A program made the translations under genes and the position numbers. DNA of 64,000 nt from Thermophagus xiamenensis (GTDB lineage Bacteria; Bacteroidota; Bacteroidia; Bacteroidales; Marinilabiliaceae): positions 124,001 to 188,000 of the forward strand of contig NZ_FONA01000002.1 in NCBI RefSeq assembly GCF_900112795.1, given 5' to 3'. The notes under the pieces are model-generated. The model made no database searches, had not been told where the DNA came from, and worked only from the letters and a program-made list of their open reading frames with translations. Positions 1-64,000 of this stretch are shown one piece after another (positions within the stretch are counted from its first letter, which is position 1; every line of letters begins with the position of its first letter).

Positions 1-818
1 TGAAGGACTACTCCCATCAAAACAATTAGTACGGCAAAGCCCAGGATTGCCACAATGGCATTGCGGATAATCTTTTTCTGATAAAACAGTGCGGGAGCTG
101 CCGCGATAAAAAATCCCAATTGAATATACCGCGAATTATTTACAACTACTATAAAAAAACTTAATACCAGATATAAAACCGGTATCCGATTCTTTTCTTT
201 TACCTCATAACCCGTTACCAAAGCAACTATGGGCAAAAATGACAAACCCACATCATTAACATCGGTAAATCCAAAAACAGATAATCGCCTTACTTGAAGC
301 ACGTTTGAACCCCAATCGTAATGTAACATGGATTCCCGAAAATGATCAGGGGTAAAAAAAAACGGGTCATAAACCACTTGAATAAACGACACCACTACTC
401 CTAACACAATTAACCCTTTCATCAGCCGCACTAAAGTATCTATCAGCCGATGAGAAAAAATAAGGTTATCTACCACAAAGAGTACTGCTACCGTTTGCAG
501 TGTCCGATTCAGGAAGAATTCATAAAATATTCCTTTTCTTGCAATAACATCCTGCCACAGAACCAAATCCCATATCATAAAATAAATGGCCAGAATAATG
601 CCTGCCGGTAAATAATACCGAAAAACCACATTCTGAGTTCCTCTGGCCAACAACAGTAACACAGCAAACAACACTATAGTGCTTCCATAAATCCTTTCAA
701 AACCCTGATTTATGGTCATATAATCCAGATAACAAATCAGAGGCGAAAGCACAAGTGCTATAAAATACCAGTGAGCCCAGAAGCCAAATGAATAAACCCG
801 TTTATTTTCTGTAACCAT
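1..818 (-). CDS. O-antigen polymerase/ligase-like membrane protein (partial, C-terminus outside window)
   Basis: Reading on the minus strand from ATG at 818 gives 272 codons with no stop before base 1, so the C-terminal part lies outside the window. The protein is strongly hydrophobic with at least six likely membrane segments separated by short basic loops; the stretch FTDVNDVG followed by a helix and then NNSRY resembles the Wzy/WaaL (O-antigen ligase, PF04932) type of polysaccharide polymerase. The start overlaps the last 17 bases of the wzc-like gene, so the two are probably translationally coupled. Role (inference): polymerising or ligating the exported polysaccharide in the inner membrane. 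The family call is by topology and context only; another multi-spanning export protein is possible. Confidence 0.6.
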   Translation of the reverse strand, partial: MVTENKRVYSFGFWAHWYFIALVLSPLICYLDYMTINQGFERIYGSTIVLFAVLLLLARGTQNVVFRYYLPAGIILAIYFMIWDLVLWQDVIARKGIFYEFFLNRTLQTVAVLFVVDNLIFSHRLIDTLVRLMKGLIVLGVVVSFIQVVYDPFFFTPDHFRESMLHYDWGSNVLQVRRLSVFGFTDVNDVGLSFLPIVALVTGYEVKEKNRIPVLYLVLSFFIVVVNNSRYIQLGFFIAAAPALFYQKKIIRNAIVAILGFAVLIVLMGVVL

Positions 819-3153
819 ATTTATAATTGTAATACCTACGATTCAATCCCATGGATACATCATTCAAAACAAGACCAACTTTTCTGGCTTTAAACTCCTT
901 CATATTTTGAAGCGTTTTTTTCATAACATTAAGTGGGGTATAGCCTGCACGGGTTACCATCAATACCACATCAGCCAAGGGGATGGTCGATCTTGTATCT
1001 GCCACAATTAAGGGGGCCGAATCGAGTATTACAAAATCAAAATGAGATTTAACCTCTTCCAACATTTCCCTGAATTTTTCCGATTCAAGTATTTCACTGG
1101 GATTGGGTGGAATTTTGTCAGATGGAATAAGATAAAAATTTTCTTCCGCGGAAGGATAGATTATGCTCTTCAAATCTGCTTCTCCATGGACATAATCTAC
1201 CAAACCGGGTTTATGATTCAATTCAGGGGCATAAGCAGAAATTAATCGTGGCCGTCTAAGATCCAATTCAATTAATAAAGTAGGGCGATTTAACCTGGCT
1301 AAAAAACGCGCCAGGAAATAAGAGGTAAAGGTTTTTCCTTCGCCCTGTACCGATGATGTTATCAAAATAAGTTCCGATGATTTAGTCTGAGGGATTCCAT
1401 CTTTACAAAAAGCCAAAAGGTTACTTCTAAGCGTTCGAATGGATTCGGCTTGCGATGAAAACTGATTTTCACCCATTAATTTCTTTATCGATCTTGTATG
1501 AAGTATTTCGCCCAGGAAACGGACATCATCATCCAAGTCTAAAAAATCTTTCTCATCTTTAACTTTTCCAAAAATATTGTCATATGCCAATGCAAGAACA
1601 GTAGCAGACAACAAGGCCAGGAATACGGCAAAGCCGGTAATTTTATTGGACTTAGGACTCACCAGTTGCGCGTATGACGGGGGATCAAATACTTCATAGT
1701 CGGGTAAGTTGGAAGCCCTCGCAATCTGAGCCTCTGCTTTTTTCTGCATCAAATAGGTATAGGTTTCATCATTTAATCGGAAGTCACGGCTAAAAGTTTG
1801 AAGGTTTCGCTGTGTCTCGGGCAATTGGCGTATTTGTTCATCAATTTGTGCCAGGCGTGTTTCGGTTTTACGCAAATCTTGCTCAGCAATATTCAAAGAA
1901 TATCTGACATTTTCACGAATGGTTTTTCTTAAATTACTAATTCTGGCTTCTACCTGACTCAAGAGGGGGCTCTTCGTTTGATTATTCTCAATTAAACGGG
2001 TTCGCTGCCCAACCAAACTGATATATTCTTCCATGAGAATACTTAAAGAATTATTATTCAAAGCCATTACGGCCGACATGGAATATTCAGTATAATTATC
2101 ATCCTTTGAAATTTGCTCCGAAAGGTATCGAAGATAATCAACCCTGGATTCAAATTCTTGTTTTTGATCACGAACACGAGAAAGTTCATTATACAATCTT
2201 TCTGCACTTTGACTTACATCCATCACATCACGGGCCGACTGATATCGTTGAAGAGTTTGTTCTGCACGTTTCAATGAATCGGATACCGATTCCAATAATT
2301 GATCGATATATTCTATTGTTGAGTTAGCAATATGATTTTTTCGTTCTAAGTTGTTTTCGATAACCGTTTCCAGGAAAGCTTCCAGAAAATCCATTCCTTT
2401 TTTGGAATTACCGGTTCTGTATCTGACGTTTATCACCGTTCCATTGAGATTGGCGGGTTCAAGAGTCAACCGGCTTTTATAGGCTGCAACTAATTGATCA
2501 TCTGTAAGAATACGGAACTTAAAAAGATTGTCCTCTTCCGGAACTGATTCATCTTCCCAAAATATTGTAAACTTAAAAAAATCACTTTCCAACGGCTTTC
2601 CAAACTCTCCTAACACAGAAAAGTCCAATCCTTCAACTCTGCGCGTAAAAACCTGATTGATAAAATCGTAAACACCTCCGCTCCCTTTTTGAATGGTAAG
2701 GCGAAAACGTTCAGGCGACAGAACCTCCAGATTGTACGATACTCCAACTAACTGAGGGAAAGAGCCATCCATGACTACATTAAACGGGCTGGCATTATAT
2801 AATTCAACATCATTAAAAAAAGTAGATTTGTAATATTCTATCCGGCTATTAAACTTGGTAACAGCTTCACGAATAATGGGCGAGGCCTGAATGGTAAGCA
2901 AACTATTCTCAAAGTTATTACGTCCGGCAAATAATTCGGAACCGGGAATAAAAGCGGTAGGGTCCTGTACACCTCTCTCCCGAACATGCACAACAAGTTT
3001 TGCACTCATTTCATGGATTCGGGGTTGGGTTTTTATATAAACAAATGATAACCCAACAAAGAGCACCAAAAAGACAGGATAAAGTTTCCAATATTTTAAC
3101 AGGCGACGAGTTACATTTCGAACGTCATCCGAAACATGATTTTTTTGAATCAT
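802..3153 (-). CDS. Wzc-like polysaccharide co-polymerase and tyrosine autokinase
   Basis: 783 aa. Order: N-terminal membrane segment (about 25-45), Wzz-type periplasmic domain, a long coiled-coil GNVR region (about 270-480), second membrane segment (about 505-525), then a cytoplasmic BY-kinase. The kinase shows Walker A (SSVQGEGKT, about 600), Walker A' (LLIELDLRRPR, about 630) and Walker B (FVILDSAPLIV, about 711), and ends in a tyrosine-rich tail (RRYYNYKYGYRK), the usual autophosphorylation cluster. Known for the family: it controls chain length and gates export together with the Wza outer-membrane channel. It starts 2 bases after the stop of the Wza-like gene and overlaps the following membrane protein gene, so the three form one operon. 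Length and architecture are normal. Confidence 0.92.
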   Translation of the reverse strand: MIQKNHVSDDVRNVTRRLLKYWKLYPVFLVLFVGLSFVYIKTQPRIHEMSAKLVVHVRERGVQDPTAFIPGSELFAGRNNFENSLLTIQASPIIREAVTKFNSRIEYYKSTFFNDVELYNASPFNVVMDGSFPQLVGVSYNLEVLSPERFRLTIQKGSGGVYDFINQVFTRRVEGLDFSVLGEFGKPLESDFFKFTIFWEDESVPEEDNLFKFRILTDDQLVAAYKSRLTLEPANLNGTVINVRYRTGNSKKGMDFLEAFLETVIENNLERKNHIANSTIEYIDQLLESVSDSLKRAEQTLQRYQSARDVMDVSQSAERLYNELSRVRDQKQEFESRVDYLRYLSEQISKDDNYTEYSMSAVMALNNNSLSILMEEYISLVGQRTRLIENNQTKSPLLSQVEARISNLRKTIRENVRYSLNIAEQDLRKTETRLAQIDEQIRQLPETQRNLQTFSRDFRLNDETYTYLMQKKAEAQIARASNLPDYEVFDPPSYAQLVSPKSNKITGFAVFLALLSATVLALAYDNIFGKVKDEKDFLDLDDDVRFLGEILHTRSIKKLMGENQFSSQAESIRTLRSNLLAFCKDGIPQTKSSELILITSSVQGEGKTFTSYFLARFLARLNRPTLLIELDLRRPRLISAYAPELNHKPGLVDYVHGEADLKSIIYPSAEENFYLIPSDKIPPNPSEILESEKFREMLEEVKSHFDFVILDSAPLIVADTRSTIPLADVVLMVTRAGYTPLNVMKKTLQNMKEFKARKVGLVLNDVSMGLNRRYYNYKYGYRK

Positions 3154-3155
3154 AA

Positions 3156-3920
3156 TCAGTCCCCCTGTACATAATCAATGATTAACAACGAAGTGGTAGC
3201 AGCAGAAAGAATTAAAGAAAACGGCACACTATTGATTCCCCAAATTCGACGATTGAGCGGTTCTACATAAACGACATCACCTGACTTAAGATAAAAGAAA
3301 TCAGAGATAAACAAGCTTTTATCCGTCAGGTCAACTCTGTTTTTTCTTATACGTCCGTTACTTTCCCTGATGATAACAACGCGCTTTCGGTCACCGTATT
3401 CTCCGATATCTCCGGCTAAGCCAAGAGCTTGAAAAATATTAATATTTTCACCTGAGTAAAAATAGCGTCCGGGGCGTTCAACCATTCCAATTACGGTAAC
3501 ATTTTTATTCACAAACGATACTTTTACCGAAGGTGCATAAAAATAGCTCTTTAACTCCTCTTGTATTTCCTTGGCGACCTGGTCCACCGTTTTACCGGCC
3601 ACATGGACTTTCCCCAAAAGAGGTAAATCTATGTACCCGTCCTCATCTACCTGGTATGATATTAAAGAATAATCCGTACTACTTCTTCCTCCAGTCCTGA
3701 TATCGCCGGGCGCCAATAATTCGGGATTATCTTCACTAAAGCTGCTAACGTTAATATACAACTCATCAAATGTTTGGATAAGTGCTCGCTTTTGTTCATT
3801 GAGAAACTCTACCCCCAAATCTTTTTTCTTTCCTTTATCTTGTACGTAAGCCATCTGTCGGCGTGTCATACATCCTGAAGAAAGGGCAATAATTAAACTG
3901 AGTATTAATATTTTTCGCAT
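3156..3920 (-). CDS. Wza-like polysaccharide export lipoprotein
   Basis: I start the gene at ATG 3920 rather than the upstream ATG at 3965, because this gives a clean lipoprotein signal, MRKILILSLIIALSSGC, with the lipobox LSSGC, and an AGAAGG just before it. About 254 aa. It contains a polysaccharide export domain (PF02563-like, around LLAPGDIRTG...GYIDLPLLGKVHVAGKT) followed by an SLBB-type β-grasp domain (VTVIGMVERPGRYFY...) and a short C-terminal hydrophobic helix (PFSLILSAATTSLLII). Known role: the outer-membrane export channel for capsule or exopolysaccharide. It is the first gene of the operon seen here, followed by the Wzc-like kinase. Bacteroidota homologues are of this short size. 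Confidence 0.88.
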   Translation of the reverse strand: MRKILILSLIIALSSGCMTRRQMAYVQDKGKKKDLGVEFLNEQKRALIQTFDELYINVSSFSEDNPELLAPGDIRTGGRSSTDYSLISYQVDEDGYIDLPLLGKVHVAGKTVDQVAKEIQEELKSYFYAPSVKVSFVNKNVTVIGMVERPGRYFYSGENINIFQALGLAGDIGEYGDRKRVVIIRESNGRIRKNRVDLTDKSLFISDFFYLKSGDVVYVEPLNRRIWGINSVPFSLILSAATTSLLIIDYVQGD

Positions 3921-3965
3921 ACCTTCTATCTTTGTTTTTAACAAAAATAGGATAGGTTTTAGCAC

Positions 3966-4569
3966 AATGTCAATTTGTTTTTTATTGCATTCACAGGTAC
4001 ACTACGCCTAAACATAAACCCCAATCGGGTCAACCTATTTTATTAGGCTCTAACAAGCAATGAGTTATATCTACCCTTTAAAATCCGATTCTTTTGTATC
4101 ATAAGAATTTTGTCATTTGACAAAACAATATTCTTAACGGGTGAAGGTTTACCATTTATGGACAAAAAAACCGGCATTTAATTTATCGGGCATTTATACC
4201 GTATCATATGAAGATTAAATTGAAACGGGGATGGCAAGAAGATTTAACCACAAGAACAGCATTAAAGAGTTAATCAATACGCATATTACTCCTACAACGA
4301 ATCAAATTAAAGACAACAGTCGCAAGAAGGCTAAAAAATAAATAACACATGGAATATGCATGAAACCATAGTACAAAAAATGGCAGGAAAAATTTACCGC
4401 TAATTCATAAGACGATGTTATATAGCCAACAGTAGGTTAGGTTGGTGCCACGCAATAAATAATCTGAAATAAAGTTACACTCTTTTATTCTATTATAATC
4501 AATGGTCTCGGAATAAAACAATAAGACAGCCCGAAGTAATAATTGCTATTATCAAAGAAAACAATAGCA
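3966..4569. other. Intergenic stretch, mostly featureless
   Basis: 604 bases, AT-rich, between the export operon and def. I see no RNA gene or clear promoter. The only coding candidate is the 36-codon ORF at 4231-4341, listed separately. Confidence 0.5.
4231..4341 (+). CDS. Very small basic ORF (36 aa), doubtful
   Basis: ATG at 4231 to TAA at 4341 gives 36 residues beginning MARRFNHKNSIK and ending KDNSRKKAKK, rich in Lys, Arg and Asn and with no hydrophobic segment. There is a purine-rich ACGGGG directly upstream but no clear promoter. A 21-codon ORF overlaps it in another frame, starting at 4208. I do not recognise the peptide. It could be a small nucleic-acid-binding protein, the tail of a lost gene, or chance. 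Confidence 0.2.
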   Translation: MARRFNHKNSIKELINTHITPTTNQIKDNSRKKAKK

Positions 4570-5127
4570 TTATTTGGGTAATTTTATCCTGTAATTCACA
4601 TTAATTTTTCCTTTACTGATAGCGGTGAGTTTTCTTTTAAGCAACCGCTTCTTTAAAGGGGGCAGGTGATCTACGAACAAAATTCCCTGAATATGATCAT
4701 ATTCATGCTGGATAACTCTGGCAGCCCACCCTTCATAAACTTCTTCATATTCGTTGAAATCAACATCAACATACCTTATTTTTATTTTTGTAGGCCTTTC
4801 AACATCTTCACTTATTCCCGGAATACTTAAACAACCTTCTTGATCGGAAACGGGTTCACCATCCCGTTCAATGATTCGGGCATTAATAAATACCTTTTTA
4901 AAATTGGTAAGTTCAGGAAAGTCTTCGGCCAATGGTGTAGCATCAATAACAAAAATTCGTTTGGACAAACCAATTTGGGGGCCAGCTAAACCAATCCCAT
5001 CGGCATTATACATGGTTTCAAACATATCATCGATCAATTGTTTAAGCTCATCTTTCTCTTCGGGTAAAAAATCAACTGCTTCCTTTTTTAATACCCGATG
5101 TCCGTAAACTACTATAGGATATATCAT
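4570..5127 (-). CDS. def: Peptide deformylase
   Basis: 185 aa, normal length. Removes the formyl group from the N-terminal Met of new proteins in the cytoplasm. All three family motifs are present: GIGLAGPQ at 44-51, EGCLS with the metal-binding Cys99, and HEYDH with metal ligands His141 and His145 and catalytic Glu142. It lies 101 bases downstream of ruvX on the same strand, and the two are probably cotranscribed, an arrangement known from other Bacteroidota. The basic tail after residue 160 is somewhat extended, which is common in type I enzymes of this phylum. Confidence 0.96.
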   Translation of the reverse strand: MIYPIVVYGHRVLKKEAVDFLPEEKDELKQLIDDMFETMYNADGIGLAGPQIGLSKRIFVIDATPLAEDFPELTNFKKVFINARIIERDGEPVSDQEGCLSIPGISEDVERPTKIKIRYVDVDFNEYEEVYEGWAARVIQHEYDHIQGILFVDHLPPLKKRLLKRKLTAISKGKINVNYRIKLPK

Positions 5128-5228
5128 TTTAAGATTGTTAGATATTAGAAAATTAGATATAAGAATTAGAAATTATATTAATTTAATTTATGGAATATCT
5201 TAAACAAATTCCTTTCTACTCGCACAAA

Positions 5229-5642
5229 CTATTGGTTTTCCTCTAAAAACGTTTGTAAAATTATTGTGGCACTAATTTTATCAATTAACCACTTATCTCT
5301 TCTTTTCTTTTTAGATAACCCGGCATCAATCATTGTTTGAAAAGCCATTTTACTGGTATACCGTTCATCCACCATATAAACAGGGATGTGAGGATATTTG
5401 TTCTTTAACGACCTTACAAACGGTCTTATATATTTCATTGATTCGGAATCTTCTCCCGAATCACGAGTAGCATACCCTACCACAAAAGCTTCAACATCTT
5501 CCCTGGCAAGGTAATCCTTTAAAAATTCATATATTTTAGCCGAGGGGATGGTATCCAGCCCGTTTGCAATAATTTTTAAAGGGTCGGTCACTGCTATTCC
5601 CGTTTTCTTTTTCCCATAATCAAAAGCAAGAATTCTTCCCAC
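5229..5642 (-). CDS. ruvX: RuvX/YqgF-type nuclease (putative pre-16S rRNA nuclease / Holliday junction resolvase)
   Basis: 137 aa with the RNase H-like fold of the YqgF family: ILAFDYGKKKTGIAVTD at the N-terminus (catalytic Asp8), YMVDERYTS with the conserved Glu in the middle, and a C-terminal DKISATIIL with the last acidic ligand. In other bacteria the enzyme trims the 5' end of 16S rRNA; a role in Holliday junction resolution has also been proposed. It is followed by def on the same strand, and preceded by the ppdK terminator at 5672-5697, so it starts its own transcript. Confidence 0.92.
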   Translation of the reverse strand: MGRILAFDYGKKKTGIAVTDPLKIIANGLDTIPSAKIYEFLKDYLAREDVEAFVVGYATRDSGEDSESMKYIRPFVRSLKNKYPHIPVYMVDERYTSKMAFQTMIDAGLSKKKRRDKWLIDKISATIILQTFLEENQ

Positions 5643-5671
5643 AGCAATAAAATTTAAGCTGCAAAATTAAC

Positions 5672-5697
5672 AAAAAAACGGGACCTTTCAGTCCCGC
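5672..5697 (-). terminator. Rho-independent terminator after ppdK
   Basis: On the minus strand CGGGAC, a six-base loop TGAAAG, GTCCCG, then seven T. It lies about 65 bases after the ppdK stop and just before the ruvX start, separating the two transcripts. Confidence 0.85.
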
Positions 5698-5761
5698 TTT
5701 ATTTAATTAACTTGCAAACTAAACTGACCATTTATCAAATAATCAGATTAGGACGCAAAGA

Positions 5762-8473
5762 TTATAATTCACGGACCGCTGCCTGCGCTGCAGATAACCG
5801 AGCAATAGGTACTCTGTAGGGCGAGCAACTCACATAATCCAAGCCGGTACGATGGCAGAACTCAACGGAAGAAGGTTCACCACCATGTTCGCCACAAATA
5901 CCCACCTTAAGTTCCTTTTTAACACTTCTGCCTCGTTTAGTTCCCAGTTCAATCAATTGCCCGACACCTTCCTGGTCCAGAACCTGGAACGGATCAACTT
6001 TCAGAACGCCTTTATCCAGATAAACAGGCAGGAATTTACCGGCATCGTCACGAGAGTAACCAAAGGTCATCTGCGTAAGGTCATTGGTTCCAAAAGAGAA
6101 GAAATCAGCTTCTTTGGCAATTTGGTCAGCGACCAAGGCGGCACGTGGAATCTCAATCATGGTTCCTACCAGATAGTCAATTTTATCGCCACGTTCTTCA
6201 AAGACTTTCTTTGCAGTATCATGGATAACCTCGGCTTGCATTTTAAATTCTTTAAAGGTACCTACTAAAGGAACCATGATTTCCGGGCGGGCATCGACAC
6301 CTTTCTTTTTAAGGTTAAGGGCAGCTTCAATAATAGCACGGGTTTGCATTTCGGTAATTTCGGGATAGGTAATTCCCAACCGGCAACCACGATGCCCTAA
6401 CATGGGATTAAATTCTTCTAAGTCGGCAACCGTATTGCGGATTTGTTCGATGGTAACCCCCATTTCTTCGGCCAGTGCTTTTTGGGTAGCTTGTTGATGA
6501 GGAACAAACTCGTGCAAAGGGGGATCCAATAAACGGATGGTAACACCATAACCGGCCATTGCTTCCAGAATTCCCTCAAAATCTTCTCTCTGATAAGGCA
6601 GCAATTTGGCCAAAGCTTTTTTTCGTCCTTCCGTGGTGGAAGCCAGAATCATTTCACGCATTGCCTTAATGCGCTCTCCTTCAAAGAACATATGCTCGGT
6701 CCGGCATAATCCAATACCTTTTGCACCAAAGTCACGTGCAATTCTTGCATCTTTGGGGGTATCTGCGTTGGTACGAACACTCATTCGAGCAAACTTATCG
6801 GAAAGTTCCATCACCAGACCAAAATCGCCACTCAAGTCGGGTTTACGGGTTTCTACCTTGCCTTCATAAACTTCACCGGTAGAGCCGTTCAAGGAAATCC
6901 AATCGCCTTCTTTATAAACGCGGTTGCCAATGGTCATGGTACGAGCATGATAATCCAGCTTAATATTTCCCGCACCGGAGACACAACATTTACCCATTCC
7001 CCGGGCAACCACTGCAGCATGAGAAGTCATTCCCCCGCGAGCGGTGAGAATACCCCGCGCCACATGCATACCTTCGAGGTCTTCAGGCGATGTTTCGGTC
7101 CGTACCAAAATAGTTTGCTCATATTTATCGGCTTCATCGGCAAAGAAAACAATTTGTCCGGTAGCCGCTCCGGGTGAGGCAGGCAGACCGGTTGCTAACA
7201 CTTTAGCCGAACGAACAGCCAGTGAATCAAAGACCGGGTGGAGTAATTCATCCAGTTTAGAGGGTTCAAGTCTTAATAAAGCCGTCTTTTCATCAATCAA
7301 CTTATCGCGATACATATCCATGGCTATTTTAACCATGGCAGCCCCGGTACGCTTACCGTTACGCGTTTGCAGCAACCAGAGTTTACCTTCCTGAATGGTA
7401 AACTCAAGGTCCTGCATATCTTTATAGTGTTTTTCAAGCTTTTCCTGAACTTCAAAGAGTTCCTTATAAATCTCCGGCATTGTTTCTTCCAGAGAAGGAT
7501 ATTTGGCAGCGCGCTCCTCTTCGGAAATACCCTGAAGCCTGGCCCAGCGTCGACTTCCTTCAAGCGTAATTTGCTGAGGCGTGCGAATTCCGGCTACAAC
7601 ATCCTCACCCTGTGCATTAATCAGATATTCACCGTTAAAGATATTTTCTCCGGTAGCAGCATCCCTGGTAAAGGCTACTCCTGTTGCAGAGTTATTGCCC
7701 ATGTTACCAAACACCATGGCCTGAACATTTACAGCTGTACCCCACTCATCCGGAATACCATTAAGTCGGCGATAATAAACGGCACGGGCATTACTCCAGC
7801 TGTCAAAAACGGCGGCAATAGCTCCCCACAATTGGTCATAGGAAGAAGTTGGGAAATCTTTACCGGTACGTTTTTTTACGGCATCTTTAAATTTAACAAC
7901 CAAACCCTTCAAGTCATCCACCGAAAATTCGGTATCCAACTCAATTCCTTTTTCCTCTTTAACCTTATCCATTATTTCCTCAAAGGGGTCGGCATCTTCC
8001 TTAGATTCAGGCTTCATGCCTAAAACAACATCGCCGTACATTTGGATAAAGCGACGATAAGAATCCCATGCAAAACGTTCATTACCCGTTTTTTGGGCCA
8101 ATCCGTCCACTACCTCATCATTCAAACCCAAATTCAGGATAGTATCCATCATCCCGGGCATTGAGGCACGAGCCCCCGAACGAACCGAAACCAACAGAGG
8201 GTTGTTTTTATCCCCAAATTTGGTTCCTGTTAGTTTTTCAATATGCGCAATAGCACTTTCTACCTCATCCTTCAATAATTCAACGGTCTTTTCGTATCCT
8301 AACTCATTATATTCTGTGCACACTTCGGTCGAAATGGTAAAACCCGGCGGCACCGGTACTCCTATTAAATTCATTTCAGCAAGGTTGGCCCCTTTCCCAC
8401 CAAGGAGTTCCCTCATATCTGCCCGGCCCTCGGCCGACCCATTTCCAAATGTATAAACGCGCTTTTTTCCCAT
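5762..8473 (-). CDS. ppdK: Pyruvate, phosphate dikinase
   Basis: 903 aa, full length. Interconverts pyruvate, ATP and phosphate with PEP, AMP and pyrophosphate. N-terminal ATP-grasp domain ([20 protein letters not shown], then [16 protein letters not shown]), a central swivelling phosphohistidine domain with [13 protein letters not shown] (phosphorylated His485), and a C-terminal PEP/pyruvate barrel with CGEHGGEP (catalytic Cys860). It has its own terminator at 5672-5697. With nifJ at 11.3-14.8 kb it suggests a pyruvate node as used in anaerobic, pyrophosphate-saving glycolysis; direction of flux cannot be told from sequence. Nothing is missing or unusual. Confidence 0.97.
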
Positions 8474-8520
8474 AATTAATTAATTTGTAATATTTAATTA
8501 AAGTTTAAATGAATGTATGG

Positions 8521-8720
8521 TGTTAGTTCATTAGTATAAATTTTACTTACTTCGTTGACATATTGCTTCTTATAAGTAGTCGTTAGTGGTTAGTAGTTAG
8601 TAATTAGTGGTTAGTTAATCAACGCTAATCACTAATGACTGTTGACTAATCACTAAAAACTTCTTCTGCCTTCTGCCTGTACACTTCTGCCTCTGTTCTT
8701 TATATTCCTATTGTGAAAAG
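8521..8720 (-). repeat. Dispersed composite repeat, copy 1 (reverse orientation)
   Basis: Between ppdK and its upstream neighbour. It consists of short words built on GTTAGT/ATTAGT in both directions followed by CTTCTGCCTTCTGCCTGTAC, and at its other edge TATAAATTTTACTTACTTCG. The same modules occur, mostly in the opposite orientation, at 10265-10590 and 23414-24002, and in worn form elsewhere. The GTTAGT/ACTAAC words let the RNA or DNA fold back on itself. No ORF is present. It fills most of the 362-base gap 8474-8835. Confidence 0.7.
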
Positions 8721-8788
8721 AAATCATGGCAAATTGATTTCCTCTATAAAACACTTTTGAATAAAAATTAAATCAAGTCACTCAAAAA

Positions 8789-8815
8789 ACCGGATTGTAC
8801 AATGTACAATCCGGT
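8789..8815 (-). terminator. Terminator after the DHODH-like gene
   Basis: A perfect 12-bp inverted repeat, ACCGGATTGTAC-AAT-GTACAATCCGGT, 21 bases past the stop of the gene ending at 8836, followed on the minus strand by six T. Confidence 0.85.
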
Positions 8816-8835
8816 AATTTCTGAATTTTTGCCGT

Positions 8836-9846
8836 TTATGGCAAGGGATATTTTTTTGCATACTCGTTCGATTTCATTAAAAAGTCCACATATTGCCCTC
8901 GTTTATATGCGTAGGGTTCATTGATACGCGAGTGAGACATTTTGCCTTTAAAATCATCAATGGATTTATAGCCTTTTTCTTTCATCCACTCAGTCAATTC
9001 ATCCAACATTTTTGAGATTTGGTCTACTCCGTTTCGATAAATGGTACTAACAACCTGAGCAGCATCAGCGCCGGCAAGCAGCACGGCAATCAAATCATCA
9101 CCATCGAGAATTCCCGTATTAGCAGCAATATTTGCCTGCAAATGTCCGTGCAACAATCCGGCATACCTGATAGATAATCTATTATCACCCTTATGACTCA
9201 GATTATAAGGCATTTCAAACGATTCTTTCCAAATATTGATATCAGGTTGAAAAAGTCGGTTAAACAATACAAAAGCATCCGCACCGTCTTCACTAAGCCG
9301 ATTGATAAATTCCAGTACGTTGGTGTAGAAAGGACTTAATTTTATGGCAACAGGGATATCGACAACTCTCTTAATTTTTTTAAGGATATTAATCCGCGTA
9401 GATTCTATTTCCAGAGGTGTTTTATTTGCGTCAGTTATGGTGTTGTAAAAGTTAAGTTCCAGACCATCTACGCCTGTTTTTGCCAATGCTTCAGCATATT
9501 CTACCCAGGTTGAATCAAAAATACAGTTTAAACTGGCAATTACGGGGATCGACACCGTTTCTTTAAGCTCTTTTAAGGCAAGAAGGTGGGCCCTCGGTCC
9601 GGCATGTTGAACATTTGGAAAAAGATTAACCATCTCGGCATGCCGCTCATCGTATTCGTGCAATTCATCTTCCAGTTCGGCAGCTTCCAGGTTGATCTGT
9701 TCCTCAAAGAGTGTTTTAAAAACTATGGCCGAAGCACCTGCTGATTCAATTTTTTTAACAGTTTCCAGGTTGGTAACCAGGTTACTGGCACCTACCATTA
9801 ACGGATTCTTAAGAGGAATTCCCATGTAATGTGTCGATAAATCCAT
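8836..9846 (-). CDS. Dihydroorotate dehydrogenase-like flavoprotein
   Basis: 336 aa, an FMN-binding TIM barrel of the DHODH/PreA family: MGIPLKNPLMVGASNL at the start, VSIPVIASLNC, DGLELNFYN, VAIKLSPFYT, and a C-terminal LLAGADAAQVVSTIYRNG phosphate-binding region. It lacks an obvious flanking pyr gene and has no attached iron-sulphur subunit. In many anaerobes this subfamily is found close to nifJ, and the same neighbourhood is seen here, with nifJ 1.4 kb upstream on the same strand. Whether it makes orotate or has another substrate is not decided by the sequence. Its terminator is at 8789-8815. Confidence 0.8.
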   Translation of the reverse strand: MDLSTHYMGIPLKNPLMVGASNLVTNLETVKKIESAGASAIVFKTLFEEQINLEAAELEDELHEYDERHAEMVNLFPNVQHAGPRAHLLALKELKETVSIPVIASLNCIFDSTWVEYAEALAKTGVDGLELNFYNTITDANKTPLEIESTRINILKKIKRVVDIPVAIKLSPFYTNVLEFINRLSEDGADAFVLFNRLFQPDINIWKESFEMPYNLSHKGDNRLSIRYAGLLHGHLQANIAANTGILDGDDLIAVLLAGADAAQVVSTIYRNGVDQISKMLDELTEWMKEKGYKSIDDFKGKMSHSRINEPYAYKRGQYVDFLMKSNEYAKKYPLP

Positions 9847-9993
9847 TTTGGGTCAATTTTTTGGTTTATATTTTTTAGTTGAAAATGGTGCTCTTCAAAT
9901 GCTTTAAAAAGCACAACAACACTAGGCACTTATTGGTTTAATCATATCAATCCTAAAACAGGCCTTTAATCGTTTTTCCCAACAGGAGGTTTA

Positions 9994-10122
9994 ATGCAAA
10001 AACAAACATATGATTATCTCTTTGCCAAAAACCAGGCCATTAATCATATCACTAAATTACACAACGCTATAAATCCTGAATCATCAATTATTTTTGACCT
10101 TCTAAAAATCATCCAAATTTAA
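9994..10122 (+). CDS. Small ORF (42 aa) with a Shine-Dalgarno-like site, doubtful
   Basis: ATG 9994 to TAA 10122, preceded by AGGAGGT four bases upstream of ATG-proximal sequence (CAGGAGGTTTAATG). The peptide begins MQKQTYDYLFAKNQ and ends FDLLKIIQI. I do not recognise it. It lies alone in a 1.4-kb gap on the strand opposite to its neighbours. The good ribosome-binding site is the only argument, and Bacteroidota rely little on such sites, so this may be chance. Confidence 0.25.
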   Translation: MQKQTYDYLFAKNQAINHITKLHNAINPESSIIFDLLKIIQI

Positions 10123-10264
10123 TAAATTAACATTTATGAAGGCTTTTTGTTGTATAAAAACATTTTATTTGTCGAAAAATTTAAACCAAAGAATCCCCAT
10201 CTCAGTTGGACTTCCTATCACACATGAGCAAAAATAAGTTGCATGGATCGAGTCAGAATCATTT

Positions 10265-10590
10265 CAGTCACAGAAACGAGCATGACAACATAGGTTTGTC
10301 TCAAAAGAATATGTATAAATCCTTTGTCATGCGAGTTCCATCCGACCAATGATTTAAGTAAATTTTATACGGATGAAACGAGCATGGCGGCTTTTTCCAC
10401 AAAAGAACATGTATAAAAGACAAAGGCAGAAGTGCACAGGCAGAAGGCAGAAGAAGTGATTAGTCATTAGTTAACAAGTGGTTAGTATTAAATAACTAAT
10501 GACTAACGACTAACCACTAACGACTACTTATAAGAAGCAATATATCAATAAATTAAGTAAATTTTATACGAATGAAACGAGCTATTTTCC
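10265..10590 (+). repeat. Dispersed composite repeat, copy 2
   Basis: Two modules. Module A (10265-10350): AAACGAGCATGACAA ... TTTGTCATGCGAGTTCCAT, whose CATGACAA and TTGTCATG arms form a hairpin. Module B (about 10380-10590): AACGAGCATGGCGGCT, then GGCAGAAGTGCACAGGCAGA, a run of GATTAGT/GTTAGT words with their inverted partners ACTAAC, TACTTATAAGAAGCAATATA and finally TTTTATACGAATGAAACGAG. Nearly the same order is repeated at 23414-24002. No coding potential. Confidence 0.75.
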
Positions 10591-10747
10591 TGTTTTCCGT
10601 ACTTTTTCAGGAGACCATGTAACTACCTGCAATTCAAGATTTTTTTTTTTGATTTAGGCATTCCAACATTGAAAACAGGCGGAACATCCCCGTTAGAGAG
10701 CCGAAAGGTATGCGTGATGATAAACATATGAACCGGTAGATTATAGT

Positions 10748-10985
10748 CACACAAAGCATATCCTAAGAAGGATTTACTTCTTCTTTTTACAATCACTTAA
10801 AATATATCCTCAGAAGGATATACTCCTTCTCATTACAATCACATAAACCATATCCTTAGAAGGATTTACTCCTTCTCATTATAATCACATAAACCATATC
10901 CTTAGAAGGATATACTCCTTCTTATTATAATCACACAAAGCATATCCTTAGAAGGATATACTCCTGATTATTATAATCACATAAA
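10748..10985. repeat. Five 46-bp tandem repeats with alternative hairpins
   Basis: Units start at 10748, 10794, 10840, 10886 and 10932, each exactly 46 bases, with a fragment of a sixth at 10978. The core ATATCCTTAGAAGGATAT folds on itself, and GAAGGATATACTCCTTC, which shares its right half, gives a competing hairpin. Units differ by a few substitutions, some of which keep the pairing. The units are contiguous with no variable spacer, so this is not a CRISPR array. Function unknown. Confidence 0.85.
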
Positions 10986-11094
10986 ATCGGACATTAAAGG
11001 AATAGTGAACTACTACTTATTATTGACCGATGTTGCAAATTATACCTTTATAAAGTTCTAACAAAAGAAAGTATCTTCATTGAAGGTATAATCG

Positions 11095-11170
11095 AAAAGG
11101 AGAAACGGGATTATTTCCCGTTTCGTCCTCTCACACTACCGTACGTATTGTTCTCGTATAGGGCGTTTCC
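11095..11170 (-). other. Relic of a group II intron 3' region (domain V-like)
   Basis: On the minus strand the stretch from 11165 reads CGCCCTATACGAGAAC, then AATACGTACGGTAGTG and TGAGAGGACG, followed by a GAAACGGGA/TCCCGTTTC hairpin. This matches the form of intron domain V in Bacteroidota (outer stem, two-base CG bulge, inner stem, short loop), but the outer stem has a C:C clash and the inner stem is weakened, so it is probably dead. No maturase remains. Recognition is from memory of such introns; a covariance search would decide. Confidence 0.4.
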
Positions 11171-11230
11171 TTAATATTCAACTCTCACCCCGTATTGAAA
11201 CCACCAAGTAAATCACCATGCATAGCACAC

Positions 11231-11260
11231 AAAAAAAAGGCTGCCTTAGGAGACAGCCTT
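11231..11260 (-). terminator. Rho-independent terminator after nifJ
   Basis: On the minus strand AAGGCTG, a ten-base loop, CAGCCTT and then a run of eight T, 22 bases past the nifJ stop. Confidence 0.85.
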
Positions 11261-11281
11261 CCTTTTAAAAAGGGATATACA

Positions 11282-14857
<3,576 letters not shown>

Positions 14858-15045
14858 TTAATATACCTCGATATCAACAACCTATAGAAACATGATAACT
14901 TTAGTATCAAAAAATTAAAATGACAATCATGTTAGTTTTCCGGACCAATATGAAAAAAGTTAAAATATTTTTAACTGACTTTTTTCAGCTATATTCTTCC
15001 AATTACAATAATACCACCTGGACAAACCTACTCAAGTTAAATCAA

Positions 15046-16227
15046 TTAAAACAAAAAACCAAACAACCACAACGGAATCTGATTTCCTTTTCCAATCTCT
15101 ACCATATCGCGGGCAAAAAACCCATTGGAATCTTTTGTTCGCTTCTCAATATTTCGTCCACCAATATAAAACGGCATCTCATCATTCACCAAAAAGTCGG
15201 CTTCGGCACTATAAGTTACGCGTTCCATGTAACCTACCTGGTTATAAAAGAAAGTTTTATGCAAGACATCAGTTTCTACTTCACCGGTAGCGACAGAGAA
15301 CAGCAAATTGGGATTTTGCATAAAAACGCATGATGGCTTTTTTAAAGGATCAGCCTTATCTTCATATAAAAGGTTGATCAATCGCCCTTGACGTAAATAG
15401 TTTAAATAATTCATTACTGTAGCGCGACTGGTTTCAACATCATTACTTAACCTACTGATATTGGGTTGGAAAGGTGCTGATTTGCCTACAATATAAAGTA
15501 ACTTACGTAATTTGGGAAGGTACTTAAGTTCAATTTGCTGAAGATAACTGATATCTATTTCGAGTACCAGATTAATAGTCTTCAAAAGATTCTCAAGAAA
15601 ATTTCGCTTTTCCAGGAAAAAAGGGTAATAACCATGATGCAGATAATCGGTAAAATAGGCTAGAGGTTTTACTTTATCAACCACTTCGGCAGCAATCTCT
15701 TCATGATGCCGCAGCAACTCAGACAAACTTACCGGTTTAAAATTTTGACCCGTTTTTAAATTCAAATATTCTCTAAAAGTAAAGCCTTCCAGATGATAGA
15801 CTTGCGCACACCCATCCAGGTAAGGATTTCCTTCATCCAAACGCATTAAGGGCGAACCGCTGAAAACTATTTTCAAATCATCAAAATGGTCATAACAATA
15901 TCTCAACTCTTCAGCCCAACTGGGATATTTATATATTTGATCCAGAATCAATATTTTACCACCGGTTTTTCTAAACTCATCGGCAAAATCCACTACACGG
16001 GTCTCTGCAAAATAGAGATTATTTAAATTGACATACAGACAAGATTTATCATTACCATAAAACGTTTTGGCATAGTCGAGTAATAAGGTGGTCTTGCCTA
16101 CGCCCCGGGCACCCTGAATGCCAATGAGACGATGCTCCCAATCAATATATTCCATTAGCTGCCTATGAACCGTCACATCAAGATGCTCAAGCAGATGACG
16201 GTGTGTTTTTATGAATGATTGCATCAA
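15046..16227 (-). CDS. AAA-family ATPase with C-terminal DUF4143
   Basis: 393 aa. N-terminal P-loop GARGVGKT (39-46), a Walker B-like ILILDQIYKY (about 95-105) and a C-terminal DUF4143 region with a winged-helix segment (NISRLSNDVETSRATVMNYLNYL). The position after the Walker B Asp is Gln instead of the Glu common in the wider AAA_14 family; as far as I recall LDQIYKY is frequent in one Bacteroidota branch. The family is abundant, mobile and of unknown function; some members sit in defence islands, but this one stands alone between nifJ and rho. No promoter or terminator is obvious. Confidence 0.85.
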   Translation of the reverse strand: MMQSFIKTHRHLLEHLDVTVHRQLMEYIDWEHRLIGIQGARGVGKTTLLLDYAKTFYGNDKSCLYVNLNNLYFAETRVVDFADEFRKTGGKILILDQIYKYPSWAEELRYCYDHFDDLKIVFSGSPLMRLDEGNPYLDGCAQVYHLEGFTFREYLNLKTGQNFKPVSLSELLRHHEEIAAEVVDKVKPLAYFTDYLHHGYYPFFLEKRNFLENLLKTINLVLEIDISYLQQIELKYLPKLRKLLYIVGKSAPFQPNISRLSNDVETSRATVMNYLNYLRQGRLINLLYEDKADPLKKPSCVFMQNPNLLFSVATGEVETDVLHKTFFYNQVGYMERVTYSAEADFLVNDEMPFYIGGRNIEKRTKDSNGFFARDMVEIGKGNQIPLWLFGFLF

Positions 16228-16329
16228 TGTCTTTAAATTTTGTAGGCAAATTTATACAAACCTTACGTAATTTTGCAATATGAAGATTACATTTTTAACA
16301 AATGATTGTTATTTATAATTTGTAAAGAT

Positions 16330-16359
16330 AAAAAAAGGCCACCATCGACCGGTGACCTT
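16330..16359 (-). terminator. Rho-independent terminator after rho
   Basis: On the minus strand AAGGTCACC, a seven-base loop, GGTGGCCTT (one G:T pair) and a run of T, 85 bases past the rho stop. Confidence 0.85.
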
Positions 16360-16443
16360 CCTTTTATCTTTATCAGATTAGAAATTTAAACATTCTAACC
16401 ATCTCACATCTATTAATCTTACATCTATGTTTGTAAGCTCTCT

Positions 16444-18243
16444 TTATCCGTCATTCATTGAAATGAGGAATTCCTCATTGGATTTGGTTTTGAGCATACG
16501 GTCTTTCAAAAACTCCATCGCCTCAATGGGATTCATATCCGAGAGGTAGTTCCGTAATATCCAAATGCGGTTCAAGGTATCTTTATCCATGAGCAACTCT
16601 TCGCGGCGTGTACTGGAAGCATTAATATCCACTGAAGGATAGATGCGTTTATTAGACAAACGACGGTCGAGTTGCAGCTCCATGTTACCGGTACCTTTAA
16701 ACTCTTCAAAGATAACATCATCCATTTTAGATCCGGTATCGGTAAGAGCAGTAGCCAGGATTGTCAGCGAACCACCTCCTTCGATGTTACGAGCCGCACC
16801 GAAGAAACGCTTTGGTTTATGTAATGCGTTAGCATCGACTCCACCGGATAACACTTTTCCTGAAGCAGGCGACACAGTGTTATAGGCCCTGGCCAAACGG
16901 GTAATTGAATCGAGTAATATCACCACATCATGACCGCATTCCACCATACGTTTGGCTTTTTCCAGAACAATGTTGGCAACCTTCACGTGGCGTTCGGCCG
17001 GCTCATCAAAAGTGGAAGAAATAACTTCGGCATTAACGCTGCGGGCCATATCGGTAACTTCCTCGGGGCGTTCATCGATAAGCAGGATGATCATGTAAAC
17101 TTCAGGGTGATTAGAAGCTATGGCATTGGCCACATCCTTAAGCAAAACGGTTTTACCTGTTTTGGGCTGTGCCACTATCAGTCCCCGCTGTCCTTTACCA
17201 ATTGGCGCAAACATGTCCACAATACGGGTGGATATATTGCTGTATGGACCATCGGTTAAATTAAACTTTTCATCGGGAAATACAGGGATCAAATGATCAA
17301 AAGGAACCCGGTCCCGAACATATTCAGGTGACCGTCCATTGATGGATTCCACCTTAATTAAAGGGAAATATTTTTCGCCTTCTTTAGGCGGGCGGATACT
17401 TCCTTCGACAGTATCACCGGTTTTCAGCCCAAAAAGCTTTATTTGCGACTGAGAAACATAGATATCATCCGGCGAATTAAAATAATTGTAATCGGAAGAT
17501 CTGAGGAAACCGTATCCATCGGGCATAATTTCTAACACTCCCGATGCAGTAACTATACCCTCAAATTCGAAAGCTTTGTCATTAAGTTTATTGTCTTGTT
17601 GATTTTGCTTATCGTGTCGTTGTTTGCGTTGCTGATGAGCCGACTGCTGATCTTTATTGTTTTGTCCCTTATCGTTACGCTGATGTCTCTTATCTTGTTG
17701 CTTCCGGGAAGCCTGAGCCGGTTCCGCACTTTTATCGGACTGAACAGAACCTGAAGATTTGTCTTCGTCAGATGAAGCCGCATCAGCATCTTTATCAGCT
17801 TTTGGTTCTTTGGCATCAGACACGGGAGCTTCAACAGTTTCAGCCTTTTGGTCCTTACTTTTCTCTTCGGCCTGTTGTTTTTCTGTTCCCGCCTTATCGG
17901 AAGGAGCAACTTTCTTTTGCTCAACCTCTGCAGAGGTTTTCTCATCAGCCTGTTTTTTATCCTCTACCTTATCGGCAGAACTTTTGTTTTTTCCGGCATC
18001 TTTTCGGGAAGAACGTACCCTTCGACTCCTTTTTTCGGTTTGAGAACCATCTTCTTCGCTCTTCTTTTTTTCTTCGTTTTTAGATTTTTCTATTCTTTCG
18101 GGCTCCCGAATAGCTTGTTCGTCCAAAATTCGATAAATGAGATCTTGTTTTTTATAAGATTCGACACGCCGGATGCCAAGCTCTTTGGCAATTTGACGCA
18201 ATTCAACAAGCTTTTTGCTGTTTAATTCAATAATATCAAGCAT
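16444..18243 (-). CDS. rho: Transcription termination factor Rho
   Basis: 599 aa against about 420 in E. coli; the extra length is a low-complexity Lys/Glu/Asp/Ser/Gln insertion at about 50-225, between the Rho N-terminal helix bundle ([14 protein letters not shown]) and the cold-shock RNA-binding domain ([15 protein letters not shown], from about 233). The hexameric helicase core is complete: P-loop VAQPKTGKT (about 360), Walker [11 protein letters not shown], and the C-terminal SSTRREELL. Long charged insertions are usual for Rho in this phylum and may help RNA binding or condensation (inference). Transcribed away from the sigma factor gene, with its own terminator at 16330-16359. Confidence 0.97.
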
Positions 18244-18711
18244 ATGTATTTTCTGCTAATAATTTAAAAAAGGATTTTATGTTGTTATTTAAACATTAGA
18301 ATCTGATTGGGATAACGGAACTAATATCTGAACCGAAGATTTTTAATGTCAGGGAAATAATCAGGATTAGCAAACGAACGGCTATCCGAAATGAAATTTC
18401 CTGACAAAGATAGAGCATTATCTATTAACCTGCAAAATTTATTTCAATAATTTATTCCATCCTTAGGCAATCATATTTTATGGATTTGCCGTACTTTTCT
18501 GCTGCAATGCCAGATTTTATTTCCGGTAAAACTGTTTTTTTATTATGCCGCTTTAACCAAACATTAATCAACAAATCCAAACCGTAAAACATAAAAGCCG
18601 ATACTTTTATCTTCTTCTCACCTTAAAATCACCAAAAAAACGGATTGTATTAAACAGAATAGTAAAATTTTTGTTAATATTACAAACCCTAAATTTCTGA
18701 ATTTTACTTTT
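18244..18711. other. Divergent promoter region between rho and the primary sigma factor gene
   Basis: 468 AT-rich bases with no ORF. It must hold the promoters of both genes, but I find no convincing TTG-N19-TAnnTTTG match for either, and no RNA gene. Confidence 0.5.
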
Positions 18712-19581
18712 ATGAGACAATTAAAAATTACCAAACAGGTAACCAACCGAGAGTCGCCCTCTTTGGACAAATACCTCCATGAAATCGGCAAGGTTCAGTT
18801 GATTACTGCCGAAGAAGAGGTTGCCCTGGCCCGAAGAATTAAACAAGGCGATGAAAAAGCCCTTACGCTCTTAATTAATGCCAATCTCAGATTTGTAGTA
18901 TCAGTAGCTAAACAATACCAAAATCAAGGTCTAAGCTTACCCGACCTCATCAATGAAGGCAACCTTGGCCTCATCAAAGCAGCACAACGTTTTGATGAAA
19001 CCAGAGGATTTAAGTTTATTTCTTATGCCGTATGGTGGATTCGCCAATCGATTTTACAAGCTTTAGCCGAACAGGCTCGTATTGTAAGGTTACCGTTAAA
19101 CAAAATTGGGAGTGTTAACAAAGTAAACAATGCCTTTGCCCAATTGGAGCAAGAATATCAACGGGAACCAACTTCCGAAGAGATTGCCGAGTTGCTGGAT
19201 ATGGCGCCTAAAGATGTTAAAGAGGCCTTAAAAGCTTCGCACAAGCACATATCAATGGATGCGCCACTTAAACCCGATGATGATAATACCCTTTACGACG
19301 TCTTGCTGTCGGATAGCAGCGGACAACCAGATTCTCACCTCGTTGATGATTCTCTTCGCAAAGAAATTGATCGCTCGTTATCTACTCTCTCTTCTCGTGA
19401 AGCTGATATTATCAGACTTTATTACGGATTACATGGTGAACCGCCCTACTCACTGGAAGAAATTGGTAAATTGTTTAACCTTACGCGCGAAAGAGTGCGC
19501 CAAATCAAAGAAAAGGCCATTAAACGTCTTAAAAACACCTACCGAAGTCGTATTTTACGAAACCTCATTAATGAGGATTAA
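18712..19581 (+). CDS. rpoD: Primary RNA polymerase sigma factor (sigma-70 / RpoD type)
   Basis: 289 aa, the short form typical of Bacteroidota, lacking the region 1.1 and the large non-conserved insert of the E. coli protein. Region 1.2 begins at [12 protein letters not shown], region 2 has [18 protein letters not shown] and [10 protein letters not shown], region 3 follows, and region 4 ends in the helix-turn-helix [20 protein letters not shown]. Known role: recognition of the phylum's unusual promoters (TAnnTTTG). Monocistronic, divergent from rho. The start ATG at 18712 gives the standard [20 protein letters not shown] beginning. Confidence 0.96.
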
Positions 19582-19732
19582 TTAAAAAACTTAACCATTC
19601 CGATAACAGAATAAAAAATAATAACTCTGCCCCATGATCTATTGTCTCTCCTCAACCGGTTTGCTATTTATTTGAAAAATTTTTTCTTAAAATTGCCGGA
19701 AATTAAATTACCCCAAATAAAACAAGAGATTT

Positions 19733-20407
19733 ATGAGCAAAATGGTGGCACCGTCATTGTTGTCAGCAGACTTTACAAATTTGGCAAAAGACATTGAAAT
19801 GGTGAACCGAAGCGAAGCCGACTGGTTTCACCTCGACATAATGGATGGAGTATTTGTTCCCAACATTTCGTTTGGTATTCCGGTTGTGGAAGCAGTCAAT
19901 AAATTGGCGAAAAAACCCCTTGACGTTCATTTAATGATTGTTCAACCCGAACGTTACATTGAAGCTTTTAAAAAGGCAGGTGCAGATTTGCTAAATGTCC
20001 ACCTCGAAGCCTCTACACATCTCCATCGTACCGTCGAAGAAATTCATAAAAACGGCATGAAAGCCGGAGTTACGCTTAACCCTCATACTCCGGTACACCT
20101 GCTGGATGATATCATTGAGATGGTAGATTTGGTGCTTATTATGTCAGTAAATCCAGGCTTTGGCGGACAGCAATTCATTGAAAACACCTATCGGAAGATT
20201 GAGCGCCTTAGAAATATGGTAGACAAAAGCAATAGCAAGGCGCTTATCGAAGTAGATGGGGGCGTAACTTTAGACAATGCGGCCAATCTCTATCGTGCGG
20301 GTGCTGACGTTTTAGTCTCCGGAAGCTTCATTTTCAACTCATCCGACCCCCTTCAAACCATTGCTCAACTAAAAAATCACAGGGCCAAAACGGTTGACAA
20401 ATCATGA
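19733..20407 (+). CDS. rpe: Ribulose-phosphate 3-epimerase
   Basis: 224 aa TIM barrel. Interconverts ribulose 5-phosphate and xylulose 5-phosphate in the pentose phosphate pathway. Motifs: APSLLSADF at the start, HLDIMDGVFVPN with metal-binding His and catalytic Asp, VHLMI, MSVNPGFGGQQF and the second catalytic Asp in EVDGGV. Full length. The -33 element of the tmRNA promoter lies inside its last codons (20394-20396), so the two genes are packed together though separately transcribed. Confidence 0.95.
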   Translation: MSKMVAPSLLSADFTNLAKDIEMVNRSEADWFHLDIMDGVFVPNISFGIPVVEAVNKLAKKPLDVHLMIVQPERYIEAFKKAGADLLNVHLEASTHLHRTVEEIHKNGMKAGVTLNPHTPVHLLDDIIEMVDLVLIMSVNPGFGGQQFIENTYRKIERLRNMVDKSNSKALIEVDGGVTLDNAANLYRAGADVLVSGSFIFNSSDPLQTIAQLKNHRAKTVDKS

Positions 20408-20423
20408 AATTGTATTAACTTTG
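20394..20423 (+). promoter_or_regulatory. tmRNA promoter
   Basis: TTG at 20394, 19 bases, then TAACTTTG at 20416-20423, an exact match to the Bacteroidota primary-sigma promoter (TTG-N19-TAnnTTTG). It starts within the 3' end of rpe, about 15 bases before the mature tmRNA 5' end. Confidence 0.85.
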
Positions 20424-20438
20424 CAGTTCCACAAAACC

Positions 20439-20836
20439 GGGGCTGACATGGACTTGACAGCAGGGTAAAGTGGTAAGTAAGCATGCCGAGCGTTGGGTGG
20501 CTGGCTCGTTAATCCCAGGACTCAGACTTTTAACTGGCGAAAACAATTACGCTCTCGCTGCTTAATCGAAGCATAGTAGATTAAGCTTAATCCCGACCCA
20601 AGGGGACGGGACGAGACATCTCCCGGAGGCCGTTGTTTCGGGGCGCTCCGATCAGGAGGTGCAGGTAAACCGGAACTAGTCTGAAGAGGGCTCCGATCTT
20701 CAGGCGAAATTTAAGGAGCTAAGGGTTGGTTCGGGTGTCGTTTCCCAGACCAATCACGAAAACCAAAAAACGACTAAGCATGTAGAAAGCTTATGGCTTC
20801 CTTGTCTGGACCCGGGTTCGATTCCCGGCAGCTCCA
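20439..20836 (+). ncRNA. ssrA: tmRNA (ssrA)
   Basis: One-piece tmRNA of about 398 nt. The 5' end GGGGCTG pairs with CAGCTCC near the 3' end (one G:U) to form the tRNA-like acceptor, and the T-arm GGGTTCGATTCCC is intact; CCA is not encoded. The tag frame at 20536-20565 reads GENNYALAA then TAA, giving the tag (A)GENNYALAA, the usual Bacteroidota form. Function: rescues ribosomes stalled on broken mRNAs and tags the product for proteolysis. Its 3' end is a known integration hotspot, and an AbiE toxin-antitoxin pair lies just downstream. Confidence 0.97.
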
Positions 20837-20847
20837 CTCATTAGAAA

Positions 20848-20880
20848 ACTCCATCAAATCTGATGGAATCTTTATTTTTT
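20848..20880 (+). terminator. tmRNA terminator
   Basis: CCATCA-AATC-TGATGG hairpin followed by AATCTTTATTTTTT, 12 bases past the mature 3' end of the tmRNA. Confidence 0.75.
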
Positions 20881-21209
20881 ATTTCCTAATAAATCCCTGA
20901 GTATTTGCGAAAATAAAAAGGAAACAGGTACCCTCCATAAATAAAAATGGCAGATTTTCAATTTTTATAATGTAAATTTTAGCCACAAAAAATTAATTTA
21001 AACTAACGCAAATTATTAAGAGTATCTCTAAAAACTTGCGGGGAAGGTAATGATTCTATTTCCAGAAAAGTTCAGGATAAAAATAAGTTAAAAATTAAAC
21101 TATTTTTTCACTTCTTTATTTATCTGTTTTTTTAACGAATCAAATATTTTGCATTAATTAGGAACATGCAGCTTTATATGCGCTCTCTGACGACACAAAA
21201 ATATCATTT
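20881..21209. other. Gap between tmRNA and the AbiE pair
   Basis: 329 AT-rich bases. I looked for a second copy of the tmRNA 3' end (an attachment site) and for integrase remnants and see neither. Confidence 0.5.
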
Positions 21210-22196
21210 TCAAACTACAGGAAATTGTGGATTCCATTTAACTTGTTGAAGACGGTTAAATACTGTTTTCAAAGATTCAATTAACTCTACCTCCCTTGGC
21301 AATTTCCCAATAACCAACTCTCTGAATTTTGTCCGATAAACAAATTTAATATTTTCCCAAGTCTTTTCCGGGTTACAGAAAATAATTGCTTCTGAGGGAT
21401 GTGTTTTTAACCACTCGTTATTGTTTTTATAGCTAATAAAATCATCATTACCTACTTTCATCATCATTTCATCAAACTGCTCACTCTTAAAAAAGGAATT
21501 GATTTCCTTGTTTTTCAGCATCATGTGAATATCATAAATGTGACGAATTTTATTGGCTAAATTTTCATAAGGATTCTCCATAAATGAGAACCGGGCAAGA
21601 CTCATAATTTTTTCACAAATAGTTCTCTCTTTGCTTAAAACCTGAAGCTCAAAAGCGTCCAAACCATATTCAAATATTAAATCATTTAGTTGGTTTCGTT
21701 TCATCATATCACCAATATAACTACTTATGAACCCTCTCGTGAATGGTTCAAAACTTCCAAGCCATGTAGCCTCAAAAACGATATGTTCGCGAACCTGACC
21801 AAAATTACCATCGAAAAGTTTTTCATATTGATGAACTGTTTTTCTGATATTTCCCATTTTATTGGTTAAGCCGGGAATGGCAATTTCAGGCATGACAGCC
21901 TCAACAATTTTTCCTGCTGCTCTAATTTTTTTCTTCATTTGATTGTCGTTTTCTCCTTCCTTCCTCAGAACAACGACATCAATATCCTCCGAAAACCTTT
22001 CTATTAATTTGTAACATTTTGAAAGTGCTGTACCTCCCTTAAAAACTATTTCCTTTGCCATTTCAGAATGAAAAATCCTATACAATGCAAGTGTGACCCA
22101 ATAGTCTTTTTCAACATAAATCTCGGGTATTTCCATCATTTGGGAAGTAGCTAATACAGCTTCCCGAAAAAGTTCTTGGTTTTCATGTAACTTCAT
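21210..22196 (-). CDS. abiEii: AbiEii-type nucleotidyltransferase toxin
   Basis: 328 aa, the AbiEii/AbiGii family (PF08843). The nucleotidyltransferase core is visible: EKDYWVT at 29-35, GGTALSK at 54-60, then SEDIDVV with Asp71 and Asp73 as candidate metal ligands. Characterised relatives halt growth by modifying tRNA or by using nucleotides, and give abortive infection against phage. The start overlaps the stop of the upstream antitoxin-like gene by four bases (ATGA type), the classical layout of a type IV toxin-antitoxin pair. All core residues seem intact, so it is probably functional. Confidence 0.9.
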   Translation of the reverse strand: MKLHENQELFREAVLATSQMMEIPEIYVEKDYWVTLALYRIFHSEMAKEIVFKGGTALSKCYKLIERFSEDIDVVVLRKEGENDNQMKKKIRAAGKIVEAVMPEIAIPGLTNKMGNIRKTVHQYEKLFDGNFGQVREHIVFEATWLGSFEPFTRGFISSYIGDMMKRNQLNDLIFEYGLDAFELQVLSKERTICEKIMSLARFSFMENPYENLANKIRHIYDIHMMLKNKEINSFFKSEQFDEMMMKVGNDDFISYKNNNEWLKTHPSEAIIFCNPEKTWENIKFVYRTKFRELVIGKLPREVELIESLKTVFNRLQQVKWNPQFPVV

Positions 22197-22915
22197 TTTA
22201 TGTTCCAGTTAGGAGCAGTTTTTAAAGTGTCTTCGTTTAAATTGAAACGGTATGTGGTCAACGGATTCAGGCTTTGTTTTAAATTTCTGTTTTCCTGTCC
22301 GGTTATTTCGTTTAATAATGCTCCCAGAAATGCCCTGACACGGGGTGGGTATTTTAAGGCATATTTAACCAACATATTTGTTTCCTTTTCAGATAAGCCA
22401 TTTAGTTTATCCTTCAAAAACCGAATTCCGCTTTCTTTGTCCAAGTCAGGTATTTTGGTAAAGTCCTTTAATACATCCAATATTTCGAGCAGTGAATAAT
22501 TTCCTTCAGTAACATCAATGTAACTTTTTACAGGTTTTGCTTTTATACTACCTGAATCAATATATATACGTTTGCTCCGACTGGCAATTTTAACTATTTT
22601 CGGAACCTGCGTTGTCACCCCCATATTGTTATAAAGAACTGTTCCTGTAATATAAGCAATTCTCTTACCCTGTTCATATAAATAAGGTTTTATAATTTCT
22701 GTTTCCGTCGGCCTTAGCTCCCCAAAAACTGATTTCTTAGGTTTATAAAATACTCCTTTGGTTATTCGTTTTATAACGCCCTCATTAATTAGCCGTTCAA
22801 TTGCTTTGGCAGCTCCACTATATTCAGTTTTTGATAGATCCAATTGTTGATATTTAAACGTAGTCCCTTCCGGCATACGTTTTATTTTTTTCTTAATCTT
22901 CTCTGCAATCTTCAT
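22193..22915 (-). CDS. AbiEi-like antitoxin / transcriptional repressor (DUF6088 type)
   Basis: 240 aa. The first 60 or so residues look like a winged helix (FKYQQLDLSKTEYSGAAKAI ... RITKGVFYKPKK), followed by an AbiEi-type domain (RIAYITGTVLYNNMGVTTQV). Relatives repress their own promoter and neutralise AbiEii without direct binding. It overlaps the toxin gene by four bases. The upstream region has a perfect 9-bp inverted repeat over the -33 element (22944-22998), fitting autoregulation. DUF6088 is my best name from memory; the role follows mainly from position and fold. Confidence 0.8.
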   Translation of the reverse strand: MKIAEKIKKKIKRMPEGTTFKYQQLDLSKTEYSGAAKAIERLINEGVIKRITKGVFYKPKKSVFGELRPTETEIIKPYLYEQGKRIAYITGTVLYNNMGVTTQVPKIVKIASRSKRIYIDSGSIKAKPVKSYIDVTEGNYSLLEILDVLKDFTKIPDLDKESGIRFLKDKLNGLSEKETNMLVKYALKYPPRVRAFLGALLNEITGQENRNLKQSLNPLTTYRFNLNEDTLKTAPNWNIK

Positions 22916-22943
22916 AAATAAAACCGTTTCTGTTAAACTTTCA

Positions 22944-22998
22944 CAAAGTTACGTTTTAAAAAATTAATGTCAAGTTTTTTGCACATTTTACTTGACAT
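22944..22998 (-). promoter_or_regulatory. AbiE promoter with overlapping operator
   Basis: On the minus strand: TTG (22973-22971), 19 bases, TAACTTTG (22951-22944), an exact Bacteroidota promoter. Two arms ATGTCAAGT and ACTTGACAT (22967-22975 and 22990-22998 on plus, 14-base spacer) form a perfect inverted repeat, one arm covering the -33 element. AbiEi proteins are known to bind inverted repeats at their own promoters. Confidence 0.75.
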
Positions 22999-23307
22999 AC
23001 TTTGTAAAAACAACCGGAAGTTAAACATCTCTATCTATGTTTTTTACAACATAGTAAACTGTTATCAAAACAAAAAAGAGGGTAACCAATAAACTAGATG
23101 ACTTATTAGATACGTTAACTTTTGCAAACCAAAATGCTTTTCGCCCTAATCAAAGGATTAAAATAAATTTAGCCCCTATTAAACTCAAATCTCTAAACTC
23201 TTTTGCATATCTATTGTTTTGCTTAAGGGCCTGTATTAATGTCTGTTATTTTAATCTTTTCTTTACCTGCGGAAGTGCACAATAAAATATTTTTCCCGCA
23301 AGGAGAA

Positions 23308-23390
23308 GTTAGGCCAATAGGTCAATAGGCCGTTAGGCCGTTAGGCTGTTAGGCAATTAGGTTGTTAGGCCAATAAGCTGGTGGGCTATA
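23308..23390 (+). repeat. Short degenerate tandem repeat (GTTAGGC words)
   Basis: About nine words of 8-10 bases derived from GTTAGGCCAATAG, in direct order with small changes. It directly precedes the composite repeats at 23414. No ORF. Confidence 0.6.
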
Positions 23391-23413
23391 AGAAAGCTTA
23401 ATCGTTAAAAGGA

Positions 23414-24002
23414 ACTTAAAAAGACAAAGGCAGAAGTGCACAGGCAGAAGGCAGAAGAAGTGATTAGTCATTAGTCAACTGTCATTAGTGACAAGTGTTG
23501 ATTAACTAATTACTAACTACTAACCACTAATGACTAACCACTAACAATTACTTTTAAGAACCAATATATCAATAAAGTAAGTAAAATTTATACTGATGAA
23601 ACGAGCATGACAATGAGAGATTTTCACAAAAGAGAATGTATAAAATTCTTTGTCATGCGAGTTCCATTAGACCAATGAATTAGATAAATTATATACTAAT
23701 GAAACGAGCATGGCGGCTGTTGCCACAAAAGAACATGTATAAAATAGTCCAAGGCAGAAGTGCACAGGCAGAAGGCAGAAGAAGTGATTAGTTATTAGTT
23801 AACAAGTGGTTAGTGTAAAATAACTAGTAACTAACGACTAACCACTAACGACTGCTTATAAGAGGCAGTATATCAACGAAATAAGTAAATTTTATACGAA
23901 TAAAACGAGCATGACAATGAGAGATTTTCACAAAAGAGAATGTATAAAATTCTTTGTCATGCGAGTTCCATTCGGCCAATGAGTTAAATAAATTATATAC
24001 GA
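23414..24002 (+). repeat. Dispersed composite repeat, copies 3 and 4 in tandem
   Basis: Two successive copies (about 23414-23745 and 23750-24002) of the arrangement seen at 10265-10590: GGCAGAAGTGCACAGGCAGA, GATTAGT/ACTAAC words, TATATCAA, TTTATAC(T/G)(G/A)ATGAAACGAGC, then the AACGAGCATGACAA ... TTGTCATGCGAGTTCCATT hairpin module. The last unit ends in TATATACGA directly followed by ATG of the dehydrogenase gene at 24003; in other copies that ATG is simply part of the repeat (ACGAATGAAACGAG). Confidence 0.75.
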
Positions 24003-25010
24003 ATGAAAGCAATAGGATACAAACAGAATCTTCCCATAGAAGATGTAAAATCTCTGCAAGACATAGAAATAAAGACGCCCAAAGCCGCAGGAAGAGATAT
24101 TTTGGTAGAAGTCAAAGCCATTTCAGTAAATCCGGTGGATTATAAAGTCCGAATTGGGCGTCCCGTGGAGGGGGATGACTGGAATGTCATTGGCTGGGAT
24201 GCTGCCGGCATTGTTAAAGAAGTGGGCGAAAAGGTCACCCTTTTTAAGGTTGGTGATGAGGTATGGTACGCAGGCGACTTGACACGTCAGGGAAGTTATG
24301 CCCAATACCAGCCGGTAGACGAACGTATTGTGGGTGTAAAACCCAAAAGCTTGTCGTTTGCCGAAGCAGCTGCGCTTCCTTTAACCACCCTGACAGCCTG
24401 GGAGATGCTCTTCGACCGCTTACAGGTTGGCAACAACGATGCCGGCAAATCGATTTTAGTTATTGGTGCTGCCGGAGGTGTGGGTTCCATCCTCGTGCAA
24501 TTGGCCAAAAAACTTACTAAACTGAAAATTATCGGTACCGCTTCCCGTCCGGAAACTACCGCCTGGTTAAAAGAATTGGGCGCCGATGCCGTCATCAATC
24601 ACCGAAACAAGCTGAGTGATGAGTTTAAAAAGCACAATTTACCGGAGCCCGAATACGTAGTAAGCTTAAATGCTACGGAACAACACATCAGTGAAATAAT
24701 TAAATTGATTAAACCACAAGGCAGATTCGGCTTTATAGATGACCCCACATCATTAAATGTCATGCCGTTTAAAGTGAAAGCCGTTTCAACACACATCGAG
24801 CTAATGTTCACTCGCTCCATGTTCCAGACAGAGGATATGATTGAGCAGCACAACATTTTAAACAAGGTTGCCGAATTAATCGACCATGGAATCATTCGTA
24901 CCACTTTGGGCGAAAATTTCGGAACCATCAACGCCGAAAACTTACGTAAAGCGCATGCTTTCATGGAGACCGGGAAAGCCAAAGGAAAAATTGTACTGGA
25001 AGGATTTTAA
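24003..25010 (+). CDS. Zinc-independent quinone oxidoreductase / alcohol dehydrogenase-like (MDR family)
   Basis: 335 aa of the medium-chain dehydrogenase superfamily: GroES-like N-terminal part (VEVKAISVNPVDYKVR, GWDAAGIVKEVG), then a Rossmann domain with VIGAAGGVGSILVQLAKKL (about 150-168) that should bind NADPH. The structural-zinc cysteines are absent, which fits the zinc-independent quinone oxidoreductase branch (ZADH1/YhdH-like). Substrate unknown. The start codon lies at the very end of a dispersed repeat, so its leader and probably its promoter are repeat-derived. Four bases separate it from the next gene; the two are likely cotranscribed. Confidence 0.88.
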   Translation: MKAIGYKQNLPIEDVKSLQDIEIKTPKAAGRDILVEVKAISVNPVDYKVRIGRPVEGDDWNVIGWDAAGIVKEVGEKVTLFKVGDEVWYAGDLTRQGSYAQYQPVDERIVGVKPKSLSFAEAAALPLTTLTAWEMLFDRLQVGNNDAGKSILVIGAAGGVGSILVQLAKKLTKLKIIGTASRPETTAWLKELGADAVINHRNKLSDEFKKHNLPEPEYVVSLNATEQHISEIIKLIKPQGRFGFIDDPTSLNVMPFKVKAVSTHIELMFTRSMFQTEDMIEQHNILNKVAELIDHGIIRTTLGENFGTINAENLRKAHAFMETGKAKGKIVLEGF

Positions 25011-25014
25011 CAGA

Positions 25015-25680
25015 ATGATGAAAGTAATTATAACGGGCTCAACAGGAATGGTAGGACAAGGTGTCCTTCTCGAATGCTTAGAGTCGCCCAAGGTCGAAAA
25101 AATTTTGGTTATCAACAGGCGCCATTTATCAATTAAACATCCCAAATTAACAGAAGTCATTCACAACGATTTTTTTGATTTCAGTGCCATCAAAGACCAT
25201 TTAAAAGGATATGATGCCTGCTTTCATTGCATGGGAGTTTCATCCTTAGGCATGAAAGAGAATGAATATCATCGTTATACCTATGATATTACGGAAGCCC
25301 TGGCCAAAACGCTGTTCCTGATTAATCCGCAGATGGTATTCAATTATGTTTCGGGGAAAGGGACCGACCGCACCGAAAAAGGAAAAGTGATGTGGGCGCG
25401 CGTGAAAGGTAAAACGGAAAACTTAATCCTCAACATGGGTTTTAAAGATGCCTATATGTTTCGTTTACAAATGGTAATTCCTAAAAAAGGCGTCAAATCC
25501 AAAACCACCTGGGTAAATACCATTTATGCTCTTATGCGTCCTTTTTACCCGCTTTTGGAAAAAAATAAAAACAACACCACCAGTGTCAAGGTGGGGCAAG
25601 CCATGATTAACAGTGTTCTGACAGGTAGTTTTACTAAAATTTTAGATAATCATCTGGTCAATGAACTGGCCATTGATTGA
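25015..25680 (+). CDS. NAD(P)-binding atypical SDR / epimerase-like protein
   Basis: 221 aa from ATG 25015 (a second ATG follows at 25018). Upstream codons in this frame run into the previous gene and do not look like protein, and the Rossmann start MMKVIITGSTGMVGQG fits ATG 25015. GSTGMVGQG is the dinucleotide-binding loop; CFHCMGVSS and FNYVSGKGTD take the places of the family's second and third motifs. A typical YxxxK pair is not obvious, as in other atypical SDRs of the NmrA/YwnB sort. Substrate unknown. Second gene of a two-gene unit with the MDR dehydrogenase. Confidence 0.82.
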   Translation: MMKVIITGSTGMVGQGVLLECLESPKVEKILVINRRHLSIKHPKLTEVIHNDFFDFSAIKDHLKGYDACFHCMGVSSLGMKENEYHRYTYDITEALAKTLFLINPQMVFNYVSGKGTDRTEKGKVMWARVKGKTENLILNMGFKDAYMFRLQMVIPKKGVKSKTTWVNTIYALMRPFYPLLEKNKNNTTSVKVGQAMINSVLTGSFTKILDNHLVNELAID

Positions 25681-26125
25681 TTGGAATTCATCCTGAAAGG
25701 TGGATGATAACCAAATTGACATCCGGACAATGGTTAAGTTTTTTTTAAGTCATTAAAGCGAGCATAACGCCTTCCATCAAAAGAAGAATAGTTGTTAGGT
25801 TATAGAATATAGTAGATAGAAATAGGTAGTTTGAGTACATGTGTTGACTTCCGGCCTCTGACCTCTTGCTTCTATTTAACAGAAAAGTGAAAAGCTTTTT
25901 AATCCGAATTATGCATTAGAACTTCGTCATGAGAATTAAAAGTGCAATCAATCAGGAACTTGTTGAAATGAGACATAGCATCGCTATGGTGAATTGAGAT
26001 AAATTAGCTTGCGACTTGATTGGCAGCAATTTTAATTCGTAATAGATTTTCTAATACATTTTTCGGGTTTAATCCGGAAAACAAAAAACCAATCTCAATC
26101 AGTCATTAATTAAAAATTATCAGAC
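25681..26125. repeat. Gap with a worn copy of the dispersed repeat (25750-25870)
   Basis: AAAGCGAGCATAACGCCTTCC, GTTGTTAGGTTATAG and GACTTCCGGCCTCTGACCTC echo the AACGAGCATG, GTTAGT and CTTCTGCCTTCTG modules of the clean copies in the same order, but with many changes. The rest of the gap shows nothing I recognise. Confidence 0.45.
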
Positions 26126-26938
26126 ATGCAAAAAACCATATTTATTACCGGGGCTTCATCAGGATTAGGAAAAGCGTCAGCCAAACTTTTTGCACAAAAG
26201 GGGTGGAATGTCATCGCAACCATGCGTAAACCGGAAAAAGAAACAGAACTAACGGAAATAGAAAACATTACCCTGCTTCCGTTAGATGTCACAAACGTCG
26301 AACAAATAAAAACCACCACCCGGAAGGCACTTGCACTTTCCGGGATAGATGTGGTCTTCAACAATGCGGGATACGGATTAGCCGGACCCTTTGAAGGTGC
26401 AACGGATGCACAAATTGTCAACCAAATAAACACCAATCTGTTGGGAGTAATGCGCGTGATGCAATCTTTTTTACCGCATTTCCGGGAAAACAAATCCGGC
26501 ATTTTTATTACCACCACCTCTATTGGCGGATTGGTGACCTTGCCTTTTAATTCGGTTTATCACGCCACCAAATGGGCGCTGGAAGGTTTTAGTGAAAGTC
26601 TGGCCTTTGAGCTTAAAGATTTTGGCATTACTGTTAAAACGGTGTCACCGGGCGGAATTACCACCGACTTTTCGGGGCGTTCATTGGTGTTAACACAACA
26701 TGATGCCTACGACCAACAAATAAATAAAGTATTGTCGGTATTTATGGACCCGCAAAGATCCAAGAACTACTCAACCGCAGAACAGATTGCTGAGGTGGTT
26801 TTCGAAGCAGCCACCGACGGAAAATCAACTTTAAGATATGTGGCCGGTGCCGATGCCAAAGAGATGTATGTCCAAAGACTCGAAGTTGGGGATGAAGCTT
26901 TCAGACATAATGTTGCAGAGCTTTTTATGGGAAAATAA
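26126..26938 (+). CDS. Short-chain dehydrogenase/reductase
   Basis: 270 aa classical SDR: FITGASSGLGKA cofactor loop, NNAGYGLAG, and the catalytic YHATK with Tyr145 and Lys149, preceded by a Ser of the triad in TTTSIGG. The Arg after the first β-α unit (ATMRKPE) favours NADPH. Substrate unknown. Third oxidoreductase in a row on this strand, but 445 bases from the previous gene, so it has its own promoter. Confidence 0.92.
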   Translation: MQKTIFITGASSGLGKASAKLFAQKGWNVIATMRKPEKETELTEIENITLLPLDVTNVEQIKTTTRKALALSGIDVVFNNAGYGLAGPFEGATDAQIVNQINTNLLGVMRVMQSFLPHFRENKSGIFITTTSIGGLVTLPFNSVYHATKWALEGFSESLAFELKDFGITVKTVSPGGITTDFSGRSLVLTQHDAYDQQINKVLSVFMDPQRSKNYSTAEQIAEVVFEAATDGKSTLRYVAGADAKEMYVQRLEVGDEAFRHNVAELFMGK

Positions 26939-27094
26939 ACAAACTATTAGTATACTCTACAACTTGAAAATGCAAAAACTCAGTGGAACTCTATGAAAAT
27001 ACTTGTAAGAAATTATTTCACAAAGTTCCACCGGGCATTTTCTATCGCTACACAGAATACTAAAAAGTAAAACTCAGACTTTTTAAATCTATTC

Positions 27095-27943
27095 TTAATG
27101 CTTCCAATTTACCAATCCGGTTTTTTCGTAGGAAATATAGAATTTATCGGGGGAAGAATATCTAAAATATTCTTTTTCGTTAACTCCTTCCTGACCGCAG
27201 AATGTCTCTGTCTTTAATCCTATAAACTTATTTTTATGCATATTGGTTATACCCGACACAAAAAAACGATGTATTAGACTCTGTTCGGGACCGTCACCCA
27301 TACGGTAAACCAATCTATTCTCAAAAACAACCGGACTGTTGTCAATAGTGAATTTTATCGTACTCACCTCTTTACGTTTGGGAAAAAGTAATAAATCACA
27401 ATCGCGAATGCGAGAATCATAAATTGAAAATTCGGATATCTTTTTGGATGTTTGTGCCGGAATACAAATAATCTGCTTTTCAATAATAGAAACCGAATTA
27501 CTTTTCGAAGCTGCCATGGCAGTAGCAACTTGCGAAGATAGAGTTCCACTTAAAAGCCAACCGGTATAATCCATCCCCGTCAAACTTTTTGATGCTAAGG
27601 CACCTTTAGTGCTGCTCACGGAAGTCCCGGACGTAAAAGAAAACACTCGCTGCTGATAATAATCGTATGCCCTGCCGTTTAAAACAAAAAAACTCTTTCC
27701 CAAATCCAAATAAAGCATTTGCTCGGTTTTATTTACAACCCTAAAGCTCATATCACCATACTCATCCCAAAAATCATAAGAAATTCTACAGTTTTCATCC
27801 TCATACACCAAAGCATTGGTTTGCTTAATGATGTCCTCAGTCGTTGGCTCGGCTTCAAAAACCTGATAATAAACCGGTGAACAAGAGGTAAAAAGAAAAA
27901 ACACAAAAAGAGAAAAAACAACCATTTCTTTCATAACAACCAT
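27095..27943 (-). CDS. Hypothetical lipoprotein
   Basis: 282 aa at most; the real start may be the fourth codon (MKEMVVFSLFVFFLFTSC). The lipobox FTSC predicts a lipid-anchored Cys at about residue 21. The mature part is β-rich with no domain I recognise; it resembles conserved Bacteroidota lipoproteins of unknown function (RVVNKTEQMLYLDLGKSFFV, then a Ser/Thr-rich linker). An upstream TACATTTG box and the inverted repeat TGCAA-N5-TTGCA (28010-28024) suggest a regulated promoter. Confidence 0.75.
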   Translation of the reverse strand: MVVMKEMVVFSLFVFFLFTSCSPVYYQVFEAEPTTEDIIKQTNALVYEDENCRISYDFWDEYGDMSFRVVNKTEQMLYLDLGKSFFVLNGRAYDYYQQRVFSFTSGTSVSSTKGALASKSLTGMDYTGWLLSGTLSSQVATAMAASKSNSVSIIEKQIICIPAQTSKKISEFSIYDSRIRDCDLLLFPKRKEVSTIKFTIDNSPVVFENRLVYRMGDGPEQSLIHRFFVSGITNMHKNKFIGLKTETFCGQEGVNEKEYFRYSSPDKFYISYEKTGLVNWKH

Positions 27944-28009
27944 TTTATTTATTCTTTTCTTTAAAAAAGTAATTATTCAAATTATTTTCTCAAATGTAAC
28001 AAAGTCGAG

Positions 28010-28024
28010 TGCAACCAACTTGCA
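28010..28024 (-). promoter_or_regulatory. Inverted repeat TGCAA-N5-TTGCA upstream of the lipoprotein gene
   Basis: TGCAA CCAAC TTGCA, 34 bases from its far end to the end of a TACATTTG box on the minus strand. The same element with the same spacing to a TTTG box occurs at 41141-41155 before an unrelated hypothetical gene. Candidate operator. Confidence 0.4.
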
Positions 28025-28282
28025 TTCAAAAATCTTATCTTTGGGAATTGTGGTAATAAAACCTCACAGGTAACGAGATATTCCCCTCTAATTGACATGA
28101 TATGTTGATATGAATAACAACATCCAATAAATTCCGAAATAACTTCATCTTACAAACCGATAATTTATGATAGAACCCGGACAAATCGTAAAAAATCTGA
28201 TATCATCCGAGCCGGTAACCATAACGAAAATACAGTTAGACAAGATGTTTTTGCTCACCCATCCCGCATAAATAGTCAAACG

Positions 28283-28660
28283 TTAATTAAGTTTTCCCGT
28301 TTTTATTACTGCACCATCAATACCCAACAAAACATAATTTGCCTGATTCTTTATCCCTTTAACAAAAAGAAAATCATTTACCGGATTAGGATAAACAATA
28401 CAGTTTTCAGTTGATTCCATAATATTCTTTTTACGATATTAAGGTTGCATCGGAATCACACCGCTGTTTTGCATCAGGTACGATAGCTCCAATAATATTC
28501 CCACGGATAGGGTTGCCAAAAAAGTCTTTTGTCATCTTTAATCCACCGAATTTAATACCATAGCTTGTGGTATCGGATTCCAGCTTTGGGATTTCCATAC
28601 CCTGGTAAATCAGCTCAGTATTTAAAACCAAATTTGGATATTCCTGCCAAAGAATAGCTC
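28283..28660 (-). pseudogene. Broken T9SS-secreted protein gene (C-terminal remnant)
   Basis: Two pieces on the minus strand in different frames. The upstream piece (about 28660-28431) reads LVLNTELIYQGMEIPKLE ... QRCDSDATLIS and stops; the downstream piece (28420-28283) contains CIVYPNPVNDFLFVKG and LLGIDGAVIKTGKL, the start and body of a type A T9SS sorting domain. The expected N-terminal part is missing and the frames do not join. I infer the decayed tail of a secreted enzyme. It points away from the endoglucanase next door, which carries a similar tail. Confidence 0.6.
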
Positions 28661-28680
28661 ATCCTATCCGCACGTTGAGC

Positions 28681-28835
28681 GCTCCTGCTGACTATCGTAC
28701 TCTCCTGCCGCTCTTTCACACCTTCCTGCCGCATATTTACACCTTCCTGCCAGGGTATGGGTCGTCCTGCCGAGGTTTTACCACTTCCTGCCAGAATACG
28801 GCCCTCTCCTGGCAATGGTTAACACTACGCTGGCG
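28681..28835 (+). repeat. Phased short repeat, TCCTGCC every 20-21 bases
   Basis: TCCTGCC or close variants at 28683, 28703, 28724, 28745, 28765, 28786 and 28807, with a further worn unit near 28828. The mean spacing is about 20.7 bases, close to two turns of B-DNA. The opposite strand stays open as a short frame with repeated RQEGV words, which I take to be a by-product. Confidence 0.65.
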
Positions 28836-29038
28836 GGCAGGAAGCCATAAAAACTTGCCGGCGCCCTGTCCAAAACCGGCAGAATCCCCAAACATCTGCT
28901 TGCGACAGCAACAGAAACGACAGGAGGAATGCTATCACCACAGCGATAATGCCAGACCGGCCATTTACAATATCATTTGAGTAAATTCCGAAAATAAACT
29001 ATCTTAGTGTACAGCAAACACATCAAATCCATTTATTT

Positions 29039-30769
29039 ATGACACGGTCGACATTAACAATACTCTTATTTTGGGGTTTAGCAACCCTAAGCTTATCTCA
29101 GAGTTCTTCAGCCTTTGAGATCAACCAACGTCTGGGACGGGGAATCAACATGGGAAATGCGTTTGAAGCTCCAAGTGAAGAAGCATGGGGCAATCCCTGG
29201 AAACCTGAATATTTTGAAATCATGGCAGAATTGGGTTTCCAGCACGTCCGCTTGCCTGTTCGTTGGGAACCCGAAGAACGTAGCATGTCAGAAGCCCCTT
29301 ATACCATATCAGCCGATTTTCTGGAAAGAATAAAGGCTGTGGTTGACAAAGCACTGGCAGAGGGATTAATGATTATCATTAACATGCACCACCACGAAGC
29401 GCTATATGCCGACCCTGAGGGGGAAAAAGCACGGTTTCTGGCGCAATGGGCACAAATTGCCGAATATTTCAAAAATTATCCGGATGACCTTCTCTTTGAG
29501 GTTCTGAACGAGCCGCATGGCAGTTTAACACCCCAATTATGGAATACTTATTTTGCCGAGGCACTTGAGGTGATTCGCCAAACCAATCCTGATCGAACGG
29601 TTTTAATGGGATTGGCCAATTACGGTGGCCTGGCCGGATTACCCGACCTTCAACTTCCGGATGACGACAACCTCATATTGACGGTTCATTATTACAACCC
29701 GTTTCAGTTTACACACCAGGGTGCTGAATGGGCCGGCGAGGAAGCTCAAAACTGGCTGGGCACACAATGGTTCGACACAGAAGCAGAACGGGAAACCGTA
29801 AGGAATGAGTTTCAGCCATTGCTCAACTTTTCCCAAACCCATAATATTCCTGTACACATTGGTGAGTTTGGTGCCTACAGCAAGGCCGACATGGCATCAC
29901 GCGCACGCTGGACCACCTTCCTGGCCCGATGGTTTGAGCAGCAAGTATTTAGCTGGGCTTACTGGGAATTCAGCGCCGGCTTTGGGATCTATAACCCAGA
30001 TACGGAAGAGTTTTATCAGCCGTTGGTCGATGCATTACTGAATAATACTATGCCTGAGCCAACTCCGGTTGATTATCTCAGTGTGTATGAGTCCAACTTC
30101 ACCGAAGATGCAGACGGGTGGAGTTTTTATACGCAAGGGGGGGCCAACGGTAATATGTTTCATGAAGATCAGTCATTAATCATCGAAACGGAAGTTACCG
30201 GTACCGAAGCATGGCATGCCCAGGCAGTTAAAACAGGAATAAATCTGGAGCAAGGGGCGATGTACCGTCTATCCATCCTTGCCCAAGCCGATAATTCCAT
30301 TAATATTCCGGTCTATGTGGGGAAAGCCTCCTCGCCCTGGACTTCATACAGCGGCACCTTTCAACTGGCCCTGAACGACACCCCTACTCTGACCTCCTTT
30401 TCCTTCAGCATGCAAGAGCCGTCCGATGCCAACAGCAGAATAGTGCTGGATGTTGGCCTTGTAAATGCACGGATAGAACTAAAACAGATAAAGCTGGAAA
30501 AAATATCCATAGATGTGGCCGTTCATTCGCCACCTGAAGTCAATATTAAATTATATCCAAATCCTGTTCAGAATGTCCTCTATTTTGTATCTGAAAACCC
30601 TGTAGATAACGTGAAGATATTAGATATCACGGGACGGACTCTTTTACAAAAATCGTTTTATTCCCCGCAAGGGCAGTTGAGTATTGCCCAATTATCACAT
30701 GGATACTACCTGACGGTTATAACTTTAGAAAACGGACGAACGCTTCATCAAAAAATCTTTGTTTTATAA
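29039..30769 (+). CDS. Secreted GH5 endoglucanase with carbohydrate-binding module and T9SS sorting domain
   Basis: 576 aa. Signal peptide (about 1-25, ending SSSAF); GH5 cellulase barrel at about 27-335 with FQHVRLPVRW, NMHHHEALY, the acid/base Glu158 in VLNEPHGSL and the nucleophile Glu276 in HIGEFGAYS; a β-sandwich region of the CBM4/9 kind at about 350-490; and a C-terminal type A T9SS tail (KLYPNPVQNVLYF to KIFVL). Expected to cut β-1,4-glucan chains outside the cell or on its surface. It stands alone, not in a PUL, beside a broken T9SS gene and a phased repeat, so it may have arrived by transfer. Catalytic residues are intact. Confidence 0.93.
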   Translation: MTRSTLTILLFWGLATLSLSQSSSAFEINQRLGRGINMGNAFEAPSEEAWGNPWKPEYFEIMAELGFQHVRLPVRWEPEERSMSEAPYTISADFLERIKAVVDKALAEGLMIIINMHHHEALYADPEGEKARFLAQWAQIAEYFKNYPDDLLFEVLNEPHGSLTPQLWNTYFAEALEVIRQTNPDRTVLMGLANYGGLAGLPDLQLPDDDNLILTVHYYNPFQFTHQGAEWAGEEAQNWLGTQWFDTEAERETVRNEFQPLLNFSQTHNIPVHIGEFGAYSKADMASRARWTTFLARWFEQQVFSWAYWEFSAGFGIYNPDTEEFYQPLVDALLNNTMPEPTPVDYLSVYESNFTEDADGWSFYTQGGANGNMFHEDQSLIIETEVTGTEAWHAQAVKTGINLEQGAMYRLSILAQADNSINIPVYVGKASSPWTSYSGTFQLALNDTPTLTSFSFSMQEPSDANSRIVLDVGLVNARIELKQIKLEKISIDVAVHSPPEVNIKLYPNPVQNVLYFVSENPVDNVKILDITGRTLLQKSFYSPQGQLSIAQLSHGYYLTVITLENGRTLHQKIFVL

Positions 30770-30974
30770 CCCAGCATTTTTAATTCCTCTCTCCCACATT
30801 TCGAACATCATTACCAGGCATACATTGTCATACATAAATCAACCATCAATCGATTCAAAGAACATTGATAGATAAAATGCAGTATTATTAACACTTAAAA
30901 AAAGCTACAACCTTTAGAAATAAAAAATCACGCACTAAAAAAATAAATGCCAAAGTCCACCACTTTAGCTAAAA

Positions 30975-31502
30975 TTACCAACAGACGCTAATATTTAGGT
31001 CAAGCAACTCCAATGCTTTTTTCATTATCATTTCACCCGATAGAAGCTTCCCGGTAAAATGAACCAACACCCCCGATGAAGGGTAAGATAAATAGAAATA
31101 CCATCGTCCCTGATAAGGCGATGTTTTGGTTGAGAGATAAAATATGTCCATGTGATCATAAAAACGTACCTTTTGCACCTCACTAATAACTGAATACAGG
31201 ACAGAATAGTTATCCAGAAAAGAGACATTCCTCTCCTTCAGAGTTAACAAAAAACGAAATTTTACCCGGTTGTTATTCGGATCGATCTTCTTACCCATAA
31301 AAACCCCACCCGAATAGCTTTTCAGAAGAGGTTGCTTACATTTTTCACAGCGCCAGGCAACATAGTAAGGCAACCCTTTAAAATAACTTTGCTGACAAAG
31401 CTCTTCCTGTGTTAAGGTAATTACAGAATCAAAGGCATTGCAGTAAGGACAAACATCCGGTCGAGTTTCCGATGCATAATAACCATTTTTTCCCATGTTC
31501 AA
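30975..31502 (-). CDS. Hypothetical protein with zinc-ribbon-like CxxC pairs
   Basis: 175 aa (start ATG 31502, or ATG 31496 two codons later). DVCPYCNAF near residue 18 and RCEKCKQPLL near residue 51 form two CxxC pairs, likely a zinc ribbon; the remaining 110 residues are α/β and unrecognised. It follows the CRISPR operon on the same strand but after a 235-base gap and a gene remnant. I cannot assign a function; a part in the CRISPR locus is possible but unsupported. Confidence 0.6.
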   Translation of the reverse strand: MNMGKNGYYASETRPDVCPYCNAFDSVITLTQEELCQQSYFKGLPYYVAWRCEKCKQPLLKSYSGGVFMGKKIDPNNNRVKFRFLLTLKERNVSFLDNYSVLYSVISEVQKVRFYDHMDIFYLSTKTSPYQGRWYFYLSYPSSGVLVHFTGKLLSGEMIMKKALELLDLNISVCW

Positions 31503-31736
31503 TACTCTTTTTCAATAAAGGAAACGTTTTTCGCTGCAACAGATTTGCATCGGTTAAAATAAATGTTTCCCAACTAATAGTTTAGTATTTACATAATGTT
31601 TCACTACATTACGTGACCCGGATAACTCATCGGTAGTTAAATTAATTATTTATTTACTGAAAAACAAATAAATAAAACTATTCCTTATTAGCTGGCAACT
31701 TTTAATTATCATAACTTATCTTTTCCACCAATATCT

Positions 31737-31934
31737 TTATAAAGGCTCAATCTTAAAGGCTGCCCATCCCCATGATTTCTTTTTTTTATCGAAAGCCCTT
31801 ACTGCAAGTCCTTTTATGTTCATTTTGGGCTTCAACTGATAACGACGAATTAAATTCTCGGATATAAAGACTTTGTCAACAAATCCAATGGCGAGATTTG
31901 GATGCCTTTCCAGTTCGCCTTCAAAAAACTGCCC
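31737..31934 (-). pseudogene. Remnant of an OB-fold/cold-shock-like C-terminal domain
   Basis: A 65-codon open stretch bounded upstream by a stop (TAG at 31937-31935), with no plausible start, ending at TAA 31739-31737. It reads FFEGELERHPNLAIGFVDKV, later LKPKMNIKGLAVRAFDKKKK and WGWAAFKIEPL, a pattern I associate with small β-barrel domains at the C-terminus of conflict-system proteins (DUF7017-like); that link is from memory and uncertain. It starts 12 bases after the last gene of the CRISPR operon, in another frame, and probably marks a gene cut short by deletion. Confidence 0.45.
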
Positions 31935-31945
31935 CTAAAATGGTT

Positions 31946-32320
31946 TTAACCAATTTTCGGATAAGGCCGAAACTGCACAAAACCAAAGCGGGTGACTTTA
32001 TCTCCGTTGGCATCGTAGGTAACCTGACGATGGGTGGTGGCAACCACGCAGGTGATTTGTCGCTGCTGCAGAAGGGTTGCCAAAACAAAACAAAAAGTAT
32101 GTTCCCCCATCAGGTGAATGGCATGAGGCCCCTCTTCCCTTTTGATTAAATCATCAATGCGGCCGAGATATTCCGTGGCCAGTTGTCGGACACCCTCATC
32201 ATCCATCCCGGGATCAATTGTCGGAAAAGGAAGATCAATGATTTTCCCCCATTGTTTGGCTGCCGATAGTTGTTGGTCTCCCCATCCCGAAGAGGGATGA
32301 TTACTCAAATTAATCAACAT
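31946..32320 (-). CDS. Small CRISPR-associated protein, possible cyclic-oligoadenylate regulator
   Basis: 124 aa. Begins MLINLSNHPSSGW and contains PFPTIDPGMDDE, HLMGEHTFCFVLATLL and CVVATTHRQV; predicted α/β, Rossmann-like. I have seen similar short proteins beside type III CRISPR loci but cannot name the family with certainty; it is not a clear Csx3, Csx16 or DUF1874 ring nuclease. It is the last gene of the csm operon, 9 bases after the CARF nuclease. Position suggests it modulates cyclic oligoadenylate signalling (inference). A conserved His/Thr set (HPSS, TTHR) might form an active site. Confidence 0.65.
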   Translation of the reverse strand: MLINLSNHPSSGWGDQQLSAAKQWGKIIDLPFPTIDPGMDDEGVRQLATEYLGRIDDLIKREEGPHAIHLMGEHTFCFVLATLLQQRQITCVVATTHRQVTYDANGDKVTRFGFVQFRPYPKIG

Positions 32321-32329
32321 ATAATGCTA

Positions 32330-33478
32330 TTATTGAATATTTAATAATTCCCGAACAGTTTTCCCCGATAAAATATCCTTTCGTCCAAAAACATTAATAT
32401 TCATCTGCTGAGCCCGCTCCAAACCAGGTTTTAAATTTTGTATGGGGGTCACTCCATCCTCCTGATATATTTCGGAAAGGATAAACACCGAGGCATTGAC
32501 AAATAGGCCCAATTTGTTTTGCAGAGAATCGGATTTATAAACTATTTCGGACAACAGATTTCGTATTTTTTCTTTTCCATCGGGGGTATATTCCCTGGCG
32601 GTAATGCCGGTTTTACATTCTATGGTGTAGAGCTTATTGTTATGAACAAAAAGCACATCCAGTTCGTTATCCACGGTACCCTTAAAAAGCTTATACCCGA
32701 GCCCTATTTGGGCGGCATCGAGCTGAAGGTCGTTTTTCACGCGGTAGTAGGTGAGCCACTCGAACCACTCGCCAGTAAGAAAATTGATTTCTGATTTGGT
32801 CAGAGACCCCTTAATCTTAGGAATAAAGTCGAAATCATCTAAAAATTCCCCGATCTGAGGGTCGTAAATTTCAACAGTTTTTTTACGGGCTTTGTTGCGA
32901 AGGTTTCTCAGGTTACCGATGGCCTCAAAATGGTAGTCCTCTGCCTCCATAAATTTCTGCAGGAAGTGCTCAATATAATCATGTGAATAAGCACAAGTCT
33001 GAACCGATTTTTTTATCTCAAAGCCATAAGCCTTAAGATACTCATCGAGCGTTATGCGGTGCTGCATGGTTAAATGACCATTACCCTCTTCTATGGGATA
33101 AAGTTTCAGATAAACTTTATTTTGCCCGGTAACATAATAAATTTGTGTATGCGCCAAATTCTGAAAAAAACTGTGTACCATCAACGACATTAGCTTGGTG
33201 CCACCGGTAATGTTAACAATATATTCATCATCCTGACTAAAGGGATAAGCATTTAATTTTGCCAAAATATCGGAAGGCTCAAAAGCGTTAACCACAATTT
33301 TATGTAACGGGATGTTCCGGGCATCGGCAGCATCAATAATCCATTGGTCTTGACCATTGGCCTCCATCCTGGCGGTGGTAATAAAAAGTAATTGATCAAT
33401 ATCGTTTTTAAATTCCTTTATGAGTTCAACGTTGGGAATGGTTTGTTCAGATACCAGACTTACCAAAATTTTTGACAT
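32330..33478 (-). CDS. CARF-domain nuclease of the Can2/Card1 type (DUF1887)
   Basis: 382 aa. N-terminal CARF domain (1-145) with LVSLVSEQTIPNV and the ligand-loop motif NITGGTKLMS at 89-98; a linker (about 145-225); and a C-terminal PD-(D/E)xK nuclease with GEWFEWL (236-242), NELDVLF (Asp274) and TIECKTG (Glu287, Lys289). All expected catalytic residues are present. Characterised relatives are activated by cyclic tetra-adenylate made by Cas10 and cut RNA and/or single-stranded or supercoiled DNA, causing dormancy. It takes the place of Csm6, which is absent here. It starts 4 bases after csm5. Confidence 0.92.
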   Translation of the reverse strand: MSKILVSLVSEQTIPNVELIKEFKNDIDQLLFITTARMEANGQDQWIIDAADARNIPLHKIVVNAFEPSDILAKLNAYPFSQDDEYIVNITGGTKLMSLMVHSFFQNLAHTQIYYVTGQNKVYLKLYPIEEGNGHLTMQHRITLDEYLKAYGFEIKKSVQTCAYSHDYIEHFLQKFMEAEDYHFEAIGNLRNLRNKARKKTVEIYDPQIGEFLDDFDFIPKIKGSLTKSEINFLTGEWFEWLTYYRVKNDLQLDAAQIGLGYKLFKGTVDNELDVLFVHNNKLYTIECKTGITAREYTPDGKEKIRNLLSEIVYKSDSLQNKLGLFVNASVFILSEIYQEDGVTPIQNLKPGLERAQQMNINVFGRKDILSGKTVRELLNIQ

Positions 33479-33482
33479 AAAC

Positions 33483-34619
33483 TTAAATTAATTTCAATTT
33501 AACAAATCCGGGCAGCTCAAAATATTGCGAGTCGGCCACTCGCCTGGTCTTGGGAAATGGATATTGACTATATCGGGAATTTTGGGGCCGAGTTAACGAC
33601 ACCAATTCCTGATACAATTCTTCTGATACAAGTGATTCCTCTTTCACCCATAAGCCGTTAATAAAGCTCCATCCCACTCCGGCACCCATGCGTAAAACAC
33701 ATGATCCTTCGGAACAATTTTCTGTTGTCTCTTTTAGCTCGTGCAATTGTTCTAAATAATCTTCAACCCTATCATGTTCCTCATACTCCTCCCAAAAATC
33801 AATTTCTTTGTTAATCAACAGCAACGTGTTTTCGTTGACCCATTGAAAAAGGGTTTTTAAATCTTTCAGCCATTCGGGATATTTATTGATCTTTCCTTTA
33901 AGGTTATTTTCTTCCAGTAATTGATGGTTCAGTTTAATATTAAAGACCGATGTCCGTTCGGCATCAATGGCTTCCACCAATTGCTGTGTTTTGGTATCGA
34001 GTTTTACCGACCTTCCATCTCCTACGATATTTAGACTTTTCATAGGCAGGGCTATGGTGGCATCCCCAACAAACGGGGCATCGCCAATCAACAAAAAACG
34101 GAAAAGGTCCTTTTGGGGACCATCGCCAAACAGCTCTTTTTCAAGCTCAGCCGCTGTGGCATAGTTTCTATTTTTTCTATCTTTAAAAACAACCTTTTCT
34201 TTATTTATCGGTTTTCCGTTTTTCCTAATTTCCCGGTTAAAAATGGCCGACCGGATAGCCCCTTTTATGGTTGACCCGGGAATATAAGGTCGTCCCAAAC
34301 CGTCACGGAGCTGTTCTTTCAAAGATTGAAAATTATACCCATCGGCATCCATTAGGATGGCTCGGCGACAAATATCATCTAACACGAAGTCGGGCTTGCG
34401 GGGTTTAATTAAGTTCACCAGGCTCTCACCCGCATCGATCATAGCCACCCACTTATCAATATTTTCTTCGCCAATAATGGCCAACACTTTACGGTCGTCG
34501 ATGACGCCTGCCAACCGTTCACCATCTTCGTTTTTTATTATTAACTCAATATTTTTTTGCAGGAAAACACCGTTTCCTACATGAACCGGGTTTAAAGTGG
34601 TTATTTCTACCTGAGGCAT
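33483..34619 (-). CDS. csm5: Type III-A effector subunit Csm5
   Basis: 378 aa RAMP protein. N-terminal VEITTLNPVHVGNG and the glycine-rich YIPGSTIKGAIRSAIF are the family signatures, and the C-terminal GVGWSFINGLW is typical. Known role: caps the 3' end of crRNA in the Csm complex and recruits maturation nucleases. Six bases after csm4 and four before the CARF nuclease gene. Length is normal. Confidence 0.9.
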   Translation of the reverse strand: MPQVEITTLNPVHVGNGVFLQKNIELIIKNEDGERLAGVIDDRKVLAIIGEENIDKWVAMIDAGESLVNLIKPRKPDFVLDDICRRAILMDADGYNFQSLKEQLRDGLGRPYIPGSTIKGAIRSAIFNREIRKNGKPINKEKVVFKDRKNRNYATAAELEKELFGDGPQKDLFRFLLIGDAPFVGDATIALPMKSLNIVGDGRSVKLDTKTQQLVEAIDAERTSVFNIKLNHQLLEENNLKGKINKYPEWLKDLKTLFQWVNENTLLLINKEIDFWEEYEEHDRVEDYLEQLHELKETTENCSEGSCVLRMGAGVGWSFINGLWVKEESLVSEELYQELVSLTRPQNSRYSQYPFPKTRRVADSQYFELPGFVKLKLI

Positions 34620-34625
34620 AATGCA

Positions 34626-35618
34626 TTAAATTTTAACCGGTAAACAAAAGGCACGGCCGTCCCGATAGACGGGATGCAGCAACTCATCGTTCCATTGCGG
34701 TCTGACATTCTCTATTTTTCCTATGGGCTTGTGGCTTCGGAATATCGACCCTTCGGTGAACATATAAACCGATTTTTTTCGAAGGTGCCGAAACTTATCG
34801 AGGGTTGTGCCGGCAATAAAGCCTCCGCGTTTTACCAGCTGATAGTCGTTTTTCTCCATTTCGACATTGATCAGTTCCTCTTTTTGCGGACAATAGAGAG
34901 AGATGAGCTGGTATCTGTCGGCTTCCTCAGTTGTCCACTCCATTTCAATGGTGTCTCGTGTCACTTCATACTGTCCGTTACCCACGCTCTTGTCGGTACC
35001 TATTCCAATGCCTTGTCCAAACATCAAAATCTCTTCTATGCGGTCGGTCACTTCGGGCGATGCTTCGCAAAAAAAATAGAGGCCACCGTCCTTAACAAAA
35101 TACCGTTTTTCGAAATAGAAAGGAACGGCATCGCTTTCGCCGTCGCGGGATACGCTTACCCGTTGCTCCAGATTATCTTTAAAGACCGATACCGCCTCCA
35201 CATCCTCGGGGAATAAAATCTTACCGCAAGGTGAGAGTTTCTCTTTCTTGACATCGAGGGCTTGTCCCGTTGCCAATTTTTTCCACCCGTTCAGAGGGAC
35301 ATATTCAATTTTTTTGATCATCTTACCGGCTTTAGGTTTCTCGGTATCCAACACATTCAATATTTCCGTGGCAGAAACCGGCAGCGGAAGAAAATAGTTT
35401 GACCGATAGAAAGGGAATGCCGAGCTCACCCGATAGCTTTGCATAAAATCGAGTACATCATTACCATCATTGTTTTTCAAACAAAACAGAGAGGCAATGA
35501 AACCCGAAATGGTGTCGGAATGCAGCAGCGAATCGGTGGTATCGTAGGCTTCGCCGAGACCCTTCCCTATGTGCAACGGACCGGTAAAATGAAGTTTAAA
35601 AACGGTTTGTTTCAACAT
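34626..35618 (-). CDS. csm4: Type III-A effector subunit Csm4
   Basis: 330 aa RAMP protein. The N-terminus FKLHFTGPLHIGKGLG with DTTDSLLHSDTISGFI and the C-terminal GIGIGTDKSVGNGQYEV glycine-rich loop are characteristic. Known role: binds the 5' tag (handle) of crRNA and contacts Cas10 at the base of the complex. It lies 8 bases after csm3 and 6 before csm5 in the same operon. No defects seen. Confidence 0.9.
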   Translation of the reverse strand: MLKQTVFKLHFTGPLHIGKGLGEAYDTTDSLLHSDTISGFIASLFCLKNNDGNDVLDFMQSYRVSSAFPFYRSNYFLPLPVSATEILNVLDTEKPKAGKMIKKIEYVPLNGWKKLATGQALDVKKEKLSPCGKILFPEDVEAVSVFKDNLEQRVSVSRDGESDAVPFYFEKRYFVKDGGLYFFCEASPEVTDRIEEILMFGQGIGIGTDKSVGNGQYEVTRDTIEMEWTTEEADRYQLISLYCPQKEELINVEMEKNDYQLVKRGGFIAGTTLDKFRHLRKKSVYMFTEGSIFRSHKPIGKIENVRPQWNDELLHPVYRDGRAFCLPVKI

Positions 35619-35626
35619 CCCGAAAA

Positions 35627-36286
35627 TTAATTTTTAGGTTCGTACTCCGCCATCTCTTTAGGGGTAAACTGCAAATCGGTTATTTCGACCTGACCATAAC
35701 CGCGCGAGCCCTGACCTCCCAGATAGTCATCCTCCAACAAATTCAAAGATTTCTTCAATGAGTTAATTAATTCCTCCTCGTTGTCTTCACTAAAGACATT
35801 TAACACCATGTCGAGCTTAAAACGTGCACCGGCAGGTACGCGTTCGAATGTGCGCGGATTGGCATGAGCAGTAATACGACAAATATTGACCTCGGTTTTA
35901 GCTTCGGTGTAGGGAAGATCCGTATTAACAAACTCCTCTATATCCGACAGTATTGGCGCATCACGCACTATGAGACGCGAGGGTTGCTGACCATCCCCTT
36001 TGGGATCGGCCGTACCAAACAGATGACCTGCTTTGGTTGTCTTATCCTGCGTGGGGCCCCATGTTTTACCGTTTTGTTGTATGGTTCCTTCAGCGAGCTC
36101 AAGTAAAGCACGCAATTTTCCTTTAAGCGAACTTCCGGGAATATAAGGTTCGTTGGAAAGGGGATTACGAACCACAAACTTATCCGGTCCGCCAATATTC
36201 AGGGAAGAGTTGGTACCCCCGATATGCAATCCGGTCTTCAGCTTTATTTCACCGGAAACCAAAATCTTTTTTACCAGTTTGTTCAT
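35627..36286 (-). CDS. csm3: Type III-A backbone RNase Csm3
   Basis: 219 aa RAMP protein. GLHIGG, then GGPDKFVVRNPLS with Asp35 at the place of the catalytic Asp that cuts target RNA every six bases, then YIPGSSLKGKLRALLE and a C-terminal GGQGSRGYGQVE glycine-rich loop. Several copies form the backbone of the complex. The Asp is intact, so target RNA cleavage should work, and with it the normal shut-off of cyclic oligoadenylate synthesis. The 101-base gap to csm2 is the largest within the operon and holds no other gene. Confidence 0.93.
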   Translation of the reverse strand: MNKLVKKILVSGEIKLKTGLHIGGTNSSLNIGGPDKFVVRNPLSNEPYIPGSSLKGKLRALLELAEGTIQQNGKTWGPTQDKTTKAGHLFGTADPKGDGQQPSRLIVRDAPILSDIEEFVNTDLPYTEAKTEVNICRITAHANPRTFERVPAGARFKLDMVLNVFSEDNEEELINSLKKSLNLLEDDYLGGQGSRGYGQVEITDLQFTPKEMAEYEPKN

Positions 36287-36387
36287 TTATCTATAGTTTT
36301 CCAGGTTATGAATTAATGGAACTTATTAGATTTGTATTCCGACATATTGGAGTATTTCCTCTTATTCCAAATATTAAAAGAAATACA

Positions 36388-36852
36388 TTAGTCTCGTCCA
36401 CCATAAGATTTATGATAAGCCAGGATCGCTTCAAAAAAGTCCACAAAGTTTTTATAGGTTTTGTCGTCAATGACATTTTTGTGAGCCAAATCAAAAACTT
36501 CCTTAAAAGCTTTGATACCCTTACTTTTAAAACCATCTACTCTTGAAGCAGCATAGGCCATCTTAGGTTTTAAAAGATAGAAGCTTGGCTTTTCTTGTTC
36601 ATACCCTTTGATTTGGATTCTCTTAATCTCTCCAAAAACATTTCGGATTTGGGAAGTGGTTAAATTATTTTCCTTTAAGTACTTTCCCAATTCGTCGGCA
36701 AAAGATACGGTTTCCTGGTTCACGCCTTTGGTGATCCATTCATCCTTAAACCGTTTTGAAAAAGGGACTTCAGGACTATTCTTTCCCCCTGCTCCGCTTT
36801 TACTCCCCTTTGTATTGGGTTCATTTCTGAATATCAAATCTTTCTGTACCAT
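36388..36852 (-). CDS. csm2: Type III-A small subunit Csm2
   Basis: 154 aa from ATG 36852. The frame is open further upstream to 36927, but that would overlap the end of csm1, and MVQKDLIFRNEPNTKG is the better start. A basic glycine/serine-rich lead (about 12-35) is followed by an all-helical bundle (FADELGKYLKENNLTTSQIR ... KAFKEVFDLAHKN) as in Csm2. Known role: forms the inner filament along the crRNA-target duplex. It starts 11 bases after csm1. Confidence 0.85.
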   Translation of the reverse strand: MVQKDLIFRNEPNTKGSKSGAGGKNSPEVPFSKRFKDEWITKGVNQETVSFADELGKYLKENNLTTSQIRNVFGEIKRIQIKGYEQEKPSFYLLKPKMAYAASRVDGFKSKGIKAFKEVFDLAHKNVIDDKTYKNFVDFFEAILAYHKSYGGRD

Positions 36853-36863
36853 AAGTAAAAGTT

Positions 36864-39482
36864 TTATGAATTGGAAATATCCATGGTTCTCAGTTGCAAT
36901 TCTGCGAGTCGGGCTGCCAGGTTCCACAAATCCAGGGCATGGTAGCTTGTTTTAATTTTTTGATTTTGGATGGTATTGGAAAAGATGTCGCGCTGGCATT
37001 GTTTCACCAAATCTATAACATCGGCATGGCTGTATCGCCCCACCATACGGCCGAAGTCGTAAGCCATCATCCATAGCACCTTTGGTGGCACCTCATTATT
37101 GTTTTTCGGCATTTTATCTTTTTTCGGCTTATCATCTTTCGATTTATCATCTAAGGATTTATCGGTTATATTCCGACTCATGGAATAGTGCATACTCAAC
37201 TTTGAGATAAATGCTTTGGGCAACTTTTTCTGAGCCAAAAGCTGCACCATCTTATTCTGTAAATCCATCACCAAAGGAAATTCATGGTCCCAGTTAAGGG
37301 GTAACCCCATTAGGGTAACAGCTGATTTTTCGAATCGCTGTGTGTTACCATTTTGTTCGAATTCAAAAAAATAACTCTTGGCCTTTTTCTCCATCGACTC
37401 GCTGTCGGCCGATGCCTTTTTCACGGGGAATTTACCGGACACAATAGCCATGCCCCCCGAAAGTGAGAGAAACGGATTGTTACAAACATAATTCTTAAAG
37501 GCCTCCCGTATCTCACGGCCAAAGTCCAGCACTTTATCCCACCGGCCAATGAGGAAGAGGTCATCACCACCGCTATATATGATATAAGAACTATCGCTGT
37601 AACGCTCCTTCCAAATGGTATTGATATACCCCTTAAAAAACCAGTCGAGGTTACGACTTAGTGATGAATACCTCGACAAAGTGATCATCTCTTTCGGAAA
37701 CCCGCTTCTGAATAGCATACCCAAATTATCCACATCCATTCGCAGAAATCCCAAACGCTTCAGATCACTCTCTCCTGCCAGTTTATCGAATGTAAGCGGA
37801 TAGCCATCATCATCTTTGGGAAAATCGTTGCCACCCAAAAAGTCGAAACCAAAAATATTGTTATAGCCCTGCACGGCGCTGTTGAGGAAATCACAATCGC
37901 CCCGTTCGTTAGCATTGAGGGTAATGATTCTTACCCGGTTGGCGAAACCTTTCAAGGCCTCTCGTTTGTCTTCTATCTCTTTTTGCGAAAGAAAATAGAA
38001 ATAAAAACCCAAACCTGCCGGATCAATGGCATCATGATTTTTCCAGTAGGTTAAAGGACCATCGGATATCACAATGTACTGAGCCTCCCGCAATTTCCTG
38101 CCCAAAAGAATTTGTTTCCAGGTTAATTCCCCAATATATTCGTTTGTATCACCATCGCCAATGGCTTTAGCCTTCTGTTTTGAGAGCTCTTCGCCAGTAA
38201 CGGCATCGCGAATGGTATCCCCACCCTGATCGGAAGGTGTAAAAAAATAGTCATAACGTGCAGTAAGCATATCGGCATAGCGATGTTTTTTGGCGGCATT
38301 ACGGCGGTCAAAAAGCTGTTGCCAGGCATCGCTTAGCGTTTTGCCTTTCTGAAACAAGAGGGTCTCTTCACCAAAGGTCACTGTGTCGAGGGCTATATAA
38401 AGGGATGTGCCATGAGCTTGCAAAATTTTTTCTTCGATATTCCGTTTGCACTCCTCAAATTTGGCTCTCATCCACGCGGTATTGGGTGCCAGCAGATAAA
38501 AACTGCCGCCGGCATTATAAATCACATTACCGTGAAAGAGATTGAGCTCTTTTAAAAGATAATAGACTACAGCATCGGACAACAGCTTGATGTAGAACGA
38601 GCGCCCTTTGAGGTTTTTGGCAGCCTGCTTGCTCTGTATGTTATAGATATAGTTTTGTATGCCGCTGAAGTCGCCTCCAATCATCAGAAAGGTGTCACTA
38701 CCGGCATCTCCGGTCTCCAGAGATTTGTCGTAAAGACACACCGCCAGGGCAGCCGTTGTCTTCAGATGATCGAAGAGTGAAACATCGGGTAAATGAATGG
38801 TACTGGATGGTACCGAGGTGGTATATTTCTGAAGCAGGTTGAGCAATGTTTCGCTAAAAGCCCGAAAATCGTCGGCCTGGATGAATTTAAATTCCGCCTC
38901 GAAGCGTTGCCAAAGAGAAGCATAATCGGGGTTGCTGTCGAAGCTCTTACGCGGAAACCAGTCGGCGCGAAGATTTAAGGAATCTACCGGTAAGTGGTAC
39001 TTAAAGGTATGAGGCCCCTGATGGCCCAGACCTTCGAATACCGATACCATACGTTTTTTCTTAAAGGCATCCCAGTTTTCGGCCTCCTGCTCGTCCTTAA
39101 AGGCTGCATCAGTACTTCGGTCCATTCCCGACGACAGATGATCGGCCTGACGTATAAAACGAGCCGGCGACTCGCGAAGCTGGTCGGCACTTAAATGATG
39201 GCTGGCCGCATACTCCAACAGGTTAGAACGTAGGCCTTGCCCATCCTTTAACAGATTGTTAAATACCCTTGAATATTTTGAAATAAAACCGGCCGTCCAG
39301 ATAACGTGTTTATGCGTATATCTTCCGTCGTTCTTCAGCGGACAGTACTGACTCACCAGGCGTTTGACATCATCGGTCAGCAGCTTCGATTTTTCTACCG
39401 AACCGCTATCGGCACGCTGAAAAAACTTACCTATATCGTGTAAGAGTCCGGCCAGATAAATTTGTTCCCGCAAATAATCCAT
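36864..39482 (-). CDS. cas10: Type III-A signature protein Cas10/Csm1
   Basis: 872 aa. N-terminal HD nuclease domain with LLHDIGK (His15, Asp16), two palm domains, and the cyclase motif GGDD at 638-641 (YSGGDDLFLIG). Both the DNase and the cyclic-oligoadenylate synthase sites therefore look active, which fits the CARF nuclease at the end of the operon. A Lys/Asp-rich linker (DKSLDDKSKDDKPKKDKMPK) interrupts the C-terminal helical domain at about 770-795 and looks like a recent low-complexity insertion. Starts 3 bases after cas6 ends. Confidence 0.95.
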   Translation of the reverse strand: MDYLREQIYLAGLLHDIGKFFQRADSGSVEKSKLLTDDVKRLVSQYCPLKNDGRYTHKHVIWTAGFISKYSRVFNNLLKDGQGLRSNLLEYAASHHLSADQLRESPARFIRQADHLSSGMDRSTDAAFKDEQEAENWDAFKKKRMVSVFEGLGHQGPHTFKYHLPVDSLNLRADWFPRKSFDSNPDYASLWQRFEAEFKFIQADDFRAFSETLLNLLQKYTTSVPSSTIHLPDVSLFDHLKTTAALAVCLYDKSLETGDAGSDTFLMIGGDFSGIQNYIYNIQSKQAAKNLKGRSFYIKLLSDAVVYYLLKELNLFHGNVIYNAGGSFYLLAPNTAWMRAKFEECKRNIEEKILQAHGTSLYIALDTVTFGEETLLFQKGKTLSDAWQQLFDRRNAAKKHRYADMLTARYDYFFTPSDQGGDTIRDAVTGEELSKQKAKAIGDGDTNEYIGELTWKQILLGRKLREAQYIVISDGPLTYWKNHDAIDPAGLGFYFYFLSQKEIEDKREALKGFANRVRIITLNANERGDCDFLNSAVQGYNNIFGFDFLGGNDFPKDDDGYPLTFDKLAGESDLKRLGFLRMDVDNLGMLFRSGFPKEMITLSRYSSLSRNLDWFFKGYINTIWKERYSDSSYIIYSGGDDLFLIGRWDKVLDFGREIREAFKNYVCNNPFLSLSGGMAIVSGKFPVKKASADSESMEKKAKSYFFEFEQNGNTQRFEKSAVTLMGLPLNWDHEFPLVMDLQNKMVQLLAQKKLPKAFISKLSMHYSMSRNITDKSLDDKSKDDKPKKDKMPKNNNEVPPKVLWMMAYDFGRMVGRYSHADVIDLVKQCQRDIFSNTIQNQKIKTSYHALDLWNLAARLAELQLRTMDISNS

Positions 39483-39485
39483 AGG

Positions 39486-40163
39486 TCAATTTTTCTTTTT
39501 TAAAAGCATTACTGTGCCAAAGCCATGACTTGCCCCCTTGCCCAAACCAATATGGTCAGGAAGAAATACATTGGTTTGAAATTCTACCGAGAAAGCCATC
39601 AAAGGCGTTCTTTTAAAAAGAACTTTCCGAGGCTCCTGATAATGTGTTATGGTACACTCAAGGGGTTTATCAATGGTCCAGTCAATACCTTTGGCAAACG
39701 ATAATATGTTGCCTTTTAATATTTTCTCCAAAAATTCGATTTGCTCGGCGACACCTTCCAGTTTCATAAAGGTGTTGTAGTTCCGACTGTTCAGAGCAAG
39801 CCAGTTACGAATGAAATAGTGAAATTGAGTTTGCCATACCTGCAGATTGAACCGCTTCAGCCGTAAATCCCGAATCTTCATATCGAGCAATCGCTCACCA
39901 ATCTTAAACGACCAGTCAGTTTGCTCAAAAAAATGATGTATCTCATCCACAGCTTCATCCAGACAAATAATCACCGGCCGCCGTCGCAAGGTTTTATATT
40001 GTATCAGGGGGTAGGAATATAGATATTTATTTCCATTCAAATGGTTGTGAAACAACACATTTTCCTGCCCCGCCTTTTGAATAATACCACCGCGAAACGC
40101 AGGGATCTCACGACCCTCAATCTCTTCATCGAATTCGATATGTAGATATCTTATTTGTTTCAT
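39486..40163 (-). CDS. cas6: Cas6-type crRNA-processing endoribonuclease
   Basis: 225 aa from ATG 40163 (an in-frame ATG at 40181 would add six residues; MKQIRYLHIEFDEE is the better β-strand start). The C-terminal HIGLGKGASHGFGTVML is the glycine-rich loop of Cas6/RAMP proteins, and the N-terminal half has the expected ferredoxin-like pattern. It is the divergent Bacteroidota form, so the catalytic His cannot be fixed by eye. First gene of the operon, 3 bases before cas10. It should cut a repeat transcript, yet no CRISPR array is present in this window. Confidence 0.8.
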   Translation of the reverse strand: MKQIRYLHIEFDEEIEGREIPAFRGGIIQKAGQENVLFHNHLNGNKYLYSYPLIQYKTLRRRPVIICLDEAVDEIHHFFEQTDWSFKIGERLLDMKIRDLRLKRFNLQVWQTQFHYFIRNWLALNSRNYNTFMKLEGVAEQIEFLEKILKGNILSFAKGIDWTIDKPLECTITHYQEPRKVLFKRTPLMAFSVEFQTNVFLPDHIGLGKGASHGFGTVMLLKKKN

Positions 40164-40181
40164 TTTATGTGTCAAATACAT

Positions 40182-40762
40182 CCAAGAGAACTAATACATT
40201 ATCTTAGCTTTTTGTCTTTTATTCCCGGTAATCCTGAGTAATTTAAAAAATCTTCCAACCGGAAATCCTAATGATATATCTTCCCTTTTTTATTCGTGAG
40301 AGGCTTTCTTGGTCAAGTCCTTTTCACAAATATTGGATCCCTGCACCACATCGGCAGTAAGCTGAAACAAAAAAATCAGAAAAAACTTGAACAATCAGTA
40401 ACTCCGATAGCGGGGCGATTTCCAAATTTATAAAAAAGTCAAATAAAAATTATTATTCCTCAAAAATATTTAATCAAAAACTTCTTACAAATCGTTCTGT
40501 TATGCATCCTCAAAACTTTATCTAAATTATTAATTATTCACCCTTTAAAATATTCTTTTTGGTAATTGGTCAATAGTCCATGGTGAAACCGACACTAATG
40601 ACTATTGACCAACCACTAGAAACTCTTTTTGCTTTCGGTCTCTACGCTTCTGCCTCTATACTTTTTATACAAGTTCTTTTTTTGACAAACTTTTTTGCTA
40701 ACGACCTTCATAAAAAAATTTGAAAACAAGACAAGAGCCATTACCATGTCAAAAAATTGCGA
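40182..40762. repeat. Upstream region of the CRISPR operon; worn dispersed repeat at 40565-40675
   Basis: I searched this 581-base stretch for CRISPR repeats and found none. From 40565 on, ATGGTGAAACCGACACTAATG, CTATTGACCAACCACTAG and TTCTGCCTCTATAC recall the reverse-orientation composite repeat of 8521-8720 with many changes. The operon's promoter must lie here but I see no good TAnnTTTG match. Confidence 0.45.
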
Positions 40763-41086
40763 CTAAGAGACAACAATTACTTGAATATCCACTATTTCTC
40801 TCAAAGGCAAATAATGTGGCAAAACCTTCAAATTATTAACTAAAAAAGACTTCCATTGATACACCGAGTCTAGCCGACTAGGACAACCTAAAATCGTTTT
40901 CAGATACTTTCTTAATTTTCTTTTACTAAAATTTCCTTCGAAAGTACCCATGTCATTACCCAATTTTGTGGTTAATTGAATTGTTATTCTAAATCTTCGT
41001 TGGTCATAAAGAATGGTAAATTTACGAACCCAATGATTGAGCTCGGCCTGTTTAAAAAAAGTCTTTTGTTCCGGTGCTACGTACAT
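40763..41086 (-). CDS. Hypothetical protein (107 aa)
   Basis: Begins MYVAPEQKTFFKQAELNHW and ends LREIVDIQVIVVS; predicted α/β, basic, no motif I recognise. It lies between the CRISPR operon and the WYL regulator, on the CRISPR strand but 600 bases upstream of cas6 with a worn repeat between, so cotranscription is doubtful. The inverted repeat TGCAA-N5-TTGCA at 41141-41155 lies upstream, with a TTTG box at the same distance as in front of the lipoprotein gene at 27943. Probably real, but short enough to be uncertain. Confidence 0.5.
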   Translation of the reverse strand: MYVAPEQKTFFKQAELNHWVRKFTILYDQRRFRITIQLTTKLGNDMGTFEGNFSKRKLRKYLKTILGCPSRLDSVYQWKSFLVNNLKVLPHYLPLREIVDIQVIVVS

Positions 41087-41140
41087 TTTATATGAGATTT
41101 TTTGAACGCATTTCTTAATTGCAAAGAACTTTAATCAAAG

Positions 41141-41155
41141 TGCAACCAGTTTGCA
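41141..41155 (-). promoter_or_regulatory. Inverted repeat TGCAA-N5-TTGCA upstream of the 107-aa gene
   Basis: TGCAA CCAGT TTGCA. On the minus strand the distance from its far end to the end of the next TTTG is 34 bases, identical to the element at 28010-28024. Candidate operator shared by two otherwise unrelated genes. Confidence 0.4.
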
Positions 41156-41177
41156 ATAACCACAAAAATTTTTCATC

Positions 41178-41455
41178 AAACGCAGAAACGATATGACGCA
41201 AAAAAAGAAAGTTAGATGGTAGATTTTTAGATGTAAGATGATAGATTTCAATATTTACTATAGGAAAATCCACTATTCACAATTCTCTTTGCGCTTACCT
41301 CTTTGCACCAACTAAACGCAGAGACGCAATGACGCAGAGAAAAAACAGACAGTTAGATATTAGATTTTTAGATTATTAGATGTAAGATAATAGATTTCAA
41401 ATTTCACTAAAGGAAATATACACATTGCGATATTCTCTTTCCGCTAACAATTATC
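41178..41455 (+). repeat. Two direct copies of an approximately 140-base intergenic repeat
   Basis: Copy 1 begins at 41178 (AAACGCAGAAACGATATGAC) and copy 2 at about 41322 (AAACGCAGAGACGCAATGAC). Both continue with GCAGAGAAAAAA-like sequence, CAGTTAGAT, TAGATTTTTAGAT, GTAAGATAATAGATTTCAA, and CAC...TTCTCTTT(G/C)CGCT. Copy 2 has a short extra ATTAGA stretch. No coding potential; lies in the leader region before the WYL gene. Confidence 0.6.
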
Positions 41456-41766
41456 CATTCTTCATTTTTCATTCTCAATTCCCCGGTATTCCCCTTATGC
41501 CTGGTTAACTTGTCCGGTCTTAATCCTTGTTTTAATGGAAGATACTTTCTGAGAGCATTTTTTTGCATTACCCTAACAAACAATACATTACATTACTTTT
41601 GCGCATACAAATTCCAGTTTTTTTCGCCACAAAAATCATGATTTATGTCATAATAACCCATTGTTTCAAAGAACGTAAAACAGATTAGTTGAAACCGAAA
41701 TGCAATTTAGGATAGGGAATTACTCTCTAAAATAAAACTCAGGTCCGAAGAATTAAAAATAAAGTT

Positions 41767-42777
41767 ATGGGACTCAACAAGAAAGCAGCGTTTCGATATC
41801 GGGTCATCGACCAACTGCTACAAAATGGCTATGCATTGACCATCGATGAGATACAGAAAAAGGTAAACGAAGCTCTTCGTTACGAATTTGGTGACGAAGA
41901 CGGAATTAGTCGTCGCACACTCTATTACGACTTTAAGGCAATGCGCCAACCACCGCCGGTAGGTTTTAATGCCCCGATAGAATGTCGTCACGGCCTTTAT
42001 CAATATTCACGTCCGGGATTCTCTATCTTTTCACATACCATAAAAGAAAAAGACAAAAAACTTATCACGCAGGCACTGGCTATATTGGAACAGATGCAAT
42101 ATATTCCGGCCGTACGACAACTTATTGCTCTGTTAAAGGACCTTTCGGGTACAAATCTACCCCAAAAAGGATCAGTAAAAAAGCGCTTGCAATTTGAACA
42201 CCAAAACATTGCCACGGGCATAGAGAAAATGGACATTATTCAATATGCAGTAGACCATCAACAGCCATTGTCGATCATTTACCTGCCGTTTAATGAAGCA
42301 TCGCCATTAGATATGGAGCTTCATCCATATCTAATCAAAGAATATCGTAACAGATGGTATGTTATTGGATGGGAGAAGTTTGCCGGAAAGATTTATCATC
42401 TGGCATTTGATCGCATGGTAAGTGCCGAGCTTACCGATGCCATTTTTATTTCTCCTCCCTCTCATTTCGATCCCGAAACGTGGTTTAACCATGTTATTGG
42501 TATTACCATTCCCGAAGAGATTCCTATCCAAAAAATTATTTTTAATGTATCGCCCGATTCGGCACCTTATATTCGCACTAAACCACTTCACCCTTCCCAG
42601 AGACTGGTAGACAAGTTACCTGATAACAGCATGATTTTTTCTTTAAATGTAATTCCGAATTTCGAGCTGGAAATGACTTTGCTGGGATACGCAGAAAAAC
42701 TTAAAATTATAGAACCGATATGGCTCAAAGAAAAGATTAAGAACCGACTAACCAATGCCCTAAAACAGTACGATTAA
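41767..42777 (+). CDS. WYL-domain transcriptional regulator
   Basis: 336 aa. N-terminal winged helix (about 1-70, YRVIDQLLQNGYALTIDEIQ ... GISRRTLYYDFKAM), a helical linker, and a WYL domain (about 150-240: LHPYLIKEYRNRWYVIGW, then HLAFDRMVSAE) with a C-terminal WCX-like part. WYL proteins bind nucleic acid or nucleotide ligands and often govern CRISPR, phage-defence or DNA-damage genes. It is divergent from the csm operon, 1.6 kb from cas6, with one small gene between. Regulation of the CRISPR locus is plausible by position only. Confidence 0.88.
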   Translation: MGLNKKAAFRYRVIDQLLQNGYALTIDEIQKKVNEALRYEFGDEDGISRRTLYYDFKAMRQPPPVGFNAPIECRHGLYQYSRPGFSIFSHTIKEKDKKLITQALAILEQMQYIPAVRQLIALLKDLSGTNLPQKGSVKKRLQFEHQNIATGIEKMDIIQYAVDHQQPLSIIYLPFNEASPLDMELHPYLIKEYRNRWYVIGWEKFAGKIYHLAFDRMVSAELTDAIFISPPSHFDPETWFNHVIGITIPEEIPIQKIIFNVSPDSAPYIRTKPLHPSQRLVDKLPDNSMIFSLNVIPNFELEMTLLGYAEKLKIIEPIWLKEKIKNRLTNALKQYD

Positions 42778-43124
42778 ATCACTTAACTATACCCAAAAAC
42801 TTTCTTTTAATGAATAATATCTCATTTTAATATTGGGATATTTAATAAAATTTTAACAATTTTGGACACCCAATTCCTTGAAGAGGATGTATAAAAACTA
42901 CATGAAGTTCTTACAAATACATACTTAGTGAGACTTTATAAAGTTTATTTTTTTACAGGAAATATCTTATGAGTCCCAAAAAGTAAAAATTTTTTAGACA
43001 CCCTTATGATACCAGGACTGATCAAAGTCATTTATCAGTATCGAAACAAGCCTTACATCCAACCAGAGAACATCTGATTTAAAATATTCATCAATAATTA
43101 TTTTGGTTAAACACTAATATCGCC
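42778..43124. other. Intergenic gap, nothing recognised
   Basis: 347 AT-rich bases between the WYL gene and the next gene. No hairpin terminator, repeat or RNA gene that I can support. Confidence 0.4.
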
Positions 43125-44207
43125 ATGCTTACATTTAAGCCCAAACCATTAATAAAACCCAACCTTATTCAACGACTTTTAAAAATTGAGCCATCCGAAA
43201 ATGCCCTTATAGAGATTAACAACCGGCTCGCACAAGTAGAAAAGATTGAAGAGATTGCTTCAGAGGAATTCATTAACATTGCCGATCATTACAAAGTAAA
43301 TCTGAAAAAGAAGTTTCGAAAGGAAAGAATAGAACTTTTCCGCCAGCTGGTTCGTGAAGTTATAAACGACAATCAAGTGAGTGATCTGGAAGCAATGCAA
43401 CTGAAACATTTGCGTGATTTATTGTTGCTGGACCAACAAGAGGCTGAAAAAGTACTGAAAGAAGAGACCCACCGCCGCTTTGGAGAACAAATTGATGAGG
43501 CACTGACCGACAACCGTCTGTCGAAAAAAGAGAAAGAAAAGCTGGAACAACTGCGCAAGGACCTTCTAATTGAAGAAGAAGTCGCCCAAAAGATGATTTC
43601 CGAAAAGGGGGGAGCCCTCCTACAAAAATTTCTGGAGAATGCGGTCTCAGATCAACGACTGTCGCCCGACGAAGAGCAAGAGATGCATGCCATTGCCCAA
43701 AGCCTGGGTATTGACCTGGAATTTGACGCACCTACGCAAGAAGCACTGGCACGATTCCGACTCTACTGGCAAATTGAAAACGGCATATTGCCTGAATTGG
43801 TACCCGACATTCATCTTTACAAGAACGAAAAGCTTCATTTCCAAACCCCTGTTCACTGGATTGAACACAAAAAAGTTACGCGAAGGGTCAACTACGGTGG
43901 TCCTACGGCACGCATCAAACTGGCCAAAGGCTTTTATTACCGAGTAGGAAGTCTGGGTGTCAATCGTATTACCGAAGATGTATGGCAACGCATCGATTCG
44001 GGAATGCTCTATCTGACCGATAGGCGAATCATCTTTATGGGTGAATTGGGTAACAAAAACATCCGCCTCAATTCGGTACTCACCTTTAAACCTTACAGCA
44101 ACGGTGTGGATATCCGAAAAGCCACAGGCAAGAGTCCCTTTTTGGAGTTTTCCGACAATGTTGATCTCTTCTCTATGATACTGGCACGCCTGCTAATGGA
44201 AAATTAA
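43125..44207 (+). CDS. Uncharacterised protein: three helical EF-hand/TerB-like repeats plus PH/GRAM-like C-terminus
   Basis: 360 aa, no signal peptide. Between about 70 and 200 three related helical units follow each other: VREVINDNQVSDLEAMQLKH, IDEALTDNRLSKKEKEKLEQ and LENAVSDQRLSPDEEQEMHA, each with the pattern D-N/Q-x-(V/L)-S-x-x-E. This recalls TerB or EF-hand-like acidic loops. The C-terminal 120 residues (RVNYGGPTARIKLAKGFYYR, MLYLTDRRIIFMGELGNKN) look like a bacterial PH/GRAM domain, which binds lipids or proteins. Function unknown. It is followed 24 bases later by a DUF418 membrane protein on the same strand, so a membrane-linked role is possible. Confidence 0.7.
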   Translation: MLTFKPKPLIKPNLIQRLLKIEPSENALIEINNRLAQVEKIEEIASEEFINIADHYKVNLKKKFRKERIELFRQLVREVINDNQVSDLEAMQLKHLRDLLLLDQQEAEKVLKEETHRRFGEQIDEALTDNRLSKKEKEKLEQLRKDLLIEEEVAQKMISEKGGALLQKFLENAVSDQRLSPDEEQEMHAIAQSLGIDLEFDAPTQEALARFRLYWQIENGILPELVPDIHLYKNEKLHFQTPVHWIEHKKVTRRVNYGGPTARIKLAKGFYYRVGSLGVNRITEDVWQRIDSGMLYLTDRRIIFMGELGNKNIRLNSVLTFKPYSNGVDIRKATGKSPFLEFSDNVDLFSMILARLLMEN

Positions 44208-44231
44208 TTTTAATCTTTTACAAATAAACTT

Positions 44232-45395
44232 ATGAGCACACCATCCCGCCCTGCACGCCTTATTGTTGTTGACGCGCTTCGAGGATTTGCCATTCTTTCC
44301 ATCATGCTGCTTCACAACATAGAACATTTTGATTTGTATCATTTCCCGGATTTTCTTCCCGAATGGCTAAAAACCATCGATTCCATCATTTGGGATACCC
44401 TCTTTTTTCTGTTCGGAGGTAAGTCATACGCCATTTTTGCCCTCTTGTTTGGACTCACTTTTTATATTCAGTACAACAATCAGCAGCGAAGAGGAAATGA
44501 TTTCAGTGGACGTTTTCTGTGGCGATTACTGCTACTGTTTGGGTTCGGGTTTATTAATTCTATCTTTTTTGAAGGAGATATTCTGGCCATCTACGCCACC
44601 ATAGGGGTCGTGCTGATTCCGTTTCGGAAGCTCAGCAACAAGATGGTGTGGACTGCTGCTATTGTATTGATGCTGCAGCCACTGGAATGGATTCGTCTTA
44701 TCGGCTATATGATTACCCCTGACAATGCTGAGGCCGTTTCTCGTGCAGGCCGGTATTTTAGCATGATAGGCGAGCCTTTGTCGAACGGGACATTTTGGGA
44801 GGCCATGCGCAGCAACCTCACCAACGGTCGGCTGGGTGTCTTTTTCTGGTCGTATGAAAACGGCCGTTTTTTTCAGACGGCCGGACTATTCCTTACCGGC
44901 TTTTTGCTGGGACGCAATAAGCGTTTCACAACAGACCCACAAAACAAACTCTTCTGGCAAAAAGCACTGGTAATTGCCATTATCGCCTTCATTCCGTTGT
45001 TCCTTCTGCACAAAGCATTGTCGCACATGGAATGGCACAAATTTGTTGTTACCTGCCTCCAAACAGCTGTTACCTCATGGTCTAATCTGGCCTTTATGAC
45101 CATACTGGTATCCACCTTTGTTCTATTATTCGAACACACTGCAGCCCGAGGATGGCTCGACAAACTATCTTCAATGGGAAGGATGAGCCTTTCCAATTAT
45201 GTGTTGCAATCCATTTTGGGGTCTATTGTTTATTATGGTTTTGGACTGGGCCTATACCAATACACAGGTGCCTCGTTTAGCCTGGTCATTGGTGCTGTAC
45301 TTGGAGCCTTCCAAATTTTATTCAGCACATGGTGGTTGAAAACCCATAAGCGGGGACCATTAGAGCAGATATGGCATCGATTAACATGGATTTAA
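44232..45395 (+). CDS. DUF418-family membrane protein
   Basis: 387 aa with about ten membrane segments. The start RLIVVDALRGFAILSIMLLHN is the signature of the DUF418/YeiB family, related to the acyltransferase-3/heparan-α-glucosaminide acetyltransferase fold, and the second half has MGRMSLSNYVLQSILGS typical of DUF418. Presumed to move acyl or similar groups across the inner membrane; substrate unknown. It follows the PH-like protein gene after 24 bases and is likely cotranscribed with it. Confidence 0.88.
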   Translation: MSTPSRPARLIVVDALRGFAILSIMLLHNIEHFDLYHFPDFLPEWLKTIDSIIWDTLFFLFGGKSYAIFALLFGLTFYIQYNNQQRRGNDFSGRFLWRLLLLFGFGFINSIFFEGDILAIYATIGVVLIPFRKLSNKMVWTAAIVLMLQPLEWIRLIGYMITPDNAEAVSRAGRYFSMIGEPLSNGTFWEAMRSNLTNGRLGVFFWSYENGRFFQTAGLFLTGFLLGRNKRFTTDPQNKLFWQKALVIAIIAFIPLFLLHKALSHMEWHKFVVTCLQTAVTSWSNLAFMTILVSTFVLLFEHTAARGWLDKLSSMGRMSLSNYVLQSILGSIVYYGFGLGLYQYTGASFSLVIGAVLGAFQILFSTWWLKTHKRGPLEQIWHRLTWI

Positions 45396-45564
45396 AAAAT
45401 CAATACGATAGGTATTAAACGTTTCTTTCCTTCATGTTAATTTTGGGAAAACCTTTTCATTTTTACAGAAAAAGCGTAATTTTAGGGATACCATCACTTA
45501 TGGAAAATCTAATAAAGATTTTATTTAAACTTCAAGCCAACAATTACCTCAATAAAACAGGATT

Positions 45565-46272
45565 ATGGATAATTTATTTTTAAAATATATGCGTGAGCGC
45601 ACTGGTCGTCGGAAGAGCCCCAAAGGTCCAACCTTTGATTCGCCGGGGCCAGTCATAACTATTTCGCGAGAATATGGATGTCCGGGCCGAAGAATCGCCA
45701 AGAAATTGGCACAAACACTCACAGAAAAAAATAAAGCCCAAGGGAACAAACGGGAATGGCGATGGATTAGTAAAGAAATTATCGAGGAGTCGGCCAGGGA
45801 ATTGAAATTATCTCCGGCCTTAATGAAAGAACTTTCGGAATATAAAGAGAGAACCTTTTTCGAAAATCTGGCCCTTTTCTTTTCCGATGAATATTACCCC
45901 AGCGATGTAAAAATAAAAAATACCATTGCAAAGTTTATTTATAATGCCTCCGTTGAGGGTAATGTCATTATTGTTGGCCGAGCAGCAGAGGCTATCACCA
46001 AAAACTTTGTAAATTCTTTACATATCAAACTAAAAGCCCCACTTGAATGGAGAGCCCAGAAGGTTGCTGATGCTTTGGGAATGACCTTACAGGAAGCCCG
46101 GCGTGAAGCCATAGAAATGGACCACCGGCGGGACGCTTTTAGAAATTATTTCGAAAAAGAACGACCAGACATAGACTATTTCGATCTCTTTTTCAACTGC
46201 GCAACCCTATCTGACGAAGAAATCATTGAAAGCATTGTTATTTTGGCTGAATCAAGAGGTTTTGTGGTATAA
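45565..46272 (+). CDS. Cytidylate kinase-like protein (Cytidylate_kin2)
   Basis: 235 aa. P-loop region VITISREYGCPGRRIAKKLA at about 28-47, IIVGRAAEAIT in the middle, and a LID-like basic segment (AIEMDHRRDAFRNYFEKERP). This is the PF13189 group, which is distinct from the essential cmk; in Bacteroidota it is common but its phosphate acceptor is not known to me. Stands alone with its own upstream region. Confidence 0.85.
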   Translation: MDNLFLKYMRERTGRRKSPKGPTFDSPGPVITISREYGCPGRRIAKKLAQTLTEKNKAQGNKREWRWISKEIIEESARELKLSPALMKELSEYKERTFFENLALFFSDEYYPSDVKIKNTIAKFIYNASVEGNVIIVGRAAEAITKNFVNSLHIKLKAPLEWRAQKVADALGMTLQEARREAIEMDHRRDAFRNYFEKERPDIDYFDLFFNCATLSDEEIIESIVILAESRGFVV

Positions 46273-46319
46273 AGTTGTTTACCCTATGTCTTAGCAACCA
46301 GGCAAACTAAAAAAACAAA

Positions 46320-47174
46320 TCAGGCCACAAGCTTTTGCAACAAGCGCACGGCCTGACTATAGTATCCTGATCCAAAAAGATTTAAATGATTCATAACATG
46401 GTATAAAAGATAAATAGGCTCTCTTCTGTCGGCACCGTCAATAAGAGGCCAGGTATCTTCATATGCGCGGTAAAATGCGGGCGGGAAGCCGCCAAACAGT
46501 TTAGTCATGGCAAGGTCGGCCTCACGATGACCATAATAGACGGCAGGATCAATTAATACCGGGTTTCCTTCCCTATCACTCATATAATTACCACTCCATA
46601 AATCGCCATGCATCAATGCCGGGGGTTCTTCACTGCCTTCCAGTATTTTCTCATAATTTTTTTCAAGAGCGGCATATAATTTTTTGAGGGTACTATCGGC
46701 ATAGCCATTTTTTTCAGCTAATCTGTATTGATAAAAAAGCCGCTTATTCCAATAGAATAATGGCCAGTTGTGCGCTTCCTCCGCCGTTGGAATATTAATT
46801 TGAGGGGTAGAACCGATAAAATTATCTTCAAAAAAGCCAAAAGCATCATTGGCATATCGATGCAGCAATGCCAATTTATGTCCAAACTCCTCAAAAAAAT
46901 CTTTCCTTTTGGTTCCCTGTTCTATAAACTCAATAATCAAAAAGTCGTCGCCACAATCAATAACTTCCGGAACCTTAAGGACACCCGGTTTAGCCAGTTC
47001 GCGCAAGCCATTGGCTTCTTTTCGAAACATTCCGTTCGTGAACCCTTGCTTTAAAAAAAACTTTTTACCCGACTCAGTAGTAATGACCTTGGTGTCGGCG
47101 ATGCAGCCACCACCAACACCTGACATTCGGGAAATGCTTTCACCCAATATCTGCTGCAAATCTTTTTTATCCAT
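46320..47174 (-). CDS. Fructosamine kinase family protein
   Basis: 284 aa with an aminoglycoside-phosphotransferase-like kinase fold. Visible: ATP-binding lobe (FFLKQGFTNGMFRKEANGL), catalytic loop ALMHGDLWSGNYM and metal loop VLIDPAVYYGHREADLAM. The family phosphorylates ketoamines (ribulosamines or fructosamines) on sugar-damaged proteins, which leads to their repair. It precedes a low-molecular-weight phosphatase on the same strand by 84 bases; in several genomes the two are neighbours, and they may act together on sugar-amine damage. Confidence 0.9.
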   Translation of the reverse strand: MDKKDLQQILGESISRMSGVGGGCIADTKVITTESGKKFFLKQGFTNGMFRKEANGLRELAKPGVLKVPEVIDCGDDFLIIEFIEQGTKRKDFFEEFGHKLALLHRYANDAFGFFEDNFIGSTPQINIPTAEEAHNWPLFYWNKRLFYQYRLAEKNGYADSTLKKLYAALEKNYEKILEGSEEPPALMHGDLWSGNYMSDREGNPVLIDPAVYYGHREADLAMTKLFGGFPPAFYRAYEDTWPLIDGADRREPIYLLYHVMNHLNLFGSGYYSQAVRLLQKLVA

Positions 47175-47258
47175 ATCACCCAGGCTTTAAAATATCTACT
47201 GTTTCTAAAACAAAATTATTCAAGGGTTACTACGAAAGTAATAAGATAAAAAAGCAAA

Positions 47259-47738
47259 TCAAACATGTTCTTTCAAAAAATCTATTAATCCCCGGCACGA
47301 CTTTTCCAACAAATCGAGCACCAGCTCAAACCCTTCTGCACCACCATAATAAGGATCAGGCACCTCTTCCAAGCTACAATCATGACAAAAGTCCGTCATT
47401 TTAAATATCTTACTCACCGCTTGCGAACCTTGGGCTAAACGCTCTAGCTCGCGAATATTCTGGTCGTCCATACCTATTATCATATCATAGTAATCGAAAT
47501 CCTTAATGGGATCAACAGGTCTGCTCAAACTAGTCAGCTGATATCCCCGTTTTTTAGCATGCACCTGCATCCTTTTATCCGCCGGTTCACCTTCATGATA
47601 ATCCGTTAAGCCTGCCGAATCAATTTCCAGCTTATCTGCTAAGCCTTCCCGTTGTGCCATTCCCTTCAATACAGCCTCCGCTGCCGGCGATCGACATATA
47701 TTCCCAAGACAAACAAACAAAATCTTCTTTTTCTCCAT
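47259..47738 (-). CDS. Low-molecular-weight protein-tyrosine phosphatase
   Basis: 159 aa. The P-loop VCLGNICRSP carries nucleophile Cys10 and Arg16, and the general acid lies in VPDPYYGG. Cytoplasmic, dephosphorylates phosphotyrosine or small substrates. A link with the Wzc-like kinase 44 kb away is possible but the context here is the fructosamine kinase, cotranscribed downstream. Full length and intact. Confidence 0.93.
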   Translation of the reverse strand: MEKKKILFVCLGNICRSPAAEAVLKGMAQREGLADKLEIDSAGLTDYHEGEPADKRMQVHAKKRGYQLTSLSRPVDPIKDFDYYDMIIGMDDQNIRELERLAQGSQAVSKIFKMTDFCHDCSLEEVPDPYYGGAEGFELVLDLLEKSCRGLIDFLKEHV

Positions 47739-48345
47739 AAAATAATTCGTTACAAACTTTATTAATTTTAACGCTTAGTTTAATCTATTAAATTATCTCC
47801 GACATTATTGAGCCATTTTAATCAGCATAAAATTCAGCCAGGTCATTGGTTGAATAATATTTAAGACAAGCATTTTGACCTCAGTCAATAATCCCTGGTA
47901 TAATCAACCCTAATGACTGTTCACTAATCACTAAAAACTTCTTCTGCCTTCTGCCTGCATACTTTTTAATTATGTTCTCGAGGTGGCAAGCTCTCCTGAC
48001 CATGCTCGTTTCACCATTTAATGAGCTTACAAACAACAAGTCTAGGCCATTTTAAAGACCATGCTTTATCATTTTTTCGGTGCAAATATAAGAGATATTG
48101 CCAGTTGTCCGAAAATCTATTTGATATTGTGGTCTAAGTGGAGAAGCATGTTCACACATTGTGGATTTTTTTCCACACTTTATGCCGGAATAATTCCCCA
48201 CAACAGAAGCCCTAAATTTCTATATCACTACTAATCAAACATAAAGCGCACATCCTAATAAACCGATTAAATAATGGCACACTCTTTTCTTAAATGATTA
48301 GCGAACGATTGATAATAAAAAATGTAGAACTTAAAAAATTAAGTT
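47739..48345. repeat. Gap with a dispersed repeat copy in reverse orientation (about 47885-48035)
   Basis: AATGACTGTTCACTAATCAC, TTCTTCTGCCTTCTGCCTGC and CATGCTCGTTTCACCATTTA match modules of the reverse copy at 8521-8720 and the complement of AAACGAGCATG. The rest of this 607-base gap shows no gene. A weak GTGTGGA/TCCACA inverted repeat lies near 48155-48180. Confidence 0.55.
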
Positions 48346-48672
48346 ATGAAAAAGAAATTTTGGTTTACGTTATCTGTTTTATTGCTTTTTGTAGCAGCAA
48401 CACCGATTATTATTGCAACTAACAATGACAACTCAGAATTGATGGTTGTTCAACAAGATGAATTAACATTCAATGAAATAGAACTAAGTGAAGTACCCGA
48501 AGCCGTTCTCGAAGCAGCCAAAAAAGATTATCCGGATGCTCAAATAACTAAAGCCAAAGTGGCAGAAGTTGACGGTAATAAAATTTACAAACTGGTAATA
48601 GCAAAAGAAGGAGAAGAAAAATCAATTGCTTTATACAACAACGACGGAACTACCTATACGCCCAACTCATAA
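48346..48672 (+). CDS. Small exported PepSY-like protein
   Basis: 108 aa. N-terminal signal peptide (MKKKFWFTLSVLLLFVAATP), then one domain with VPEAVLEAAKKDYPDAQITK and IYKLVIAKEGEEKSIALYNN, the pattern of the PepSY-like/BLIP-like fold common in Bacteroidota secreted proteins. Function unknown; such domains can inhibit proteases or bind cell-wall material. Monocistronic, closed by a strong terminator at 48723-48757. Confidence 0.8.
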   Translation: MKKKFWFTLSVLLLFVAATPIIIATNNDNSELMVVQQDELTFNEIELSEVPEAVLEAAKKDYPDAQITKAKVAEVDGNKIYKLVIAKEGEEKSIALYNNDGTTYTPNS

Positions 48673-48722
48673 CTACCCCTAACTCCTAAACTATATATTA
48701 TTCCCTTACAACTTGATGAAGG

Positions 48723-48757
48723 GGGTTGTCCGAAAACCTACGGACAACCCTTTTTTT
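48723..48757 (+). terminator. Strong terminator after the PepSY-like gene
   Basis: GGGTTGTCCG, eight-base loop, CGGACAACCC and seven T: a perfect 10-bp stem. Confidence 0.92.
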
Positions 48758-48920
48758 GTATCTATTTAATTATTAAAATTATAATTTTTTAAAATGAAGC
48801 ATATCCCGATCATAATTATCTAGTTAAGACCTTAAAAGCAAACAAGCTCAATAAAAAGCCAAATATTTCAGCCCAGCCATAAAAATTAGTTATATTAGCC
48901 AATCAAAATGACCAGGGGGC

Positions 48921-50240
48921 ATGAATAAAAAAATACTAATAATCGATGATGATACATCTTTTAGTCTAATGGTGAGTGGATATTTGGCCAAAAATGAGAT
49001 GGAAACCACAACGGCCGGCTCATTTTATAAAGCCAAATCCCTGATTGACAAGGAATATTTCGATTTAATTTTATCTGATCATCGATTGCCAGACGGAAGC
49101 GGACTGGATGTTTTGAGTTATTCCAAAAGCAAAAATCCGGATATTCCGGTTGTGCTAATTACTGCCTATTCTGATATCCGGGTGGCGGTAAATGCCATCA
49201 AAAAAGGGGCTTATGAATATATCACCAAGCCGGTAAATGCGACGGAATTGCTTCATATTGTTCAACGGGCGTTAAAAAGCAATTCCCATTCCACATCTTT
49301 ATCCAACGACTACATCGTTAGTGTAGGGAGCCAATCAAAAGAGATGGACGAACATATTCGTTTAGTAGCCCCAACCGAAGTTGCTGTACTTATCCAGGGT
49401 GAAAGTGGAACGGGAAAAGAATATGTTGCCCGTCGGATTCATGAACTCAGCCATCATCGGCAAGATCCCTTTGTAGCAGTAGATTGTGGGGCACTAACCA
49501 CTGAAATAGCCTCGAGCGAACTATTCGGCCATGAAAAAGGAAGTTTTACGGGTGCAGTTGATGATAAAATAGGTCATTTTGAAAGTGTAGGTAAAGGGAC
49601 CATCTTTTTGGACGAAGTAGGGAATTTAAGCTACAATGTACAAATTAAATTGCTACGAGCCATACAAGAACGCAGGGCACATCGGGTTGGTAGTAACAAA
49701 GAATTTCCCATAAAAGCACGCATTATAGCCGCCTCCAATGACGATTTGAGACAAAAAGCTAAAGAAGGCGGTTTTAGAGAAGATCTATTTCACCGGCTCA
49801 ATGAATTTACAATACATGTTCCGCCGTTAAGGAATCGCTCAGATGAATTGCCCACGTTTATCAATCATTTTTGTAACGAGGCGGCCAAAGAATTTGGCAA
49901 AAATATCCATGGATTTTCGGATGAAGTGATGGAAGTATTTCAGCACTATGACTGGCCCGGAAATCTTCGCGAACTAAGAAATGTGGTTCGAAGGTCGGTC
50001 CTCCTCAGTAAAAATGAATGGATTGGCATAGAGGCCATTCCCCCCGAAATAGCCGAACCTCTATCAATGCAGCCTTCTACTCTTATTAAATATACCGAAG
50101 CAAAAGAAATAGCTGAGAAAAAACTCATTGAAGAAACGCTTCGAAAGGTTAAACACAACAAAAGCAAGGCCGCCCGCTTGTTAGGCATTGACCGAAAAAC
50201 GCTATACAATAAGCTTCAAAAACTAAACATCGACTATTAA
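48921..50240 (+). CDS. NtrC-family sigma-54-dependent response regulator
   Basis: 439 aa. Receiver domain (1-120) with the phospho-acceptor Asp53 in LILSDHRLPDGSG; AAA+ domain with Walker A GESGTGKE (160-167), the sigma-54 loop written GSFTGA (GAFTGA is more usual) and ALTTEIASSELFGHEKG; and a Fis-type helix-turn-helix at the end (SKAARLLGIDRKTLYNKL). It should activate sigma-54 promoters when phosphorylated. The hybrid histidine kinase at 50.6-53.1 kb faces it and is the nearest candidate partner. Confidence 0.93.
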   Translation: MNKKILIIDDDTSFSLMVSGYLAKNEMETTTAGSFYKAKSLIDKEYFDLILSDHRLPDGSGLDVLSYSKSKNPDIPVVLITAYSDIRVAVNAIKKGAYEYITKPVNATELLHIVQRALKSNSHSTSLSNDYIVSVGSQSKEMDEHIRLVAPTEVAVLIQGESGTGKEYVARRIHELSHHRQDPFVAVDCGALTTEIASSELFGHEKGSFTGAVDDKIGHFESVGKGTIFLDEVGNLSYNVQIKLLRAIQERRAHRVGSNKEFPIKARIIAASNDDLRQKAKEGGFREDLFHRLNEFTIHVPPLRNRSDELPTFINHFCNEAAKEFGKNIHGFSDEVMEVFQHYDWPGNLRELRNVVRRSVLLSKNEWIGIEAIPPEIAEPLSMQPSTLIKYTEAKEIAEKKLIEETLRKVKHNKSKAARLLGIDRKTLYNKLQKLNIDY

Positions 50241-50615
50241 ATTAACACCCTTGTTTTAATACAATTAAAACCAGTAAAATTGATAGTGCATAGAATGAAA
50301 CGAGCATAACCAAAAGGGTTTGTCACAACAAGAACTTGTGAAAAAAATAAATGCAAAAGTGAACAGGTAAATGGGAGAAGAAGCTTTTTATTGATTAGTG
50401 GTCAGCCAATAGTATTCGTTTCTCTGGCAACGATTAACTAACCCCCAAAAAATATTTTTAAGATTCGGCCAATAGGCTAAATAAATTTCATACGAACAAA
50501 AGCTTTACCGATTCAAAAAAACACGTGAAACCTGATAAAGCTTTTTGCAACTAAAAAAATGGAACGATAAATCCATCTGAGAACCACTTCTACCTACAAC
50601 TCACACAAGCATAAG
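50241..50615 (+). repeat. Gap with a worn dispersed repeat copy (about 50288-50430)
   Basis: AATGAAACGAGCATAACC, GGTTTGTCACAACAAGAAC, ATGCAAAAGTGAACAGG and GATTAGTGGTCAGCC follow the module order of the copy at 10265-10590, with many differences. Convergent genes end on both sides. No gene. Confidence 0.5.
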
Positions 50616-53093
50616 CTATTCCATCCCCTCCAAAACATTTACCAAATCTTTTTCCACCTGCTTCCAAAGTGTTTTCAACCGTTTTAAGCTCTTTTTTAAT
50701 TGAGCATAATCACAATGTTTGCCCATCACTTCTATCCCTTTTAAAATTGATATTCCCTCATCAATAGAATATTGACGAAATCCGGTAAGCATTTTATGGG
50801 CCAGGTCGGGAATAGGCTCATACTCCTTTTTTCGAACCAAACCAGAAAGCTTTGCTATATTTTCATTGGTCTCGTTAACAAAAACCATCACCACAGAGGC
50901 AAAGAAAGCTTTGTCATTTCCGGTAAAGTTAAGAACACTCGTCAAATCGAAAAGAGAAGAAGCTATATTAGGATTTTGATAATCAAATTCATTGACAGCA
51001 ATATTTTTATTCCTTAACCGGCCCAAGGAATTTATGAGATCACTTTTTGAAAATGGTTTTGGCAAAAATGCAACATTTTTTATTCTTTCTATTTCATCCA
51101 AAAGATATTGATTAGCGGCAGCCGAAAGCAACAACATCGGAACATTATTTTTTTCCCGTATCATTTTAATAAAATCAATTCCACTTATTTCCGGCATTCG
51201 ATAATCGGTAATTATTAGATCAAAAGCTTCTTCTTCGATTATCTTAGCAGCCTCTTTGGGTGAAGAAACTCCCCTAACGTTTGAATGATGCTGAAGAAAT
51301 CCCTGCAATAATTGCAGAATAAGTGGATCATCATCCACCACCAGGATATTATTAAATCCCAATTCTTCGAGATTTGGAGATTTGGTCTTGGGTTGATTTA
51401 TTTCCGGCAATTGCAACGGAATACGAAACCAGAAAGTACAACCTTTATCTTTGTTATTTTGATAGCCAATGGCCCCCTCCATTGCTTCCACCAGTTTTTT
51501 GCTAATAGAGAGGCCTAAACCGGAACCGCCGGCACTTGCAATAGTTTCGGAATGGAGTCGAGTAAATTCTTCAAATATGTCAGCAGAATCAGATTCGGAA
51601 ATTCCCGGACCGGTATCGCCCACCTCGAAAAGAAGCGAATTATCCTCTTTACGAAGACATATCCACACCTCCCCTTCATCGGTAAATTTAACGGCGTTAC
51701 CTACCAAATTAATAAGTATTTGTTGTAAACGGGTTTTGTCGCCTCGGAAAACCGGAACTTCATTTATTACAGAGTAGGTGAAATGAAGATTCTTTTGCCG
51801 AGCTTTTCGAATAAAGAATTGCCAAACCTCTTTAATCAGTTCTTCGGGGAAAATGGTTTCTTGCTGAAGCGTCAGTTTCCCTTCATTCATTTGTGACATA
51901 TCCAGTATATCATTCACTAAAGCTAAAAGATGATGGGCTGAATTATGAATAATTTCTGCATTGGCATTATCAGTTTTTAACAGTTCAGAAAACCCAATGA
52001 TAGAGGTAAGCGGGGTTCGAATTTCGTGACTCATATTGGCCAAAAAGCGCTCTTTGATTTTCATTAAAGACTCAACCTTTTCTTTTGATTTTACCAGCTG
52101 CTCTTTAAGGTTTCGACTTTTTTTCAAATCACGATTAATCCATATAACAAACCCGAAAATGATAATTAGTGCCGATATTCCCAGAAAGATCAACTCATGC
52201 AGTAAATCTTTTCGCATAAGCCCCAATCTACTTTGGTATCGATCGGATTCGGCAAGAGCCTCCTGTTGCAGTTGATACAATATTTGGCGGATTGTTTGGG
52301 TTAATTGATCATCCAGTTGAGACAAAGCTCTTTCTCTGGTAAGCAACAGGTTAGAGAAATGACGATCCTGTTTAATTAAAACCTGGAGCTGTTCTTTTAC
52401 TTTTTCAATGGCGGGATCTTTTCTTACCTGCGTAATCAAGGAAGAATCAACTATTTGCCTGATTTTTGGTGTGGGTGCTATCCGCACCGTGTCCTCCTCT
52501 TCTTTTGAACCACTTAAAAATCGCGCTATTCGCCCTAAAAAAGAGTTTTTTTCCTCGCCTGATTTGGATTGTTCTGTGGTTTCAACCGAATCGACTCTAA
52601 GATGCATATAGGTAATATGACTTATCTGATAGTTAAAACTATCCGGCAGAAGAATTAAAATATCTTCATACCGTTGACGATAACGATTAATATCACTTAA
52701 CTCAAAAAGTTGCTCTATATGTTGGCATTTTTGATCGTACAATTCTTTAAGGGTATCTACTTTTAATTGGAATACAGAATCTGGGAAATACCAGCCAAGC
52801 CTGTTGAGCAAGAGTTGAACCGAATCGTTTAAAGCATGGAAATTGCTACGGTCCCGTTGCCTGCCGGTAAGCACATAAATTCTGGTAGCCCGGTCAACTT
52901 CCTGCATTTTAAGAATTAGTTCATTTAGCAATAAAAGCCTTTGCCCCACCGGATCATTTTGCGGATGGCTTTTCAGATGTCTAACCACTCCAAAATAATT
53001 GATTCCAAAAGCAAGAACAGCAACTATTAATAACAAAATAAATCCTGCAGTTACTTTAGTATTGATGTATTGGTCTGGCCAATTTTTTCTCAT
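50616..53093 (-). CDS. Hybrid sensor histidine kinase with receiver and HPt domains
   Basis: 825 aa. First membrane helix at about 12-32, a long periplasmic helical sensor (about 33-300, CHASE3-like, with a charged Lys/Glu linker), second membrane helix at about 300-320, HisKA with MSHEIRTPLTS (His356), HATPase (DKTRLQQILINLVGNAVKF, GDTGPGISE, GGSGLGLSI), receiver with Asp630 in LIITDYRMPE, and a C-terminal HPt domain with His766 in DLAHKML. A complete phosphorelay in one chain, able to pass phosphate on to a separate regulator such as the NtrC-type protein next door. Signal unknown. Confidence 0.93.
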   Translation of the reverse strand: MRKNWPDQYINTKVTAGFILLLIVAVLAFGINYFGVVRHLKSHPQNDPVGQRLLLLNELILKMQEVDRATRIYVLTGRQRDRSNFHALNDSVQLLLNRLGWYFPDSVFQLKVDTLKELYDQKCQHIEQLFELSDINRYRQRYEDILILLPDSFNYQISHITYMHLRVDSVETTEQSKSGEEKNSFLGRIARFLSGSKEEEDTVRIAPTPKIRQIVDSSLITQVRKDPAIEKVKEQLQVLIKQDRHFSNLLLTRERALSQLDDQLTQTIRQILYQLQQEALAESDRYQSRLGLMRKDLLHELIFLGISALIIIFGFVIWINRDLKKSRNLKEQLVKSKEKVESLMKIKERFLANMSHEIRTPLTSIIGFSELLKTDNANAEIIHNSAHHLLALVNDILDMSQMNEGKLTLQQETIFPEELIKEVWQFFIRKARQKNLHFTYSVINEVPVFRGDKTRLQQILINLVGNAVKFTDEGEVWICLRKEDNSLLFEVGDTGPGISESDSADIFEEFTRLHSETIASAGGSGLGLSISKKLVEAMEGAIGYQNNKDKGCTFWFRIPLQLPEINQPKTKSPNLEELGFNNILVVDDDPLILQLLQGFLQHHSNVRGVSSPKEAAKIIEEEAFDLIITDYRMPEISGIDFIKMIREKNNVPMLLLSAAANQYLLDEIERIKNVAFLPKPFSKSDLINSLGRLRNKNIAVNEFDYQNPNIASSLFDLTSVLNFTGNDKAFFASVVMVFVNETNENIAKLSGLVRKKEYEPIPDLAHKMLTGFRQYSIDEGISILKGIEVMGKHCDYAQLKKSLKRLKTLWKQVEKDLVNVLEGME

Positions 53094-53336
53094 TTTTATT
53101 GAATAAATTTTATTCGCATCGAAATTAGTTGTTTATGGTATTGTAAATCTATCATTCACACCTTTAACACTCAAACTAGTGACCTTATCCAGCAACCTAA
53201 AAATACATTGTAACGATGTCAATTTGTCAAACCTACACCACTGTATATGTGACCTTTAAGTCATTTTGACGCCAACTCAACCAGTCATTTCTGATGGTCT
53301 AAACTTTGTATTGAGGCGTGAAAAATAGATTTAAAA

Positions 53337-54305
53337 ATGCAATATAAAGATTATTACAAAATATTAGGGGTATCCAGGCAAGCTAGTCAAGAGGAAATAA
53401 AAAAAGCGTACCGAAAACTGGCAATACAATATCATCCTGATAAAAATCCGGGTGATAAAAGTGTCGAAGAACGCTTTAAGGAAATCAACGAGGCCTATGA
53501 AGTACTAAAAGACCCTGAAAAACGGGCAAAGTATGACCAATTAGGAGCAAACTGGGAACAATATGAGCAAGCAGGCTTCGGCGCCAATGAGCATTATGGT
53601 TTTGGCGGTTTTAACTGGTCACAATTTGGCTCACAAAACCAAGGTCATAGCACAACTTTCCATTTCGAAGAAGATTTAAAGGATTGGTTTGGTGATAGAG
53701 ATAGCGGTTTTTCCGATTTCTTCAATATGTTTTTTGGCAATTTTGGAGGTTCTCGATCTCAACGATATGGGAACCGCCACACTACCAAAGGAAAGGACTT
53801 GCATGCCGAAATAGAACTATCAATTTACGAAGCTTATCATGGTACAACAAAAATATTGAACGTTGATGGCCATAAACTGAAAATACACACCAAACCAGGG
53901 GCCTACGAAGGACAGGAATTAAGGGTTAAAGGAAACGGGCGGAAAGGTATAGGCGGCGGACCTAATGGCGATCTATACCTCAAAATCAGAATTCGCCCTC
54001 AATCAGACTTTAAAGTACAGGGACATAACATCCTAAAGGAAGTTCCTATAGATCTTTATACCGCCATTTTGGGCGGGAAAGTTACCATACAGACTCTAGA
54101 TGGTAGAATTAATATTAACATACCTAAAGCTTCTCAACCAGATAAAGTATTAAGAATTAAAGGAAAGGGAATGCCAATTTATAATGAACCCGGGAAATAT
54201 GGTGATTTATTGCTCAAATTGAAAGTAAATATACCGGATAATCTCACCGAACAAGAAGAAAGGCTATTTCAACAACTGAGAGATTTACATCGTTACAATA
54301 ATTAA
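53337..54305 (+). CDS. cbpA: CbpA-type DnaJ co-chaperone
   Basis: 322 aa. J-domain (1-70) with the HPD motif at 33-35 that stimulates DnaK, a Gly/Phe-rich linker ([19 protein letters not shown]), and the two C-terminal substrate-binding β domains ([37 protein letters not shown]). The cysteine-rich zinc domain of DnaJ is absent, hence CbpA-like. Start ATG 53337 gives the usual [12 protein letters not shown]. Monocistronic. Confidence 0.93.
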
Positions 54306-54383
54306 ACAAACGTTACAACATTCGGTCTGTGAAACAATTAAGAAATATCAATTCGAAAAATGGAAAATTTCCCCCGTTTTTAA

Positions 54384-54414
54384 TTGGAGAATATTCGTAA
54401 AAGCCCTACATTTG
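54384..54414 (+). promoter_or_regulatory. tRNA-Met promoter
   Basis: TTG at 54384, 20 bases, TACATTTG at 54407-54414; the tRNA begins 20 bases further on. Confidence 0.75.
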
Positions 54415-54433
54415 CAACCGCAAAAACAGAAAT

Positions 54434-54507
54434 GGCGAGGTAGCTCAGCTGGTTAGAGCGCATGATTCATAATCATGAGGTCGGCGGTTCAAGCCCGCCT
54501 CTCGCTA
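54434..54507 (+). tRNA. tRNA-Met (CAT), elongator type
   Basis: 74 nt without encoded CCA. Acceptor GGCGAGG/TCTCGCT, D-arm GCTC/GAGC, anticodon stem CATGA/TCATG with loop TTCATAA (anticodon CAT), T-arm GGCGG-TTCAAGC-CCGCC. The first pair G1:U72 is unpaired-like weak but is not the C1:A72 mismatch of initiator tRNA, and the anticodon stem lacks the three G:C pairs of an initiator. A tRNA-Ile2 with modified CAT cannot be wholly excluded by eye. Confidence 0.92.
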
Positions 54508-54512
54508 CAAAA

Positions 54513-54549
54513 AAAGAGTTATAACCTTTGAGGTTGTAACTCTTTTTTT
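54513..54549 (+). terminator. Terminator after tRNA-Met
   Basis: AAAGAGTTATAACC, five-base loop, GGTTGTAACTCTTT, then T-rich; a 14-bp stem with one wobble pair. Confidence 0.88.
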
Positions 54550-54642
54550 ATTGTAGCAAATTACACGAAATCCAATACTAACTTCTTCAAAAAATTCAAA
54601 ACGCTTAAATTCCCTGAAGAAACATCTTTGAGAAAAAGAAAT

Positions 54643-54724
54643 AAAAAAAGAGGCTGCCTAAAACAACCTCTTTCCCTTTAAATCAGCATTTGCTAACCAA
54701 ATCCAAGTCTATGAAAAAAATCTA
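54643..54724 (-). ncRNA. Candidate small RNA, unit 1 of 3
   Basis: On the minus strand a CATATTTG box (54737-54730) precedes CATAGACTTGGATTTGG, then TGATTTAAAGGG and a terminator hairpin GAGGTTG/CAGCCTC with a T run. Unit 2 has the same body with a different terminator stem. No ORF on this strand. Transcript limits are estimates. Confidence 0.45.
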
Positions 54725-54822
54725 CTGTGCAAATATGAGCATTATTATTATTAAGAACAGCAAAACTGCCTTAAAGCTTGTTAACTTCACTAATTTTAGA
54801 GCGTAATTTAGCTTTCAACAAC

Positions 54823-54905
54823 AAAAAAAGGACAGCTACTATGAAGCACTGTCCTTTCCCCTTAAATCAGCTTTGTTAACCAAATCCAAATCTATGAAAA
54901 AAAAT
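54823..54905 (-). ncRNA. Candidate small RNA, unit 2 of 3
   Basis: On the minus strand an exact TATCTTTG box (54919-54912) precedes CATAGATTTGGATTTGG, GTTAACAAAGCTGATTTAAG and the terminator GGACAG...CTGTCC with seven T. The stem sequence differs from unit 1 while pairing is kept, which argues for a conserved RNA structure. Confidence 0.5.
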
Positions 54906-54977
54906 CTGTTACAAAGATATGCTTAAATCCCCTTAAAAAGACACAAAGGCGGTTAAACGAGGTTAAAAATACAACTG

Positions 54978-55045
54978 GAAAAAGGAACCACTTAAATCAG
55001 GTTCCTTTACCCAGTTATTTTAAATCTAAGTTTTATGAAAAAATC
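54978..55045 (-). ncRNA. Candidate small RNA, unit 3 of 3 (most diverged)
   Basis: On the minus strand a CATATTTG box (55060-55053), CATAAAACTTAGATTT, then a long hairpin AAGGAACC/GGTTCCTT nested inside AACTGG/CCAGTT. The body matches units 1 and 2 only in part (TTTTTTCATA, TGATTTAAG). Confidence 0.35.
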
Positions 55046-55207
55046 CCATTTACAAATATGACTAATAATTAAACAAAACCCCCAACAAAATAAGTTAATT
55101 AATGTTAACCCCAAACATAGAAATAACAGAAATTCAACAGTTACCCTTCGTCAGACAAATTTAGAAATCAATGATTTTATGTAATAAAACAAATCAATAA
55201 ATATCCA

Positions 55208-55561
55208 TTAATGCTCTTCTACCAAGGATTTTTTTCGTCTAACCAAGAAATAAAATATTAAGAGAGAAAAACCACCAAAGAACAAAACCATAGAAATATA
55301 TGCCACTGCATCAGAAAGATAACCATTAACAGCCAATAAATCACCCACTATAAATCCTATAGCCAATCCCAATAAAAATATGCCATATTTCAAAGAATTA
55401 ATCATATTCTTTTTCCCTTCTTCCTTAAAAATAGAGGCATCTCTTCCTGACGCTATAAGTGCCGTTCGTTCAATACGCCTGTTTCGAAAATAGGATACCA
55501 AAACTGTTATTCCGAAAATCATACTAAAAAATGCAACCGGTACTATTACTTCAACTCCCAT
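55208..55561 (-). CDS. Small membrane protein, DUF6249-like
   Basis: 117 aa. Three likely membrane segments: VIVPVAFFSMIFGITVLVSY, SLKYGIFLLGLAIGFIVGDLL and ISMVLFFGGFSLLIFYFLV, with a basic cytoplasmic stretch (RNRRIERTALIASGRD) between the first and second. This arrangement fits the DUF6249 group often found next to ECF sigma genes in Bacteroidota. It is divergent from the ECF sigma factor at 55707 and probably belongs to its regulon. Confidence 0.75.
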   Translation of the reverse strand: MGVEVIVPVAFFSMIFGITVLVSYFRNRRIERTALIASGRDASIFKEEGKKNMINSLKYGIFLLGLAIGFIVGDLLAVNGYLSDAVAYISMVLFFGGFSLLIFYFLVRRKKSLVEEH

Positions 55562-55706
55562 AATTTCTTATTTTTAAATTGTTCATAAATCTTTATTTGT
55601 TTTGCCTATTGGACGCGTCCAATTTTCCATTGGTTACAAAAAATTCCTAAAAAAATTATCGGATAATCTGTAACCAGAACCCTTGTTAACACGTCTCACT
55701 TTCACG

Positions 55707-56285
55707 ATGCGCACAAAAGATGACAAAATTATTATTAAACAAGTTTTAAAAGGAGATGTAGCCGCTTTTTCGGTACTTATCGATCGGTATCGGCATATGG
55801 TTTACACTTTAGCATTTCAAATAACCAAAAATAAATCTGATGCTGAAGAGGTGGCCCAGGATGCATTTCTAAAAGCCTTTCAGGCATTAGCTAGTTTTGA
55901 AGGAAGAGCGTCCTTTTCCACATGGATTTATCAAATTACATTTCATCAGGCTATATCTAAAATCAGACAAAACAAAAAACATAATCTTTCATATAAAGAA
56001 AATATATCAAACGAAAATAGTCCGTTAACTGATGATAACATTACAGGTCAATTATTAGAAAGAGAAGACCGAAAACGCTTTTTGAATGAAGCACTCTCCC
56101 GTTTAAAAGGAGAAGAATCTTTTATTTTAATATTGTACTATTACGAAGATCTTAATATAGAAGAAATTGCTAAAATTACGGGATATTCAGCAACCAACGT
56201 AAAGGTAAGACTGTTTAGAGCTCGGCTTAAACTACATAACGAATTAAAAATATTACTCAAATTAGAGACCAATTCGCTTTTGTAG
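55707..56285 (+). CDS. ECF-type RNA polymerase sigma factor
   Basis: 192 aa from ATG 55707; an upstream TTG at 55683 would add eight residues but the ATG start MRTKDDKIIIKQVLKGD is standard. Sigma region 2 (RYRHMVYTLAFQITKNKSDA, WIYQITFHQAISKIR) and region 4 (YYEDLNIEEIAKITGYSATN) are complete. Followed after 65 bases by a two-helix membrane protein that is a likely anti-sigma factor, and divergent from the DUF6249 gene. Typical envelope-stress module of the phylum. Confidence 0.93.
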   Translation: MRTKDDKIIIKQVLKGDVAAFSVLIDRYRHMVYTLAFQITKNKSDAEEVAQDAFLKAFQALASFEGRASFSTWIYQITFHQAISKIRQNKKHNLSYKENISNENSPLTDDNITGQLLEREDRKRFLNEALSRLKGEESFILILYYYEDLNIEEIAKITGYSATNVKVRLFRARLKLHNELKILLKLETNSLL

Positions 56286-56350
56286 GCTCCTAAAATAGCA
56301 ATCGAGAACATTTTTCTTAAGGTTTAAATTGTAGACAAACAGAAAAGACT

Positions 56351-56752
56351 ATGTCTAAAAAAGAATTAATACAAGAGGATCAAAAGTGGAAACAGTTATT
56401 CCAAAATAGTTTTCAACCCGAGAAAATACCTTCACCCGACTTCAACAAAAAAGTTATGGATCGAGTATTACACGAATGGATTTCTCAATCAGAATATTTT
56501 ACACCGGTAGTCAATAAACGGAATCGTTTTTGGATCATTTCAGGAATTGTTGTTGTTTTCATAATCGGTTTTTTCATGGATGCGGGAGTTTTTCGTCAGG
56601 ATGGTTTACAGCTGTTGAATAACCTCAATGATTCTTTTCGCTTTCTATTTTCATGGATAAAACCGGTCCATTTAATATTTGTAGGTACATTTCTGGCGGT
56701 GGGATTATTATTGGCATTGGATTATTTCTTCAGGAAACTCTCCAACATATAA
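56351..56752 (+). CDS. Putative membrane-bound anti-sigma factor
   Basis: 133 aa. A cytoplasmic N-terminal part (about 1-60, PSPDFNKKVMDRVLHEW) of the kind that binds ECF sigma factors, then two membrane segments (FWIISGIVVVFIIGFFMDAG and HLIFVGTFLAVGLLLALDYF). No zinc-binding HxxxCxxC is present. The assignment rests on position right after the ECF sigma gene and on the topology. Confidence 0.65.
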   Translation: MSKKELIQEDQKWKQLFQNSFQPEKIPSPDFNKKVMDRVLHEWISQSEYFTPVVNKRNRFWIISGIVVVFIIGFFMDAGVFRQDGLQLLNNLNDSFRFLFSWIKPVHLIFVGTFLAVGLLLALDYFFRKLSNI

Positions 56753-56857
56753 TTTGCAAACATTCATCAAGCACATTTAAGCAGGGTGGCAAAGTAAAAT
56801 TCTCCCAATCAAGATATCACCAATCTTTTGGTTAATTTTGCAAAAAACAAAAGAGAC

Positions 56858-59359
56858 GTGATTTATCCGGAAACATTTGAAACCAAGCTTTATTTTCATA
56901 AGATTCGTGAATACATTCGTCAGGGCTGCTTAAGCCCTATGGGGAAAGAGCGCATCGACAAGATGACCTTTTCCAACCATTTCAGCAATGTTGAGTTATG
57001 GCTCCGTCAGACACATGAAATGCTTCATATTGAAGATGACGGACAAGCCATGCCTGCCGAACACTTCTTTGATCTTCGAGAACCATTAAAAAAACTAAAA
57101 GTAGAAGGTCTTTTTCTGGAAGCTCACGAACTCTTTGATTTGAGAAGATCGTTAGGTACGATACGAAATATTGTACGCTTCATACAATCAAAAGACAAAG
57201 AACTATATCCTTCCTTACATGAGCTATCGGCCACCGTTAAGGTTTATCCTGCCGTACTTGAAAGAATTGATTCAATCATTAATAAAAAAGGTGAGGTTAG
57301 GGACAATGCCAGTGCAGAGTTGTACCGCATCCGCCAAGAGATACGACACAAGCAAAAGAGTATTTCGGGCAAAATGCAGGAAGTATTGCGTAAAGCTCGT
57401 CAGTCGGGTATAGTTGACGCCGATGCCTCGGTTACTATCCGTGACGGAAGAGCAGTTATTCCGGTAAACTCAGCTAACAAAAGAAAAATACAGGGCATTG
57501 TACATGATGAATCGGCAACAGGGAAAACAGCCTATATCGAACCTGCCGAAATTGTTGAAATCAATAACGAAATAAGGGAGTTGGAATACGCTGAACGACG
57601 AGAGCTCACGAAAATTCTTTCTGAACTATCCAACTTTTTGCGTCCCTATTTGGAAGAGATGTTGCACGCCTTCAATTTTTTGGGGATTATCGATTTTATT
57701 CGTGCCAAAGCCCGATTTGCCAAAAGCATAAATGCTGTTGTACCACCAATGCGACATGAAACCTCCTTTCGCTGGGAAAAGGCAGTACACCCTCTTCTAT
57801 ATCTTCAGCACCAATCATCCGGGAAGCCGGTAGTTCCGCTCGATATAGAACTAACTCAACAAAACCGAATTCTACTTATTTCGGGGCCCAATGCCGGTGG
57901 AAAATCGGTATGTCTTCAAACTGTAGGACTACTCCAATATATGTTGCAGTGCGGTCTTCCGGTTCCGGTAGGTGAAAATTCTCAGATGGGCTTCTTCGAT
58001 CGAATTTTCATGGACATTGGCGACGAACAATCTATAGAGAACGACTTGAGTACTTACAGTTCCCACCTTATGAACATGAAATATTTTTTACGTCATTCTA
58101 ATAACCGCACTCTATTACTTATTGATGAATTTGGTACCGGCACAGAGCCAATGCTGGGGGGCGCCATTGCCGAAGCGGTATTGGCTCAGTTAAACAAACA
58201 AAAAGTTTTTGGAGTCATTACCACCCATTATACTAACCTCAAACATTTTGCTTCCGAAAACAAAGGCATCATTAACGGCGCCATGCTTTTCGATACTCAT
58301 AAAATAGAACCGCTCTTTAAATTAGAAATAGGCCAACCTGGTAGCTCTTTTGCCTTTGAAATTGCCAGAAAAACAGGATTGCCTGAGGAAATCCTTCAAT
58401 CGGCGAAGAACCAGTTGGGAGAAGAACATATAAATTTTGACAAACACTTACGTGAAATCATTCGCGACAAACGCTACTGGGAGAAAAAACGCGAAATGGT
58501 CCGCGAACGCGAAAAAAAATTGGAAAAAGTTCTGGCCAAATACGAAAAAGAACTTGAAAAGTTAAAAAACGAGAGAGACCAAATTATAGAAACTGCCCGA
58601 AAAGAAGCAGGTGATTTACTGGCTTCGGCTAACAAAGAAATTGAAAAAACCATACGCGAGATCAGGGAGGCTCAGGCCGAAAAAGAAAAAACCCGAACCA
58701 TAAGAAAAAATATTGACCAAATTAAGGAGGAAATTAAACATGCCTCTATCGATAATGACACCCAAAAACAATTAGAGAAAAAAATCCAAAAAATCAAGGA
58801 ACGGCAGAACAGGAAAAAACAAAAAAAACCAGATGAGCAAGTAAGCAATAAACCAATTAACGATACAGAAAACACCCAAAATGAAATCAGGCAACTGGCA
58901 CCCGGCGATCCCGTAAAACTAGAAGGACAATCGATTCCCGGAGAAATTATTGAAATTAATAAAAAAGAAGCTGTTGTGGCTTTTGGCCAGCTCATAACAA
59001 CTGTTAAAGCCTCTCGGCTCGAACGTATTAGTAAAAATGAATTTAAAAAAGCTATTCGGCAAAACAACGTTGTTAGCAGTAATATTTCCGAAAAAATACG
59101 AAGCAAAAAAATAAATTTCTCGCCCGACATCGATGTCCGGGGGTTGCGAGCAGACGAGGCCGTAGCCAAAGTTCTCGAACATCTCGATGAAGCACTTTTA
59201 TGCGATATTCAAACGGTAAAGATCCTTCATGGAAAAGGCAACGGTATTTTGCGGGAACAAATTCGACAACATTTAGCTACCTTACCATTTGTTTCTAATT
59301 TTAGAGATGAACATGTTCAATACGGTGGTGCCGGAATCACTATTGTAGAATTGGGTTAA
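56858..59359 (+). CDS. mutS2: MutS2 (Smr-domain ATPase/endonuclease)
   Basis: 833 aa from GTG 56858; the frame is open ten codons further (TTG 56828), but a promoter-like TAATTTTG at 56833-56840 lies inside that part, which favours the GTG. Core and clamp domains, then ATPase with SGPNAGGKS (342-350), DEFGTGTEPMLGG and TTHYTNLKHFA; a coiled-coil (about 530-680, very Lys/Glu-rich); and a C-terminal Smr nuclease domain DIDVRGLRADEA ... LHGKGNGILRE. Known roles: ribosome rescue after collisions and suppression of recombination; the mismatch-binding domain of MutS is absent as expected. Confidence 0.95.
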   Translation: MIYPETFETKLYFHKIREYIRQGCLSPMGKERIDKMTFSNHFSNVELWLRQTHEMLHIEDDGQAMPAEHFFDLREPLKKLKVEGLFLEAHELFDLRRSLGTIRNIVRFIQSKDKELYPSLHELSATVKVYPAVLERIDSIINKKGEVRDNASAELYRIRQEIRHKQKSISGKMQEVLRKARQSGIVDADASVTIRDGRAVIPVNSANKRKIQGIVHDESATGKTAYIEPAEIVEINNEIRELEYAERRELTKILSELSNFLRPYLEEMLHAFNFLGIIDFIRAKARFAKSINAVVPPMRHETSFRWEKAVHPLLYLQHQSSGKPVVPLDIELTQQNRILLISGPNAGGKSVCLQTVGLLQYMLQCGLPVPVGENSQMGFFDRIFMDIGDEQSIENDLSTYSSHLMNMKYFLRHSNNRTLLLIDEFGTGTEPMLGGAIAEAVLAQLNKQKVFGVITTHYTNLKHFASENKGIINGAMLFDTHKIEPLFKLEIGQPGSSFAFEIARKTGLPEEILQSAKNQLGEEHINFDKHLREIIRDKRYWEKKREMVREREKKLEKVLAKYEKELEKLKNERDQIIETARKEAGDLLASANKEIEKTIREIREAQAEKEKTRTIRKNIDQIKEEIKHASIDNDTQKQLEKKIQKIKERQNRKKQKKPDEQVSNKPINDTENTQNEIRQLAPGDPVKLEGQSIPGEIIEINKKEAVVAFGQLITTVKASRLERISKNEFKKAIRQNNVVSSNISEKIRSKKINFSPDIDVRGLRADEAVAKVLEHLDEALLCDIQTVKILHGKGNGILREQIRQHLATLPFVSNFRDEHVQYGGAGITIVELG

Positions 59360-59654
59360 TTACCTGGAAATCTGTTAAAAGACAAAGCATACCAAAGGCT
59401 TGATAAAACCAGTCTGGAAAATATGACATGCCATAATGGGATGCTGCACATAACGTTAACAGATAGTATTCCTATTTCAGCTATAACAAGCATTCCTGGT
59501 CAAGATCGGTCCTTACGGTTTATACAGAAAAAATTGACACAAAAATAAATAAGGAACATTTTTTTATTCCAACCGTTAACAAAAAGCATATATTTAACTA
59601 AAATAAATTAGAAAGAACAAGTTTATTTTAATACCCTGCCAAACATTAAACATT

Positions 59655-62600
59655 ATGGGGAATTTTTATTCAATAAAAGCAACTATTCGTCTTCACTTTT
59701 TATGGAGTATCTTTTTCCTGATGTTTTATTCACAACCGGCCAGTTCTGTCGGTGCTCTCCCCTTTCCACAAAAGATCATACAGCCCGACGGATCAGTAAT
59801 TACCATAAGAATTCATGGCGATGAATGGTTTAACTGGCTCACGACCATTGATGGCTACAGAATCATTAAAAATAAAATTGGTTTTTTTGAATATGCCTCT
59901 CAATTAAAATCAGGTGTTATTACGCCCTCAGGAATTCGTGCTTCCGATCCGGAGCAACGTGATGATGATGAAAAACAATTTCTTTCCACAATAACCAAAA
60001 ACATCGGAGTTACCAAAGATAAAATATTGGAAAAACGACAGTTACGCTACAACAAACTGCTCAAAAGTTCAATAATGACCACTTTTTTCCCTTCAAAGGG
60101 GGAGCCTTCGTTATTGCTTATCCTTGCCAATTTTCAGGATACCAACCCTTCCTACTCTACATCCGACTTTAACGCATTTATGAACGAAGAAGGTTATAGC
60201 AACACAGGAAGTTTTAAAGATTATTACAAAGAAGTAAGCGGTGGATTATTAAACGTTCATACAACGGTTACAGAGTGGGTTAACGTCCCTGGAACCCACG
60301 ACTATTACGGCCCTGAAGACAAATGGAAAGAATTTGCTCTACATGCCATTCAGGCAGCCGCTGATGCAGGTATTGACTTTTCCGCTTTTGACAACGACGG
60401 CGATGGCGTGGTTGAAGGAGTGGCCATCATTCACCAAGGGCCTGGACAGGAGGTAACCGGCGACACAAGCGATATATGGTCACATTCTTTTTCCTTTTCA
60501 TCATGGGGAGTTCCCGAAGCACAACGAACTTTTAACGGAGTAGTTGTTGACCAATACACCATCCAGCCTGAATTGCTAGGTTATACGGAGAAAATGAACA
60601 GCATAGGTGTAATTTGTCACGAATTTGGGCATAATCTCGGACTGCCTGATTTCTATGATGTAGATGAAGAATTGAATGGTCAATATACCGGAACAGGCGA
60701 TTGGGATATTATGGCCAGCGGAACTTACAACGGATCGCCCATTGGCTCATCACCGGCACATCATAATCCCTTTTCAAAAGCAGAATTAGGCTGGATTGAT
60801 GTATCTATCATCAACCAGCCGGCAACCATTCAACTCGCACCCATATACTCCTCCAAACAGGCATTGCGTATTAATAGTCCCGTAGAGGGTGAATATTTGC
60901 TACTTGAGAACAGACGTCGAATCGGATTTGATGCTTTCATACCGGGAAGCGGCCTTTTGGTTTACCATGTTGATGAAAACCTAATAAATCAAAGACGTTA
61001 TGTCAACACAATCAATATAGATAACCATCAAGGCTTCTATCCTATTGCAGCCAATGGGACAATTAACGATCCCTCCTGCCCGTTCCCCGGAACCGCTCAA
61101 GTTACTGAACTTACCGACTACAGTACCCCCTCCACCCAAACCTGGGATGGACAAAGTTTTAACAGAAGCTTAACCAATATTTCTCTTACCGACAGCGTTA
61201 TCTCTTTTGACTTCATGTTTATACAGGACGGGACACCGCTCTATTTCAATGCTTCTGCCCGAAATCATCAGTCTATTGAACTTATGTGGACACCCTCTTC
61301 CGAGAATCATCCTGTATTGATAGCCTGGAGTGAAGATGGTTTATTTGGTAACCCTATTGATGGACAAGAATACAATATTGGAGAGACCATTGATGGGGGC
61401 GGAACTGTACTATTTTACGGCAGTAGTGACACCAGTTACGTTCATTTCGGCCTTTCTTCATCAACTCAGTACTATTATGCGGCCTGGAGTAATAAAGGCA
61501 CGGGTTATTCCCAGAGCTTAAAAGATAGTAGTGTTACCGATCCCCCACCAATCACCTCTCTTCCATGGTCTGATGGCTTTGAATATGGGCTCACTGAATG
61601 GGTACAGGAATTTATTTCGGGCGAAATAGCATGGTCGAACAAACAACTATATGTTAATGAGATAATTGTTGATCCATGGAGTGGTGAAAGTTATGCCTCT
61701 TTTTTTTCAAATAGTTATATTCCTCAAACAACAAGACTTGTCTCGCCCACTCTTGAATTGGAAAGCAACAAAACCTATTTTCTTCGTTTCCGTCACTTAA
61801 TGCCTGTATGGGAAGGCGACCAGGATGAATTGAAAGTTTTAATAAAAAAAGAATCAGAAACACAATGGGAAGAAATTGCCTACTTTAACAATCATACCCC
61901 TGAATGGACCGAACGAAGACTAGAAATACCCTATTCCGAACCATTGAAAATAGCCTTTGAAGGAACTAGTAATTACGGACATGGAATAGGAATTGACAGT
62001 GTGGAGGTTTTTTTGGCTTCCGATTGCAATATTATTCCTAATATTTCCACTTCAAACGTTGCGGCGGATAATATTACAAAAAGTTCTATGCATTTAACAT
62101 GGACCAGAGGTAATGGCGATGCTGTATTAATACTAGCCAGAAAAGGTGCAGCCATCACAGAAATTCCCCAAAACGGGGTGGCATATACTGCAAACAGTGA
62201 ATTTGGGGAAGGCGATGCGCTTCCTAACGACACCTATGTTATTTATAACGGAACGGAAACCTCTATGACCCTTACCGGACTCGAACATACATCTGACTAT
62301 TATTTAAGTTTTTTTGAATACTATACCCCATTTTATTGTTATGAAATCACCGGTTCATCAACCACTTTTAGTACTCAGGCCAATATTTACGAAATCACCG
62401 TAACAGTCATTGATTCAGATGGTAATCCGCTCGAAAACGCTTTGATAGAATATGGTGAAGATACATTATATACTAACGTAAATGGCGAAGCCACATTAAA
62501 GGCAATTCACAATGAATATCAATATGAACGTTTTAATATCACCAAAGATGGATATATAGCTGTTTCCAGAAGGTTTATTCCAAATCAACCTCAAACCATT

Positions 62601-64000
62601 ACGGCAACTTTACGTAATTTTGTTCCTTTACCTCCCACCCACTTATCCGCAACCAAAAACAATAGAACTATCAGTTTGGAATGGTCGCCGGTCATAAACG
62701 AAAATTTTGAACGCTATATTACTTATTCCAAAGAGATAAGCGGATGGCAATTCCTCGACAAAGACGGGGCGGACACCTATGGCATACGAACCATCACCTG
62801 GCCGGGTGAAAATGATCCAATGGCATTCATGGTATTTGACGTTTACTCAGATGAGGTATGTCAGATGGATTACGACATCACTGCCTGGTCTGGCAGTAAG
62901 GTGTTAATAGCATTTTCTGCCCAGGAAGTTCAGAGTAATGACTGGTTGATTTCCCCACCAACCCTTATACAAGAAGGAGATTACTTTTCACTCATGGCCC
63001 GAACGCTGGATGCCGGTGATTGGGGCCGCGAAGTTATCAATATTAAAGTGCGTCCAGAGGGCGAAACGGAATGGACAACATTGTTAGAAAACGAAGAAGT
63101 TCCGGAATCCTGGACACACTACCAACTTCCTTTAGGGTCTGATTTTAATGGCCAAAACATAGAAGTAGCTGTTCAAAGTATCGGTTATAACACCTTTGCA
63201 CTTCTTATCGATGATATCAAAATAGGTCCACCAACAGAAACCCCTGAACTGAAGCAGTTAACTTCTTTAAATCTTTCATCGAAATCAATCACCCCACCCA
63301 GAGATTCAGGAAATTATTATTCCTATAAATCCCCAAAAAAAGAAAACAGGACAATTGGTTACCAAACGCCTTCTCTCTATAATGGAAATGTTGAATATAT
63401 CATTTACAGAAATGAGACTGAAACAGACCGGACTTATGGTTTCACACAAAATTCATTTATCGATGTAGTTCCGGAATGCAGAGAATATGAGTATCAAGTC
63501 AGAGCTTATTATCCTGACGTAAAAATGGAATCAGAACCCACAGCATCAATTTGGATCGAACCCTGCCTTTCAGTCCTTTTTATTGTTAAAGATTCGGAAA
63601 ATAATCCCATAGAAAATGCAGAAATTACCTTCAATAACGAAAGTAAATCAACTGATAGCAACGGCGAAGCCTCTTTTTCAATGGTCGGCAGCGATAGTCT
63701 ATTGGCATACACCATATCTGCAACCGATTTTCAGGAATTTCAAAATCAATTATTGATCAATTCCGATACTCTGGTTGAGGTAGTTCTAGATTCACTGAGC
63801 ACCAACATTGAAGAGCCATCTCTTTCTTCCGTTTCTTTTTCCCCCAATCCGGTTACAAACAAGGCCACCCTTAGCAATTTACCAGATCAACCATGCACAC
63901 TTTTCTTTTACGACATTACAGGTAAACCCGTTAAAACAATGCAAATAAACAGTGGCCCTGCTGTTACTATTAATTTGTCGACCTTTAAACCCGGCATTTA
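59655..64000 (+). CDS. Giant secreted M6-family metalloprotease with T9SS tail (3' end outside window)
   Basis: Open from ATG 59655 to the last base, at least 1448 aa. Signal peptide (about 1-35, MGNFYSIKATIRLHFLWS...). M6 (immune-inhibitor A type) peptidase with zinc site HEFGHNLGLPD (His322). Then several modules: a jelly-roll adhesin-like domain (GFEYGLTEWVQEF), fibronectin III-like pieces, two carboxypeptidase-regulatory-like domains (VIDSDGNPLENALIEYGED; VKDSENNPIENAEITF), a second jelly-roll (DWLISPPTLIQEGDYF) and the beginning of a T9SS sorting domain (FSPNPVTNKATLSNL ... INLSTFKPGI) of which only the last 10-15 residues are missing. Probably a surface or secreted protease. No stop within the window. 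Confidence 0.92.
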   Translation, partial: MGNFYSIKATIRLHFLWSIFFLMFYSQPASSVGALPFPQKIIQPDGSVITIRIHGDEWFNWLTTIDGYRIIKNKIGFFEYASQLKSGVITPSGIRASDPEQRDDDEKQFLSTITKNIGVTKDKILEKRQLRYNKLLKSSIMTTFFPSKGEPSLLLILANFQDTNPSYSTSDFNAFMNEEGYSNTGSFKDYYKEVSGGLLNVHTTVTEWVNVPGTHDYYGPEDKWKEFALHAIQAAADAGIDFSAFDNDGDGVVEGVAIIHQGPGQEVTGDTSDIWSHSFSFSSWGVPEAQRTFNGVVVDQYTIQPELLGYTEKMNSIGVICHEFGHNLGLPDFYDVDEELNGQYTGTGDWDIMASGTYNGSPIGSSPAHHNPFSKAELGWIDVSIINQPATIQLAPIYSSKQALRINSPVEGEYLLLENRRRIGFDAFIPGSGLLVYHVDENLINQRRYVNTINIDNHQGFYPIAANGTINDPSCPFPGTAQVTELTDYSTPSTQTWDGQSFNRSLTNISLTDSVISFDFMFIQDGTPLYFNASARNHQSIELMWTPSSENHPVLIAWSEDGLFGNPIDGQEYNIGETIDGGGTVLFYGSSDTSYVHFGLSSSTQYYYAAWSNKGTGYSQSLKDSSVTDPPPITSLPWSDGFEYGLTEWVQEFISGEIAWSNKQLYVNEIIVDPWSGESYASFFSNSYIPQTTRLVSPTLELESNKTYFLRFRHLMPVWEGDQDELKVLIKKESETQWEEIAYFNNHTPEWTERRLEIPYSEPLKIAFEGTSNYGHGIGIDSVEVFLASDCNIIPNISTSNVAADNITKSSMHLTWTRGNGDAVLILARKGAAITEIPQNGVAYTANSEFGEGDALPNDTYVIYNGTETSMTLTGLEHTSDYYLSFFEYYTPFYCYEITGSSTTFSTQANIYEITVTVIDSDGNPLENALIEYGEDTLYTNVNGEATLKAIHNEYQYERFNITKDGYIAVSRRFIPNQPQTITATLRNFVPLPPTHLSATKNNRTISLEWSPVINENFERYITYSKEISGWQFLDKDGADTYGIRTITWPGENDPMAFMVFDVYSDEVCQMDYDITAWSGSKVLIAFSAQEVQSNDWLISPPTLIQEGDYFSLMARTLDAGDWGREVINIKVRPEGETEWTTLLENEEVPESWTHYQLPLGSDFNGQNIEVAVQSIGYNTFALLIDDIKIGPPTETPELKQLTSLNLSSKSITPPRDSGNYYSYKSPKKENRTIGYQTPSLYNGNVEYIIYRNETETDRTYGFTQNSFIDVVPECREYEYQVRAYYPDVKMESEPTASIWIEPCLSVLFIVKDSENNPIENAEITFNNESKSTDSNGEASFSMVGSDSLLAYTISATDFQEFQNQLLINSDTLVEVVLDSLSTNIEEPSLSSVSFSPNPVTNKATLSNLPDQPCTLFFYDITGKPVKTMQINSGPAVTINLSTFKPGI

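Follow-up and report, generated by a model that had tools for sequence, protein, structure and literature searches.

Three neighbouring genes on the minus strand most likely make short regulatory RNAs, which are predicted to block the synthesis of outer-membrane sugar importers. By sequence, the three units, u1, u2 and u3, are members of an sRNA family that is present in multiple copies in Marinilabiliaceae. The explanation that we consider probable for the whole locus is a tandem set of sister sRNAs of FopS and GibS, which would be switched by a direct repeat and would block SusC/RagA translation starts.

The units were located in the window, the whole stretch of 64,000 nucleotides that was analysed (Table 1). 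In each unit, a −7 box resembling TAnnTTTG was followed by a T-rich 5′ body with CATA and by a hairpin with a T tract. The body common to u1 and u2 was GATTTTTTTCATAGAyTTGGATTTGGTTArC...GCTGATTTAArGGG. The body of u3 was CATAAAACTTAGATTTAA, which contained no GGTTARC and had in common with the others the part around TTTTTTCATA and GATTT alone, and the TGATTTAA of u3 sat inside the hairpin loop, not 5′ of the hairpin. The initial annotation had described three minus-strand units with box, body and hairpin; this description fitted u1 and u2 in full and u3 less closely, the body of u3 being shared only in part. The u3 unit is real: in its seven orthologues at Marinilabilia/Anaerophaga loci the 5′ half was almost invariant, and the folds shared their outer stem but differed in the inner ones.

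Table 1. Positions of the units, their promoter elements and the neighbouring genes in the window
Feature	Position	Strand	Remarks
DnaJ-type protein	53337..54305	+	neighbour; tblastn, Pfam
sRNA unit u1	54643..54727	−	seed GATTTTTTTCATAGACTTGGATTTGGTTAGC; terminator hairpin 54643-54677; 5′ end approximate
−7 box of u1, CATATTTG	54730..54737	−	aligned with relatives
Direct repeat of u1, TTAAC-N5-TTAAG	54770..54784	−	one mismatch
sRNA unit u2	54824..54908	−	seed GATTTTTTTTCATAGATTTGGATTTGGTTAAC; hairpin about 54830-54857
−7 box of u2, TATCTTTG	54912..54919	−	aligned with relatives
Direct repeat of u2, TTAAC-N5-TTAAC	54952..54966	−	exact
sRNA unit u3, subclass A′	54974..55049	−	starts GGGATTTTTTCATAAAACTTAGATTT; hairpin about 54974-55015
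−7 box of u3, CATATTTG	55053..55060	−	
Direct repeat of u3, TTAAC-N5-TTAAC	55094..55108	−	exact
DUF6249 protein, 117 aa	55208..55561	−	conserved neighbour; tblastn in relatives, Pfam
ECF sigma factor	55683..56285	+	conserved neighbour; tblastn, Pfam

Seed complementarity to SusC translation starts

The plus strand read ATGAAAAAA in all three units, and that of the u2 seed was GTTAACCAAATCCAAATCTATGAAAAAAAATC, in which a leader is followed by a start codon and two lysine codons. The seed is antisense to AUG-AAA-AAA (MKK-type) translation starts, which explains the plus-strand TCTATGAAAAAA. In the genome that holds the window (hereafter the own genome), the AUG-AAA-AAA start pattern had 24 matches, compared with 11 for the reversed pattern.

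In two genomes, the seeds were predicted to pair better with SusC starts than with those of other genes, and the excess lay mainly at the start codon. For each gene, the region from −32 to +20 was paired with 36 nt from the 5′ part of u1 or u2 and the best duplex was taken, using plain duplex energies without accessibility and the first ATGs of ORFs of at least 120 aa as starts. The own genome contained 28 SusC genes above the TIGR04056 cut-off, of which 27 were used, one being lost to filters, and the background comprised 284 ORFs from 20 stretches and the window (283 later, after one SusC-identical ORF was removed). The median energy was −17.6 kcal/mol for the 27 SusC genes and −11.9 kcal/mol for the 284 other ORFs (p = 7.6e-8), and none of 100 shuffled seed pairs reached the SusC difference. 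When nine windows along the genes were compared, the start-codon window stood out (p = 7.9e-8), and one other window, at +100, was nominally below 0.05 (p = 0.019). In the second genome (G008), for which its own two seeds were used, 24 SusC genes gave −16.2 compared with −12.2 for 159 ORFs (p = 2.3e-4; 0 of 100 shuffles), and one other window, at −110, had a p value of 0.0096. The pairing of u3 was weaker, with a SusC median of −10.7 against −8.5 (p = 1.3e-4; p = 0.04 against K/R starts), and some u3-like units in Geofilum and Alkaliflexus were without the CAT anti-start triplet.

The seed might instead act as a general blocker of Met-Lys/Arg-Lys starts, and so of exported proteins at large, without being specific for SusC. 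This is unlikely, as SusC exceeded the ORFs with K/R at codon 2 in both genomes (57 ORFs in the own genome, p = 1e-4, and p = 1.3e-5 by z-scores; 58 ORFs in G008, p = 2.7e-3) and also the 92 signal-like ORFs of the own genome (p = 4.8e-6). On the other side, several of the best-pairing starts did not belong to SusC genes (5 of the best 14 in the own genome and 6 of the best 14 in G008, where a non-SusC ORF tied for the best pairing). The best BLAST antisense site to u1 in the own genome outside the units (91% over 31 bases, E = 9.8e-4) likewise favours a general blocker, being the leader of a 38-aa lipoprotein-like ORF (L131:9883-10018, C33), about 2.1 kb from an RRM_1 gene.

Less probable again is that the RNAs serve mainly as ligands or sponges of RRM-1 (RbpB-like) proteins, with target pairing secondary. 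FopS is described to bind RbpB (PMC11697453, sections consulted), two RRM_1 proteins were found in the own genome (73 and 69.4 bits), and some relatives hold many copies of the unit. However, the same sections report that FopS-10 of B. thetaiotaomicron blocks the translation of susC mRNA and that RbpB relieves the block, and a sponge would leave the seed complementarity to SusC starts unexplained.

Seed variants were also present in relatives. In L274, L275 and L277-L280, the variants TTTTCTCAT and TTTCTTCAT were antisense-like to AUG-AGA-AAA and AUG-AAG-AAA, which gives the impression that seeds follow the Lys/Arg codon choice at starts.

Structure, distribution and locus of the units

The minus-strand folds were better than those of dinucleotide shuffles, with z values of −3.3, −3.2 and −2.9 for u1, u2 and u3, respectively. 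The three terminator stems that had been named earlier were present in the folds, where they differed in sequence and yet paired. A simple terminator scan reported the u1 hairpin alone, the hairpins of u2 and u3 being known from folding. A single-stranded 5′ part followed by an intrinsic terminator, which is a trait of FopS, was present, as indicated by the 3′ hairpins in the folds of u1–u3 and by the covariation of the hairpin. In addition, the 5′ part of u1, like the consensus, was predicted to form a weak second helix, which showed no compensatory changes.

BLAST of u1 (E ≤ 0.01) gave matches in 37 of 61 genomes (the own genome and 60 relatives), of which 33 were among the 37 Marinilabiliaceae genomes and 4, with weak matches, among the 24 genomes of other families of the order. 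The covariance model that the initial annotation had suggested was built and searched, and a multicopy family was found. This model (R1) was derived from alignment A4, which contained 31 units, namely u1, u2 and 29 units from relatives. At E ≤ 0.01, R1 matched 44 of the 61 genomes, namely 35 of the 37 Marinilabiliaceae and 9 of the 24 others; among the matches listed, all those of at least 60 bits were in the own family and one genome had at least 14. The scores of u1 and u2 were 86.7 and 93.0 bits, both units being in the model by construction, and that of u3 was 27.3 bits. When 295 genomes drawn from the order were searched, with 15 candidates scored per genome, 14 had a match at E ≤ 1e-4, including 10 outside the family at 38.6–45.8 bits. 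The exact core pattern was found in 31 stretches of the genome collection, 27 of them Marinilabiliaceae by title and genus; the remaining four came from two MAGs of Bacteroidales, a MAG with Cytophagaceae in its title, and a Formosa. The stretch from Formosa maritima (L160) contained the core and a hairpin but lacked a −7 box where one is usual, and was not counted as a member.

In the alignment of 31 units, 7 of the 10 terminator pairs were changed on both sides and 96.4% of the cells were paired. None of 500 shuffles was as good on any of five measures as the whole structure, which was itself derived from this alignment. The earlier proposal of selection on the stem structure was borne out by these both-side changes, which are usual in terminators.

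The order u3-u2-u1 was kept in all seven Marinilabilia/Anaerophaga loci read, and the DUF6249 gene was located just upstream of u3 in six of them, the seventh locus beginning there. When 60 loci of relatives, some of which are the same contig under two names, were searched by tblastn, DUF6249 had matches in 12 loci on 7 distinct contigs and the ECF sigma factor in 6 loci on 5 distinct contigs, and 3 loci matched the DnaJ-type protein. The tRNA neighbourhood was not conserved, with no tRNA in 31 of the 32 loci scanned, most of which reach 1.5 kb per side, and two tRNA-Glu in the other one. A further hairpin with a T tract was observed at 54509-54549, just past the tRNA of the window and convergent with u1.

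A mobile or neutral repeat without function, for which the multicopy, tandem and dispersed occurrence might speak, is very improbable in view of the compensatory stem changes, the direct repeat conserved despite a variable spacer, and the locus and unit order conserved in relatives. The least probable reading, which the initial annotation had raised as its alternative, is that the units are plus-strand leaders or attenuators: the plus-strand motif of all three units and the plus-strand fold of u3 (z −3.4, about equal) could suggest it, but no plus-strand ORF of at least 60 aa follows before 55683, the −7 boxes and direct repeats are on the minus strand, and u1 and u2 fold better there (plus-strand z −1.4 and −1.9, both weaker). 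Tandem paralogous sRNAs, as proposed at the outset, here with a common seed, are the best reading, with the minus-strand −7 box, repeat and terminator at fixed spacing in relatives.

Direct repeat and the two promoter types

The direct repeat was analysed in units sorted into classes; hits without a downstream T run of four, or too near the locus end, were excluded, and the class "other" holds clear false hits. When 64 class A and A′ units were aligned at the TTTG end, T-55, T-45 and A-43 were present in 64 of 64, both TTAAC boxes were exact in 42 and at least one was exact in 59; this count presupposed TTTG but not the repeat, the units share a common descent although their spacers vary, and L203 and L225, which have no −7 box, were excluded. 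Of the 57 class A units, 55 had [TCG]AnnTTTG and 29 had the strict TAnnTTTG; for the 9 A′ units, these counts were 9 and 0. The comparison with the sigmaABfr type was made on the −7 element alone.

Exact TTAAC-N5-TTAAC repeats occurred in the window only twice, at u2 and u3. With one mismatch allowed there were 12 repeats compared with 9.1 expected, which is not above chance, and the repeat of u1 therefore rests on its position. The combined pattern of repeat and −7 box gave 100 matches in 37 genomes, compared with 5 for the reversed pattern (88 versus 2 in 23 genomes of the own family; 12 versus 3 in 14 genomes of others).

In a set of 123 distinct pattern matches, which was chosen partly for containing units and partly by a selection of places and does not have the proportions of a genome, a script placed 82 before FopS-like units and 31 before ORFs, and left 10 undecided; by eye, L393 and L397 were doubtful among the 82, and L163 and L370 among the 10 were sRNA units. 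The 31 ORFs included nine MoxR-type ATPases (one by Pfam, the rest by likeness), three of which were from other families. Seven encoded small exported Lys/Cys-rich proteins, and one a similar protein without cysteine. Furthermore, there were two DUF3298/PdaC lipoprotein-like proteins (one checked), one OmpH/Skp-like protein and one M50 peptidase with a PDZ domain (RseP-like). The moxR-type genes behind the repeat and −7 box were at L350, L352, L356, L359, L374, L388, L390, L392 and L398, and the small exported proteins, the function of which is not assigned, at L361 (without a Pfam match), L362, L373, L380, L381, L386 and L396. A Pfam search of 10 of the repeat-associated proteins left five without a match. 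Single genes associated with the repeat may be chance, whereas MoxR and the exported proteins recur.

The own genome had four exact matches to the pattern, at u2, at u3, about 150 bases before unit C26:112801, and at C33:90185, and moxR was absent from these four. The short stretch behind the repeat and −7 box at C33:90185 (L387) ended in a GC-rich hairpin and a T tract, and may be a further sRNA that is unrelated to the units.

Stress and aerotolerance have been linked to MoxR and Bat proteins. Given that FopS is induced by bile salts, possibly via a regulator, according to the sections consulted of PMC11697453, our best guess for the putative regulator of the TTAAC repeat is an envelope-stress regulator. 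RprY was considered for this role; the parts consulted of the literature on RprY gave no consensus. The TTAAC direct repeat with its other genes and the split of paralogues between sigma70-type and sigma54-type promoters are new here; in the portions of the literature searched, no description was recognised of the repeat with other genes or of a sigma54-type branch.

A subclass with the same seed has sigma54-type promoters, as judged from sequence. Class B comprised the units with the body ATTTGGGTT and was chosen by body, not by promoter. TGGCA[CT]-N5-TTGC was located upstream of 9 of 18 class B units compared with 0 of 66 class A and A′ units (Fisher p = 1.3e-7), and the TTTG box was present in 0 of 18 compared with 64 of 66 (Fisher p = 2e-16), both p values being too small as the units are related. 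The 25 "other" units had 1 sigma54-type promoter and 7 TTTG boxes. A first class split (A 56, A′ 11, B 18, C 6, other 34), which was later replaced, gave like strict sigma54 counts (B 9/18, A and A′ 0/67, other 3/34). The hairpin loops of class B often hold CAACGG.

In relatives, FopS-like units with sigma54-type −24/−12 promoters were seen at L033, L035, L037, L195, L196, L204, L234, L235 and L238. RpoN was present in the own genome, and the window encoded a response regulator with a Sigma54_activat domain (48921-50240, Pfam). The class B model R2 detected two further divergent units of the own genome, C26:112801 (L271:302-376; 43.3 bits) and C33:11036 (L270:237-310; 40.4 bits), neither of which was used to build it. 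By eye, C26:112801 had a weaker sigma54-like box. In one of these two units the seed was TTTTCTCAT, which is antisense to a start that reads AUG-AGA-AAA. A study of a flavobacterium connects sigma54 promoters with envelope stress and with the quality control of proteins (PMC9723704, as far as consulted).

Proposed function and comparison with known systems

At the gathering score, Rfam reported for the whole window a tmRNA and a tRNA alone; the tmRNA gene was at 20439-20839. In a permissive search, the other rows of which (microRNAs etc.) were mostly chance, FopS (RF04319) was aligned end to end on the minus strand with u2 (27.9 bits) and u1 (27.3 bits), and u3 scored 16.3 bits, all three being below the gathering score of 56 bits. 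GibS (RF04182) gave 23.4 bits with u1, end to end, and 18.2 bits with u2, both below its gathering score of 115. Weak RF04319 rows alone say little, because at E ≤ 1 they occurred in 59 of 61 genomes and even in Bacillus subtilis, among the controls. One such row in the own genome (C34:134769, 27.7 bits) had no T-tract seed by eye and was dropped.

When the published FopS seed consensus (PMC11697453), which had served there to predict targets, was aligned to u1, u2 and u3, the scores were 33, 38 and 29, and none of 5000 shuffles reached each. RF04319 exceeded its cut-off in 5 of the 61 genomes, all of which were outside the own family. At G057:C5:69788, in another family of the order, FopS was above the Rfam cut-off (69.1 bits) and R1 matched in the same register with 33.4 bits, and G051:C3:215369 scored about 36 bits with both RF04319 and R1. 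Judged on these alignments, u1–u3 are distant relatives of FopS, with a 5′ body homologous to the FopS seed, and are not members by the Rfam rule.

FopS and the units have in common the 5′ seed TTTTTCATAG..TT.GATTT..GGTTAACAAA, the 3′ terminator, the −7 box, several copies, an RRM-1 protein in the genome, and SusC starts as targets, which are here predicted. The units differ from FopS in that GATTT and GGTTAAC are closer by two bases, the T tract is longer and an additional GCTGATTTAAGGGG block is present; they also carry the TTAAC direct repeat, occur in tandem arrays and have sigma54-type paralogues. The 5′ seed of GibS is of the same kind and is likewise antisense to regions around start codons; the units are much shorter, and GibS is reported with another promoter type, PM2 (PMC7366714, sections consulted). 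We find it likely that the units are a Marinilabiliaceae sister group of the Bacteroides FopS/GibS sRNAs, with a probable SusC-repressing role.

In the proposed mechanism, the three tandem units would be separately transcribed as trans-acting sRNAs of about 75-85 nt, and a regulator binding TTAAC-N5-TTAAC would switch their sigma70-type promoters on. The 3′ hairpin would terminate transcription. The largely unpaired 5′ seed (GAUUUUUUUCAUAGA...GGAUUUGGUUAAC) would pair across the start codon of AUG-AAA-AAA mRNAs, mainly those of SusC/RagA outer-membrane transporters, and ribosome binding would be blocked. An RRM-1 protein (RbpB-like) probably binds the u1–u3 RNAs. The signal for the regulator would most likely be envelope stress, and the net effect a stress-induced repression of SusC synthesis.

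The seed of the FopS kind is now seen in Marinilabiliaceae, beyond the Bacteroidaceae range within which FopS is described as conserved (PMC11697453, sections consulted). The TTAAC repeat is a concrete candidate site for a FopS-type regulator in Marinilabiliaceae and links that candidate site to other genes, and some paralogues have sigma70-type and others sigma54-type promoters. Why many copies of one sRNA are kept in these bacteria becomes a directly testable question, and the array offers a candidate way for Bacteroidota to cut outer-membrane protein synthesis under stress.

MicA and RybB are sigmaE-controlled enterobacterial sRNAs that repress OMPs. The units may work in a like manner, by a stress-controlled stop of outer-membrane protein synthesis at the start codon; no sequence relation is claimed. 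More tentatively, a Bacteroidota counterpart of the sigmaE-MicA/RybB circuit can be imagined, a possibility toward which we lean less than we lean away, in which a repeat-binding regulator would co-activate envelope upkeep genes and SusC-silencing FopS-like sRNAs, and a sigma54 branch would drive same-seed paralogues under other signals. The envelope upkeep genes would be moxR, the small exported proteins and, perhaps, the OmpH/Skp-like chaperone and the RseP-like protease. Tandem or multiple paralogous sRNAs with a common seed are also represented by OmrA/OmrB and Qrr, which the units resemble in their adjacent or multiple paralogues and common seed and from which they differ in sequence and host.
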